Source: Fusobacterium sp.
GTDB taxonomy: Bacteria; Cyanobacteriota; Vampirovibrionia; Gastranaerophilales; Gastranaerophilaceae
Direction of reading: 5' to 3'
Length of the DNA stretch: 35,711 nt
Assembly: GCA_023662905.1 (NCBI GenBank)
Contig: JAMPIJ010000012.1
Coordinates: forward strand, 1 to 35,711
The notes below the pieces were generated by a model that was not told the DNA's origin, did no database searches, and saw only the letters and a program-made list of their open reading frames with translations. Below are positions 1-35,711 of the stretch, piece by piece; positions within the stretch are counted from its first letter, which is position 1, and each line of letters opens with the position of its first letter. Made by a program: the position numbers and the translations under genes.

Positions 1-18
1 TACAGTTCTGTTTTTCAT
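1..18 (-). CDS. Possible start of a gene running off the left edge
   Basis: On the minus strand an AAAGGA ribosome binding site is followed ten bases later by an ATG (bases 18-16), and the reading frame stays open (MKNRTV) to the window edge. Only six codons are visible, so nothing can be said about the product. It would lie downstream of the dnaJ-like gene on the same strand. Confidence 0.35.
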
Positions 19-82
19 ATATTTTCCATCCTTTCGTTTATATGTTTAGTATAAAATTATTTTTGGGCGTTGTCAAGTGCAA

Positions 83-108
83 ACAGGGAAGTTTTTCAAC
101 TTCCCTGT
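83..108 (-). terminator. Hairpin after the dnaJ-like gene
   Basis: An 11-bp perfect stem (ACAGGGAAGTT / AACTTCCCTGT) with a 4-base loop begins just after the stop codon of the dnaJ-like gene. The run of T after the stem on the minus strand is short, so this may be a weak terminator or an mRNA 3'-end stabiliser. Confidence 0.6.
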
Positions 109-111
109 CAA

Positions 112-1137
112 TTATTTTTCCAACTCCGCAAGCTTTTTGTAGAGTTCAATTTGTTCATCTGACAATGTTTTCGGAACTACAATCCTTATTTTTGCGTTCA
201 AATACCCGAACCCGCCATCTTTTTTCGGCAAGCCCAAATCTTTCAAACGCAAGGACTGACCGCAAGATGTACGCGGCGGAATCGTAATCGTAATTTTTCC
301 GTGCGGCGTCGTAATCTCTTTTTTACAACCCAAAACAGCGTCACTCGGCGAAACATCTATTTCTTTTGTTAAATTAAACCCGTCGACAGTGTAGTCAGGA
401 TCTTTTATGCTAACAATAAAGAATAAATCACCTTTATGTCCGTATTCATCGGATTTTCCCTCGCCACGAATACGAATTTTCTGGCCCTCTTTAACATCTT
501 TTGGCAATTTAACCTTAATGGTTTTCGGTTCGCTAACGATACCGGTGCCGCCGCAGTTAGGACAGTAAGCGCCGCCATTACATTGTTTGCACTTAGACAT
601 TTCTGTATAAGTCACAGAAATTGACTTGCCATCAAGAATATCTTTGACTGTAACGTTTAAATTCTTTGTCACGTCTAAATCTTCAGGTTTTGCCTGCTGT
701 GCGCGTCTTCTGGAACCCGCGCGTTCAAAACCGCCCATTCCGCCCATATTGGAATAAGCGCCAGCGCCGCCCATCATATCGCCAAACAGGGAACTAAAGA
801 AGTCAGAGAACCCGCCTTGACCGCCCATAGAGCCGAAATCAAATTGTTGAAATCCGCCCTGACCGCCGCCAAAATTAAAGTTTTCAAACCCTGGAGGAGG
901 TGTATAATCCGCGCCGCCCTGCCAGTTTGAACCTAAACTGTCATAACGTTGACGTTTTTGTTTATCGCCGAGAACCTCATAAGCCTCGTTAATATCTTTG
1001 AATTTTGCTTCTGCCTCTTTTGTTTTATTGACATCAGGGTGATATTTGCGCGCAAGCTTTCTATACGCAGACTTAATCTCCGAATCGCTTGCCTCGCGCT
1101 TAACACCGAGTATTTCATAGTAGTCTTTGTATTTCAT
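112..1137 (-). CDS. DnaJ-family (Hsp40) co-chaperone with reduced zinc finger
   Basis: A 341-aa cytoplasmic co-chaperone expected to deliver clients to DnaK and stimulate its ATPase. The J domain covers residues 1-70, with the essential HPD motif at 33-35. A Gly/Phe/Met-rich linker follows (about 71-145), then two C-terminal substrate-binding beta domains. Canonical DnaJ has four CxxCxGxG motifs binding two zincs. Here only C183/C186 and C192/C195 remain, enough for one zinc site, so the protein is intermediate between DnaJ and the zinc-free CbpA type. The start is the ATG at 1137, preceded by AGGAG. It is divergent from the 122-aa gene. No dnaK or grpE is visible, although a gene may start just downstream at base 18. 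Confidence 0.9.
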
Positions 1138-1158
1138 AGATAATCTCCTACATTAATG

Positions 1159-1187
1159 ATAATACAAAAAAGGTACGTATTTATGAA
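1159..1187 (-). promoter_or_regulatory. Candidate promoter of the dnaJ-like gene
   Basis: Minus-strand -35 TTCATA (1182-1187) and -10 TATTAT (1159-1164) are separated by 17 bp. The -35 matches consensus at four of six positions. No CIRCE-type inverted repeat was seen here. Confidence 0.35.
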
Positions 1188-1207
1188 AATTAATTATTTT
1201 TTAATGC

Positions 1208-1236
1208 TTGCCAGAAATCGAAAAATATACTAGAAT
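1208..1236 (+). promoter_or_regulatory. Candidate promoter of the 122-aa gene
   Basis: TTGCCA (1208-1213), a 17-bp spacer and TAGAAT (1231-1236) lie just upstream of AGGAG (1251-1255) and the ATG at 1263. Confidence 0.5.
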
Positions 1237-1262
1237 AAAGCCATAAGAATAGGAGTTTAAAT

Positions 1263-1631
1263 ATGAAAGAAGTTTACAGTAACGAGCAACGCCGCTGGTA
1301 CGATAAAGACCCGATTCTGTCAAACGCGGTCAAAACACTAGAGAATTCAGACGACGAAACCCAGATTCGTATCGCTTTGAACCTGATTAAAATCATCATC
1401 GAACACAATATCGAAGACGGTGAATGTGAAACAGTCGAAGACATCATCAACGCAGTGGGTTCAGGCTTAGAAGACACAAGAAAAGGCCGTTGGTACGATA
1501 TAGATTCAACGCTAAGAACAGCGATGAACATGCTTCAAAACTGCCCTGCAAGCACTCAAAGAGTAATTGCGCAAGAGATGGCACAAATGGTAGTCAAATC
1601 TATCAAATCTGACGACGCAGATGAAGAATAA
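1263..1631 (+). CDS. Two-repeat helical protein of unknown function
   Basis: A 122-aa protein I do not recognise. It contains two copies of one unit, at residues 10-48 and 77-115. Each starts RWYDxD and continues with an amphipathic Leu/Ala/Ile-rich helical pattern (xxLxxAxxxLxN, then a long hydrophobic helix). The linker is acidic and so is the C terminus (DDADEE). There is no signal peptide or membrane segment, so it is probably a soluble cytoplasmic all-alpha protein. AGGAG seven bases before the ATG supports the start. It has its own promoter and terminator and so appears monocistronic. Confidence 0.8.
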   Translation: MKEVYSNEQRRWYDKDPILSNAVKTLENSDDETQIRIALNLIKIIIEHNIEDGECETVEDIINAVGSGLEDTRKGRWYDIDSTLRTAMNMLQNCPASTQRVIAQEMAQMVVKSIKSDDADEE

Positions 1632-1660
1632 TCGTTAAACACACACTTAAAAATCAACGC

Positions 1661-1700
1661 AACAACCTTATTTGCCGAATTCGCGATAAGGTTGTTTTTT
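1661..1700 (+). terminator. Rho-independent terminator
   Basis: An 11-bp stem AACAACCTTAT / ATAAGGTTGTT, with a 14-base loop, is followed by a run of T. It ends the 122-aa gene. It also lies directly after the stop codon of the 31-aa minus-strand gene, so the hairpin may serve both. Confidence 0.8.
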
Positions 1701-1702
1701 AC

Positions 1703-1798
1703 CTAATGTTCAGTAGTAAGTTCTTCCCAAATGCTTGGCACAACTACAAGCGCGGTGTAAACGATAAAACCGAACAGGATTAAGTTGATAGCTTCCAT
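1703..1798 (-). CDS. 31-aa single-pass membrane microprotein
   Basis: Minus-strand ORF of 31 codons from the ATG at 1798 to TAG at 1703. A full AAGGAGG ribosome binding site lies six bases before the ATG. The peptide starts MEAINLILFGFIV, continues with one hydrophobic segment (about residues 4-20) and ends with an acidic tail containing SIWEELTTEH. This looks like a small membrane protein that could act as a subunit or regulator of a larger membrane complex. I cannot assign a family. The strong ribosome binding site and the fit between two regulatory regions argue that it is real. Confidence 0.6.
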   Translation of the reverse strand: MEAINLILFGFIVYTALVVVPSIWEELTTEH

Positions 1799-1871
1799 AA
1801 TTAACCTCCTTATGTACGCCACACTATTATTATTCCCATGTTTTATATTTTAATAACAATTTATCCCCCGA

Positions 1872-1900
1872 TTGATGTATAAAAATGTTTATGCGATAAT
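1872..1900 (+). promoter_or_regulatory. mnmE promoter, predicted leaderless start
   Basis: TTGATG (1872-1877), a 17-bp spacer and GATAAT (1895-1900), preceded by TGC. The mnmE ATG begins exactly seven bases after the -10, where transcription would normally start, and there is no Shine-Dalgarno sequence. Confidence 0.55.
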
Positions 1901-1906
1901 CTGCGT

Positions 1907-3241
1907 ATGAATATTTTACAAGAATTTGACACAATAACAGCGATAGCAACGCCCCTAGGCACCGGCGGCGTGGGTGTGATTAGAATTTCGGGCGATAAAA
2001 CCTATGAAATTCTGAGCGCGATTTACAACAAAATTCCCGAAACCGGTAAGATTTCACACGGATGGATTCTTGACGGCGAGAAAAAAATCGACGAGGTTAT
2101 TGTGCTTCCTTTCAAAAAACCGCACAGCTACACCGGCGAAGATGTTGTCGAAATCCACTGCCACGGCGGGATTAATGTTGTCAAAAATATTCTTGACCTT
2201 ATAATCAAAAACGGTGCGCGCATTGCCGAAAAAGGTGAGTTTACAAAACGCGCATTCCTGAACAAAAAAATGGATTTATCTCAGGCCGAAGCCGTTGCAG
2301 ACCTTATCCACGCAAAAACCAAAAACTTTGCAAAACATTCGGCCAAAAACCTTTCAGGCGTTCTAGCAGAAAAAATCAAAGAAATTCGCGCAGATATTTT
2401 CAAAGTTTTATCTAGGATTATCGCAGGGATTGATTTTCCGGAAGATGTTGCAGAGCCGGAATACTCCTATTTAACAGAAAATTTTGAGCGAATAATCGCC
2501 GAAATCGACCGAATCCTTGAAAGCGCAAAAAGTTCAAATATTATGCGTCAGGGCCTAAAAATCGCGATTGTCGGCCGCCCGAATGTGGGCAAATCCTCGC
2601 TTTTCAACACATTATTGAACCTAGAGCGTGCGATTGTAACCGATATTGCCGGCACAACCCGTGATGTTTTGCGCGAAAACCTTGACTGGGATGTTCCAAT
2701 TACGCTCATCGACACCGCCGGAATCCGCGACACTCAAGACGTTGACAAAGTCGAAGAAATCGGGATTGAATACTCAAAACAAGCGGTTGAAGAAGCGGAT
2801 TTTGTAATATTCCTCTACGACGCCCATGCCGGATACACCGCAGAAGACGACGAAATCTTCAAACTTCTTGATGGCAAAGAATACTTAATCGCTGCGAACA
2901 AAACAGATTTAGGCGTGAAAGAATTAATCAATAGTGCGCTTGCGATTTCGACGTTCACCAAATCAGGCTTAGACGAATTAAAAGAGCGCATAAAGAAATA
3001 TAGTTATAATTTTTCAAATGAAGATATGGAATTTACGACCAACACACGCCAGCAAAATTGCCTCGAAAACTGCCGTGAGTCACTAATGAATGCGTTAGTA
3101 TCTGCAAGAAACCAAGAATTGCAGGACTTAATATCCATAGATCTCAAGTCATCACTGCTTTTCCTCGATGAAATCACCGGCGAAGTGATTACCGATGAAA
3201 TTCTAAATAACATCTTTGAACATTTCTGCATAGGAAAGTAA
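1907..3241 (+). CDS. mnmE: tRNA modification GTPase MnmE (TrmE)
   Basis: A 444-aa protein of normal family length. With MnmG it installs the carboxymethylaminomethyl group on wobble uridine 34 of certain tRNAs. The N-terminal tetrahydrofolate-binding domain (about 1-118) is followed by a helical domain with an embedded GTPase: G1 GRPNVGKSS (223-231), G2 TDIAGTTRD (245-253), G3 DTAG (269-272) and G4 NKTD (331-334). The C terminus is the family CIGK motif (C441). No mnmG is adjacent. The ATG at 1907 has no ribosome binding site and starts at the predicted transcription start, so the mRNA is probably leaderless. Confidence 0.97.
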   Translation: MNILQEFDTITAIATPLGTGGVGVIRISGDKTYEILSAIYNKIPETGKISHGWILDGEKKIDEVIVLPFKKPHSYTGEDVVEIHCHGGINVVKNILDLIIKNGARIAEKGEFTKRAFLNKKMDLSQAEAVADLIHAKTKNFAKHSAKNLSGVLAEKIKEIRADIFKVLSRIIAGIDFPEDVAEPEYSYLTENFERIIAEIDRILESAKSSNIMRQGLKIAIVGRPNVGKSSLFNTLLNLERAIVTDIAGTTRDVLRENLDWDVPITLIDTAGIRDTQDVDKVEEIGIEYSKQAVEEADFVIFLYDAHAGYTAEDDEIFKLLDGKEYLIAANKTDLGVKELINSALAISTFTKSGLDELKERIKKYSYNFSNEDMEFTTNTRQQNCLENCRESLMNALVSARNQELQDLISIDLKSSLLFLDEITGEVITDEILNNIFEHFCIGK

Positions 3242-3245
3242 AAAA

Positions 3246-3271
3246 CGCAACACAATAGGTATTGTGTTGCG
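3246..3271. repeat. Palindrome D1 downstream of mnmE
   Basis: A perfect dyad with 12-base arms CGCAACACAATA / TATTGTGTTGCG around a central GG. It has no T tract, so it does not look like an ordinary terminator. It shares its core with the palindrome at 3376-3403. Confidence 0.7.
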
Positions 3272-3328
3272 CATTATAATACCTAATTTCGGCACTATTA
3301 CTGCAAAACTTTAACAAACATAACAATT

Positions 3329-3349
3329 CCTGTTACAAATCGTAACAGG
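3329..3349. repeat. Stem-loop D2 between the two related palindromes
   Basis: Arms CCTGTTAC / GTAACAGG with a 5-base loop AAATC. It lies about 90 bases before the start codon of the 1121-aa gene. Confidence 0.55.
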
Positions 3350-3375
3350 CCATATCTGCATTCCGCACACTCACG

Positions 3376-3403
3376 GTACAACACAATACCTATTGTGTTG
3401 TAC
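3376..3403. promoter_or_regulatory. Palindrome D3 just upstream of the 1121-aa gene
   Basis: A perfect dyad with 13-base arms GTACAACACAATA / TATTGTGTTGTAC around a central CC. Relative to D1 the ten inner bases of each arm are the same, the centre is inverted (CC for GG), and the outer pairs change in a compensating way (TA/TA for CG/CG). It ends 33 bases before the ATG. A dimeric repressor or activator site is the simplest reading, and an RNA hairpin is the alternative. Confidence 0.55.
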
Positions 3404-3436
3404 GCGGTGAAAGCAACAAGTGTAAAGGAGCGCAGA

Positions 3437-6400
3437 ATGGTATCAAACATTAATTCCACAACGGCACAAAGAATTCAAGAAGCTGAACGAAAACTTGGCC
3501 GAAAGTTAACCCCAAAAGAAAAAGCGGCAATATTGAATCCGCCAAAACAAAAATCGGGCAAAGGCACGTCCATCGAACAAACAAACCTGAAACCTGCAAC
3601 AATTGCAAAAAATTTTAAAGCAAGTGCCGAAAACCATTGGGGCGCTGTAGACACTCAAGAGTTTCAAGACTTACTCAACAATGTAAATAAAGACAACGTC
3701 ATCGACATGTTAAAAGAATACGACAGAATTTCGCCAGACGAAAGCTTCATCGAAATGATTTGCGACGAAAAAGGCAACAGTTCGGCCGACAGAAAATCCG
3801 CTATTTCTAATGTATTCAACAAACTTCTGACAAAAGCAAAAGAAGCCGGCGTCGAGGTTTCACATTTTAAAAACAGTTTTAACGCCGAATTAAACCACCA
3901 GTTTAACAAAATCGGTTTTACGAACACAGAAAAACTTGATGAAATAGTTAACGCACTGATTCAGGCTGTCAACAATAAAGAACAATTAAGCGCGACAGAC
4001 AGAGCCGAAATCGACAAAACTCCGGCCACGAAGCTTCATACAGCCGCCGACAAACTTCTGGCAACAAGAATCAATTCGGCTCAAAAAAGTTTCAACAACC
4101 AACTTAAACAAGACGGTTGGGCGGGCGATGTCGCGGATTTCGTGGGAAAACTCTGTGGTTCGGAAAACACAGCAGACAATATTCGCAAAGACCTCAAACT
4201 TGCAAAAAATCAGTTTGCACAATTAGAAGCTGCGAAAAAAGAGGGAAGTGCGGCTTATGAAGCAAAATTTCAAGAAATTTTCGGCACAAAATTCGACCCG
4301 CATAGCATAAAAGTTTACGAAAAGAAAGAAAAAATTTACGCAGAAGCCAGCGCCCACCACGGGATTGAGGAATACTTCAAAAATCAGTCAGGCTATTTCC
4401 TAAAACACAAAGGTTTATCTAATGAATACTCAACCATGCCAGGGACGGTTCCTACGACATATAAAAGCGCGACGAAAGAACAGGTTTATGACCGCGAAGT
4501 AAAAAAATTCGCAAATTTCTTAGGCGAAAATGGACAACAACTTCTGGCCGACAAATTGAAAGAAGCCGGACTCGAAAAAGCTGATGTTGATAAAAAATTC
4601 GCCTTTGTACAAAAAATGGCAAAAGATATCGCAGGCCAGCTTCATCAAAACACCGTAAAAGCCGGCGGCGGCAAAGAGTTTAATCAGGTGCAGCACGAAT
4701 ATGAATACTCTTACAAGGCGGCGTTTGGGGTCAAAAACGATATTATGAAACGCGTTACAGACTATAATATTTCACAACAAGTTGGCGCAGGCGCTGTGAA
4801 AGCGGGAGTTGTAATCGGTGCCTCTTTAGCCGCAGCATTCACCGGTGGAGCTTCACTTGCCGCGGTTGCAGGCGTCACGGCCGGCGCGACTGTCGTTACT
4901 GAAGTAACTGATAAATTCAGTTCTGGCGAAGTTATGGATACTCTTAAAGCAGACGGTTTTGCCGCGGCGATTAAGAAAGGCAATGAAAACACTAACTATA
5001 CAGAAATCTTCAAACAAGCAGTCGTGAGCGGCGGCATGGTTCTTGTTGGCGGCGGGGTTGCAAAAGGCGTGCAATTTGCATCAAAAGGTTTGACAACAGT
5101 GCAACAAGCAACTGCGATGTTCGGTGCCGATGTCGTAACAGGTATGGCGGCCGAAAAACTTATGACCGGCGAAATCACGGTCGGCGGAACGGTATTCAAC
5201 GTACTTCTTTCGGGTGCAGGTAATATCGTGGCAGTAAAAATGGCCGCAAAAGCCGCCCAAGGAGGTAAAGCAAGTCAAGCCACAGCCGAATCAAAACCGA
5301 CACCTGCCCAGATGCGTGAACAATATCCTGATATGGTCGAGCGTTTAGGCACTTATAAAGCAACAGATGGAAAACCATTATTCACCTCATCCGAAATCGA
5401 CGATATTCTACGCGAGTGTTCCAAAACAATCGAAAAAAATCCAGCACAAATCTATGCGATTTTAGATAATCCGGAAGAAATCACCTCTATTATGACGTGG
5501 AAAAACCGTGGTGCCGGCTTATGGCGCGCAATCGGAGAGCCGTTTGAATCTACAATCAAAGCTCATCCAGAAGCGTTTGGAATCAAACAAGCTTCACCGG
5601 AATTTAAAGCGAAATTCGGCGAGGCAAAAAGCACTCAGGATTTAGAAGCGCTCGTCCAAAATTCGACTAACCCTGCTGAAATCGACTATGTAATCAAACA
5701 ACTTGAAAGCAGACCGATTACGATTAACAAGTCTATTATTGACAACATTGTCGCGGGTGCAAAAAACAAAACCGCCGCTCTTAAAGCAACGCCTGAAAAA
5801 CTTATGAATCCAACTCGCGCGGATAACATCGCAGGTCAGGGAATTTCGTTCAAGCAGGCTCCAGATCAACCGGTTTACAAATGCACAAAAATCGAATGGG
5901 GCAAAACCGTTGAAGAAACTATTGCCTTAAACAAGAAAAACGGTATAAACATTGAACTCGTTGCAGATGCAGATGGCAACTATTTTATGGGTATAAAAGA
6001 TATCTGGTCAGAGGGCGGCTACCATAGAATTGACAGAAATTCTGCGGTAATGCAATACGGCAAATATCCTAAAACAGACCAATATGTTGACCAAGCATGG
6101 GCTGCCAAAAATGCAGACGCGGACGGAAATATTATGGACTGCGCCGTTATCGCAAACGACAAAGGTGCGCAAATCCTTGAGAATTCCTACGTTACCGAAA
6201 GCGGTCAGAAAATCGACTTTGCGACAATGGAAGCCGGAACACCGGTTCGCAAAGATCCTAATGCAACCGTCAACGCAGTTGCTTACGAAAGCCCGCAAAA
6301 ATTAACAACACTTGAGGGGCCTATCACAACAGACATCACAATGGGTGACGTTGATGGTAATGTTTACAACAATTTCAAACAGTTGAAAAAACAAATCACA

Positions 6401-6802
6401 AAAGGCCAGCTTGTACCAAACGAGGCAGACCCTAATTCCGCGCGGTTTATAGAACTTGTGAAAGCCGGTGACGATGATGCCGCAATCGCGCTGCTTAAAC
6501 AAGCGACCGGTGCTTCAAACAAATCCATTGTAACACTTGCCGAAGCAGGCTTTACAGATGATGTAATCAAAGAATTGAACACAAACTTCTACGGGCCAGA
6601 ACTTGTAGATGAAACATTAAATATGGTTAATTATCTTGAAGAACAGGTTGCGGCAGGAAAACCTATCACAAAAGAACTTATTGAGAATGCAATAGATGAA
6701 TTTTCACCTGGCGCCTCAGGCGGTTCGGCAGCAACACAACGTTCAATGCTAGCAAAACACTGGCGTTATGGCGAACAGGTTTATAACGCTTACAAAAAGT
6801 AA
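3437..6802 (+). CDS. Large unrecognised protein with glycine-rich hydrophobic centre
   Basis: A 1121-aa protein I cannot assign. Residues 1-430 are Lys/Asn/Glu-rich and mostly helical. Two hydrophobic Gly/Ala/Val stretches follow, at about 448-492 and 522-611, resembling glycine-zipper segments of membrane-inserting proteins. The C-terminal 450 residues are soluble-looking and contain aspartate-rich repeats (DADGN, DVDGN, NADADGN), ending near GASGGSAATQ and KHWRYGEQ. There is no N-terminal signal peptide. AAAGGAG (3424-3430) six bases before the ATG at 3437 fixes the start, since upstream in-frame codons lack a ribosome binding site. It stands alone behind palindromes D1-D3. A surface, secreted-effector or pore-forming role is possible but unproven. 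Confidence 0.85.
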   Translation: MVSNINSTTAQRIQEAERKLGRKLTPKEKAAILNPPKQKSGKGTSIEQTNLKPATIAKNFKASAENHWGAVDTQEFQDLLNNVNKDNVIDMLKEYDRISPDESFIEMICDEKGNSSADRKSAISNVFNKLLTKAKEAGVEVSHFKNSFNAELNHQFNKIGFTNTEKLDEIVNALIQAVNNKEQLSATDRAEIDKTPATKLHTAADKLLATRINSAQKSFNNQLKQDGWAGDVADFVGKLCGSENTADNIRKDLKLAKNQFAQLEAAKKEGSAAYEAKFQEIFGTKFDPHSIKVYEKKEKIYAEASAHHGIEEYFKNQSGYFLKHKGLSNEYSTMPGTVPTTYKSATKEQVYDREVKKFANFLGENGQQLLADKLKEAGLEKADVDKKFAFVQKMAKDIAGQLHQNTVKAGGGKEFNQVQHEYEYSYKAAFGVKNDIMKRVTDYNISQQVGAGAVKAGVVIGASLAAAFTGGASLAAVAGVTAGATVVTEVTDKFSSGEVMDTLKADGFAAAIKKGNENTNYTEIFKQAVVSGGMVLVGGGVAKGVQFASKGLTTVQQATAMFGADVVTGMAAEKLMTGEITVGGTVFNVLLSGAGNIVAVKMAAKAAQGGKASQATAESKPTPAQMREQYPDMVERLGTYKATDGKPLFTSSEIDDILRECSKTIEKNPAQIYAILDNPEEITSIMTWKNRGAGLWRAIGEPFESTIKAHPEAFGIKQASPEFKAKFGEAKSTQDLEALVQNSTNPAEIDYVIKQLESRPITINKSIIDNIVAGAKNKTAALKATPEKLMNPTRADNIAGQGISFKQAPDQPVYKCTKIEWGKTVEETIALNKKNGINIELVADADGNYFMGIKDIWSEGGYHRIDRNSAVMQYGKYPKTDQYVDQAWAAKNADADGNIMDCAVIANDKGAQILENSYVTESGQKIDFATMEAGTPVRKDPNATVNAVAYESPQKLTTLEGPITTDITMGDVDGNVYNNFKQLKKQITKGQLVPNEADPNSARFIELVKAGDDDAAIALLKQATGASNKSIVTLAEAGFTDDVIKELNTNFYGPELVDETLNMVNYLEEQVAAGKPITKELIENAIDEFSPGASGGSAATQRSMLAKHWRYGEQVYNAYKK

Positions 6803-6809
6803 AAATCAC

Positions 6810-6842
6810 AAAGCGGGAAAAGTTTAGGCTTTTTCCGCTTTA
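6810..6842. terminator. Bidirectional terminator
   Basis: The stem AAAGCGGGAAAA / TTTTTCCGCTTT (one G-U or G-T pair) with loop GTTTAGGC lies between the convergent 1121-aa gene and plsC-like gene. It has A and T tracts on both sides and overlaps the stop codon of the plsC-like gene at 6840-6842. Confidence 0.8.
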
Positions 6843-7538
6843 CTTCATAGGTTCTGGCATAATTTCTGTGTATTCAGCGTGTTCGGAAATAGCCTTACTC
6901 CACTGATACAAAATATCTTCTGCCGGAAGCTCGTATGAAATTGGCTTACAAATATGTATTGAAACATTCTTTTTAGGTTCAGGATTTTTCTTATCAGGAT
7001 ATCCGTCCCATTTACCGATTGCAACCGGAACGATGTCGGCTTTCGCTTTTTTCGCGATAACAACAAATCCGCGTTTTAAATCGTCAAGTTTGCCGTAAGG
7101 TCTTGTTCCGCCCTGCGGAAATACGCCGAGCGACCAGCTGGTGCTTAAAATGTCTTTAACCGTTTTGAATGTTGCGATTTCCGGTTTTTCTCTGTCAACT
7201 GCGAAAGCGCCTAAACGTTTAATGAGCCAGTGTCTTTTATCAGTTTCCTCAAACAATTCTTTTTTAGCCATATAAGCGATAGGACGCATTACGGCCATCG
7301 ATAAAAACGGCGGATCAAGTTCAGAAACGTGGTTTCCGGCATAAAGAAGTTTGTTCGCTTTTTTATGCTTAGGAAGATTTTCACGGCCGGTGATGGTGAA
7401 ATTATAATATTTTTTCATAAAAGGAACGACCATGAAAAGGATTACGCCGTAATAAAAAATTGTTCTAAAAATATTGTATTCGCGCGCATATCTTCTATTA
7501 AAATTTCTAGGCTGCTTATTCACTATTTTATTCCTCAT
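6840..7538 (-). CDS. PlsC-like 1-acylglycerol-3-phosphate acyltransferase, paralog 1
   Basis: A 232-aa member of the lysophosphatidate acyltransferase family, which transfers an acyl chain to the sn-2 position during phospholipid synthesis at the inner membrane. A membrane helix (about 27-42) is followed by the catalytic HxxxxD motif (H70, D75, NHVSELD), GAFAVDREKP and VPVAIGK. The usual FPEGTR motif reads FPQGGTR, with an extra Gly. The ATG at 7538 overlaps the end of the upstream paralog by 11 bases. A GTG at 7523 with GAGG nine bases before it is an alternative start. It is co-transcribed with paralog 2, and the two products may differ in acceptor or acyl preference. Confidence 0.88.
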   Translation of the reverse strand: MRNKIVNKQPRNFNRRYAREYNIFRTIFYYGVILFMVVPFMKKYYNFTITGRENLPKHKKANKLLYAGNHVSELDPPFLSMAVMRPIAYMAKKELFEETDKRHWLIKRLGAFAVDREKPEIATFKTVKDILSTSWSLGVFPQGGTRPYGKLDDLKRGFVVIAKKAKADIVPVAIGKWDGYPDKKNPEPKKNVSIHICKPISYELPAEDILYQWSKAISEHAEYTEIMPEPMK

Positions 7539-8175
7539 ACTTAAAACCGGTTAATTTTTCCATTGATGTAATCCAACTTTGAACCATTTCATCTACGTTA
7601 TCAGAGTAAGGTATTAACTCGCCAATTTTGACGATAATTTTACCAGAGAAAGGTAATTTTTTCTTTTCTTGTGTGCCAACAATACCTACCGGTAAAATTC
7701 CGCATTTAGTCACTTTGGCAAAAGTTGCGAAACCTTTATTAACACCTTTTATTACGCCGAATTCGCCACGAGTTCCTTGCGGGAAAAGACCTAAAACCCA
7801 TTCAGTTTTTTTAATAGTCATAGCGGTTTTGATAGTAGAAGCCCCTGGTTTTTCGCGATTTACGGCGAAAGCGCCAAGCCAATCCATCCACCAGCGGCAA
7901 AACGGTTCTTCAAAAAGTTCCTTTTTAGCCATAAAGCTTACACGACGCGGCATAAGCCCGCACATAAGCAATGGATCGATATTGCCAAGGTGGTTCGGAC
8001 AAACAATATAACCGTTATCTTTCGGGATATTTTCACGTCCGTGAACTTCAAGTCTATATACAACTTTGTACCATATCATATAAATCCAACCGCAAACAAA
8101 AATTTGCCAAAAAGCCCTAAAGCAGTTGAATTCAGATGCATCACGTTTAGAATAATTTCTTTTTTCTTTTGCCAT
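7528..8175 (-). CDS. PlsC-like 1-acylglycerol-3-phosphate acyltransferase, paralog 2
   Basis: A 215-aa member of the same acyltransferase family. A membrane segment covers about residues 20-40, with NHLGNIDP carrying the HxxxxD catalytic pair (H62, D67), then GAFAVNREKPG, FPQGTR (normal spacing, Gln for the usual Glu) and ILPVGIVG. It is first in a two-gene operon with paralog 1, overlapping it by 11 bases. The start ATG at 8175 has no ribosome binding site. A perfect TATAAT lies exactly six bases upstream, so the mRNA is probably leaderless. Confidence 0.9.
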   Translation of the reverse strand: MAKEKRNYSKRDASEFNCFRAFWQIFVCGWIYMIWYKVVYRLEVHGRENIPKDNGYIVCPNHLGNIDPLLMCGLMPRRVSFMAKKELFEEPFCRWWMDWLGAFAVNREKPGASTIKTAMTIKKTEWVLGLFPQGTRGEFGVIKGVNKGFATFAKVTKCGILPVGIVGTQEKKKLPFSGKIIVKIGELIPYSDNVDEMVQSWITSMEKLTGFKYEE

Positions 8176-8181
8176 AACAAT

Positions 8182-8210
8182 ATTATACTACAAAACTTTA
8201 TTTTTGACAT
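8182..8210 (-). promoter_or_regulatory. Promoter of the plsC pair, predicted leaderless
   Basis: Minus-strand ATGTCA (8205-8210), a 17-bp spacer and TATAAT (8182-8187), then six bases to the ATG at 8175. The -35 overlaps, on the opposite strand, the TTGACA at 8204-8209 proposed for the divergent phosphohexomutase gene. Confidence 0.55.
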
Positions 8211-8231
8211 AATTTATGGTATTATTATTAC
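8204..8231 (+). promoter_or_regulatory. Candidate promoter of the phosphohexomutase gene
   Basis: A consensus TTGACA (8204-8209), a 16-bp spacer and TATTAC (8226-8231). Its -35 shares bases with the divergent plsC promoter, so both promoters may compete for RNA polymerase. Confidence 0.45.
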
Positions 8232-8257
8232 AATAAAAGTAAAAGGGAGATGTGTCA

Positions 8258-10525
8258 ATGAACGTAGCAAGCTGTCCATTAGAGAACGAATTATTTAAAA
8301 GTGTTTACGCAAAAACGCCTGATTATATCAGAGAGTTGAACCTTATTGATTTTAACGAAAAAGGTGAATTTACTTTTCTGTTGAAAAAAGAACACCTTGA
8401 GCCATATGATGCAGAAAAAAATCCAAATGGTTTGGGGTTGAAAGAATGGTTTGCGAACTATGCGAAAGAGGCTAAAGTTTCGACAGCCGGAATCAGAGGG
8501 CCGCAAAATATTTTATTCCCTCAGGACACAAGATTCCCGATTAACCTTGTCGGTATAGTTTTGGCAACGCTTGCAAAAGCGCTTGTTGCAAACGAAAAAT
8601 ACGGCGACAAAAAAATCGTTAAGATTGCAGGCCGCGAAGTAAGATACAATTCTGCGATGTATCTGGAAGCAATCGCTAGGATTCAGGCCGCAAACGGAAT
8701 TACAACACTTCTTCCCGAGGGTAAAAAATCTATTCCAATCTGGCTTGCGTCATTCTTAGCGTTCAAACTTGATCTTCTTGGCGGCGAATACATCACATCA
8801 AGCCACGGAATTTCTGTCAAAAACGCAACAAAAGACTTAAACTCTCAAGGAAGCCAGTATCTGCCGGAAGAATCACTTGAATTTGTGAATAAAATTCAGG
8901 AAATCTTTGACCAGACGGAAAAAGTTGGCTACTACGCGATAAATTTTGCACCTGCACACGACGACAAAATCGACCAGAAAGTTATGAAAAAACTCAACGA
9001 CGGTATTGATTTATACGTTGAATACCTCAAGTCAGGCGTTGCAAAAGACATAAACCTTGATTTAATCAGAAATCTTAAAGGCAAACTTGTAATCGACAAC
9101 GTTGGAGGTTCTGCATACAGAACTTTAAGCCGCGTTCTTGAAAAATTGGAACTTTCTGAAAAATTCGACTGGCTGAACATTGAAGAAGATCCATTCTTCC
9201 ACTCAATCGGCAAATATAATAAGACTCCGAAAGGCGAAAACGCGTTCTACGATTATTCAGTAGACGCAACTGTTATCGCTAAAAAGCCGGACGGCAAAAA
9301 ATTCTTCCCTGTAATCGACACTCTTGATTATGAAAACAATATCAGAAACTATCCGATGGGAACCGTTGCATTAATCACCGACCCTGACCACGACAGACTG
9401 ACTATTGTTCAAAAAGACCGCGTTAAAAACATCGAATTCTTTGAAAAACACGGCATTGACTACGTTCAGGTTGACCCGAGAACCGTAATCTCAATTTTCA
9501 CCGCGAACCAATCATTCTTAATGTTGATGGATTTCTGGGCAAAACAACTTAAAGAACAAAAACTCTGGGATAAACACCCGCGCTTTATCATCAAAACAAC
9601 AGCCTCTGCGAAATCATGGGATGAATGGGCGGCTCATAACGGTGTTCAGGTAGTAAATGTTCCTGTAGGTTTCAAAGAAATTGCGAACATTATGAAAAAA
9701 GTTGAACTCAAAATTAAAACCGCACCGAAAAAAGAAGTTATCATCGACGATGTTCTCGGCAACTCAATAAACCTTGGCGTGAACCCTCGCGTACTTTTCG
9801 GTGGTGAGGAATCCGGCGGAATGATTATGGGAACAGAAGACTTAATCAAATCTATGCACGGCAGAGAAGCCATCGCGATGCGCGAAAAAAGTGCAACAGA
9901 AGCGATTATCGTAGCGTCAGCGCTTGTTGCACAACTTAATGGCAAAAAGACGCTAGCAGAACACTTTGTAAAACTTCTAGAAGAAAATAAAATCGTTGCG
10001 AAATACGACACCCGTGTTGATATCGCGTACTACAACGAATCAGAACCGGATATCGATAAACTCAAAGCTGATAAACTTCTCGGCGAAGACAAACGCACTA
10101 AAAACGATTTATTCTACCTGTCAATGGCAATCGCTGTCAAAAAAGGTATTATGACACTAGAAGACGTAAAAGAAGTTCTTGCAGACACATTCAAAGAGCT
10201 TGATTTTTCAAACCTAACAGCGATAAAATTTGTCGGCGACGGAACATATTTAGATTTCACAGACAAATACATCGAAATTCGTCCGTCCGGCACTGACGCC
10301 AAAACAAAAGCTTACGGCGGCGGCTCAGATCTCGAAAACATCGAAACTTTCGCGGGAATCTTAGGCTACTACTCAGGCGAAAGAACAGAACTTCATCAAA
10401 AATTCATTTCTGATGAATTCTACGCAAACGCAAAAGACACTGCGATGGAATACTATCTTGAATTTGTAAACAAGGACGCAAACAACGAGGTGTTTGAAAT
10501 CCCTGATTACTCTGACTTATTTTAA
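8258..10525 (+). CDS. Long phosphohexomutase (phosphoglucomutase/phosphomannomutase family)
   Basis: A 755-aa member of the alpha-D-phosphohexomutase family, which interconverts hexose 1- and 6-phosphates. The four family loops are present: the active-site serine in TSSHG (S182, where the family usually has TASHN), metal-binding DPDHDR (375-380), sugar-binding GGEESGG (from 515) and phosphate-binding RPSGTD (675-680). STAGIRG (from 75) is the usual N-terminal motif. The protein is about 200-300 residues longer than common family members, the extra length lying at the N terminus and between loops. AGGGAGA seven bases before the ATG at 8258 decides the start over a GTG at 8252. Substrate (glucose, mannose or N-acetylglucosamine phosphate) cannot be told from sequence. 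Confidence 0.88.
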   Translation: MNVASCPLENELFKSVYAKTPDYIRELNLIDFNEKGEFTFLLKKEHLEPYDAEKNPNGLGLKEWFANYAKEAKVSTAGIRGPQNILFPQDTRFPINLVGIVLATLAKALVANEKYGDKKIVKIAGREVRYNSAMYLEAIARIQAANGITTLLPEGKKSIPIWLASFLAFKLDLLGGEYITSSHGISVKNATKDLNSQGSQYLPEESLEFVNKIQEIFDQTEKVGYYAINFAPAHDDKIDQKVMKKLNDGIDLYVEYLKSGVAKDINLDLIRNLKGKLVIDNVGGSAYRTLSRVLEKLELSEKFDWLNIEEDPFFHSIGKYNKTPKGENAFYDYSVDATVIAKKPDGKKFFPVIDTLDYENNIRNYPMGTVALITDPDHDRLTIVQKDRVKNIEFFEKHGIDYVQVDPRTVISIFTANQSFLMLMDFWAKQLKEQKLWDKHPRFIIKTTASAKSWDEWAAHNGVQVVNVPVGFKEIANIMKKVELKIKTAPKKEVIIDDVLGNSINLGVNPRVLFGGEESGGMIMGTEDLIKSMHGREAIAMREKSATEAIIVASALVAQLNGKKTLAEHFVKLLEENKIVAKYDTRVDIAYYNESEPDIDKLKADKLLGEDKRTKNDLFYLSMAIAVKKGIMTLEDVKEVLADTFKELDFSNLTAIKFVGDGTYLDFTDKYIEIRPSGTDAKTKAYGGGSDLENIETFAGILGYYSGERTELHQKFISDEFYANAKDTAMEYYLEFVNKDANNEVFEIPDYSDLF

Positions 10526-10534
10526 GGAGCGACT

Positions 10535-11584
10535 ATGAACTTTAAATGGCTAACCATAAAAAATGTTGTGTGTGTACTGTTACTATTATTAATAGTAATG
10601 TTTTTGCCGCAGGTAATGGGAATTTTCCTATTATTCTATTCAGCGTTCGTCGTAACCTCATCACTTGAACCGTTCATCGAACGTATGCAGAAATTCATGG
10701 GACGCAAACCGGCCGCGACCATTGCGGTTCTAACGTTTATGGTTCTGACATTTATAACATTCATTCCAATTTTGGTTGCCTCTGTCAACGAAATCATATC
10801 GTTTGGCGAATCCTTGCCTACCAACATCAACGCGGCGACAAACTTTATCGCTACGAAATCAGTTTTCGGCTACAAACTTGCTGATCTCATTGACCTGCAG
10901 GACATTATGGCATCTATGGGCGGAATCGCACAGAACATTGTCAACAAATCAATTGATTTGACGATGAACCTCGCACAAATCTGCGTATTCTTAGTTGTCT
11001 TCACGATGATTGTTTTCTATTTTGCAATCGACAAAGAATATTTAGACAAAAAATTCGTAGAATTTTTCCCACCTGATATGAAAAAAACAGCGAAAAATAT
11101 TCTTGATACAATCGCATTCAAAGTCGGTGCTTATGTCAGAACACAGGTGCTATCAATGATTTCCGTGGGCATAATGGTTATGATTGGCCTTGCGATTTTG
11201 AACATTAAATATTCATTCCTGCTTGGTTTAATCTCAGGGGTTCTGGATATAATCCCGATAGTCGGCCCGACAATCGCGCTTGTTGCAATAATTTTGGTGG
11301 CATATTCTGCCGGATGGCTCAAGGTAATCCTTGCTATCGCTGCGTTTTTAATCGTTCAACAGCTTTCAAACTACGTTGTAAGACCGTTCCTCTTCGGAAG
11401 ATTCATGTCACTTCACCCGTTGACACTGTTTCTGGCATTATTCATTGCGCAACAGTTCTTTGGCGTCGTCGGCGTAATCCTTTCACCGGCAATCGCCTCT
11501 ACCATCTGCGTACTTGTTGACGAACTATATTTGAAAAAAATTAACGATGAAGAACCAACGGAGTTAATCACTGATGGAAACTAA
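10535..11584 (+). CDS. AI-2E family (PerM-type) membrane protein
   Basis: A 349-aa inner-membrane protein. It has about eight hydrophobic segments arranged as in the AI-2E/PerM family: two at the N terminus, a soluble-looking central part around residues 85-140, then four or five more, including the typical SGVLDIIPIVGP-like stretch. Family members export small molecules or act as antiporters, and the substrate here is unknown. AAGGAG lies just before the ATG. It follows the phosphohexomutase by nine bases and overlaps the next gene by 11 bases, so the three are probably one operon. Confidence 0.88.
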   Translation: MNFKWLTIKNVVCVLLLLLIVMFLPQVMGIFLLFYSAFVVTSSLEPFIERMQKFMGRKPAATIAVLTFMVLTFITFIPILVASVNEIISFGESLPTNINAATNFIATKSVFGYKLADLIDLQDIMASMGGIAQNIVNKSIDLTMNLAQICVFLVVFTMIVFYFAIDKEYLDKKFVEFFPPDMKKTAKNILDTIAFKVGAYVRTQVLSMISVGIMVMIGLAILNIKYSFLLGLISGVLDIIPIVGPTIALVAIILVAYSAGWLKVILAIAAFLIVQQLSNYVVRPFLFGRFMSLHPLTLFLALFIAQQFFGVVGVILSPAIASTICVLVDELYLKKINDEEPTELITDGN

Positions 11585-13097
11585 ACTTTATACACCGCCG
11601 ACGAATAAGACGTGTAATTTAGTTTTCTGGTTCTGCTATCCCGCAATAAATTCATTTGCGCTTTCATCACTCGGATATTTGTGGCTTTTGAAAGAAGCCG
11701 AAATGCTCGAAGATGTTTGCGTTGAAAAAGTTGCAACCGACACGGCAACAACAAGATTTATGCCGTCAGAAGTTGATTTGATGGCGTTTTCATTCTCGTT
11801 TGATTTGGATTTTTTGAACATTTTAGGAATGCTTGAAAAATACAACATTCCGCTTCGCGCCTCAGAACGCGGCGAAGAACACCCGCTAGTTTTCGCAGGC
11901 GGGCCGGTTGTGAGTGCAAACCCCGAACCATATCGCGATTTTTTTGATTTTGTCATCATTGGCGATGGCGAAAAGGTAAATGTAGAAGCTGTCAATCTTA
12001 TCAAAGAAAACCGCTCTTTATCACGCACAGAAATCCTTAAACTTCTGGCGGAAGTTGAGGGAATTTATGTTCCGTCGCTTCCACGCACGGTAAATAAATC
12101 AACAAAAAAGCTTGAACAGTGCATTTATTCAACGATTTTAAGCGACGAGTCATTTTTCAAAGATACTTTTATCATCGAAGTGGAGCGTGGCTGCGCAAAC
12201 TGCTGCCGCTTCTGCCTTGCAAGCTTTCTAAATCTTCCAATACGCTTTGTACCTATCGAAGAATTAAAACGAATAATCGACTTAGGGCTTTCGCACACAA
12301 ACAAAATCGCGCTTCTCGGCGCACAAATCAGCGCCCACCCGAAGTTTGACGAACTTTGCCGATATATTTATGACAAGGCACTCGACAATCCCGAAATAGA
12401 GATGAATTTTTCATCGCTTAGAGTTGACGCGATAACGCCTGACGTTATCAAAACCCTTGTTTTAACAGGCCAAAAGCATTCGACCCTTGCCGTCGAAGCC
12501 GGAAGCGAGCGCCTGCGCAAGGTTATCAACAAAAATATTACCGAGGAACAAATCTTCTCAGCCGTCAAAATTGCACAAGAAAACGGACTTAAAGGCTTGA
12601 AATTCTACGCAATGATAGGACTTCCGACCGAAACTCAAGAAGATATCGACGAACTTATTTCACTTGCAAAACGTCTGAAATCAACTTTCAAAGGGTTCGA
12701 TATTTCGTTTGGAATTTCAACGTTCGTACCGAAAGCCCACACGCCGTTCCAGTGGTGTGGCCGTGAAAGCGTTAAGTCCTTAGAAAAAAAGACCGCATAT
12801 TTAACAAAAGAATTCCACAAACTCGGCATAAACGTCGGAATCTCCAGCGCAAAATGGGATTACTGGCAAGCCGTTCTTTCACGCGGTGACGGAAGTTTCA
12901 CCCAATTTCTCATCGACGTCTACAAACTCGGCGGAAAAACAGGCGCGTTCAAGCAAGCCGCAAAACAAAACCACATCGACACCGATTATTTTGCCGAAAA
13001 AACATGGGACATCGACGCGCCGCTTCCGTGGGATTTTATTGAACTTTCAGCACCACCGAAAAGTTTCCTAAAAAAAGAATTTCGTAGTATAATCTAA
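11574..13097 (+). CDS. B12-binding-type radical SAM protein
   Basis: A 507-aa radical SAM enzyme. The N-terminal 150 residues resemble a cobalamin-binding Rossmann domain (DLMAFSFSFD and FAGGPVVSANPEP followed by DFVIIGDGE). The iron-sulfur motif CxxxCxxC is C207, C211, C214 (GCANCCRFC). GLPTETQEDIDE is the typical SAM-domain segment. The layout resembles the uncharacterised TIGR03960-type family, and the reaction is unknown. It overlaps the upstream permease by 11 bases, which suggests translational coupling. The dedA promoter lies within its last codons. Confidence 0.87.
   Translation: METKLYTPPTNKTCNLVFWFCYPAINSFALSSLGYLWLLKEAEMLEDVCVEKVATDTATTRFMPSEVDLMAFSFSFDLDFLNILGMLEKYNIPLRASERGEEHPLVFAGGPVVSANPEPYRDFFDFVIIGDGEKVNVEAVNLIKENRSLSRTEILKLLAEVEGIYVPSLPRTVNKSTKKLEQCIYSTILSDESFFKDTFIIEVERGCANCCRFCLASFLNLPIRFVPIEELKRIIDLGLSHTNKIALLGAQISAHPKFDELCRYIYDKALDNPEIEMNFSSLRVDAITPDVIKTLVLTGQKHSTLAVEAGSERLRKVINKNITEEQIFSAVKIAQENGLKGLKFYAMIGLPTETQEDIDELISLAKRLKSTFKGFDISFGISTFVPKAHTPFQWCGRESVKSLEKKTAYLTKEFHKLGINVGISSAKWDYWQAVLSRGDGSFTQFLIDVYKLGGKTGAFKQAAKQNHIDTDYFAEKTWDIDAPLPWDFIELSAPPKSFLKKEFRSII
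13065..13093 (+). promoter_or_regulatory. Promoter of dedA inside the radical SAM gene, predicted leaderless
   Basis: A perfect TATAAT (13088-13093) with a weak TTCCTA -35 (13065-13070) and a 17-bp spacer. Exactly six bases separate the -10 from the ATG at 13100, and no Shine-Dalgarno sequence is present. Confidence 0.5.
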
Positions 13098-13099
13098 CT

Positions 13100-13672
13100 A
13101 TGCACGAAATATTTGCAACAATGAATGGCTGGTTTGAACAATGGGGGCTTTTAGGCCTTGCCATCAACTCCTGCGTGGAAAGCTTTTTCCTGCTTCCACC
13201 GCCTGACATTCTGCTTATCACAATGGACTTGAAAGCGCCAAATTCTGCACTCTGGTACGCACTCATCTGCACAATGGCGTCCGCCGTTGGAGGTGTAATC
13301 GGTTACGCAATCGGCCGCTTCGGCGGACGCCCTGCGTTCAACCTTTTATTCAAAAAATATCAAAAACAATTCGACAACGTGGAAAAACTCTACAACAAAT
13401 ACGGAATGCTTGCAGTTTTCTTTTCTGCGTTCACGCCTATTCCGTACAAAATTTTCACCATCGCAAGCGGAATCCTACGCATGAACTTCTGGCAATTTTT
13501 CCTCGCAAGCTTTGTCGGCAGAGGCGCACGATTCTTTCTTGTCAGCCTTGTTCTAATGTTCTTCGGCGAAACAATCAAACAATATATCGAACTCGTTATC
13601 CTCGCCGTTACATTATTAATCGTAATTTTCTTCGTAATTCTCTACAAAAACAGAAAAAAATTCAACAAATAA
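13100..13672 (+). CDS. DedA/VTT-domain membrane protein
   Basis: A 190-aa polytopic inner-membrane protein of the DedA (SNARE-associated/VTT) family. Relatives act in undecaprenyl-phosphate or phospholipid translocation and membrane homeostasis. Visible features are a first hydrophobic segment with the re-entrant-like ESFFLLPPPD, a Gly-rich helix with YAIGRFGGRP, then SAFTPIPYKIFTIASGILRM-like family sequence, FVGRGARFF and a last membrane helix. The stop of the radical SAM gene is two bases upstream, but a -10 box at 13088 suggests independent leaderless transcription. Context with two acyltransferases and a WecA-type enzyme fits an envelope lipid role. Confidence 0.88.
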   Translation: MHEIFATMNGWFEQWGLLGLAINSCVESFFLLPPPDILLITMDLKAPNSALWYALICTMASAVGGVIGYAIGRFGGRPAFNLLFKKYQKQFDNVEKLYNKYGMLAVFFSAFTPIPYKIFTIASGILRMNFWQFFLASFVGRGARFFLVSLVLMFFGETIKQYIELVILAVTLLIVIFFVILYKNRKKFNK

Positions 13673-13711
13673 TCATACGTTTATACTAGTCACAAACTTG
13701 CAAAGTATTGT

Positions 13712-13717
13712 ATAATA
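13712..13717 (+). promoter_or_regulatory. -10 box for the secreted TPR protein
   Basis: A perfect TATAAT about 57 bases before the ATG at 13775. No good -35 is visible. Confidence 0.4.
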
Positions 13718-13774
13718 TGATTAAATTGATTTATAAAAAATTTTTATTAATATATTCTCAAGAGGTTGTTAAAT

Positions 13775-14770
13775 ATGAAAAATATGAAAAAGATATTGTT
13801 ATTGGCAATGTGTACCGTAATCGGCGGACTTTCAAACGCTGCATATTCAGCTCAAGACTTCTCGTTTGATTTGGATTCAGCAATAAACGACGCAGACAAC
13901 GCGGCCGGAACCGCTGATGACAAAGCTGTAGCCCCAACCGGTTCCAGTGCAAAAGCTATCTACCCGACAGTTGACGCGCAAAGCTATTTGACAGCTTCTC
14001 CAAACACATACTATGATCCGGCGCTAATCGAAAGCCTTATCACAAAGTATAAACAAAAAAATTATGTAGGATGTATTCAAGAAGCTCAGGCAAAAATGCA
14101 GCAAGACAACCCGAACCCTGTTGCAATGTACTATATGGCGCTTTCTTACACCCAAATCGGTGACGTTAAAGCAGCCCTTGACCTTTACGACGCAATCCTA
14201 AAACTTAAACCGAGCGAAACGCTTACAGAATGCGCGGTTCGCGGCCGTGACTGCTTAATCGGCGGCTCTTCCTGCCCGAACATCGGAGTTGAGGGCGCTG
14301 ATATTGATACCGGCGTTCAGGAATACCGAGATAACATACTTAACGATAGCACAACAGATTTGAAACAACTTCCCGATATGCTCGTGGACAGTTCAAAAAA
14401 AAAATCTGCAGAACCTAGCGTAGAAGAAAATGTAATTTCCGCACAACCTGTTCAACCCGCGCAAACACCTGACAATTCTGACGTTGCGCAAGCGTTGAAA
14501 ACGCTTCAAAATGCAGGCCTCGCTGTAACTCTACAACCTGCAGGAATGCCCGTTGCCGCTCAAAATTACAATTCTGAAATGGCACAAATGAGTATGCTTC
14601 TCGGAAACAACAACGGATACCAGAACCGTTCATTTGATATGCTTCCATACATGATGATGCAATCAAAAAATAACCCGAGCCAGTACAATCCACAAATGGT
14701 TCAAGCTATGATGATGAACTATATGATGCCATCATTCGATTTCAACTCAAATAACAATAATAACTACTAA
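13775..14770 (+). CDS. Secreted TPR-containing protein with Asn/Met-rich tail
   Basis: A 331-aa protein with a clear signal peptide: a lysine-rich start, a hydrophobic core (ILLLAMCTVIGGL) and a probable cleavage site after AYSA (residue 26). The mature part has one or two tetratricopeptide-like helices (about 80-150, with MYYMALSYTQIGDVKAAL), a low-complexity acidic middle, and a Met/Asn/Gln/Tyr-rich tail ending in a run of Asn. It is probably periplasmic or surface-associated and acts as a protein-interaction scaffold. The ATG at 13775, nine bases after AGAGG, is preferred over an upstream TTG. The next gene starts one base after the stop. Confidence 0.8.
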   Translation: MKNMKKILLLAMCTVIGGLSNAAYSAQDFSFDLDSAINDADNAAGTADDKAVAPTGSSAKAIYPTVDAQSYLTASPNTYYDPALIESLITKYKQKNYVGCIQEAQAKMQQDNPNPVAMYYMALSYTQIGDVKAALDLYDAILKLKPSETLTECAVRGRDCLIGGSSCPNIGVEGADIDTGVQEYRDNILNDSTTDLKQLPDMLVDSSKKKSAEPSVEENVISAQPVQPAQTPDNSDVAQALKTLQNAGLAVTLQPAGMPVAAQNYNSEMAQMSMLLGNNNGYQNRSFDMLPYMMMQSKNNPSQYNPQMVQAMMMNYMMPSFDFNSNNNNNY

Positions 14771-14771
14771 T

Positions 14772-15395
14772 ATGCAACCTGATAAATATCTGCAAAACAA
14801 AGAAAAACTCCTTAATGGCAACCTGAAACAGGCCAAATCTTTCTTTGCAAAAAATGGCTATACAATCGAATACGCCTACTGCAAACTTCTTGAAGACGAC
14901 ATCAAAGGCGCCAAACAACTTTTCCTCAAAGCAAAAGACTTCGACAATCGCGCACTCTGGGGCTATAAACTCGCCACAATACTTCAGAAAAAATTCACCA
15001 CAGAAGAAATTAACTACGACGAAATGCCTACATTCTTTCAGCTTCGCAATTTTCTAGAAGTTGATTTAAGTCTTTTTATGACCTACCACAAGGGGCTTTA
15101 TGTAGAAATTCTCTGTGCCTACGCAGATGTTTTCGCAAGCATTAATGCCGAAAGCTACAAATTTTTCTCACGCGCGTTCCACTTCAATCATTTTGACGAG
15201 TTCGCAAAATTCTTCGCCGAAAAAGCAAAAGATTTTTTCTACAACGATCCAGAACTCCATTACCACATCGCGCTTATGAACTACTCTTGCGGCAACAAAG
15301 ACGGGGCAAAGAAATACTGTCTTTCCTGTCTGCATATTTTAGATGAATATTTTCCTGCGATAAAAATGCTCAATCAGCTGACATTTGCAAGGTAA
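14772..15395 (+). CDS. Helical-repeat (TPR/Sel1-like) protein of unknown function
   Basis: A 207-aa soluble protein with TPR-like helix pairs (KQLFLKAKDFDNRALWGYKL; YHIALMNYSCGNKDGAKKYC). It has no signal peptide or membrane segment. It begins one base after the stop codon of the secreted TPR protein and has no ribosome binding site, so translation is probably coupled to that gene. The pair likely works together, perhaps as a cytoplasmic and an exported partner. No catalytic motif is seen. Confidence 0.75.
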   Translation: MQPDKYLQNKEKLLNGNLKQAKSFFAKNGYTIEYAYCKLLEDDIKGAKQLFLKAKDFDNRALWGYKLATILQKKFTTEEINYDEMPTFFQLRNFLEVDLSLFMTYHKGLYVEILCAYADVFASINAESYKFFSRAFHFNHFDEFAKFFAEKAKDFFYNDPELHYHIALMNYSCGNKDGAKKYCLSCLHILDEYFPAIKMLNQLTFAR

Positions 15396-15420
15396 AAAAA
15401 ATGGCCCACAGGCCATATTT
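15394..15420. terminator. Short terminator hairpin
   Basis: A run of A is followed by ATGGCC / GGCCAT with a CACA loop and then ATTT. It lies between the convergent 207-aa and 171-aa genes. The stem is only six pairs. Confidence 0.5.
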
Positions 15421-15451
15421 AACTCGATATTCAAATACAAATAAAACTTAT

Positions 15452-15967
15452 TTACACTCTGTTCTGTGTCATAGCGTTATAAATTGCGCCACCTAACAAT
15501 CCAACAGCTGCGCCGATTCCGACGAATTTCGCGTTCGGACGCATACATTTCAAAAATTTATGATAAGCACCTGTGTACTCTCTAGCTACAGCGCCTGAAT
15601 CCTTATCCGCGATTTTAACAATCTTTTTGAATTCTTTTGCAACATCAGGCTTGTTAATTTCTAAATCTTTAATGATATTTTTGCTGTTTTTGAAATTCTT
15701 TTCTTCAATCATTTTCACAAAAGTATCTTGCGCTTCTGTACGTTGTGAAAGCGCAGAATAATTTGCGACCATTTTTTTATTGGTTTCCTTACGTGCAACG
15801 TTAATAATAGAACGATACGGAACATTTTTACGCTCTGCAGAATCCAAAGGTACAATATGTTTTGCCGCGTAACCGCCAGCAACACCTAATACACCGCCGG
15901 CAATAACATTTCTCAGCGTTCCATCTCTTTTAGTTATATTGTAGTTTTGTACACCATCTATCGGCAT
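15452..15967 (-). CDS. Small protein with two glycine-rich hydrophobic segments
   Basis: A 171-aa protein I do not recognise. Two short Gly/Ala-rich hydrophobic segments lie near the ends (about residues 22-40, GGVLGVAGGYAAKHIV; about 148-166, GIGAAVGLLGGAIY). They flank a charged helical middle rich in Lys and Glu, suggesting two membrane anchors with a cytoplasmic or periplasmic loop. The start ATG at 15967 has GAGG eight bases upstream. The mRNA leader is about 135 bases. The composition resembles the 456-aa and 569-aa proteins at 20-23 kb, pointing to a lineage-specific membrane-associated class. Confidence 0.75.
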   Translation of the reverse strand: MPIDGVQNYNITKRDGTLRNVIAGGVLGVAGGYAAKHIVPLDSAERKNVPYRSIINVARKETNKKMVANYSALSQRTEAQDTFVKMIEEKNFKNSKNIIKDLEINKPDVAKEFKKIVKIADKDSGAVAREYTGAYHKFLKCMRPNAKFVGIGAAVGLLGGAIYNAMTQNRV

Positions 15968-16002
15968 AGTCCTAACCTCGTCCTAACTAACACACGTGAT
16001 TT

Positions 16003-16021
16003 TTGGTTCGTCTTGAACCAA
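16003..16021 (-). other. Stem-loop in the leader of the 171-aa gene
   Basis: TTGGTTC / GAACCAA with a 5-base loop lies in the 5' leader, about 35-55 bases before the start codon. It is too far from the ribosome binding site to mask it directly, and its role is unknown. Confidence 0.4.
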
Positions 16022-16109
16022 CATTTACTATGAGCGGGATTTGCACTTAAATATTTCTTACAGCTTATAACAAGCCAAACGAAACTGAGTAATCAAACCC
16101 TTTTTTGAC

Positions 16110-16138
16110 ATACTACCACAATAATAACAATTTGTCAA
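16110..16138 (-). promoter_or_regulatory. Promoter of the 171-aa gene
   Basis: A consensus TTGACA (16133-16138), a 17-bp spacer and TAGTAT (16110-16115) on the minus strand. Transcription would start near 16103 and give a leader of about 135 bases. Confidence 0.6.
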
Positions 16139-16157
16139 GGGGCTATTTTTTAGCCCC
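16139..16157 (-). terminator. Hairpin at the end of the glyA-wecA operon
   Basis: GGGGCTA / TAGCCCC with a 5-base loop overlaps the last codons and stop of the WecA-like gene. There is no T tract after it, so it may be a weak terminator or an mRNA 3'-end stabiliser. Confidence 0.45.
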
Positions 16158-17174
16158 GAGATAATATTTCAACAAATTCATCAAAATCATTATGGAAACG
16201 AGGATTACAATCGCAATAATAAAATATCTGATGGTTTGGTTGCCCAAAATCAACGCGGCAACAGAACTGAACACAATCGCTACAGACGCCAGAATTCCGA
16301 CAGTAGATTTTTGCGAGAATCCCGCGTGGATAAGTTTATGGTGAATATGTTCAGAATCCGCAACAAAAGGAGATTTACCTTTCGCGATACGTCTTAGGCT
16401 TGAGAATGTTATATCCAAAATCGGAACAGCCAAAACAAGCGGTGCGATTACAAAAATCGTAAGTGTCGCGGTTTTCATAATTCCGACAATAGAAATCGCC
16501 GCAAGTAAAAAGCCCGAAAACAGTGCGCCTGAATCCCCCATAAAAATTTTGGCAGGGTTATAGTTGTAAGTCAAAAACGCAAGCATTGAACCCGCAAGAA
16601 TAAAACCAACTAGTGCAATAATCGGGTTTGCAGGCGGAACAGTGATCGCGATTACCGAAAGAGTAATCGCCGCTAACGTCGTGATAGTTCCCGCCAAACC
16701 GTCAACACCGTCGATAAAATTCAGCGCATTACTTATCCCTACAATCCACAAAATCGTTACAGGATAAGAAAACACACCGATTTCACCCACAAACGGCAGC
16801 GTGTGAATGCTTATTCCTAAACAATATGCAAGCGTCGCAATAGCAATTTGTAAGAAAAGTTTTGTTTTAGCGTCGAGATTATAAATATCATCCACAAGCC
16901 CGAGCAGAAACATCAAGGAGCTTCCGAGCAAAACCCCTGACAACAAGCTTCCGTACGGATAGTAACTCAACAAAATCAAACTCAAAAACGTAAGCATTAC
17001 GCTAGAAAAAATCGCTACACCGCCTATTCGCGATATAGGTTTAGTGTGAATTTTACGCTCATTCGGAACATCAACAAGTCCCTCTTTGCGCGAAAAATCA
17101 ATAACCATCGGAACCAGAAACATTCCGAAGATATATGCTATCACTGAACCTAATATGTGTGCGCTCATTTTCAT
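16143..17174 (-). CDS. WecA/TagO-type undecaprenyl-phosphate sugar-1-phosphate transferase
   Basis: A 343-aa polytopic membrane enzyme of the MraY/WecA family. It moves a sugar-1-phosphate, probably N-acetylglucosamine, from UDP to undecaprenyl phosphate to start a surface glycan. Family motifs are the aspartate pair in GLVDDIYNLDAKTK, NFIDGVDGLAGT, FMGDSGALFSGF, and the WecA-type HIHHKLIHAG histidine motif that separates it from MraY. About ten hydrophobic segments are seen. Start choice is uncertain: the ATG at 17174 has GAAGG ten bases upstream in the end of glyA, while a TTG at 17180 and an ATG at 17168 are alternatives. It is co-transcribed with glyA. Confidence 0.9.
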   Translation of the reverse strand: MKMSAHILGSVIAYIFGMFLVPMVIDFSRKEGLVDVPNERKIHTKPISRIGGVAIFSSVMLTFLSLILLSYYPYGSLLSGVLLGSSLMFLLGLVDDIYNLDAKTKLFLQIAIATLAYCLGISIHTLPFVGEIGVFSYPVTILWIVGISNALNFIDGVDGLAGTITTLAAITLSVIAITVPPANPIIALVGFILAGSMLAFLTYNYNPAKIFMGDSGALFSGFLLAAISIVGIMKTATLTIFVIAPLVLAVPILDITFSSLRRIAKGKSPFVADSEHIHHKLIHAGFSQKSTVGILASVAIVFSSVAALILGNQTIRYFIIAIVILVSIMILMNLLKYYLGAKK

Positions 17175-17180
17175 ATTCAA

Positions 17181-18422
17181 TTAACCTTCATAAAGTGGAT
17201 ATTTTTTACATAATGCAAGAGATTTTTCTCTAATTTTTGCAAGTTCTGCTTCGTTGTCGGAATTTTTGATTGCGTCCGCGATGATTTCAGCGACAACGCG
17301 CAAATCTTCTTCCTTGAACCCGCGAGTTGTAACCGCAGGGGTTCCTAGTCTGATTCCGCTTGTTACGAACGGACTTTGCGGGTCGTTCGGAACTGTGTTT
17401 TTGTTTGCTGTGATTCCGACACGCTCAAGAACATTCGCCATATCCTTACCGGTTTTGCCGGTATTACGCAAATCAAGCGTCATAAGGTGGTTTTCGGTCA
17501 TTCCGCCAACGATTTCCATGCCGTTGTCCATCAAACCTTGCGCCAAAGCTTTTGCATTTTTCACGATTTGTTCTGCATAAGCCTTGAACTCAGGCGCACC
17601 TGCCTCTTTCAAGGCAACAGCTTTTGCCGCAACGATATGTTCAAGCGGGCCGCCCTGAATTCCAGGGAAAACAGCCTTGTCGATACCTGCGGCGTGTTCT
17701 TCTTTACACATAATTATGCCGCCGCGAGGGCCTCTCAAAGATTTGTGGGTTGTAGTGGTTACGAAATCCGCGTAAGGCGCCGGCGACGGGTGGATTCCTG
17801 CAACAACAAGCCCTGCGATATGCGCGATGTCAGCCAATAAAAGCGCGCCGACTTCGTCCGCAATTTCTCTAAACTTTTTGAAATCAATAACTTTTGAATA
17901 ATTGCTCGCGCCGCAGATGATTAATTTCGGCTTGTGTTCAAGCGCCATTTGACGAACATTTTCGTAATCAATATTGCCGTTTTCATCTACGCCGTAGCTT
18001 TTTACGTTGAAATAAAGTCCTGAAAAGTTAACAGGAGAGCCGTGAGAAAGGTGGCCGCCGTTAGACAAATCCATCCCGAGGATTGTATCGCCGATTTTAA
18101 GCGCATAAACAAAAACCGCCATATTAGCCTGCGCGCCAGAGTGTGGCTGAACATTGGCGTGATCCATGTGGAAAAGTTCACACGCACGTTTTTGCGCTAA
18201 TTCTTCGATAACATCGACGTGTTCGCAACCGTTATAAAAACGTTTGTGCGGCTTGCCCTCAGCGTATTTGTTCGTGAGAACGCTTCCTGCCGCTTCCATC
18301 ACAGCAAGAGATGTAATATTTTCGCTCGCGATTAATTCAATAGTTTCCTGTTGTCTTTTTAATTCCAGTTCAATCTGTTCAGCGACCTGCGGATCGACTT
18401 TTTTAATATGCTCAATATTCAT
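17181..18422 (-). CDS. glyA: Serine hydroxymethyltransferase
   Basis: A 413-aa cytoplasmic PLP enzyme that converts serine and tetrahydrofolate to glycine and 5,10-methylene-tetrahydrofolate, feeding one-carbon metabolism. The active-site lysine is K227 in [14 protein letters not shown]. The N-terminal [24 protein letters not shown] and DIAHIAGL motifs are intact. Length is normal for the family. GAGAGG lies before the ATG at 18422, with a good promoter upstream. It is the first gene of an operon with the WecA-like gene. MnmE also uses folate-derived one-carbon units, but it lies elsewhere in the window. Confidence 0.98.
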
Positions 18423-18449
18423 AATACACCTCTCCCTATTTCCATTCAG

Positions 18450-18478
18450 ATTATAGGTTAAAGTTGAATATAAAGCAA
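18450..18478 (-). promoter_or_regulatory. glyA promoter
   Basis: Minus-strand TTGCTT (18473-18478), a 17-bp spacer and a perfect TATAAT (18450-18455), about 28 bases before the glyA ATG. Confidence 0.65.
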
Positions 18479-18496
18479 GGAATTTAACAAAAGTAA

Positions 18497-18520
18497 TTTG
18501 TTCTCAAATAGACTACATAC
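18497..18520 (+). promoter_or_regulatory. Shared element upstream of Xre regulator 1
   Basis: TTTGTTCTCAA, five bases, then CTACATAC, ending 30 bases before the ATG at 18551. The same element, with the same internal spacing, occurs 31 bases before the second Xre gene (19085-19108). The CTAC half sits where a -35 box would be relative to TATACC (18534-18539), so it may be an operator or an activator-dependent promoter. Confidence 0.6.
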
Positions 18521-18550
18521 ATTTTTACGAAAATATACCAAAATAGTTTT

Positions 18551-18784
18551 ATGACAAATAGGGCTACAAAACTAAAACTTCTAGGCAAAAATATTAGCAA
18601 ATACAGAAAACAGAAAGGCTATACTCAAAATAAACTCGGTGACTTATTAAACATGTCTAGAGAACACATAGCCAAAGTTGAAACAGCCAAAAGAAATCCT
18701 AGCCTAGACCTTATTTTTGAAATTGCAGAAACGCTTGAAATAAATGAAAGCGATTTATTTAATTTTAAAGACGGGACGAAGTAA
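18551..18784 (+). CDS. Xre-family HTH regulator 1
   Basis: A 77-aa single-domain Cro/CI-type DNA-binding protein. The five-helix fold covers about residues 8-70, with the helix-turn-helix around YTQNKLGDLLNMSREHIAKVE and the conserved RNPSLDLIFEIAETLE that follows. It is clearly paralogous to the 74-aa protein at 19140 and more distantly to the one at 31011. There is no Shine-Dalgarno site. A TATACC box 11 bases before the ATG predicts a very short leader. The last codons form part of the terminator hairpin. It is probably autoregulatory through the shared upstream element. Confidence 0.88.
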   Translation: MTNRATKLKLLGKNISKYRKQKGYTQNKLGDLLNMSREHIAKVETAKRNPSLDLIFEIAETLEINESDLFNFKDGTK

Positions 18785-18798
18785 TACTTCGTCCCGTC
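18770..18798. terminator. Bidirectional terminator overlapping the Xre 1 stop codon
   Basis: A perfect 13-bp stem GACGGGACGAAGT / ACTTCGTCCCGTC with a 3-base loop. Its left arm encodes the last residues of the regulator. The minus-strand gene at 18806 ends on the other side, where TTTAAAATT follows the stem. Confidence 0.85.
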
Positions 18799-18805
18799 TG
18801 CTTAA

Positions 18806-19048
18806 TTACCTACATAGATGGGTACTTTCCTGAAATTTATCCATAATCACATCAAATAATGTTGTATTTTCTTCCATTCGTTCAAAAAGAATCTCAATCA
18901 TATCTTCTATCTGATTAACAGTAATTTCATTCATATCATTTGACAAAGCATCGCGCAAAATGCTAAACGAATTAAAAACCTCTTTGTAACGCCATTTAAA
19001 TTCTGCTAACCTGTCCTCTAAGCTAGGTACATTTTCAGTTTTTTCCAT
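18806..19048 (-). CDS. 80-aa acidic helical protein between two Xre genes
   Basis: An 80-aa protein I do not recognise. It is rich in Glu, Met, Asp and Phe with a strong helical pattern (LAEFKWRYKEVFNSF; IEDMIEILFERMEEN), suggesting a small helical-bundle or dimerisation protein. It has no membrane segment. AAAGGAGAG precedes the ATG at 19048. It lies antisense between two paralogous regulators, so it could be an accessory partner or a regulated target, but nothing in the sequence shows which. Confidence 0.7.
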   Translation of the reverse strand: MEKTENVPSLEDRLAEFKWRYKEVFNSFSILRDALSNDMNEITVNQIEDMIEILFERMEENTTLFDVIMDKFQESTHLCR

Positions 19049-19084
19049 TTTTACTCTCCTTTATTAGTTTAACAAATGCAGCCT

Positions 19085-19108
19085 TTTGTTCTCAATGTGG
19101 CTACAGAC
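19085..19108 (+). promoter_or_regulatory. Shared element upstream of Xre regulator 2
   Basis: TTTGTTCTCAA, five bases, then CTACAGAC, 31 bases before the ATG at 19140. It matches the element at 18497-18520 in sequence and position. TATAGCAAAATA downstream matches TATACCAAAATA before regulator 1. Confidence 0.6.
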
Positions 19109-19139
19109 AACAGGCATATTATATAGCAAAATATAAAAT

Positions 19140-19364
19140 ATGACAAGTGAGGCTACAAAAATCATCCTTTTGGGTAGAAATATAAAAAAATACAGAGAAC
19201 AAAAGGGCTATACACAAGACGAACTTGCGGAAATAATGAACAGTGATAGGAGCTATATTGGCAAACTTGAAACGGCAAACCGCAAGCCAGCTCTTAGATA
19301 CCTATTCAGGCTCGCCACCGCTTTAGAGGTCACTGAAAGCCAGTTGCTTGATTTTAACGAATAA
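19140..19364 (+). CDS. Xre-family HTH regulator 2
   Basis: A 74-aa single-domain Cro/CI-type regulator, paralogous to the protein at 18551 along its whole length (both begin MTxxATK and share QKGYTQ and the ETAxRxPxL segment). The helix-turn-helix lies around YTQDELAEIMNSDRSYIGKLE. It has no Shine-Dalgarno site, and a TATAGC box 12 bases before the ATG suggests a very short leader. It lies directly before the antisense promoter of the first hydrophobic-peptide locus. Whether it controls that locus is unknown. Confidence 0.87.
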   Translation: MTSEATKIILLGRNIKKYREQKGYTQDELAEIMNSDRSYIGKLETANRKPALRYLFRLATALEVTESQLLDFNE

Positions 19365-19388
19365 GAAATGATAATTAAGTAAGGCCAC

Positions 19389-19417
19389 TTGACAAAATCT
19401 TCAATATAATGAATAAT
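19389..19417 (+). promoter_or_regulatory. Antisense promoter of peptide locus A
   Basis: A consensus TTGACA (19389-19394), a 17-bp spacer and AATAAT (19412-19417). The sixth base after the -10 is followed by GTAGGGC at 19424, the predicted RNA 5' end. Locus B has the same -35, spacer length, -10 and distance on the opposite strand. Confidence 0.7.
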
Positions 19418-19423
19418 AAACAT

Positions 19424-19476
19424 GTAGGGCGCAGCTCTTAAAAAACTGCTTTTAAGAACTGCTCTTCACTCCCTAC
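19424..19476 (+). ncRNA. Predicted antisense RNA of peptide locus A
   Basis: A predicted plus-strand RNA starting at 19424 and complementary to the end of the peptide mRNA. It folds into GTAGGG / CCCTAC (19424-19429 with 19471-19476) enclosing GCAG / CTGC and TCTTAAAA / TTTTAAGA. TCTTCACT (19463-19470) is left unpaired next to CCCTAC. These two segments are complementary to the peptide mRNA's 5'-end heptamer (six of seven bases) and to its leader hairpin loop. The 3' end is uncertain, and a T5 run lies near 19493-19497. Confidence 0.6.
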
Positions 19477-19550
19477 AGAAACAACAAAGCAATTTTTAAA
19501 GCTGCAATCACTGCAATGATAGCAGCTTTTATTATTTGCAATTTTTCCAT
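19473..19550 (-). CDS. 25-aa hydrophobic peptide A (candidate type I toxin)
   Basis: Minus-strand ORF of 25 codons from the ATG at 19550 to TAG at 19473. A ten-base GGAAAGGAGG ribosome binding site lies seven bases upstream. The peptide begins MEKLQIIKAAIIAV and ends ALKIALLFL: a charged start, then one membrane-length hydrophobic helix carrying two lysines. Twelve of its last 20 residues match peptide B at 19830. Size, composition and antisense arrangement fit a membrane-acting type I toxin. A signalling or regulatory microprotein is the alternative. The stop codon lies in the GTAGGG that pairs with the mRNA 3' end. Confidence 0.75.
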   Translation of the reverse strand: MEKLQIIKAAIIAVIAALKIALLFL

Positions 19551-19570
19551 AGACTAACCTCCTTTCCGAC

Positions 19571-19588
19571 CAATTTCTTCACTAATTG
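19571..19588 (-). other. Leader hairpin of peptide mRNA A with repeat loop
   Basis: In the mRNA, CAATT / AATTG closes an 8-base loop AGTGAAGA. The same eight bases recur immediately after GTAGGG at the stop codon (19463-19470), so the antisense RNA carries their complement. Confidence 0.6.
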
Positions 19589-19617
19589 AGTGTGCCGGAG
19601 GAAGTTATGTGACTTCT

Positions 19618-19624
19618 GCCCTAC
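19618..19624 (-). repeat. 5'-end heptamer of peptide mRNA A
   Basis: GTAGGGC on the minus strand, about five bases after the predicted transcription start. It is the exact complement of the mRNA 3' end at 19424-19430, and it is identical to the first seven bases predicted for the antisense RNA. Confidence 0.65.
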
Positions 19625-19635
19625 AAATTCAGCTT

Positions 19636-19641
19636 ATTATA
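19636..19641 (-). promoter_or_regulatory. -10 box of peptide mRNA A
   Basis: A perfect TATAAT on the minus strand. Transcription would start near 19629. No convincing -35 is visible at 15-18 bp. Confidence 0.5.
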
Positions 19642-19721
19642 AAATTTGTATTAGGCAACTTTATTAAGTTTGATACTTATTTACATAGCACTTAAAATTC
19701 GAATGTCACAACTTTTAGATT

Positions 19722-19750
19722 TTGATTAAATTATATTTTTCCTCTATAAT
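19722..19750 (+). promoter_or_regulatory. Promoter of peptide mRNA B
   Basis: TTGATT (19722-19727), a 17-bp spacer and a perfect TATAAT (19745-19750). The expected start, seven bases after the -10, is 19757, the first base of GCAGGGT. Confidence 0.65.
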
Positions 19751-19756
19751 AGAAAC

Positions 19757-19763
19757 GCAGGGT
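19757..19763 (+). repeat. 5'-end heptamer of peptide mRNA B
   Basis: GCAGGGT at the predicted transcription start. It is the exact complement of ACCCTGC at 19950-19956 near the mRNA 3' end, and it is identical to the first seven bases predicted for the antisense RNA. A 5-bp stem AAGTA / TACTT follows at 19764-19776. Confidence 0.65.
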
Positions 19764-19789
19764 AAGTACAATACTTCCGCCATCACACA

Positions 19790-19808
19790 CGATTATACGC
19801 AGAAATCG
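19790..19808 (+). other. Leader hairpin of peptide mRNA B with repeat loop
   Basis: CGATT / AATCG closes the loop ATACGCAGA, with CCATC / GATGG able to extend the stem next to the ribosome binding site. TACGCAGAAA (19796-19805) recurs immediately after GTAGGG at the stop codon (19907-19916). Confidence 0.6.
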
Positions 19809-19829
19809 GATGGAAAGGAGGTATTTGCT

Positions 19830-19904
19830 ATGACAAGGCAGTTAATTAAAATCGCCATCACGGCAATGATAGCGATTTTAAAAATTATTCTGATTCTGTT
19901 GTAG
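19830..19904 (+). CDS. 24-aa hydrophobic peptide B (candidate type I toxin)
   Basis: ORF of 24 codons from the ATG at 19830 to TAG at 19902-19904. GGAAAGGAGG (19812-19821) lies eight bases upstream, the same ten bases as before peptide A. The peptide begins MTRQLIKIAITAM and ends ILKIILILL: a short basic start followed by one hydrophobic helix with two lysines. It is paralogous to peptide A. A longer in-frame reading from 19722 is possible, but it would put the ribosome binding site inside the frame and start upstream of the predicted RNA, so the short form is preferred. Confidence 0.75.
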   Translation: MTRQLIKIAITAMIAILKIILILL

Positions 19905-19956
19905 GGTACGCAGAAACCTTTAACTAAAGTCACAAATGTTAGAGGTTTCACCCTGC
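19901..19956 (+). other. 3' stem-loop of peptide mRNA B
   Basis: GTAGGGT (19901-19907, containing the stop codon) can pair with ACCCTGC (19950-19956) through one G-U pair. Inside lies GAAACCTTTAAC / GTTAGAGGTTTC (19913-19924 with 19938-19949), with one mismatch. The 5' heptamer GCAGGGT pairs with the same ACCCTGC without any wobble, so the 3' end has two competing partners. Confidence 0.6.
19907..19956 (-). ncRNA. Predicted antisense RNA of peptide locus B
   Basis: A predicted minus-strand RNA starting at 19956 with GCAGGGT and running towards the stop codon of peptide B. It contains the complements of TACGCAGAAA and GTAGGGT next to each other, so it could pair with both the leader loop and the 5' end of the mRNA. 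Its 3' end is not defined. Confidence 0.55.
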
Positions 19957-19962
19957 ATTTAT

Positions 19963-19991
19963 ATTATTTACGATTTTAATATTATTGTCAA
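19963..19991 (-). promoter_or_regulatory. Antisense promoter of peptide locus B
   Basis: Minus-strand TTGACA (19986-19991), a 17-bp spacer and AATAAT (19963-19968), then six bases to GCAGGGT at 19956. The geometry is identical to the antisense promoter of locus A. Confidence 0.7.
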
Positions 19992-19999
19992 GTAGTCTA

Positions 20000-21370
20000 T
20001 TATATCTCGCCTTGGAACGCTAGTTCTTTTTCGATTTTTTCCTTAACCTTGAATTCTTTGTCTTCTCTGAGGATTCTGGTTGCGACCATGATTGCCGGCG
20101 CGAGAACACCAAGGGCAAAAATACAAGATCCCATGTTCTTCCAGACTGATGCTCTTTTTAATTTCTTCACACCGCCAAGGAATTTTTCCAGACTTTCACC
20201 GGATTTCTCGTATTGTCCGTGAAGCTTTTCAAGCTTATTCGCAACACCCTTGAACTCATCAATATCAATATACGCTCTTGTGTCGACGACATCTGCGTTA
20301 TCAAGTTTGCCCATCATGCCGGTTCTTCTTGCGAGTTTCACGAACAAGTTTTCGTTTGAACCCTTTGTTTTCACGATGTCGGATTTTTTCGCCATTTTTA
20401 CAATGAAATTATCAGGGTTCTTGTTGATGAACTCATAAACTTCGACGTCGGTTTTGCAGTTAGCGAATTCGTCAATACTTTTCTTCAATGAGTTGTCGTG
20501 GAACGCTTTTTTCAACTCGTCGCTTTCGATTACTCTTGCGTCCAAATCGATTGATTTGTTGTGCTTAGTTTCAGCGGATTTTTCGAGGTGGTTTTGAATT
20601 TTCTGGCCTGCGTAATACATAAATACCCAGAAGCTTCCCTCTTTGATACCGTAGCCGAGGAAATCCTGCATGTTTCTTGAGGTAAGAAGTCTTTCGCCAG
20701 AAATCGCGCCGTCCAAAATCATCAGGTTTTTAACAGGGCTGAACATAAAGTCAGAAATTCCGCCTTTGAACGCAACTTGCTCTCTGTTTTCATCATTCTT
20801 AACGGAAACACCTTTGAACGCCTCAGGTTTTGGCGCAACAGGTGTGAAGGTAGTATTTGCCTGTTGTTTTTGTTTGTGTTCAGCGATAATCTTTTTCTTA
20901 ATGCTCTCTTCGGTAAACTTATGTCTGTAATGCGTGAGTGCGCCGTAAGTTCCGATAGTCATAAGCGTTGAAACAGCAAATTTGGCAAACGTCAAACCTT
21001 TGAAAGTTTTTTGATTTTTGCCGACTTTTTCAAACGCAGCTTTAACATTATCGTTATGCGCAAATTCTTTTGCTTTCTCAAAAATATCTTTGTTTTTCAA
21101 AACTCTAACGTCGATTTTCGGGTCATAGCCCATAGTTTTGAACATCACAAAATCGAGTAGTTTTTTGTAACCCGGAATACCGAAAAGCCATAGAGCCTGT
21201 GTTCCGAATTCATCAATAAATCTGTCTTGTCCCTCTTCTTCTTTACCTACAACATAAGAGCCAGCGGTCAAACCAACGCTGTTAGCGACGTCTTTAATGG
21301 CGAGCGGTACGAGGGAATTGTTATTTCCTAGTATAGAGTAAACTTTACTTGCTGTTATTACGGGTATCAT
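20000..21370 (-). CDS. Unrecognised 456-aa protein with recurrent AFKG-type motifs
   Basis: A 456-aa protein I cannot assign. Hydrophobic stretches lie at about residues 85-105 (GIPGYKKLLDFVMFKTMG), 150-165 and 425-440 (FALGVLAPAIMVATRIL), so it is probably membrane-associated. The rest is charged and helical. A short motif appears three times in disordered-looking parts: EAFKGVSV and VAFKGGIS near the middle, and LAFQGEI at the C terminus. The ATG at 21370 has AAGGA six bases upstream. The leader is long and holds a 33-codon ORF and an 11-bp inverted repeat. It may belong to the same lineage-specific class as the 171-aa and 569-aa proteins. Confidence 0.78.
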   Translation of the reverse strand: MIPVITASKVYSILGNNNSLVPLAIKDVANSVGLTAGSYVVGKEEEGQDRFIDEFGTQALWLFGIPGYKKLLDFVMFKTMGYDPKIDVRVLKNKDIFEKAKEFAHNDNVKAAFEKVGKNQKTFKGLTFAKFAVSTLMTIGTYGALTHYRHKFTEESIKKKIIAEHKQKQQANTTFTPVAPKPEAFKGVSVKNDENREQVAFKGGISDFMFSPVKNLMILDGAISGERLLTSRNMQDFLGYGIKEGSFWVFMYYAGQKIQNHLEKSAETKHNKSIDLDARVIESDELKKAFHDNSLKKSIDEFANCKTDVEVYEFINKNPDNFIVKMAKKSDIVKTKGSNENLFVKLARRTGMMGKLDNADVVDTRAYIDIDEFKGVANKLEKLHGQYEKSGESLEKFLGGVKKLKRASVWKNMGSCIFALGVLAPAIMVATRILREDKEFKVKEKIEKELAFQGEI

Positions 21371-21399
21371 TTCTTGTCCTTACACAGCCCATTCGGCTG

Positions 21400-21494
21400 C
21401 AATTCAATCAGAGTATTACAAGCCCCAGATTAAGTTCATCAATCTCACGCGAGGGGCGTTAGCTTTTGTGAAACTGACTTCTGTGATTGAATTG
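21400..21494. repeat. Inverted repeat enclosing smaller stems
   Basis: CAATTCAATCA (21400-21410) and TGATTGAATTG (21484-21494) form an 11-bp dyad. Inside lie GCCCC / GGGGC (21422-21426 with 21453-21457) around AGATT / AATCT, and GTTAG / CTGAC, which has a G-U pair only if the plus strand is transcribed. It could be a structured leader RNA of the 456-aa gene or a separate RNA. Confidence 0.4.
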
Positions 21495-21517
21495 TGTCGT
21501 CGTTCTTTATATTGCAT
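21416..21517 (-). CDS. Possible 33-aa leader peptide
   Basis: Minus-strand ORF of 33 codons from the ATG at 21517 to TAA at 21416, with AGAAGG six bases upstream. The peptide is basic (starts MQYKERRHNSITEVSF, ends MNLIWGL). It lies 46 bases upstream of the 456-aa gene in the same direction. It overlaps the inverted repeat at 21400-21494, so it could be a regulatory leader peptide or a chance ORF. Confidence 0.35.
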   Translation of the reverse strand: MQYKERRHNSITEVSFTKANAPRVRLMNLIWGL

Positions 21518-21669
21518 TACTTACCTTCTTTCTTTTTAAGTAGTGTAAAAAATTAAATTGCCAATTTGAACTCTATTGTAACAAAACATTACAAAAAAGC
21601 AATTTTTTGCACACAAAAAACTTTATAAATGTAACACGGGAAACAAAATTTTAATTTGGGATATTAGAA

Positions 21670-23379
21670 ATGGGAATTGACAAAGTTGAATTAAAACGTG
21701 ATGCAATTGCGCTAAACAATCAAAAATATGGTTTAAATGCAGACGGTACAAGACCTACAGAAGAATTCTTTACCGGAACAAATATGGCCTTTATGGGCGC
21801 AGGTGCAGCAATGCCAGTATGGCAACATAAAGGTAAAATCGGGGAAGCTTGGAAAAACCGTTCTTGGCAAAACTTTGGCAATGCTTATAAAACAGGTGCA
21901 AACAACGCTTGGACGACTTTTAGACACCCGATGAATTATTTTGACGTAGAATTCGTCAACAGCAAAGTTGCCAAAATGGAAAGTCTTATTTCATCTAATA
22001 CACCAACAATGCCTAAAAAAGCTAAATTTGACGCGGCAACACAAGAGTTGTTCAAAAAACTTTGTGAAGCTAAAAATCCTGAAGAATTTAACAAACTTAT
22101 AGGCAAAAAAGGTTCTGACACTTACAAACAATATAAAAAATTACTCAAACACTTACCAACAGAAGAAGCTAATAAATTAAAAAATGTCGCAAAATATAAC
22201 GAATTATACGGCGAATTATTAAAGGATTACAAAACAGCACAAAAGCAAATGCAATCAGGCAAACTTGGCAAAGGCAGACTTGATGCGTTGCACAGACGTT
22301 TTGCACAAGCAAGACAAGCTGAAAACAAATATATTACTGCTGCCCAAAAAGGTAAAGCCGGTGCAAAAGCAGTAGCTAAAACAGGCGCAAGAATGTCAAA
22401 AGGCGTTAAAAATGCAATGGCTGCTTCAAAAACACTTCGTAAGTTTACAAGAGGTGCAGGCAAAGCAGGCGGCTGGCTTGCTGCAGGTTTGAGTATCGTC
22501 GGCGCTGCTTTAGATATCGGCACAGCCGTAGCGGCATCACCAAAAGGCGAAGGCTTGAAAAACGGACTTAGACAAGCAGGCAAATCAGCTGTTAGGGTTG
22601 GCGCTGAACTTGGCGGCGCGGCTATCGGTCAATGGGCAGGTGCAGCTATAGGACAGGTATTAATCCCAATCCCTGGAGTCGGTGCAGCTATCGGCGGTAT
22701 CGTAGGTTCATTCGTCGGTATGTGGGCTGGTTCAAAACTCGCCGACAATATTCCTTATACAGAAAAAACAGTCGCTGAAGAAATTGAAGAAAAACAATTA
22801 GAAGAAGAAAACAAACAAGCTTGTCAGGCAATCGAAGACGACGACTTAGAATCAGTTTATAATTATTCAAGCCAATTCAAAGAACAAGTGGTTGACGAAC
22901 AAGGCAACGCTGTCGTCGACGAAAACGGAATCCCTGTTGTACAAATTGCTAAAGTTTACGACGACGAAAAACAACAAAAAGAATTTGAAAAACGTGTTGC
23001 AAGTTTAGACAACTATGTTGAAACAGAAGTCACTAAACAACAACGCGCTGAAGAACTCAAACAAGAAGCTGAACTTGAACGTCAACAACAGCAATACTAT
23101 GCACAAAGCGGTTCATACGGTTACACTCCGTCTTTCGGCACAGGTACAGGCTACTTCGGTACAACAATTCCATCATACAACTTCGGTTCTACAACCAACA
23201 AAGGTTACTATGACTTCGGTACCGGCGCTCCTGCCACAGGTTCTACATATAGCTGGCAAAATCCGGCTTGGCAAAACAGCTTAGGTCAAAGATTTGACAG
23301 CCAAGACTTCTATTCATTCAATCCGAGCAACTACTCAATGCCTTGGATGTTCCAACAAAACAAAGGTTACGCGGCATAG
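21670..23379 (+). CDS. Glycine-zipper protein with Tyr/Gly/Gln-rich tail
   Basis: A 569-aa protein I cannot assign. Residues 1-250 are basic and helical. Residues about 262-360 form a long Gly/Ala-rich hydrophobic region with GxxxG spacing (GGWLAAGLSIVGAALDIG; GGAAIGQWAGAAIGQVL; GVGAAIGGIVGSFVGMWAG), typical of membrane-inserting glycine zippers. An acidic Glu/Gln coiled-coil stretch follows (about 370-480). The tail is low-complexity Tyr/Gly/Ser/Thr-rich (SGSYGYTPSFGTGTGYFG). There is no signal peptide. The ribosome binding site is weak (GGGAT). It is transcribed divergently from the 456-aa gene. A pore-forming, phage-like or surface role is possible. Confidence 0.8.
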   Translation: MGIDKVELKRDAIALNNQKYGLNADGTRPTEEFFTGTNMAFMGAGAAMPVWQHKGKIGEAWKNRSWQNFGNAYKTGANNAWTTFRHPMNYFDVEFVNSKVAKMESLISSNTPTMPKKAKFDAATQELFKKLCEAKNPEEFNKLIGKKGSDTYKQYKKLLKHLPTEEANKLKNVAKYNELYGELLKDYKTAQKQMQSGKLGKGRLDALHRRFAQARQAENKYITAAQKGKAGAKAVAKTGARMSKGVKNAMAASKTLRKFTRGAGKAGGWLAAGLSIVGAALDIGTAVAASPKGEGLKNGLRQAGKSAVRVGAELGGAAIGQWAGAAIGQVLIPIPGVGAAIGGIVGSFVGMWAGSKLADNIPYTEKTVAEEIEEKQLEEENKQACQAIEDDDLESVYNYSSQFKEQVVDEQGNAVVDENGIPVVQIAKVYDDEKQQKEFEKRVASLDNYVETEVTKQQRAEELKQEAELERQQQQYYAQSGSYGYTPSFGTGTGYFGTTIPSYNFGSTTNKGYYDFGTGAPATGSTYSWQNPAWQNSLGQRFDSQDFYSFNPSNYSMPWMFQQNKGYAA

Positions 23380-23401
23380 GTCGCAAAACTGGTAAAAAGG
23401 T

Positions 23402-25777
23402 TTAACTACTTAGGAAATCATTGTAAATTCTAAAACTCGTTACATTTTTAAGTAACGGATAATTCTCGAACATTTGTGTGGAAACAAATGTGATGGCTTC
23501 ATTCCTCGCAATTTCTAAAATCTTGGCATCTCTCACAATATCTGAAATTATTAAATCAGGGATGCCACTTTGCCTTGTACCGAGAAACTCCCCAGGGCCT
23601 CTCAGTTCAAGGTCTTTTTCTGCGATTACGAACCCGTCGTTTGTTTCCGTCATGATGTTAAGCCGCGCACGTGTTTCTTGGCTGTTTGTGTTTGAGAAAA
23701 GTATGCAGTAGGATTGCAGGTCGCTACGACCAACACGTCCGCGAAGCTGGTGAAGCTGTGAAAGTCCGAAACGTTCAGCGTTTTCGATTAGGATTACTGT
23801 TGCGTTCGGAACATCCACGCCGACTTCCACAACGGTTGTACAGACGAGAATATCATATTTTTTCGCTTTGAAATCCGCCATAACCTGCTCTTTTTCGGCG
23901 TTTTTGAGTTTGCCGTGGAGAAGTCCTATGCGCAAATCCGGAAAAACTTCCGCCTGCAAACGCTCTGCCTCGATTGTCGCGGCTTTTGCGGAAAGAGTTT
24001 CGCTCTCTTCGATTAGCGGATAGACGATATAAGCCTGACGACCGGCTTCGATTTCTTCGCGAATAAGCTTGTAGGTAAGTTTGTGTGACGAAACAAGGCT
24101 GGTTTTGATTGGCTTGCGGCCTTTTGGAAGTTCATCGATGATTGTCAAATCAAGGTCGCCGTGAACTGTGAGCGCAAGGGTTCTCGGAATAGGCGTTGCA
24201 GTCATTGTTAAAACCTGCGGGTTCTGAGATTTGCGCTTCAAAATATTACGCTGTTTAACCCCAAAACGGTGCTGTTCATCGACAACGATTGCGCCGAGGT
24301 TTGCAAACTCCACATTTTCCTGAATAAGTGCGTGGGTTCCAACTGCGATATGGGTTTGGCCGTTGCGCAAATCGGTTTCAAACTGCGTGCGAACCTTTTT
24401 ACCGTGGCTTCCGAGGAACAGCCCCACATTAATCCCCATCGGCGTAAGCCAGTTAACAAGGTTGTTATAGTGCTGCTGCGCAAGGATTTCGGTTGGTGCC
24501 ATAATCGCGCCCTGATAATTATTCTCGACGCCCGCAAGAAGCATAATCGTCGCGACAACAGTCTTTCCGCTTCCGACATCCCCTTGAAGAAGCCGCGCCA
24601 TAGGCTTGTCACTGTTAAGGTCGTTGAGGATTTCATTGACCGCTTTTTTCTGGCCGCCTGTGAGTTCAAACGGCAGGCTTTTTATAAACTTCTGTACAAG
24701 CCCGTCAGAATCAACTTTCAGTGCAGGGCAGGTGTTGTTTGCAAGATTATCCTGGCGCGCTTTCGCAAGCCGCAACTGGATTAAAAACAATTCTTCAAAC
24801 ACAAGCGAAAAGCGCGCCTGTTCAAGTGTTTCCATGGTTTCGGGAAAATGAATTTGTTTAACAGACACTTTTTTCGATAAAATCCCGTGTTTTTCGCGGA
24901 TGTAATCGGGCAGGACGTCCATGATATAATCGTTATACATTTCAATAGCGTTGAAAATCGCACGGCGAAGCGTCTTGATATTCAGCCCCTCACAAACCGC
25001 GTAAATCGGAACTATTCGGCCAAGATTAAGGTTGCTGCCTTCCATAAATTCACCCGTCATAATCGAATACGACGGCTTGTCGATTGTAAGTTGGCCCGAA
25101 TAATTGTTGCGTTTCACAATGCCGGACACCATAATTCCGGCGTTGACAGGGAATTGCGCCTTAATTCTTTCCTGCATAACGCGTGTTGCTTTTGCCTGAA
25201 AGAACGACAACTCCAGACTTCCGCTCTCGTCCTGAATTTTCACCCGCACAACCGAAAGATTGTTTTTCGTATTGAACGCGGAAACTGATTTTACATAGCC
25301 GAAAACCGTTGTGCTTTCGCCCTCTTTGAGTTTTTTAATCAGGGTTCTGGAGGAATAATCGATATGTTTTCGCGGAAAATACGTAATCAAATCCTGCGCG
25401 GTGTAAATCCCGAGTTTGTTCATATAATAAGCGATTTTCGGGCCAACGCCTTTGACGTACGTAACATCAACCTTATCAGGCGCCTCAAGCCTTTTTTCCT
25501 CTGTAACGGCTTCCTCTTTTTCCTCAGCAAGCGTTAATTTTATAACTTTTACAAGCCGCTCGATGGCCTTGCGGCGGTCGTTTACGTCAAAACAACGGTA
25601 CCCGTCGAAAGTTTCCATAATCACGCCCCAGCGCGGATTTTTGCCCGAAGTCTTATAAATTTTGCGCGCCTCACTCTTGATAAACTGCGAGAAAGTCTGG
25701 CTTTGGCCCCGAATATCAATGTATCGGTGCTTAACTTCAACCTCTATTGCCTTTTTGATTTTCTCTAAGTTCTCCAC
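23402..25777 (-). CDS. recG: ATP-dependent DNA helicase RecG
   Basis: A 791-aa branched-DNA helicase that reverses stalled forks and processes recombination intermediates. A roughly 105-residue N-terminal extension precedes the usual start of the wedge domain (VKGVGPKIAYYMNKLGI). This makes it longer than the roughly 690-aa E. coli enzyme and recalls cyanobacterial RecG. The helicase core is intact: GDVGSGKT Walker A, DEQHRFGVKQR, TATPIPRTLAL, LHGKL and QLRGRVGRSD. The start is a GTG at 25777 with AGGG six bases upstream. It follows the adenylate cyclase gene by eight bases, so the two are probably co-transcribed. Confidence 0.97.
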   Translation of the reverse strand: MENLEKIKKAIEVEVKHRYIDIRGQSQTFSQFIKSEARKIYKTSGKNPRWGVIMETFDGYRCFDVNDRRKAIERLVKVIKLTLAEEKEEAVTEEKRLEAPDKVDVTYVKGVGPKIAYYMNKLGIYTAQDLITYFPRKHIDYSSRTLIKKLKEGESTTVFGYVKSVSAFNTKNNLSVVRVKIQDESGSLELSFFQAKATRVMQERIKAQFPVNAGIMVSGIVKRNNYSGQLTIDKPSYSIMTGEFMEGSNLNLGRIVPIYAVCEGLNIKTLRRAIFNAIEMYNDYIMDVLPDYIREKHGILSKKVSVKQIHFPETMETLEQARFSLVFEELFLIQLRLAKARQDNLANNTCPALKVDSDGLVQKFIKSLPFELTGGQKKAVNEILNDLNSDKPMARLLQGDVGSGKTVVATIMLLAGVENNYQGAIMAPTEILAQQHYNNLVNWLTPMGINVGLFLGSHGKKVRTQFETDLRNGQTHIAVGTHALIQENVEFANLGAIVVDEQHRFGVKQRNILKRKSQNPQVLTMTATPIPRTLALTVHGDLDLTIIDELPKGRKPIKTSLVSSHKLTYKLIREEIEAGRQAYIVYPLIEESETLSAKAATIEAERLQAEVFPDLRIGLLHGKLKNAEKEQVMADFKAKKYDILVCTTVVEVGVDVPNATVILIENAERFGLSQLHQLRGRVGRSDLQSYCILFSNTNSQETRARLNIMTETNDGFVIAEKDLELRGPGEFLGTRQSGIPDLIISDIVRDAKILEIARNEAITFVSTQMFENYPLLKNVTSFRIYNDFLSS

Positions 25778-25785
25778 CGCGCACC

Positions 25786-27777
25786 CTAGTTGTTTTTATC
25801 GTCATTAATCCCTGAATTTACGCGCAAAATCTCGTAAATATCCATTTTCTTTTGTTTGCCACGAATTGTAACCCCGCCGATTTTAATAACGTCAACACGG
25901 TTTTTCACAAACTCATAAGTCGTTGAACCGATGAGGAAATTCGTTTTATAAACCTTATTATAACTTTCGATACGGCTTGCGATGTTAACTGTATCGCCGA
26001 TAACCGTGTATTCAAGACGTTTTTCAGATCCGATGTTGCCCACGAAAACTTCGCCTGTGTTAATTCCGATACCGATTTCGATATCCGGTTTGTTTTCGTC
26101 CATCCACTTATAACGCAGTTTACGCACGCATTTTAACATCTCGTTTGCGCAAAGAACGGCTTTCATCGGGTGAAGTTCGTCCTCAATCGGATCGCCGAAG
26201 ATTGCCATTACAGCGTCACCGATAAATTTATTGATCACGCCGTTGTATTTTGTGATTATTGGCTCAATCGCAGAAAAATATTCATTGAGGATTACAGAAA
26301 CTTCCTCAGCAGAAAGCTTTTCACTCATTGACGTAAAGCCTCTGATATCAGCGAATAGAACCGTTACAGTCGCTTTTTTACCGCCAAGTCGGATGTCGTC
26401 GATATTTTTCACAACGTTTTGCATAACGTCCTGCGAAAGATAGCGGCCCATCGCGATTTTAACCTTTTCTTTGTTTTTATTTTCAAGAATAAATCTGAAC
26501 GCATAGCCAAAAATCAAAGTGGCGAGGATTACGACAATCGGGGTTATGACATCCGGCGCGATGTCGTGAGTGTAAAGGAAAAGCGCGTTTATTAGTGCGT
26601 AACCGCAAATAATCCCCATCACAACAGAGAGCGAAGCCCCGAACGACAACTGCATTACAAGAACAAACGTGATAACCGAAAGCACTAAGGCCAGAAGAAT
26701 TTCCACGAACAAATGCGGTCTGTGAATGATTTGCCCGTTCACGAAATTATCGTAAATACTTGCCTGAATATCAACTCCGGGGTGATTTATACCAACAGGC
26801 GTCATGCCGGAATCCTCAAGTCCGACGACATCCCCGCGTGCATTCATCCCGAAAAATACAGTTTTACCCTTAAACTCTGACGGCGCAATCACCGGTTTTT
26901 TGCCCGCTTTAATCGCGTCATAGGATTTAATAATATCTATTGCAGAATATTGTTTGTGCGAATAAATTGTGTTCGGGTGGTATTTATAAAAATGAATATT
27001 GCTTGTAAAATGCGTCCTATCAGTCACAGGAATCACAAGCCCCGTCTTATCCACAACGATTTTATCGTCAAACAGAGTAATTTTATCTGTTTGATTTGCG
27101 AGTAAATAAGTTCTCAGCGCCAGTGACGGGTAAAGTTCGCCGTTAATGTTCACAAGCGAATAAGTCTTGATAAATGTCTTATTCACCCCATGCATTCCGT
27201 TTGCAGAAGAACCGACATTTTTCACAGAGAAAAAGTATTCAGCCGGAAAAACCGCCATTGATTTATAAACACCATCGAGTTTTTTAGTGCGTTTGTCCTC
27301 AATATTTATCTTAAATCTATCGTTAAAATATGCCTCATAAATCGCGCCGTCAACGTCCTCCGGATATTCCTGCATAGTAGGCACGAAAGCCGCAACAAGT
27401 TTATCTGAAAGTCTTGCCGCCGCGCCGTAAAACTTTCTATCAGATTCAGGGTTTTGCAAATCACTGCCTTTAACCACCGTATCAAGTGCAATCACGTCAA
27501 TGTCTGTGTATTCAGAAAAATAATTCAAAATCTTAGCGTACATTTCGCGCTTCCACGGCCAGCGAACAGCGTCAATAGACTTGTCGTCAATCGCAACAAT
27601 CACAGTCTGCGCATTTCCGTTTGTAGTCGCCGAAAACGCCTTAATCATAAAGTTATAAATATTCGGGAATAAAAATGTGTACGATATAAACCATACAATA
27701 AAAAATATAATTAAATAAACAAGTGACGAATATAAATAAAACGCCCCCGTTTTAAATTTCTGCGCAAATTTTTTCAT
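25786..27777 (-). CDS. CHASE2-domain adenylate/guanylate cyclase
   Basis: A 663-aa membrane receptor cyclase that makes a cyclic nucleotide, probably cAMP. One N-terminal membrane helix (about 15-37) is followed by an extracytoplasmic CHASE2 sensor (about 55-345, starting TVIVAIDDKSID), three membrane helices (about 350-430) and a class III cyclase domain (about 470-650). The cyclase has both metal-binding aspartates (FADIRGF; GDAVMAIFGD) and the EKRLEYTVIGDTVNIASR segment. AGGGAG lies five bases before the ATG at 27777. It is divergent from the aldolase-like gene and upstream of recG. The ligand is unknown. Confidence 0.93.
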   Translation of the reverse strand: MKKFAQKFKTGAFYLYSSLVYLIIFFIVWFISYTFLFPNIYNFMIKAFSATTNGNAQTVIVAIDDKSIDAVRWPWKREMYAKILNYFSEYTDIDVIALDTVVKGSDLQNPESDRKFYGAAARLSDKLVAAFVPTMQEYPEDVDGAIYEAYFNDRFKINIEDKRTKKLDGVYKSMAVFPAEYFFSVKNVGSSANGMHGVNKTFIKTYSLVNINGELYPSLALRTYLLANQTDKITLFDDKIVVDKTGLVIPVTDRTHFTSNIHFYKYHPNTIYSHKQYSAIDIIKSYDAIKAGKKPVIAPSEFKGKTVFFGMNARGDVVGLEDSGMTPVGINHPGVDIQASIYDNFVNGQIIHRPHLFVEILLALVLSVITFVLVMQLSFGASLSVVMGIICGYALINALFLYTHDIAPDVITPIVVILATLIFGYAFRFILENKNKEKVKIAMGRYLSQDVMQNVVKNIDDIRLGGKKATVTVLFADIRGFTSMSEKLSAEEVSVILNEYFSAIEPIITKYNGVINKFIGDAVMAIFGDPIEDELHPMKAVLCANEMLKCVRKLRYKWMDENKPDIEIGIGINTGEVFVGNIGSEKRLEYTVIGDTVNIASRIESYNKVYKTNFLIGSTTYEFVKNRVDVIKIGGVTIRGKQKKMDIYEILRVNSGINDDKNN

Positions 27778-27803
27778 AGATACTCCCTATATTTATTTAT
27801 GTA

Positions 27804-27812
27804 TGATATAAT
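27804..27812 (+). promoter_or_regulatory. Extended -10 promoter of the aldolase-csaB pair
   Basis: TGA directly before a perfect TATAAT (27807-27812) gives an extended -10 element, which can act without a -35. Transcription would start near 27819. Confidence 0.55.
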
Positions 27813-27836
27813 AAATTAAGAAAAAAGGGTAGAGGT

Positions 27837-28460
27837 ATGGAAAAATATATTTATAACGACACATTAATTGAAATAATGAAAGCACAAAAGATTTTCCCAG
27901 TATTGCGCGGAAAAGACAAAAACAAAATGATTGACACTGCACGAGCGCTTGCAAAAGCCGGCATTGAACTCGTTGAAATCAACGTTGATGCACCGGAAAT
28001 CTTCGAAGCAATCGAAGAAGTTTCAAGCGAAATCACAGTTTGCGCAGGCGGAATTATCACATCACTTCAAGCTGAAACCGCGTTTCAGGCAGGTGCAAAA
28101 GTCTTTTCATCACCAATTTTCCAAACAAACCTGCTAAAAATTTCCAAAAGCAGAAAAATTCCTTACATCGCAGGCACAACAACGGCAAACGAAGCTTACA
28201 CCGCGTGGAAATCAAGAATTCCATTGATTAAATTGTACCCTATAACCGCGATGGGCGGCACAATGTACCTTGAAGATATCTTAAGACCAATGCCGTTCTT
28301 GAACATTATGCCGGTCGGCAACGTAAAACTTTCACAGGTGAAAGACTACATCAACGCAGGTGCAATTTCAGTTGGCGTCGGCCGTGATATTTACGAAGCC
28401 TACACACCTGATCAAATCACAGCAAGAATGCATAATTTTATGAAAGACTTGAACGGTTAA
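27837..28460 (+). CDS. KDPG/KHG aldolase-like protein
   Basis: A 207-aa class I aldolase-like TIM barrel. The family enzyme splits 2-keto-3-deoxy-6-phosphogluconate into pyruvate and glyceraldehyde 3-phosphate. Key residues are in place: the Arg of VLRG, the Glu of LVEINV, and the Schiff-base lysine in IKLYPI. The usual GAGT glycine loop reads CAGG, so substrate preference may differ. The start has AAGGG seven bases upstream. It is followed four bases later by the csaB-like gene and is probably co-transcribed. No edd or other Entner-Doudoroff gene is nearby, so a role in sugar-acid or pyruvate supply is an inference. Confidence 0.85.
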   Translation: MEKYIYNDTLIEIMKAQKIFPVLRGKDKNKMIDTARALAKAGIELVEINVDAPEIFEAIEEVSSEITVCAGGIITSLQAETAFQAGAKVFSSPIFQTNLLKISKSRKIPYIAGTTTANEAYTAWKSRIPLIKLYPITAMGGTMYLEDILRPMPFLNIMPVGNVKLSQVKDYINAGAISVGVGRDIYEAYTPDQITARMHNFMKDLNG

Positions 28461-28464
28461 GATT

Positions 28465-29391
28465 ATGGCTAAAAAGGTCGCGATTTCTGGTTACTACGGG
28501 TTCAAAAACTTTGGCGACGAACTTATTTTGTCAATTTTGACAGAAAAATTAAAAGATCATGATGTCACTGTTTTTTCCGTAAACCCTGAGTTTACCGCGC
28601 AAACCTACGGAGTCAAAACCGCACGAACTTTTAACCCGATTGACGTTATAAAAACAATCGCGGCAACTGACGTTCTAATTTCCGGCGGCGGAAGCCTTTT
28701 TCAAGACGCAACAAGCGTTAAAAGCGTGATTTACTACTCTTTTGTCCTAGGACTCGCACAGATTTTAGGCAAAAAAACAATAATTTTCGCACAAGGTGTC
28801 GGCCCACTCTACCACCCGCTTTCACGCTTTTTAGTAAAACACCTTTTTAAACGCTGTGACGCAGTTTCCGTCCGCGATGAAAAAAGCCTTAACCTTTTGC
28901 AAGGTTGGGGAATAAATGCCAAACTCGTGGAAGATCCTGCATACTCACTCACCATACCGCAGGCCGGAAAAGAACCAACAACAGGCGTTCAACTGCGCCA
29001 ATTCGACGGTGTAGACGAAAAGTTTCTAACAAATCTCGCAGGCGCAATTCAAGGCAAGCCAAAAATCTTTTCGCTCCAAAAATCCCTTGACCTTGAGGTT
29101 TGCAAGGAATTTGCGAAAAAAACAAACGGCGAAATCGTCGAAGAAAAACTTATCGAAGAACTCAGCCGTGTAGAAATTTTAGTTTCAATGCGGTTTCACG
29201 CGCTAATTGTAGCGCTCAAAGCCGGCGTTAAATGTGCCGTCATAAACTACGACCCGAAAGTCAAAACTTTAGCCGAAAAATACTCACTTCCGCTGATAGA
29301 GTTCACGGACAGCACCGATGTAATCGCTGAAAAAATTAAAAAAGCCCGAACCGCTGAGGTTCAGGCTTGTGAATTACATCTTGATATTTAG
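28465..29391 (+). CDS. csaB: CsaB-like polysaccharide pyruvyl transferase
   Basis: A 308-aa protein of the polysaccharide pyruvyl transferase family. It transfers pyruvate from phosphoenolpyruvate to a cell-wall sugar, which in many bacteria creates the attachment site for SLH-domain surface proteins. It starts with VAISGYYGFKNFGDEL and has LISGGGSLFQD, GQGVGP-like FAQGVGPL, VSVRDEKS and SMRFHALIVALKAG, all family landmarks. It lacks a clear ribosome binding site four bases after the aldolase-like stop, so translation is probably coupled. Its last 18 bases overlap the convergent LysM gene, and its 3' codons contain that gene's terminator. Confidence 0.9.
   Translation: MAKKVAISGYYGFKNFGDELILSILTEKLKDHDVTVFSVNPEFTAQTYGVKTARTFNPIDVIKTIAATDVLISGGGSLFQDATSVKSVIYYSFVLGLAQILGKKTIIFAQGVGPLYHPLSRFLVKHLFKRCDAVSVRDEKSLNLLQGWGINAKLVEDPAYSLTIPQAGKEPTTGVQLRQFDGVDEKFLTNLAGAIQGKPKIFSLQKSLDLEVCKEFAKKTNGEIVEEKLIEELSRVEILVSMRFHALIVALKAGVKCAVINYDPKVKTLAEKYSLPLIEFTDSTDVIAEKIKKARTAEVQACELHLDI
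29338..29367 (-). terminator. Terminator of the LysM gene inside csaB coding sequence
   Basis: On the minus strand AGCCTGAACC / GGTTCGGGCT (one G-U pair) with a 5-base loop is followed by six T. On the plus strand the same bases encode the last residues of the CsaB-like protein. Confidence 0.75.
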
Positions 29392-30804
29392 TGTATCGTT
29401 TGGATAAATGAGAACTGTATAATTGTCCTTTTCGAAATGTAACGTGTTGTCTTTTATGATTTTGTAAGTGCGTTCCAAAACTTCCGCGTCAGTTGGGATT
29501 TCGCCACCTTTTTCCTTGATTAACTCTGCTTTTGCAATGTTCCAACAGTTGTCGCCCTTTTTAACGATATATTTGCCGGTTTCAGCATCGCGCGGAATTT
29601 CGCTTACGACTTTTTGTTCGATTTCATCTATTGGAGTAACTGTCTTTTCGACTTTTGCAGAATCAACGGGAACCAACCCTGGTTTAATAACTTCACCACT
29701 CGGGGTAGTTGGGGCAGCTTTCTTAGATTTTGCGAGGTATGCGATACCTGCGCCGATTGCACCAAGCGCGAGTGCAGCGAGCGCGAATTTTCCTTTTTTG
29801 CCGAGTTTGAAACCTTTACCTTTAGGAGCTTTTGGCGGTTTATTAGTTGGAGGCTCAACCGGTGACTTAGGTGGTTTGTTAACCGGCGGTTCAGAAACCG
29901 GTGGTTTTTCAATTGGCGGCTCTGCAACCGGAGGTTTCGGCGGATTATTAACAGGTGTTTTTTCAACTGTAGCTTCAGAAACTACCGGTTTTTCTCCGAA
30001 TAATTCTTCATAAACTTTTTGCATTTCTGCGTGTTGTTTATTACGAGCGATGGCTTCTTCGGCCAAACGGTCTGCGTGGGCAACATTCGAAACAGGTTTT
30101 GTATAAGTGCCGCCGTGTTCCTCTGCATATTTTGCCCAAGTCATACCCTTTGATGAAGTCGGTTGTGCTGTGCCAAGCTGTGTGTTTGATGGGTGTTTGC
30201 CATTTCCGTAGCCGAAAAGCTTATCATAAGCAGTCTGAATTTCTGCGTGTTGTGCAGCTTGTTGCGTTGTAGCTTTTTCAAACGCGTGCATTCTAGCATT
30301 GTATGTACTTTTTAAGCTGCCGGTAAATTTTTTACCATATTCTTTTTCTAATGCTTTCAAATCTTCTGCGGATTCGGCGTTGAGCATAGCCTGTCTGAAA
30401 TTTTCTTTATTTTCAAGTTTGATTTGACGTTCTTTAGCGATTTCTGCACGACGCGCTTTTTTACTGTCTTCTACTGGCGCTTGCGGTGCTTCTGCAACCG
30501 GTGCTTGTGGAGCTTTTGCAGCTTTTTTCAAATCGTATTCCATTTTTTCAAAGGCTTTTCTTTGTTTTGGAGTACCGTTTGTTTGAATCAAATCTCTAAT
30601 CGCGTCTAAATCACCTTGATTTTTACAATTTTGTAACGCCCATTTCAAAAAATCTTGTGTTTCAGCAGCGGTTCTTTTTGCGGCATTTGCCTGACGACGG
30701 CCGGCTTTCATAATATCATTTAAAGTCTTTTTCTTAGGTGCTGGTGCGCCTGATTTGCGCGCATAAGTTTGTGTTCCTCTTTTTTCCTCAATTCTGTTTA
30801 CCAT
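29374..30804 (-). CDS. LysM-domain protein with proline-rich linker and membrane helix
   Basis: A 476-aa protein. The N-terminal half (1-280) is charged, helical and partly repetitive (two HAExQxxYxxLFG units, near residues 187 and 259). A proline-rich segment follows (about 283-330, repeated EPPxxKPP), then one Gly/Ala-rich membrane helix (about 333-352, GKFALAALALGAIGAGIAYL), then a C-terminal LysM domain (about 405-476, YIVKKGDNCWNIAK...DTLNIKM) that binds peptidoglycan. The order predicts a large cytoplasmic N-terminal part and a LysM domain facing the wall. The ATG at 30804 has AGGGA upstream. It is convergent with csaB, overlapping by 18 bases. Confidence 0.85.
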   Translation of the reverse strand: MVNRIEEKRGTQTYARKSGAPAPKKKTLNDIMKAGRRQANAAKRTAAETQDFLKWALQNCKNQGDLDAIRDLIQTNGTPKQRKAFEKMEYDLKKAAKAPQAPVAEAPQAPVEDSKKARRAEIAKERQIKLENKENFRQAMLNAESAEDLKALEKEYGKKFTGSLKSTYNARMHAFEKATTQQAAQHAEIQTAYDKLFGYGNGKHPSNTQLGTAQPTSSKGMTWAKYAEEHGGTYTKPVSNVAHADRLAEEAIARNKQHAEMQKVYEELFGEKPVVSEATVEKTPVNNPPKPPVAEPPIEKPPVSEPPVNKPPKSPVEPPTNKPPKAPKGKGFKLGKKGKFALAALALGAIGAGIAYLAKSKKAAPTTPSGEVIKPGLVPVDSAKVEKTVTPIDEIEQKVVSEIPRDAETGKYIVKKGDNCWNIAKAELIKEKGGEIPTDAEVLERTYKIIKDNTLHFEKDNYTVLIYPNDTLNIKM

Positions 30805-30935
30805 AATAATATCCCTTGTTTTCCTCTTTGTAACATCCCCAGTTAATTAAAATCGATTTCTCATTCCCAGTACATTTAAAAAGATTTTCATCGTGGCAAA
30901 AATGCTAAATTTTTGGCCAATATTTACAATTCTTA

Positions 30936-30966
30936 ATAGTTAATAGCTATTAAATCATAGTTAATA
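30936..30966 (+). promoter_or_regulatory. Direct repeats, candidate operator of Xre regulator 3
   Basis: ATAGTTAATA occurs at 30936-30945 and 30957-30966, 21 bp apart (two helical turns). The first lies in a 14-bp palindrome TTAATAG / CTATTAA (30940-30953). TAGTTAATAG recurs at 31318-31327, upstream of the S1-domain gene. Confidence 0.5.
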
Positions 30967-31010
30967 ACCGTTAGATGTTATGTAGCACAAGGGTTAAAAT
31001 AGAATTTGTG

Positions 31011-31235
31011 ATGAACAAAAATTACGACTTAGAAAAGAGATTTGGGGCGAAACTTGCTTATGTGCGGAAGTCAAAAAAACTTTCGCAAATGAAGCTTGCT
31101 GAAATTGTGGATATGAACTTCAACTACATCGGCCAAATCGAACGCGGCGAAGCCAACGTCACAATAAAGACAATGAAAACCCTCGCTAACGCGCTTGACG
31201 TCGAAGTCGGAGATTTATTTGAGTTTTATTTTTAA
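31011..31235 (+). CDS. Xre-family HTH regulator 3
   Basis: A 74-aa single-domain Cro/CI-type DNA-binding protein. The helix-turn-helix lies around LSQMKLAEIVDMNFNYIGQIE, followed by NVTIKTMKTLANALDVEVGD. It is more distant from regulators 1 and 2 than they are from each other. The ATG at 31011 has no ribosome binding site. TAGAAT (31000-31005) five bases upstream suggests a leaderless or near-leaderless mRNA. Direct repeats upstream suggest autoregulation, and the S1-domain gene downstream carries the same decamer in its promoter region. Confidence 0.82.
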   Translation: MNKNYDLEKRFGAKLAYVRKSKKLSQMKLAEIVDMNFNYIGQIERGEANVTIKTMKTLANALDVEVGDLFEFYF

Positions 31236-31284
31236 CGTCTGTCAATCCATTTTTTGAACAAATGTCAAGAAAGTTTACAAAATG

Positions 31285-31313
31285 TTTACAACTTGACTTT
31301 ACTCTGTTATGAT
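31285..31313 (+). promoter_or_regulatory. Promoter of the S1-domain gene
   Basis: TTTACA (31285-31290), a 17-bp spacer and TATGAT (31308-31313). GTTTACAA occurs twice, 11 bp apart (31273-31280 and 31284-31291), the second copy covering the -35. TAGTTAATAG lies at the expected start. Confidence 0.6.
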
Positions 31314-31347
31314 GTAGTAGTTAATAGGGTAATCCAATGGAGTAAAA

Positions 31348-32454
31348 ATGACATCACAAGAATTAAATTTTGAAGAACTGTTAGCAAAATACGACTACAG
31401 TTTTCAAAAAGGAAGTTTAGTAAAAGGTACCGTTTGCGGCTACGACAATTCTGGCGTACTCGTTGATATCGGTGCAAAAACAACTGCGGTTGTTCCTAAT
31501 CGCGAAGCCGCTGACAAAGGCGAAAACGTTGAAGAAAAACTCGTTAAAGGCGCAGAATACGAATTCTTAATCATCAGAGAGGAAGATGAAGACGGAAAAT
31601 TCCTTCTTTCTTACAAACGCGTTCAAAGCGCTTACGCTTGGCAAGAACTCGAAAAAGCAAAAGCTGCAGGAGATGTTATCCTTGCAACCGTTACAGGTGT
31701 TGTTAAAGGCGGTCTTCTTGTTGAAGTTTCAGGAGTTAAAGGATTTGTTCCATCTTCACAATTGCGCTCTAAAGACGCAGGCGTTGAAGTCGGCGCTAAA
31801 ATCGAGTTGAAAATCCTTACACTCGACGCACAACAAAACTCATTCATCCTTTCTAACAAGAAAGTTTACGATGACAGCGTTGTTGAAAGCCGCAAAAATC
31901 TCTTCTCACAAATCGAACCTGGTCAGGTTGTTAAAGGTGATGTCGTTAGAATCACAGATTTCGGCGCATTCGTTGACCTCGGCGGAATCGATGGTTTGTT
32001 ACCACTTTCACAACTTTCTTGGAGATGGATTGACCATCCGACAGATATCTTGAAAGTCGGCGAAAAAATCGACGTTGAAGTTATCGCTGTAGACCACGAA
32101 AAACAACGCGTTTCATTGAGCTTGAAAAACCTTGAACCAGATCCGTGGATTGAAGCTGAAAAGAATATCAAAACAGGCGACAAAGTTGAAGGCGTAATTT
32201 CTAGAATTAAACATTTCGGCGCATTCGTTGAAGTTTGCCCGGGTGTTGAAGCGTTACTTCCACACGCTGAAGTTGTTGAATTACAAAACAAAATCGGCTC
32301 TGTATTAAAAGTAGGCGATAAAGTTTTGACTTACATCTTGAAATTCAACCCGACTGATAAGAGAATCGCTCTTACTGTTGACGAATCAAAATTCGATACA
32401 GATGCAGAAGTTGAATTTGTAGAACCTCCGGTTCCGGAAGTTCCAGAAGCATAG
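31348..32454 (+). CDS. S1-domain RNA-binding protein (ribosomal protein S1 type)
   Basis: A 368-aa protein with four S1 RNA-binding domains in tandem, starting at about residues 20, 105, 190 and 275 (KGTVCGYDNSGVLVDIG; ATVTGVVKGGLLVEVSG; GDVVRITDFGAFVDLGG; GVISRIKHFGAFVEV). The last two are closest to consensus. It is shorter than the six-domain E. coli S1 and similar in size to the short S1 of cyanobacteria. It probably helps mRNAs bind the 30S subunit. GGAG lies five bases before the ATG. It has its own promoter and terminator. Confidence 0.9.
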   Translation: MTSQELNFEELLAKYDYSFQKGSLVKGTVCGYDNSGVLVDIGAKTTAVVPNREAADKGENVEEKLVKGAEYEFLIIREEDEDGKFLLSYKRVQSAYAWQELEKAKAAGDVILATVTGVVKGGLLVEVSGVKGFVPSSQLRSKDAGVEVGAKIELKILTLDAQQNSFILSNKKVYDDSVVESRKNLFSQIEPGQVVKGDVVRITDFGAFVDLGGIDGLLPLSQLSWRWIDHPTDILKVGEKIDVEVIAVDHEKQRVSLSLKNLEPDPWIEAEKNIKTGDKVEGVISRIKHFGAFVEVCPGVEALLPHAEVVELQNKIGSVLKVGDKVLTYILKFNPTDKRIALTVDESKFDTDAEVEFVEPPVPEVPEA

Positions 32455-32487
32455 AAAAAAGCCCGCTCGATTGAGCGGGCTTTTTTT
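32455..32487. terminator. Strong bidirectional terminator
   Basis: Six A, GCCCGCTC / GAGCGGGC with a GATT loop, and seven T. It lies between the convergent S1-domain and tsaD genes. Confidence 0.92.
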
Positions 32488-33517
32488 ATTTAACTCTTGA
32501 GAAAACTTCTACGTTTATATCGTCGTAAGTATTTGTATTAAAGTACGCGCAACTTGCAACCATCGCCGCGTTATCCGTGCAATATTTCATTGGAGGTGCA
32601 AAAACTTTGTACCCCTCTTCCTCGAGCGAAAATACTTTTCTGCGTATTTCTGAGTTTGCCGCAACGCCACCTGCAAGTACAACCTGATTGTAGCCGCGCT
32701 CTTCCAACGCTTTTTTCAACTTTTTATAAAGCGTTTTTGAAACACATTCCTGAAAACTTGCACACAAATCTGCGGTCGGAAGTTCCTGCCCGTCAAACGA
32801 TTTAACGAGTTTTAACATCGCAGTTTTAAGCCCGCTAAAGCTGAAATTATATCCATCGACTTTTGCCTGCGGAAGCTGGAACGCTTTAGGATTGCCCTCG
32901 TGCGCCATTTTGTCCAACTTCGGCCCCCCAGGGTATGGAAGCCCGATTAGGCGCGCAACTTTATCATAAGCTTCTCCGACTGCGTCGTCGATTGTTTCGC
33001 CCAAAATTGTTTGTTCGGAATAAGATTTCACATCAATAATCTGCGTATGGCCACCGCTCACAAGAAGCGCTAAAAACGGAGGTTTCAAATCTGTATCAAG
33101 ATAGTTTGCGCAAAGGTGAGCATTAAGGTGGTTTACCCCGATAAACGGCTTATCGTTAACAAGCGCAAGCGTTTTCGCCGCGTTCAAGCCGACAAGCAAA
33201 CAGCCGACAAGCCCCGGCCCGACAGTCGCCGCATAAGCAGTAATATCAGCACCTTTAACACCTGCTTGTTTATAAGCTTCATCAATGACGACATTTATCG
33301 CTTCCAAGTGTTCACGCGCCGCGATTTCAGGGAAAACTCCGCCGTATTGCTCGTGAATTTTTATTTGCGATGCAACAACGTTCGCAACTACTTCGCGCCC
33401 GCCCTTAACAATCGCACAGGCTGTTTCATCACAGCTTGATTCTATCGCCATAATCAGCGAATTTTCGTCTAACTCTACCGGTTTATTTGTGAATGATGTA
33501 AATTTCTTATTGTTCAT
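32486..33517 (-). CDS. tsaD: tRNA N6-threonylcarbamoyladenosine transferase TsaD
   Basis: A 343-aa enzyme that transfers the threonylcarbamoyl group to A37 of ANN-reading tRNAs, together with TsaB, TsaC and TsaE. Family landmarks are AIESSCDETACAIV near the N terminus, the metal-binding HxxxH in GVNHLNAHLCA, LLVSGGHTQI, YDKVARLIGLPYPGGP, NFSFSGLKTA and LAGGVAANSEIR. The ATG at 33517 is chosen because the family starts here. An upstream extension to 33640 would run through the promoter and into obgE. It has no ribosome binding site, and TATTAT exactly six bases upstream predicts a leaderless mRNA. It is divergent from obgE with only 31 bases between. Confidence 0.96.
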   Translation of the reverse strand: MNNKKFTSFTNKPVELDENSLIMAIESSCDETACAIVKGGREVVANVVASQIKIHEQYGGVFPEIAAREHLEAINVVIDEAYKQAGVKGADITAYAATVGPGLVGCLLVGLNAAKTLALVNDKPFIGVNHLNAHLCANYLDTDLKPPFLALLVSGGHTQIIDVKSYSEQTILGETIDDAVGEAYDKVARLIGLPYPGGPKLDKMAHEGNPKAFQLPQAKVDGYNFSFSGLKTAMLKLVKSFDGQELPTADLCASFQECVSKTLYKKLKKALEERGYNQVVLAGGVAANSEIRRKVFSLEEEGYKVFAPPMKYCTDNAAMVASCAYFNTNTYDDINVEVFSRVK

Positions 33518-33531
33518 GCTATTATAATAGC
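33518..33531. promoter_or_regulatory. Palindromic -10 shared by tsaD and obgE
   Basis: GCTATTA / TAATAGC is a perfect 14-bp palindrome, so each strand carries overlapping TATTAT and TATAAT boxes. Reading left it ends at the tsaD ATG. Reading right it leads to AAAGGA and the obgE ATG at 33549. Both -35 regions would have to lie at or inside the opposite gene, and neither is strong. Confidence 0.6.
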
Positions 33532-33548
33532 ACAAAGGAAACAAAATT

Positions 33549-34832
33549 ATGCAGTTTATAGATAAAAGTAAAATCAGAATAGTTTCAGGCCGCGGCGGCA
33601 ACGGAATGGTTGCGTGGCGCCGTGAAAAATATGTAGACAAAGGCGGCCCTGCAGGCGGCGATGGCGGACGCGGCGGCGATGTTTATCTCGTTGCGGACGA
33701 GGGAATGTCTACACTGATGGATTTTAAATATAAATCTGTTTACAAAGCGCCGAGTGGCGAAAATGGCGGAATTAAAAACTGCCACGGCGCCTGCGCAAAA
33801 GATTTGTACATAAAAGTTCCGGTCGGAACACTTGTTCGCGACATCAAAACAGGAAATGTCATTGCGGATTTGACAAAGAACGAACAAACAGTAATGGTTG
33901 CCAAAGGCGGACGCGGTGGACGCGGAAACGCACGTTTTGCAACAGCGCAAAAACGCGCACCGCAATTCTGCGAACCGGGTGAACCAGGGATTGAGCGCGA
34001 ACTCTTCTTAGAATTAAAATTAATCGCTGACGTCGGCTTACTTGGAATGCCGAATGCGGGAAAATCAACATTAATAAGCAGAATTTCTTCTGCGCGTCCA
34101 AAAATCGCCGATTACCCATTCACAACGCTTGTTCCGAACCTTGGCGTTGTCAAAAAACGCAATGGTGACGGCTATGTTGTTGCTGACATTCCGGGGTTAA
34201 TCGAGGGCGCAAGCGAGGGTGTTGGCTTGGGTTACGAGTTTTTACGCCACGTTGAACGCTGCCGTTTCCTTGTTCACCTTGTTGACGTGACCGCCGAAAA
34301 CCCGTTCAAAAATTACGAAATCATCAACAACGAATTAAAAAAACACTCAGAAGCACTTTATGAGCGTTATCAAATCGTTGTCCTAAACAAAATCGACGCG
34401 GTCGACGAAGAACGCCTTAAAGAAATTCGTGAAGAATTCAAACCGCACGTAAAAGAAATTTATGAAATTTCCGCTGTTGCCGGCACTGGCTTAGACAAAC
34501 TTCTCGATGTTATGAGCCAAAAAGTCGACGAAATTCCGCATCCGCCATCAGAAGTTAACGTGGAAGAGGATTTGGGCGCGTTCGACAACGACGACAGCAA
34601 TTTTGAAATATTCAAAGCCGATAAAAACACATTCATAGTTCAGGGCGGAAAAATCGAACGTCTTGCACAGGTAACAAGCGACCGCAACCCTGAACAGGTA
34701 ATCCGACTTCAAAATATTATGAAAGGTATGGGAATCTTCGACGAACTTGCCAAACGCGGAATAAAAGACGAAGACACCGTAATCGTCGGACATTTAGAAT
34801 TTGTTTACTTTAAAGATGAAATTTATGGATAA
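33549..34832 (+). CDS. obgE: Obg-family GTPase
   Basis: A 427-aa GTPase involved in late 50S ribosome assembly and stress signalling. The glycine-rich Obg domain (about 1-158; GRGGNGMVAWRREKYVDKGG, GGDGGRGGDV) is followed by the GTP-binding domain with GMPNAGKST, the G2/switch Thr in YPFTTL, DIPGLIEGAS, NKID, and a C-terminal OCT-type domain (about 350-425). Length is normal. AAAGGA nine to ten bases before the ATG supports the start, giving a leader of only about 14 bases. A terminator follows at once. Confidence 0.97.
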   Translation: MQFIDKSKIRIVSGRGGNGMVAWRREKYVDKGGPAGGDGGRGGDVYLVADEGMSTLMDFKYKSVYKAPSGENGGIKNCHGACAKDLYIKVPVGTLVRDIKTGNVIADLTKNEQTVMVAKGGRGGRGNARFATAQKRAPQFCEPGEPGIERELFLELKLIADVGLLGMPNAGKSTLISRISSARPKIADYPFTTLVPNLGVVKKRNGDGYVVADIPGLIEGASEGVGLGYEFLRHVERCRFLVHLVDVTAENPFKNYEIINNELKKHSEALYERYQIVVLNKIDAVDEERLKEIREEFKPHVKEIYEISAVAGTGLDKLLDVMSQKVDEIPHPPSEVNVEEDLGAFDNDDSNFEIFKADKNTFIVQGGKIERLAQVTSDRNPEQVIRLQNIMKGMGIFDELAKRGIKDEDTVIVGHLEFVYFKDEIYG

Positions 34833-34856
34833 AAAAGCGCCCATTGGGCGCTTTTT
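34832..34856. terminator. Bidirectional terminator
   Basis: AAAAAGCGCCC / GGGCGCTTTTT with an ATT loop lies between the obgE stop and the stop of the convergent pilin-like gene, touching both stop codons. Confidence 0.9.
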
Positions 34857-35711
34857 ACCGTTTAACGCACCAAACATGCCTTGAATCGGTTTTTCTATTT
34901 TGCGGCTGTTGATAACCAGAACCTAAATCCTGAACCCACGCGCCCGTATCAGACACAAACGTACTTGCCCAATAAACATGGTCATCAGGAATATTAAACA
35001 ATTTGTTATTATAAAATATAGCACTTAGTTCATCTCTGCTAGGAAGCCTGCTTTCGCTATCCTGTTTTTGACATAACCCGCCGGCTTTGCTGTGTTTGTC
35101 ATACCCAGCCGACGCTGTTAGCGGCATAGGCGCCACCACAACAGAATCCGTTGCATACAGAACTGACATAACACCGATATCTTTACCTACTGTATTTGGG
35201 CCTTTTGTTCCATTCAAGTCATAGATAAAATTCGCACACAATTTATACTGCACCATGTGCCAACCAGTTTCGCCCTTACTACTTGAGCAAGTCGGTCGGT
35301 AATATACAAGAATACTTTCACCATTAGCCGTTTCAAAAGCCGCAGCCTTTGTGTCAGCCCCTGACACCGTCCAGTTATGAGTGCCATCTGAATATGTACT
35401 ATTAAACATACTATTCAATTCAACAATCGTCTTAGGCACAGGATCAATAGTTTGGCCTTTCAAAGAAACTATTTTAGAAGCGATTCCACAATCTGCAAGA
35501 TTATCGCTACAGATATTATTAATTTTAAGGACTTTGGCAAGCCCTGCCGTGATAAATGTTTCTGCGGCATTGTCAACACTGGAAGCTTCATCAACCGTTC
35601 CAAAACCATTAAGCGCCGGCATTAATGAAATTGCCTGCGACATACGTGCATAAAGTGCTTTTCGCTGCGTGTTCCAAGTGCGTTCGTTAATGTTGCCGGT
35701 CAAAGACGGCA
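34855..35711 (-). CDS. Type IV pilin-like protein with DUF1566-like tail (5' end missing)
   Basis: The frame is open to the window edge, so the N terminus is missing. At least 284 residues are visible. The first ones, PSLTGNINERTW, match the segment that follows the hydrophobic helix of type IV pilin-like proteins (usually ...TIPSL), so the prepilin signal probably lies just outside. The C-terminal 70 residues (SRLPSRDELSAIFYNN, YWASTF, AWVQDLGSG, HVWCVKR) resemble the DUF1566/Lcl C-terminal domain, a C-type-lectin-like fold used in surface adhesins. Several cysteines could form disulfides. It is probably a minor pilin or pseudopilin with a ligand-binding head. Confidence 0.75.
   Translation of the reverse strand, partial: PSLTGNINERTWNTQRKALYARMSQAISLMPALNGFGTVDEASSVDNAAETFITAGLAKVLKINNICSDNLADCGIASKIVSLKGQTIDPVPKTIVELNSMFNSTYSDGTHNWTVSGADTKAAAFETANGESILVYYRPTCSSSKGETGWHMVQYKLCANFIYDLNGTKGPNTVGKDIGVMSVLYATDSVVVAPMPLTASAGYDKHSKAGGLCQKQDSESRLPSRDELSAIFYNNKLFNIPDDHVYWASTFVSDTGAWVQDLGSGYQQPQNRKTDSRHVWCVKR

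Follow-up and report, generated by a model that had tools for sequence, protein, structure and literature searches.

Two divergent modules in the window

The window, which is the whole stretch of 35,711 nucleotides analyzed here and stems from a Candidatus Gastranaerophilales genome, harbors a pair of divergent modules of ~235 bp each, flanked by a gene for an XRE-type HTH protein (19140-19364) and a gene encoding a protein of 456 amino acids (20000-21370). Both modules contain an open reading frame (ORF) for a hydrophobic peptide of 24 or 25 amino acids and, on the opposite strand just past its 3' end, the promoter sequence TTGACA-17-AATAAT. A first-pass annotation had described two paralogous peptides, a ten-base ribosome binding site common to both and convergent antisense promoters, and all of this was reproduced: a direct count gave 12 identical residues among the 20 C-terminal ones, the same Shine-Dalgarno (SD) sequence lies 5' of both ORFs, and the reported interval starts and ends exactly with the antisense promoters. 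The features are, by position:

19140-19364, + strand: XRE-type HTH gene, stops 25 bp short of the module; context, not core (profile match, neighbor survey)
19389-19417, + strand: antisense promoter of copy 1, TTGACA-17-AATAAT (sequence)
19424-19540, + strand: antisense transcript of copy 1, ~117 nt (predicted)
19424-19476, - strand: 3' terminator hairpin of mRNA 1, GUAGGG...CCCUAC, then U-rich (predicted fold)
19473-19550, - strand: peptide 1, 25 amino acids, MEKLQIIKAAIIAVIAALKIALLFL, candidate toxin (ORF)
19498-19529, + strand: terminator-like hairpin of antisense RNA 1, then a U-rich tail, within peptide gene 1 (predicted)
19558-19567, - strand: SD of copy 1, GGAAAGGAGG (sequence)
19600-19624, - strand: 5' end of mRNA 1, GUAGGGC (pairs with 3' GCCCUAC), and anti-SD CUUCC (predicted fold)
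19722-19750, + strand: sense promoter of copy 2, TTGATT-17-TATAAT (sequence)
19757-19778, + strand: 5' end of mRNA 2, GCAGGGU (pairs with 3' ACCCUGC), and anti-SD ACUUCC (predicted fold)
19812-19821, + strand: SD of copy 2, GGAAAGGAGG (sequence)
19830-19904, + strand: peptide 2, 24 amino acids, MTRQLIKIAITAMIAILKIILILL, candidate toxin (ORF)
19845-19957, - strand: antisense transcript of copy 2 (predicted)
19851-19876, no strand assigned: hairpin within peptide gene 2, which reads as the antisense terminator on the - strand, with TTTAATTAA after it (predicted)
19901-19956, + strand: 3' terminator hairpin of mRNA 2 (predicted fold)
19963-19991, - strand: antisense promoter of copy 2, TTGACA-17-AATAAT (sequence)

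Predicted RNA folds and covariation

The predicted mRNAs fold with z = -4.9 (copy 1) and z = -6.7 (copy 2) relative to dinucleotide shuffles. In both predicted folds, the two mRNA ends pair with each other, the SD is masked by a CUUCC upstream, and the peptide ORF holds a stem-loop of its own. The two copies of the window covary directly in the 5'/3' pairing (GUAGGGC/GCCCUAC versus GCAGGGU/ACCCUGC). Among homologous copies of the same peptide type (type A, see below), the duplex formed by a copy's own ends has a mean of -9.18 kcal/mol, compared with -7.87 (standard deviation, 0.18) with ends swapped among copies, and none of 200 permutations was as low; for type E, 3 of 200 were. Across the alignment, 93.6% of cells were paired, with double changes in 71 cells versus 26 after shuffling and 3 to 20 after sliding, which supports the predicted folds. 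The ORF hairpin (helices 4 and 5) is 97 to 98% paired, with both sides changed in 6 of 10 pairs; this covariation supports an antisense terminator within the peptide gene. A GUAGGG-like hexamer, present at the 5' ends of both predicted RNAs, is the sole shared repeat. Since the antisense RNA would start with the hexamer of the mRNA, we infer that it competes with the mRNA 5' end for the mRNA 3' end.

A dispersed family with several peptide types

A blastn search with the 618-bp pair matched 20 of 59 related genomes, often at several places. Using a covariance model of 232 positions built from the homologues (R1), we detected copies in 53 of 97 genomes from the window's family, covering 29 of 41 genera, with up to 14 in one genome. 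Together with the mRNA fold z-scores, this shows that the pair in the window is not a chance pattern. R1 matched 70 of 194 genomes drawn across the class, 68 of them in the same family, and in a phylum-wide draw all 68 matching genomes (of 244) fell within the Gastranaerophilaceae. The two class-wide outliers belong to another family of the class and score only weakly with R1; they show the same plan, with peptides like MDTIEVLKLLIILLLVCKL followed by a convergent TTGACA-17-CACAAT-like promoter (read by eye). Named records with copies are Candidatus Gastranaerophilales, including Candidatus Gastranaerophilus phascolarctosicola Zag_221.

The search of Gastranaerophilales genomes that the first-pass annotation had proposed thus extended its two loci, which do stand as two copies at this site, to a dispersed family of 153 distinct copies. 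It had named relatives that keep the DNA and break the peptide frames as evidence against its reading, and this pattern was not seen: the short ORF is kept in 142 of the 153 copies, which have an SD and an ORF of 17 to 36 amino acids at the same distance to the antisense promoter, and no ORF is recognizable in the other 11. Visual sorting of the peptides gave at least six types, which are unrelated in sequence and all hydrophobic:

Type A (window): M-xx-IIK-A-I-x-V-I-A-x-L-K
Type B: MVDKIIMLLLAFAIAVIALKL
Type C: MIFAxSEKALIILLLILLVLKLIH
Type D: MVEQIIKALVILELLAKLILAILQL
Type E: MDNFNISLLLIFLILYILKNGSYLNR
Type F: ...YKEKVPELELLELFLKS

All types share the antisense promoter and its spacing, and type E differs in its 5'-UTR hairpin. 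In-frame pN/pS values were 0.42 (E), 0.63 (A) and 0.66 (B); the test is not clean for type B, where the lowest value lies outside the coding frame (0.42 in frame 1 versus 0.66), probably because the gene also encodes the hairpin. The peptides are shorter than the size limits of annotation and are unannotated even in a deposited phage record.

Records titled Muribaculaceae and Brachyspira (L143, L201, L202 and L144) also hold copies and appear, from their sequence, to be mislabelled Gastranaerophilaceae. Horizontal transfer to these groups was rejected: the Brachyspira record holds 4 copies and an MnmE 72% identical to the window's, the Muribaculaceae record 13 copies and an MnmE 67% identical, and a genome of the same family gives 74% by this yardstick. 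Pattern matches in Bacilli, Clostridia, Sporosarcina and Wirthbacteria had no R1 match, or the promoter part only and no peptide, and were attributed to chance or ordinary promoters.

Antisense promoter and predicted terminator

The antisense promoter reaches 11 or 12 of 12 points in 135 of the 138 copies scored (shuffle mean, 7.4), a conservation that is partly by construction, as many of the scored copies were retrieved through the promoter motif. Therefore, a second, promoter-blind model (R2) was built from the part upstream of the antisense promoter, and 75 distinct matches from 39 searched genomes were read out. Of the 67 with an intact peptide, 66 retain an antisense promoter scoring 10 of 12 or better (background, about 7%), and the lone exception reads TTGTAT-16-TATAAT, i.e., has a perfect -10. 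Three of the eight matches without peptide also have no promoter (Fisher p = 0.003); put the other way, the peptide is lost in 3 of the 4 copies without antisense promoter. In one of these, a copy of genome G034, a deletion took out the -10, and the SD and start are gone as well.

A terminator-like hairpin with a U-rich tail is present on the antisense strand in 142 of 142 ORF-bearing copies, compared with 4 to 5% of shuffles. It lies within the ORF in types A to D and F and across the stop codon in type E. Its position predicts antisense RNAs of about 117 nt, or about 84 nt for one subfamily. Sense promoters are modestly above shuffles (9.1 versus 8.1 of 12), and that of copy 1 has no clear -35.

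Promoters of the antisense type were also seen elsewhere. At L065:951-1190 and L066:830-1056, one precedes a different conserved transcript with no recognizable peptide, which might be a decayed copy or a separate small RNA. Runs of at least 10 G, which may be phase-variable tracts, occur near pilin-like reading frames at L069:850-1088, L174:5100-5550 and L257:1000-1600, and two of these three sites adjoin such a promoter.

Sister species, neighboring genes and phages

Sister species G006 matches the window on either side of the modules, at 86% and 81% identity as far as the module borders at 19361 and 20001, and has a ParD/ParE pair in between instead (L256:1480-2008; PF03693, E = 7e-7; PF05016, E = 6e-13). 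ParD/ParE in place of the pair of modules suggests a toxin-antitoxin exchange site. In a second sister species, G001, the stretch 18506-19997 is absent, with neither module nor ParDE. Adjoining the pair in the window are two XRE/Cro-type HTH genes and a gene of unknown function encoding 80 amino acids (18550-18784, +; 18806-19048, -; 19140-19364, +), a block that is absent in G001 and retained in G006. An XRE gene lies next to about 15 of the 131 copies surveyed and in each case is oriented towards the module; it is enriched at this place yet not constant, and was thus rejected as a third component.

One complete copy is located between the tail and amidase genes of Dulem virus 31 (PP511318.1, 17880-18115; L342), and its peptide, MNNVTIKIAITVIIAILQIILHCL, is left unannotated in the deposited record. 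This virus is filed under Microviridae; it encodes a terminase, portal, tail sheath and CI repressor and therefore is a tailed phage. One IMG/VR contig carries two copies. No match was obtained in a scan of viral contigs with a 5'-UTR pattern or in a plasmid search for the module.

Relation to known systems

Two features of type I systems are present: a gene with a ribosome binding site for a hydrophobic peptide of fewer than 60 amino acids, and an antisense RNA gene overlapping the toxin mRNA (promoter and terminator conserved, transcript predicted). Searches with Pfam, NCBIfam, PHROGs, PADLOC and Rfam models gave no family matches (Rfam miRNA matches were dismissed as chance), the peptides have no Pfam match at E ≤ 10, and none of the solved structures searched matches. 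A search of the open literature, with subscription journals and T1TAdb outside its range, found no paper tying type I toxin-antitoxin systems to this lineage. These results and the restriction of R1 to the lineage bear out the earlier suggestion of an undescribed family.

The first-pass annotation had further proposed that the loci work like Fst/RNA II of pAD1 par, which comprises a small hydrophobic peptide, convergent promoters, a sequestered SD and mRNA 5' end and a short antisense RNA (PMC7472228). This anatomy is shared, and both systems occur on chromosomes and mobile elements (PMC7472228). In contrast to the common bidirectional terminator of Fst, there are two separate terminators here, and the antisense RNA would end inside the peptide gene; its predicted length is 84 to 117 nt, compared with ~40 to 66 in Fst. 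The expected direct repeats reduce to the hexamer at the two RNA 5' ends, with no DRa/DRb pair. As had been claimed, the peptides are unlike Fst: they have neither the PXXXG of Fst/Ldr nor a charged C terminus after a conserved Trp, and the proline/glycine motif is absent from all A-, B-, C- and D-type peptides. On these defining features, the modules are not members of Fst/Ldr.

AapA/IsoA of Helicobacter pylori has peptides of ~30 amino acids, several chromosomal copies and an antisense RNA of ~80 nt over the ORF, and its full-length mRNA is closed by a 5'-3' long-distance interaction (PMC6733600). Such closure is found here as well, by prediction and end-swap covariation. However, the IsoA promoter lies within the aapA ORF and points upstream, whereas here it lies past the mRNA terminator, which separates the modules from AapA/IsoA; moreover, the antisense terminator is inside the ORF here, and the peptides are unrelated by eye. 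In bsrG/SR4, txpA/RatA and yonT/SR6 of Bacillus and sprG/SprF of Staphylococcus, a convergent downstream promoter likewise yields an antisense RNA overlapping the 3' part of the mRNA (PMC8309996), but their toxins are longer, with no sequence similarity found to the new peptides, and we found no description there of a 5'-3' hexamer chassis or an ORF-embedded antisense terminator. The one candidate type I system reported from the same phylum (sensu GTDB), msoT1/msoA1 of Microcystis aeruginosa (PMC12390103, 2025), differs in its putative toxins of 39 to 81 amino acids and its photosynthetic cyanobacterial host, and R1 had no match outside the Gastranaerophilaceae in the phylum-wide draw.

Interpretation

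Judged from the sequences, each copy very probably is a self-contained type I toxin-antitoxin module of a new family. The many dispersed palindromic copies, their presence or absence between sister species and their occurrence on phages would also fit a selfish miniature mobile or repetitive element (MITE/REP-like), in which the palindromes and the promoter are what spreads and the short ORFs are accidental. This is quite improbable given that frame, SD, start and stop are retained in 142 of 153 copies of unrelated sequence, that the NFN type shows codon-position bias and a pN/pS of 0.42, that promoter and ORF are lost together, and that direct reading of a comparable empty site revealed neither a target-site duplication nor a terminal repeat.

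The hydrophobic peptides and the position of the phage copy near tail and lysis genes could instead point to a small membrane peptide that serves a different function, as a holin-like lysis aid, signal peptide or stress regulator, and whose dose is set by the antisense RNA without addiction. We regard this as unlikely, as the chassis matches type I toxins feature by feature, the pair is swapped with ParDE at one site, and copies are spread among unrelated genes. A leader-peptide attenuator or cis-regulatory RNA for an adjoining gene, which a short ORF with hairpins and the XRE gene often next door might suggest, is hardly conceivable: neighbors vary by copy, XRE adjacency is limited to the minority given above, the mRNA has its own terminator, and the two copies of the window point apart.

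For the type I module, we infer transcription, translation, toxicity, duplex decay and biological role from what is computed, i.e., anatomy, folds, covariation, conservation and the co-retention of peptide and antisense promoter. The sense promoter would yield an mRNA of ~200 nt for a hydrophobic, probably membrane-inserting peptide of ~24 amino acids. Fresh mRNA would be closed, with its GUAGGG-like 5' end paired to the CCCUAC-like 3' end and the upstream CUUCC on the SD. From the strong, constitutive-looking promoter past the mRNA terminator, the antisense RNA (~117 nt, or about 84 nt in one subfamily) would open with the mRNA's hexamer, followed by one stem-loop that is the complement of the mRNA terminator and, at its end, a second one encoded within the toxin gene. 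Its pairing with the 3' half of the mRNA would block translation or trigger decay; once it is exhausted, the peptide would be made and damage the membrane. The module may serve element stabilization or a phage or stress response.

There is perhaps an even chance that a single RNA chassis, combining a closed mRNA with a fixed antisense promoter and an antisense terminator in the toxin gene, has acquired at least six hydrophobic peptides unrelated to each other, has multiplied to about 14 copies per genome throughout the Gastranaerophilaceae and moves on phages, with toxin and antitoxin terminator being the same DNA on opposite strands. The family would extend type I systems to an entire lineage of common gut bacteria and, more tentatively, to another order of the class. 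Its about 150 distinct copies are enough for a comparative study of the coevolution of toxin and antitoxin RNAs, and it would be under a double constraint, as the hairpin ending the antitoxin RNA would also be the code for a membrane peptide.
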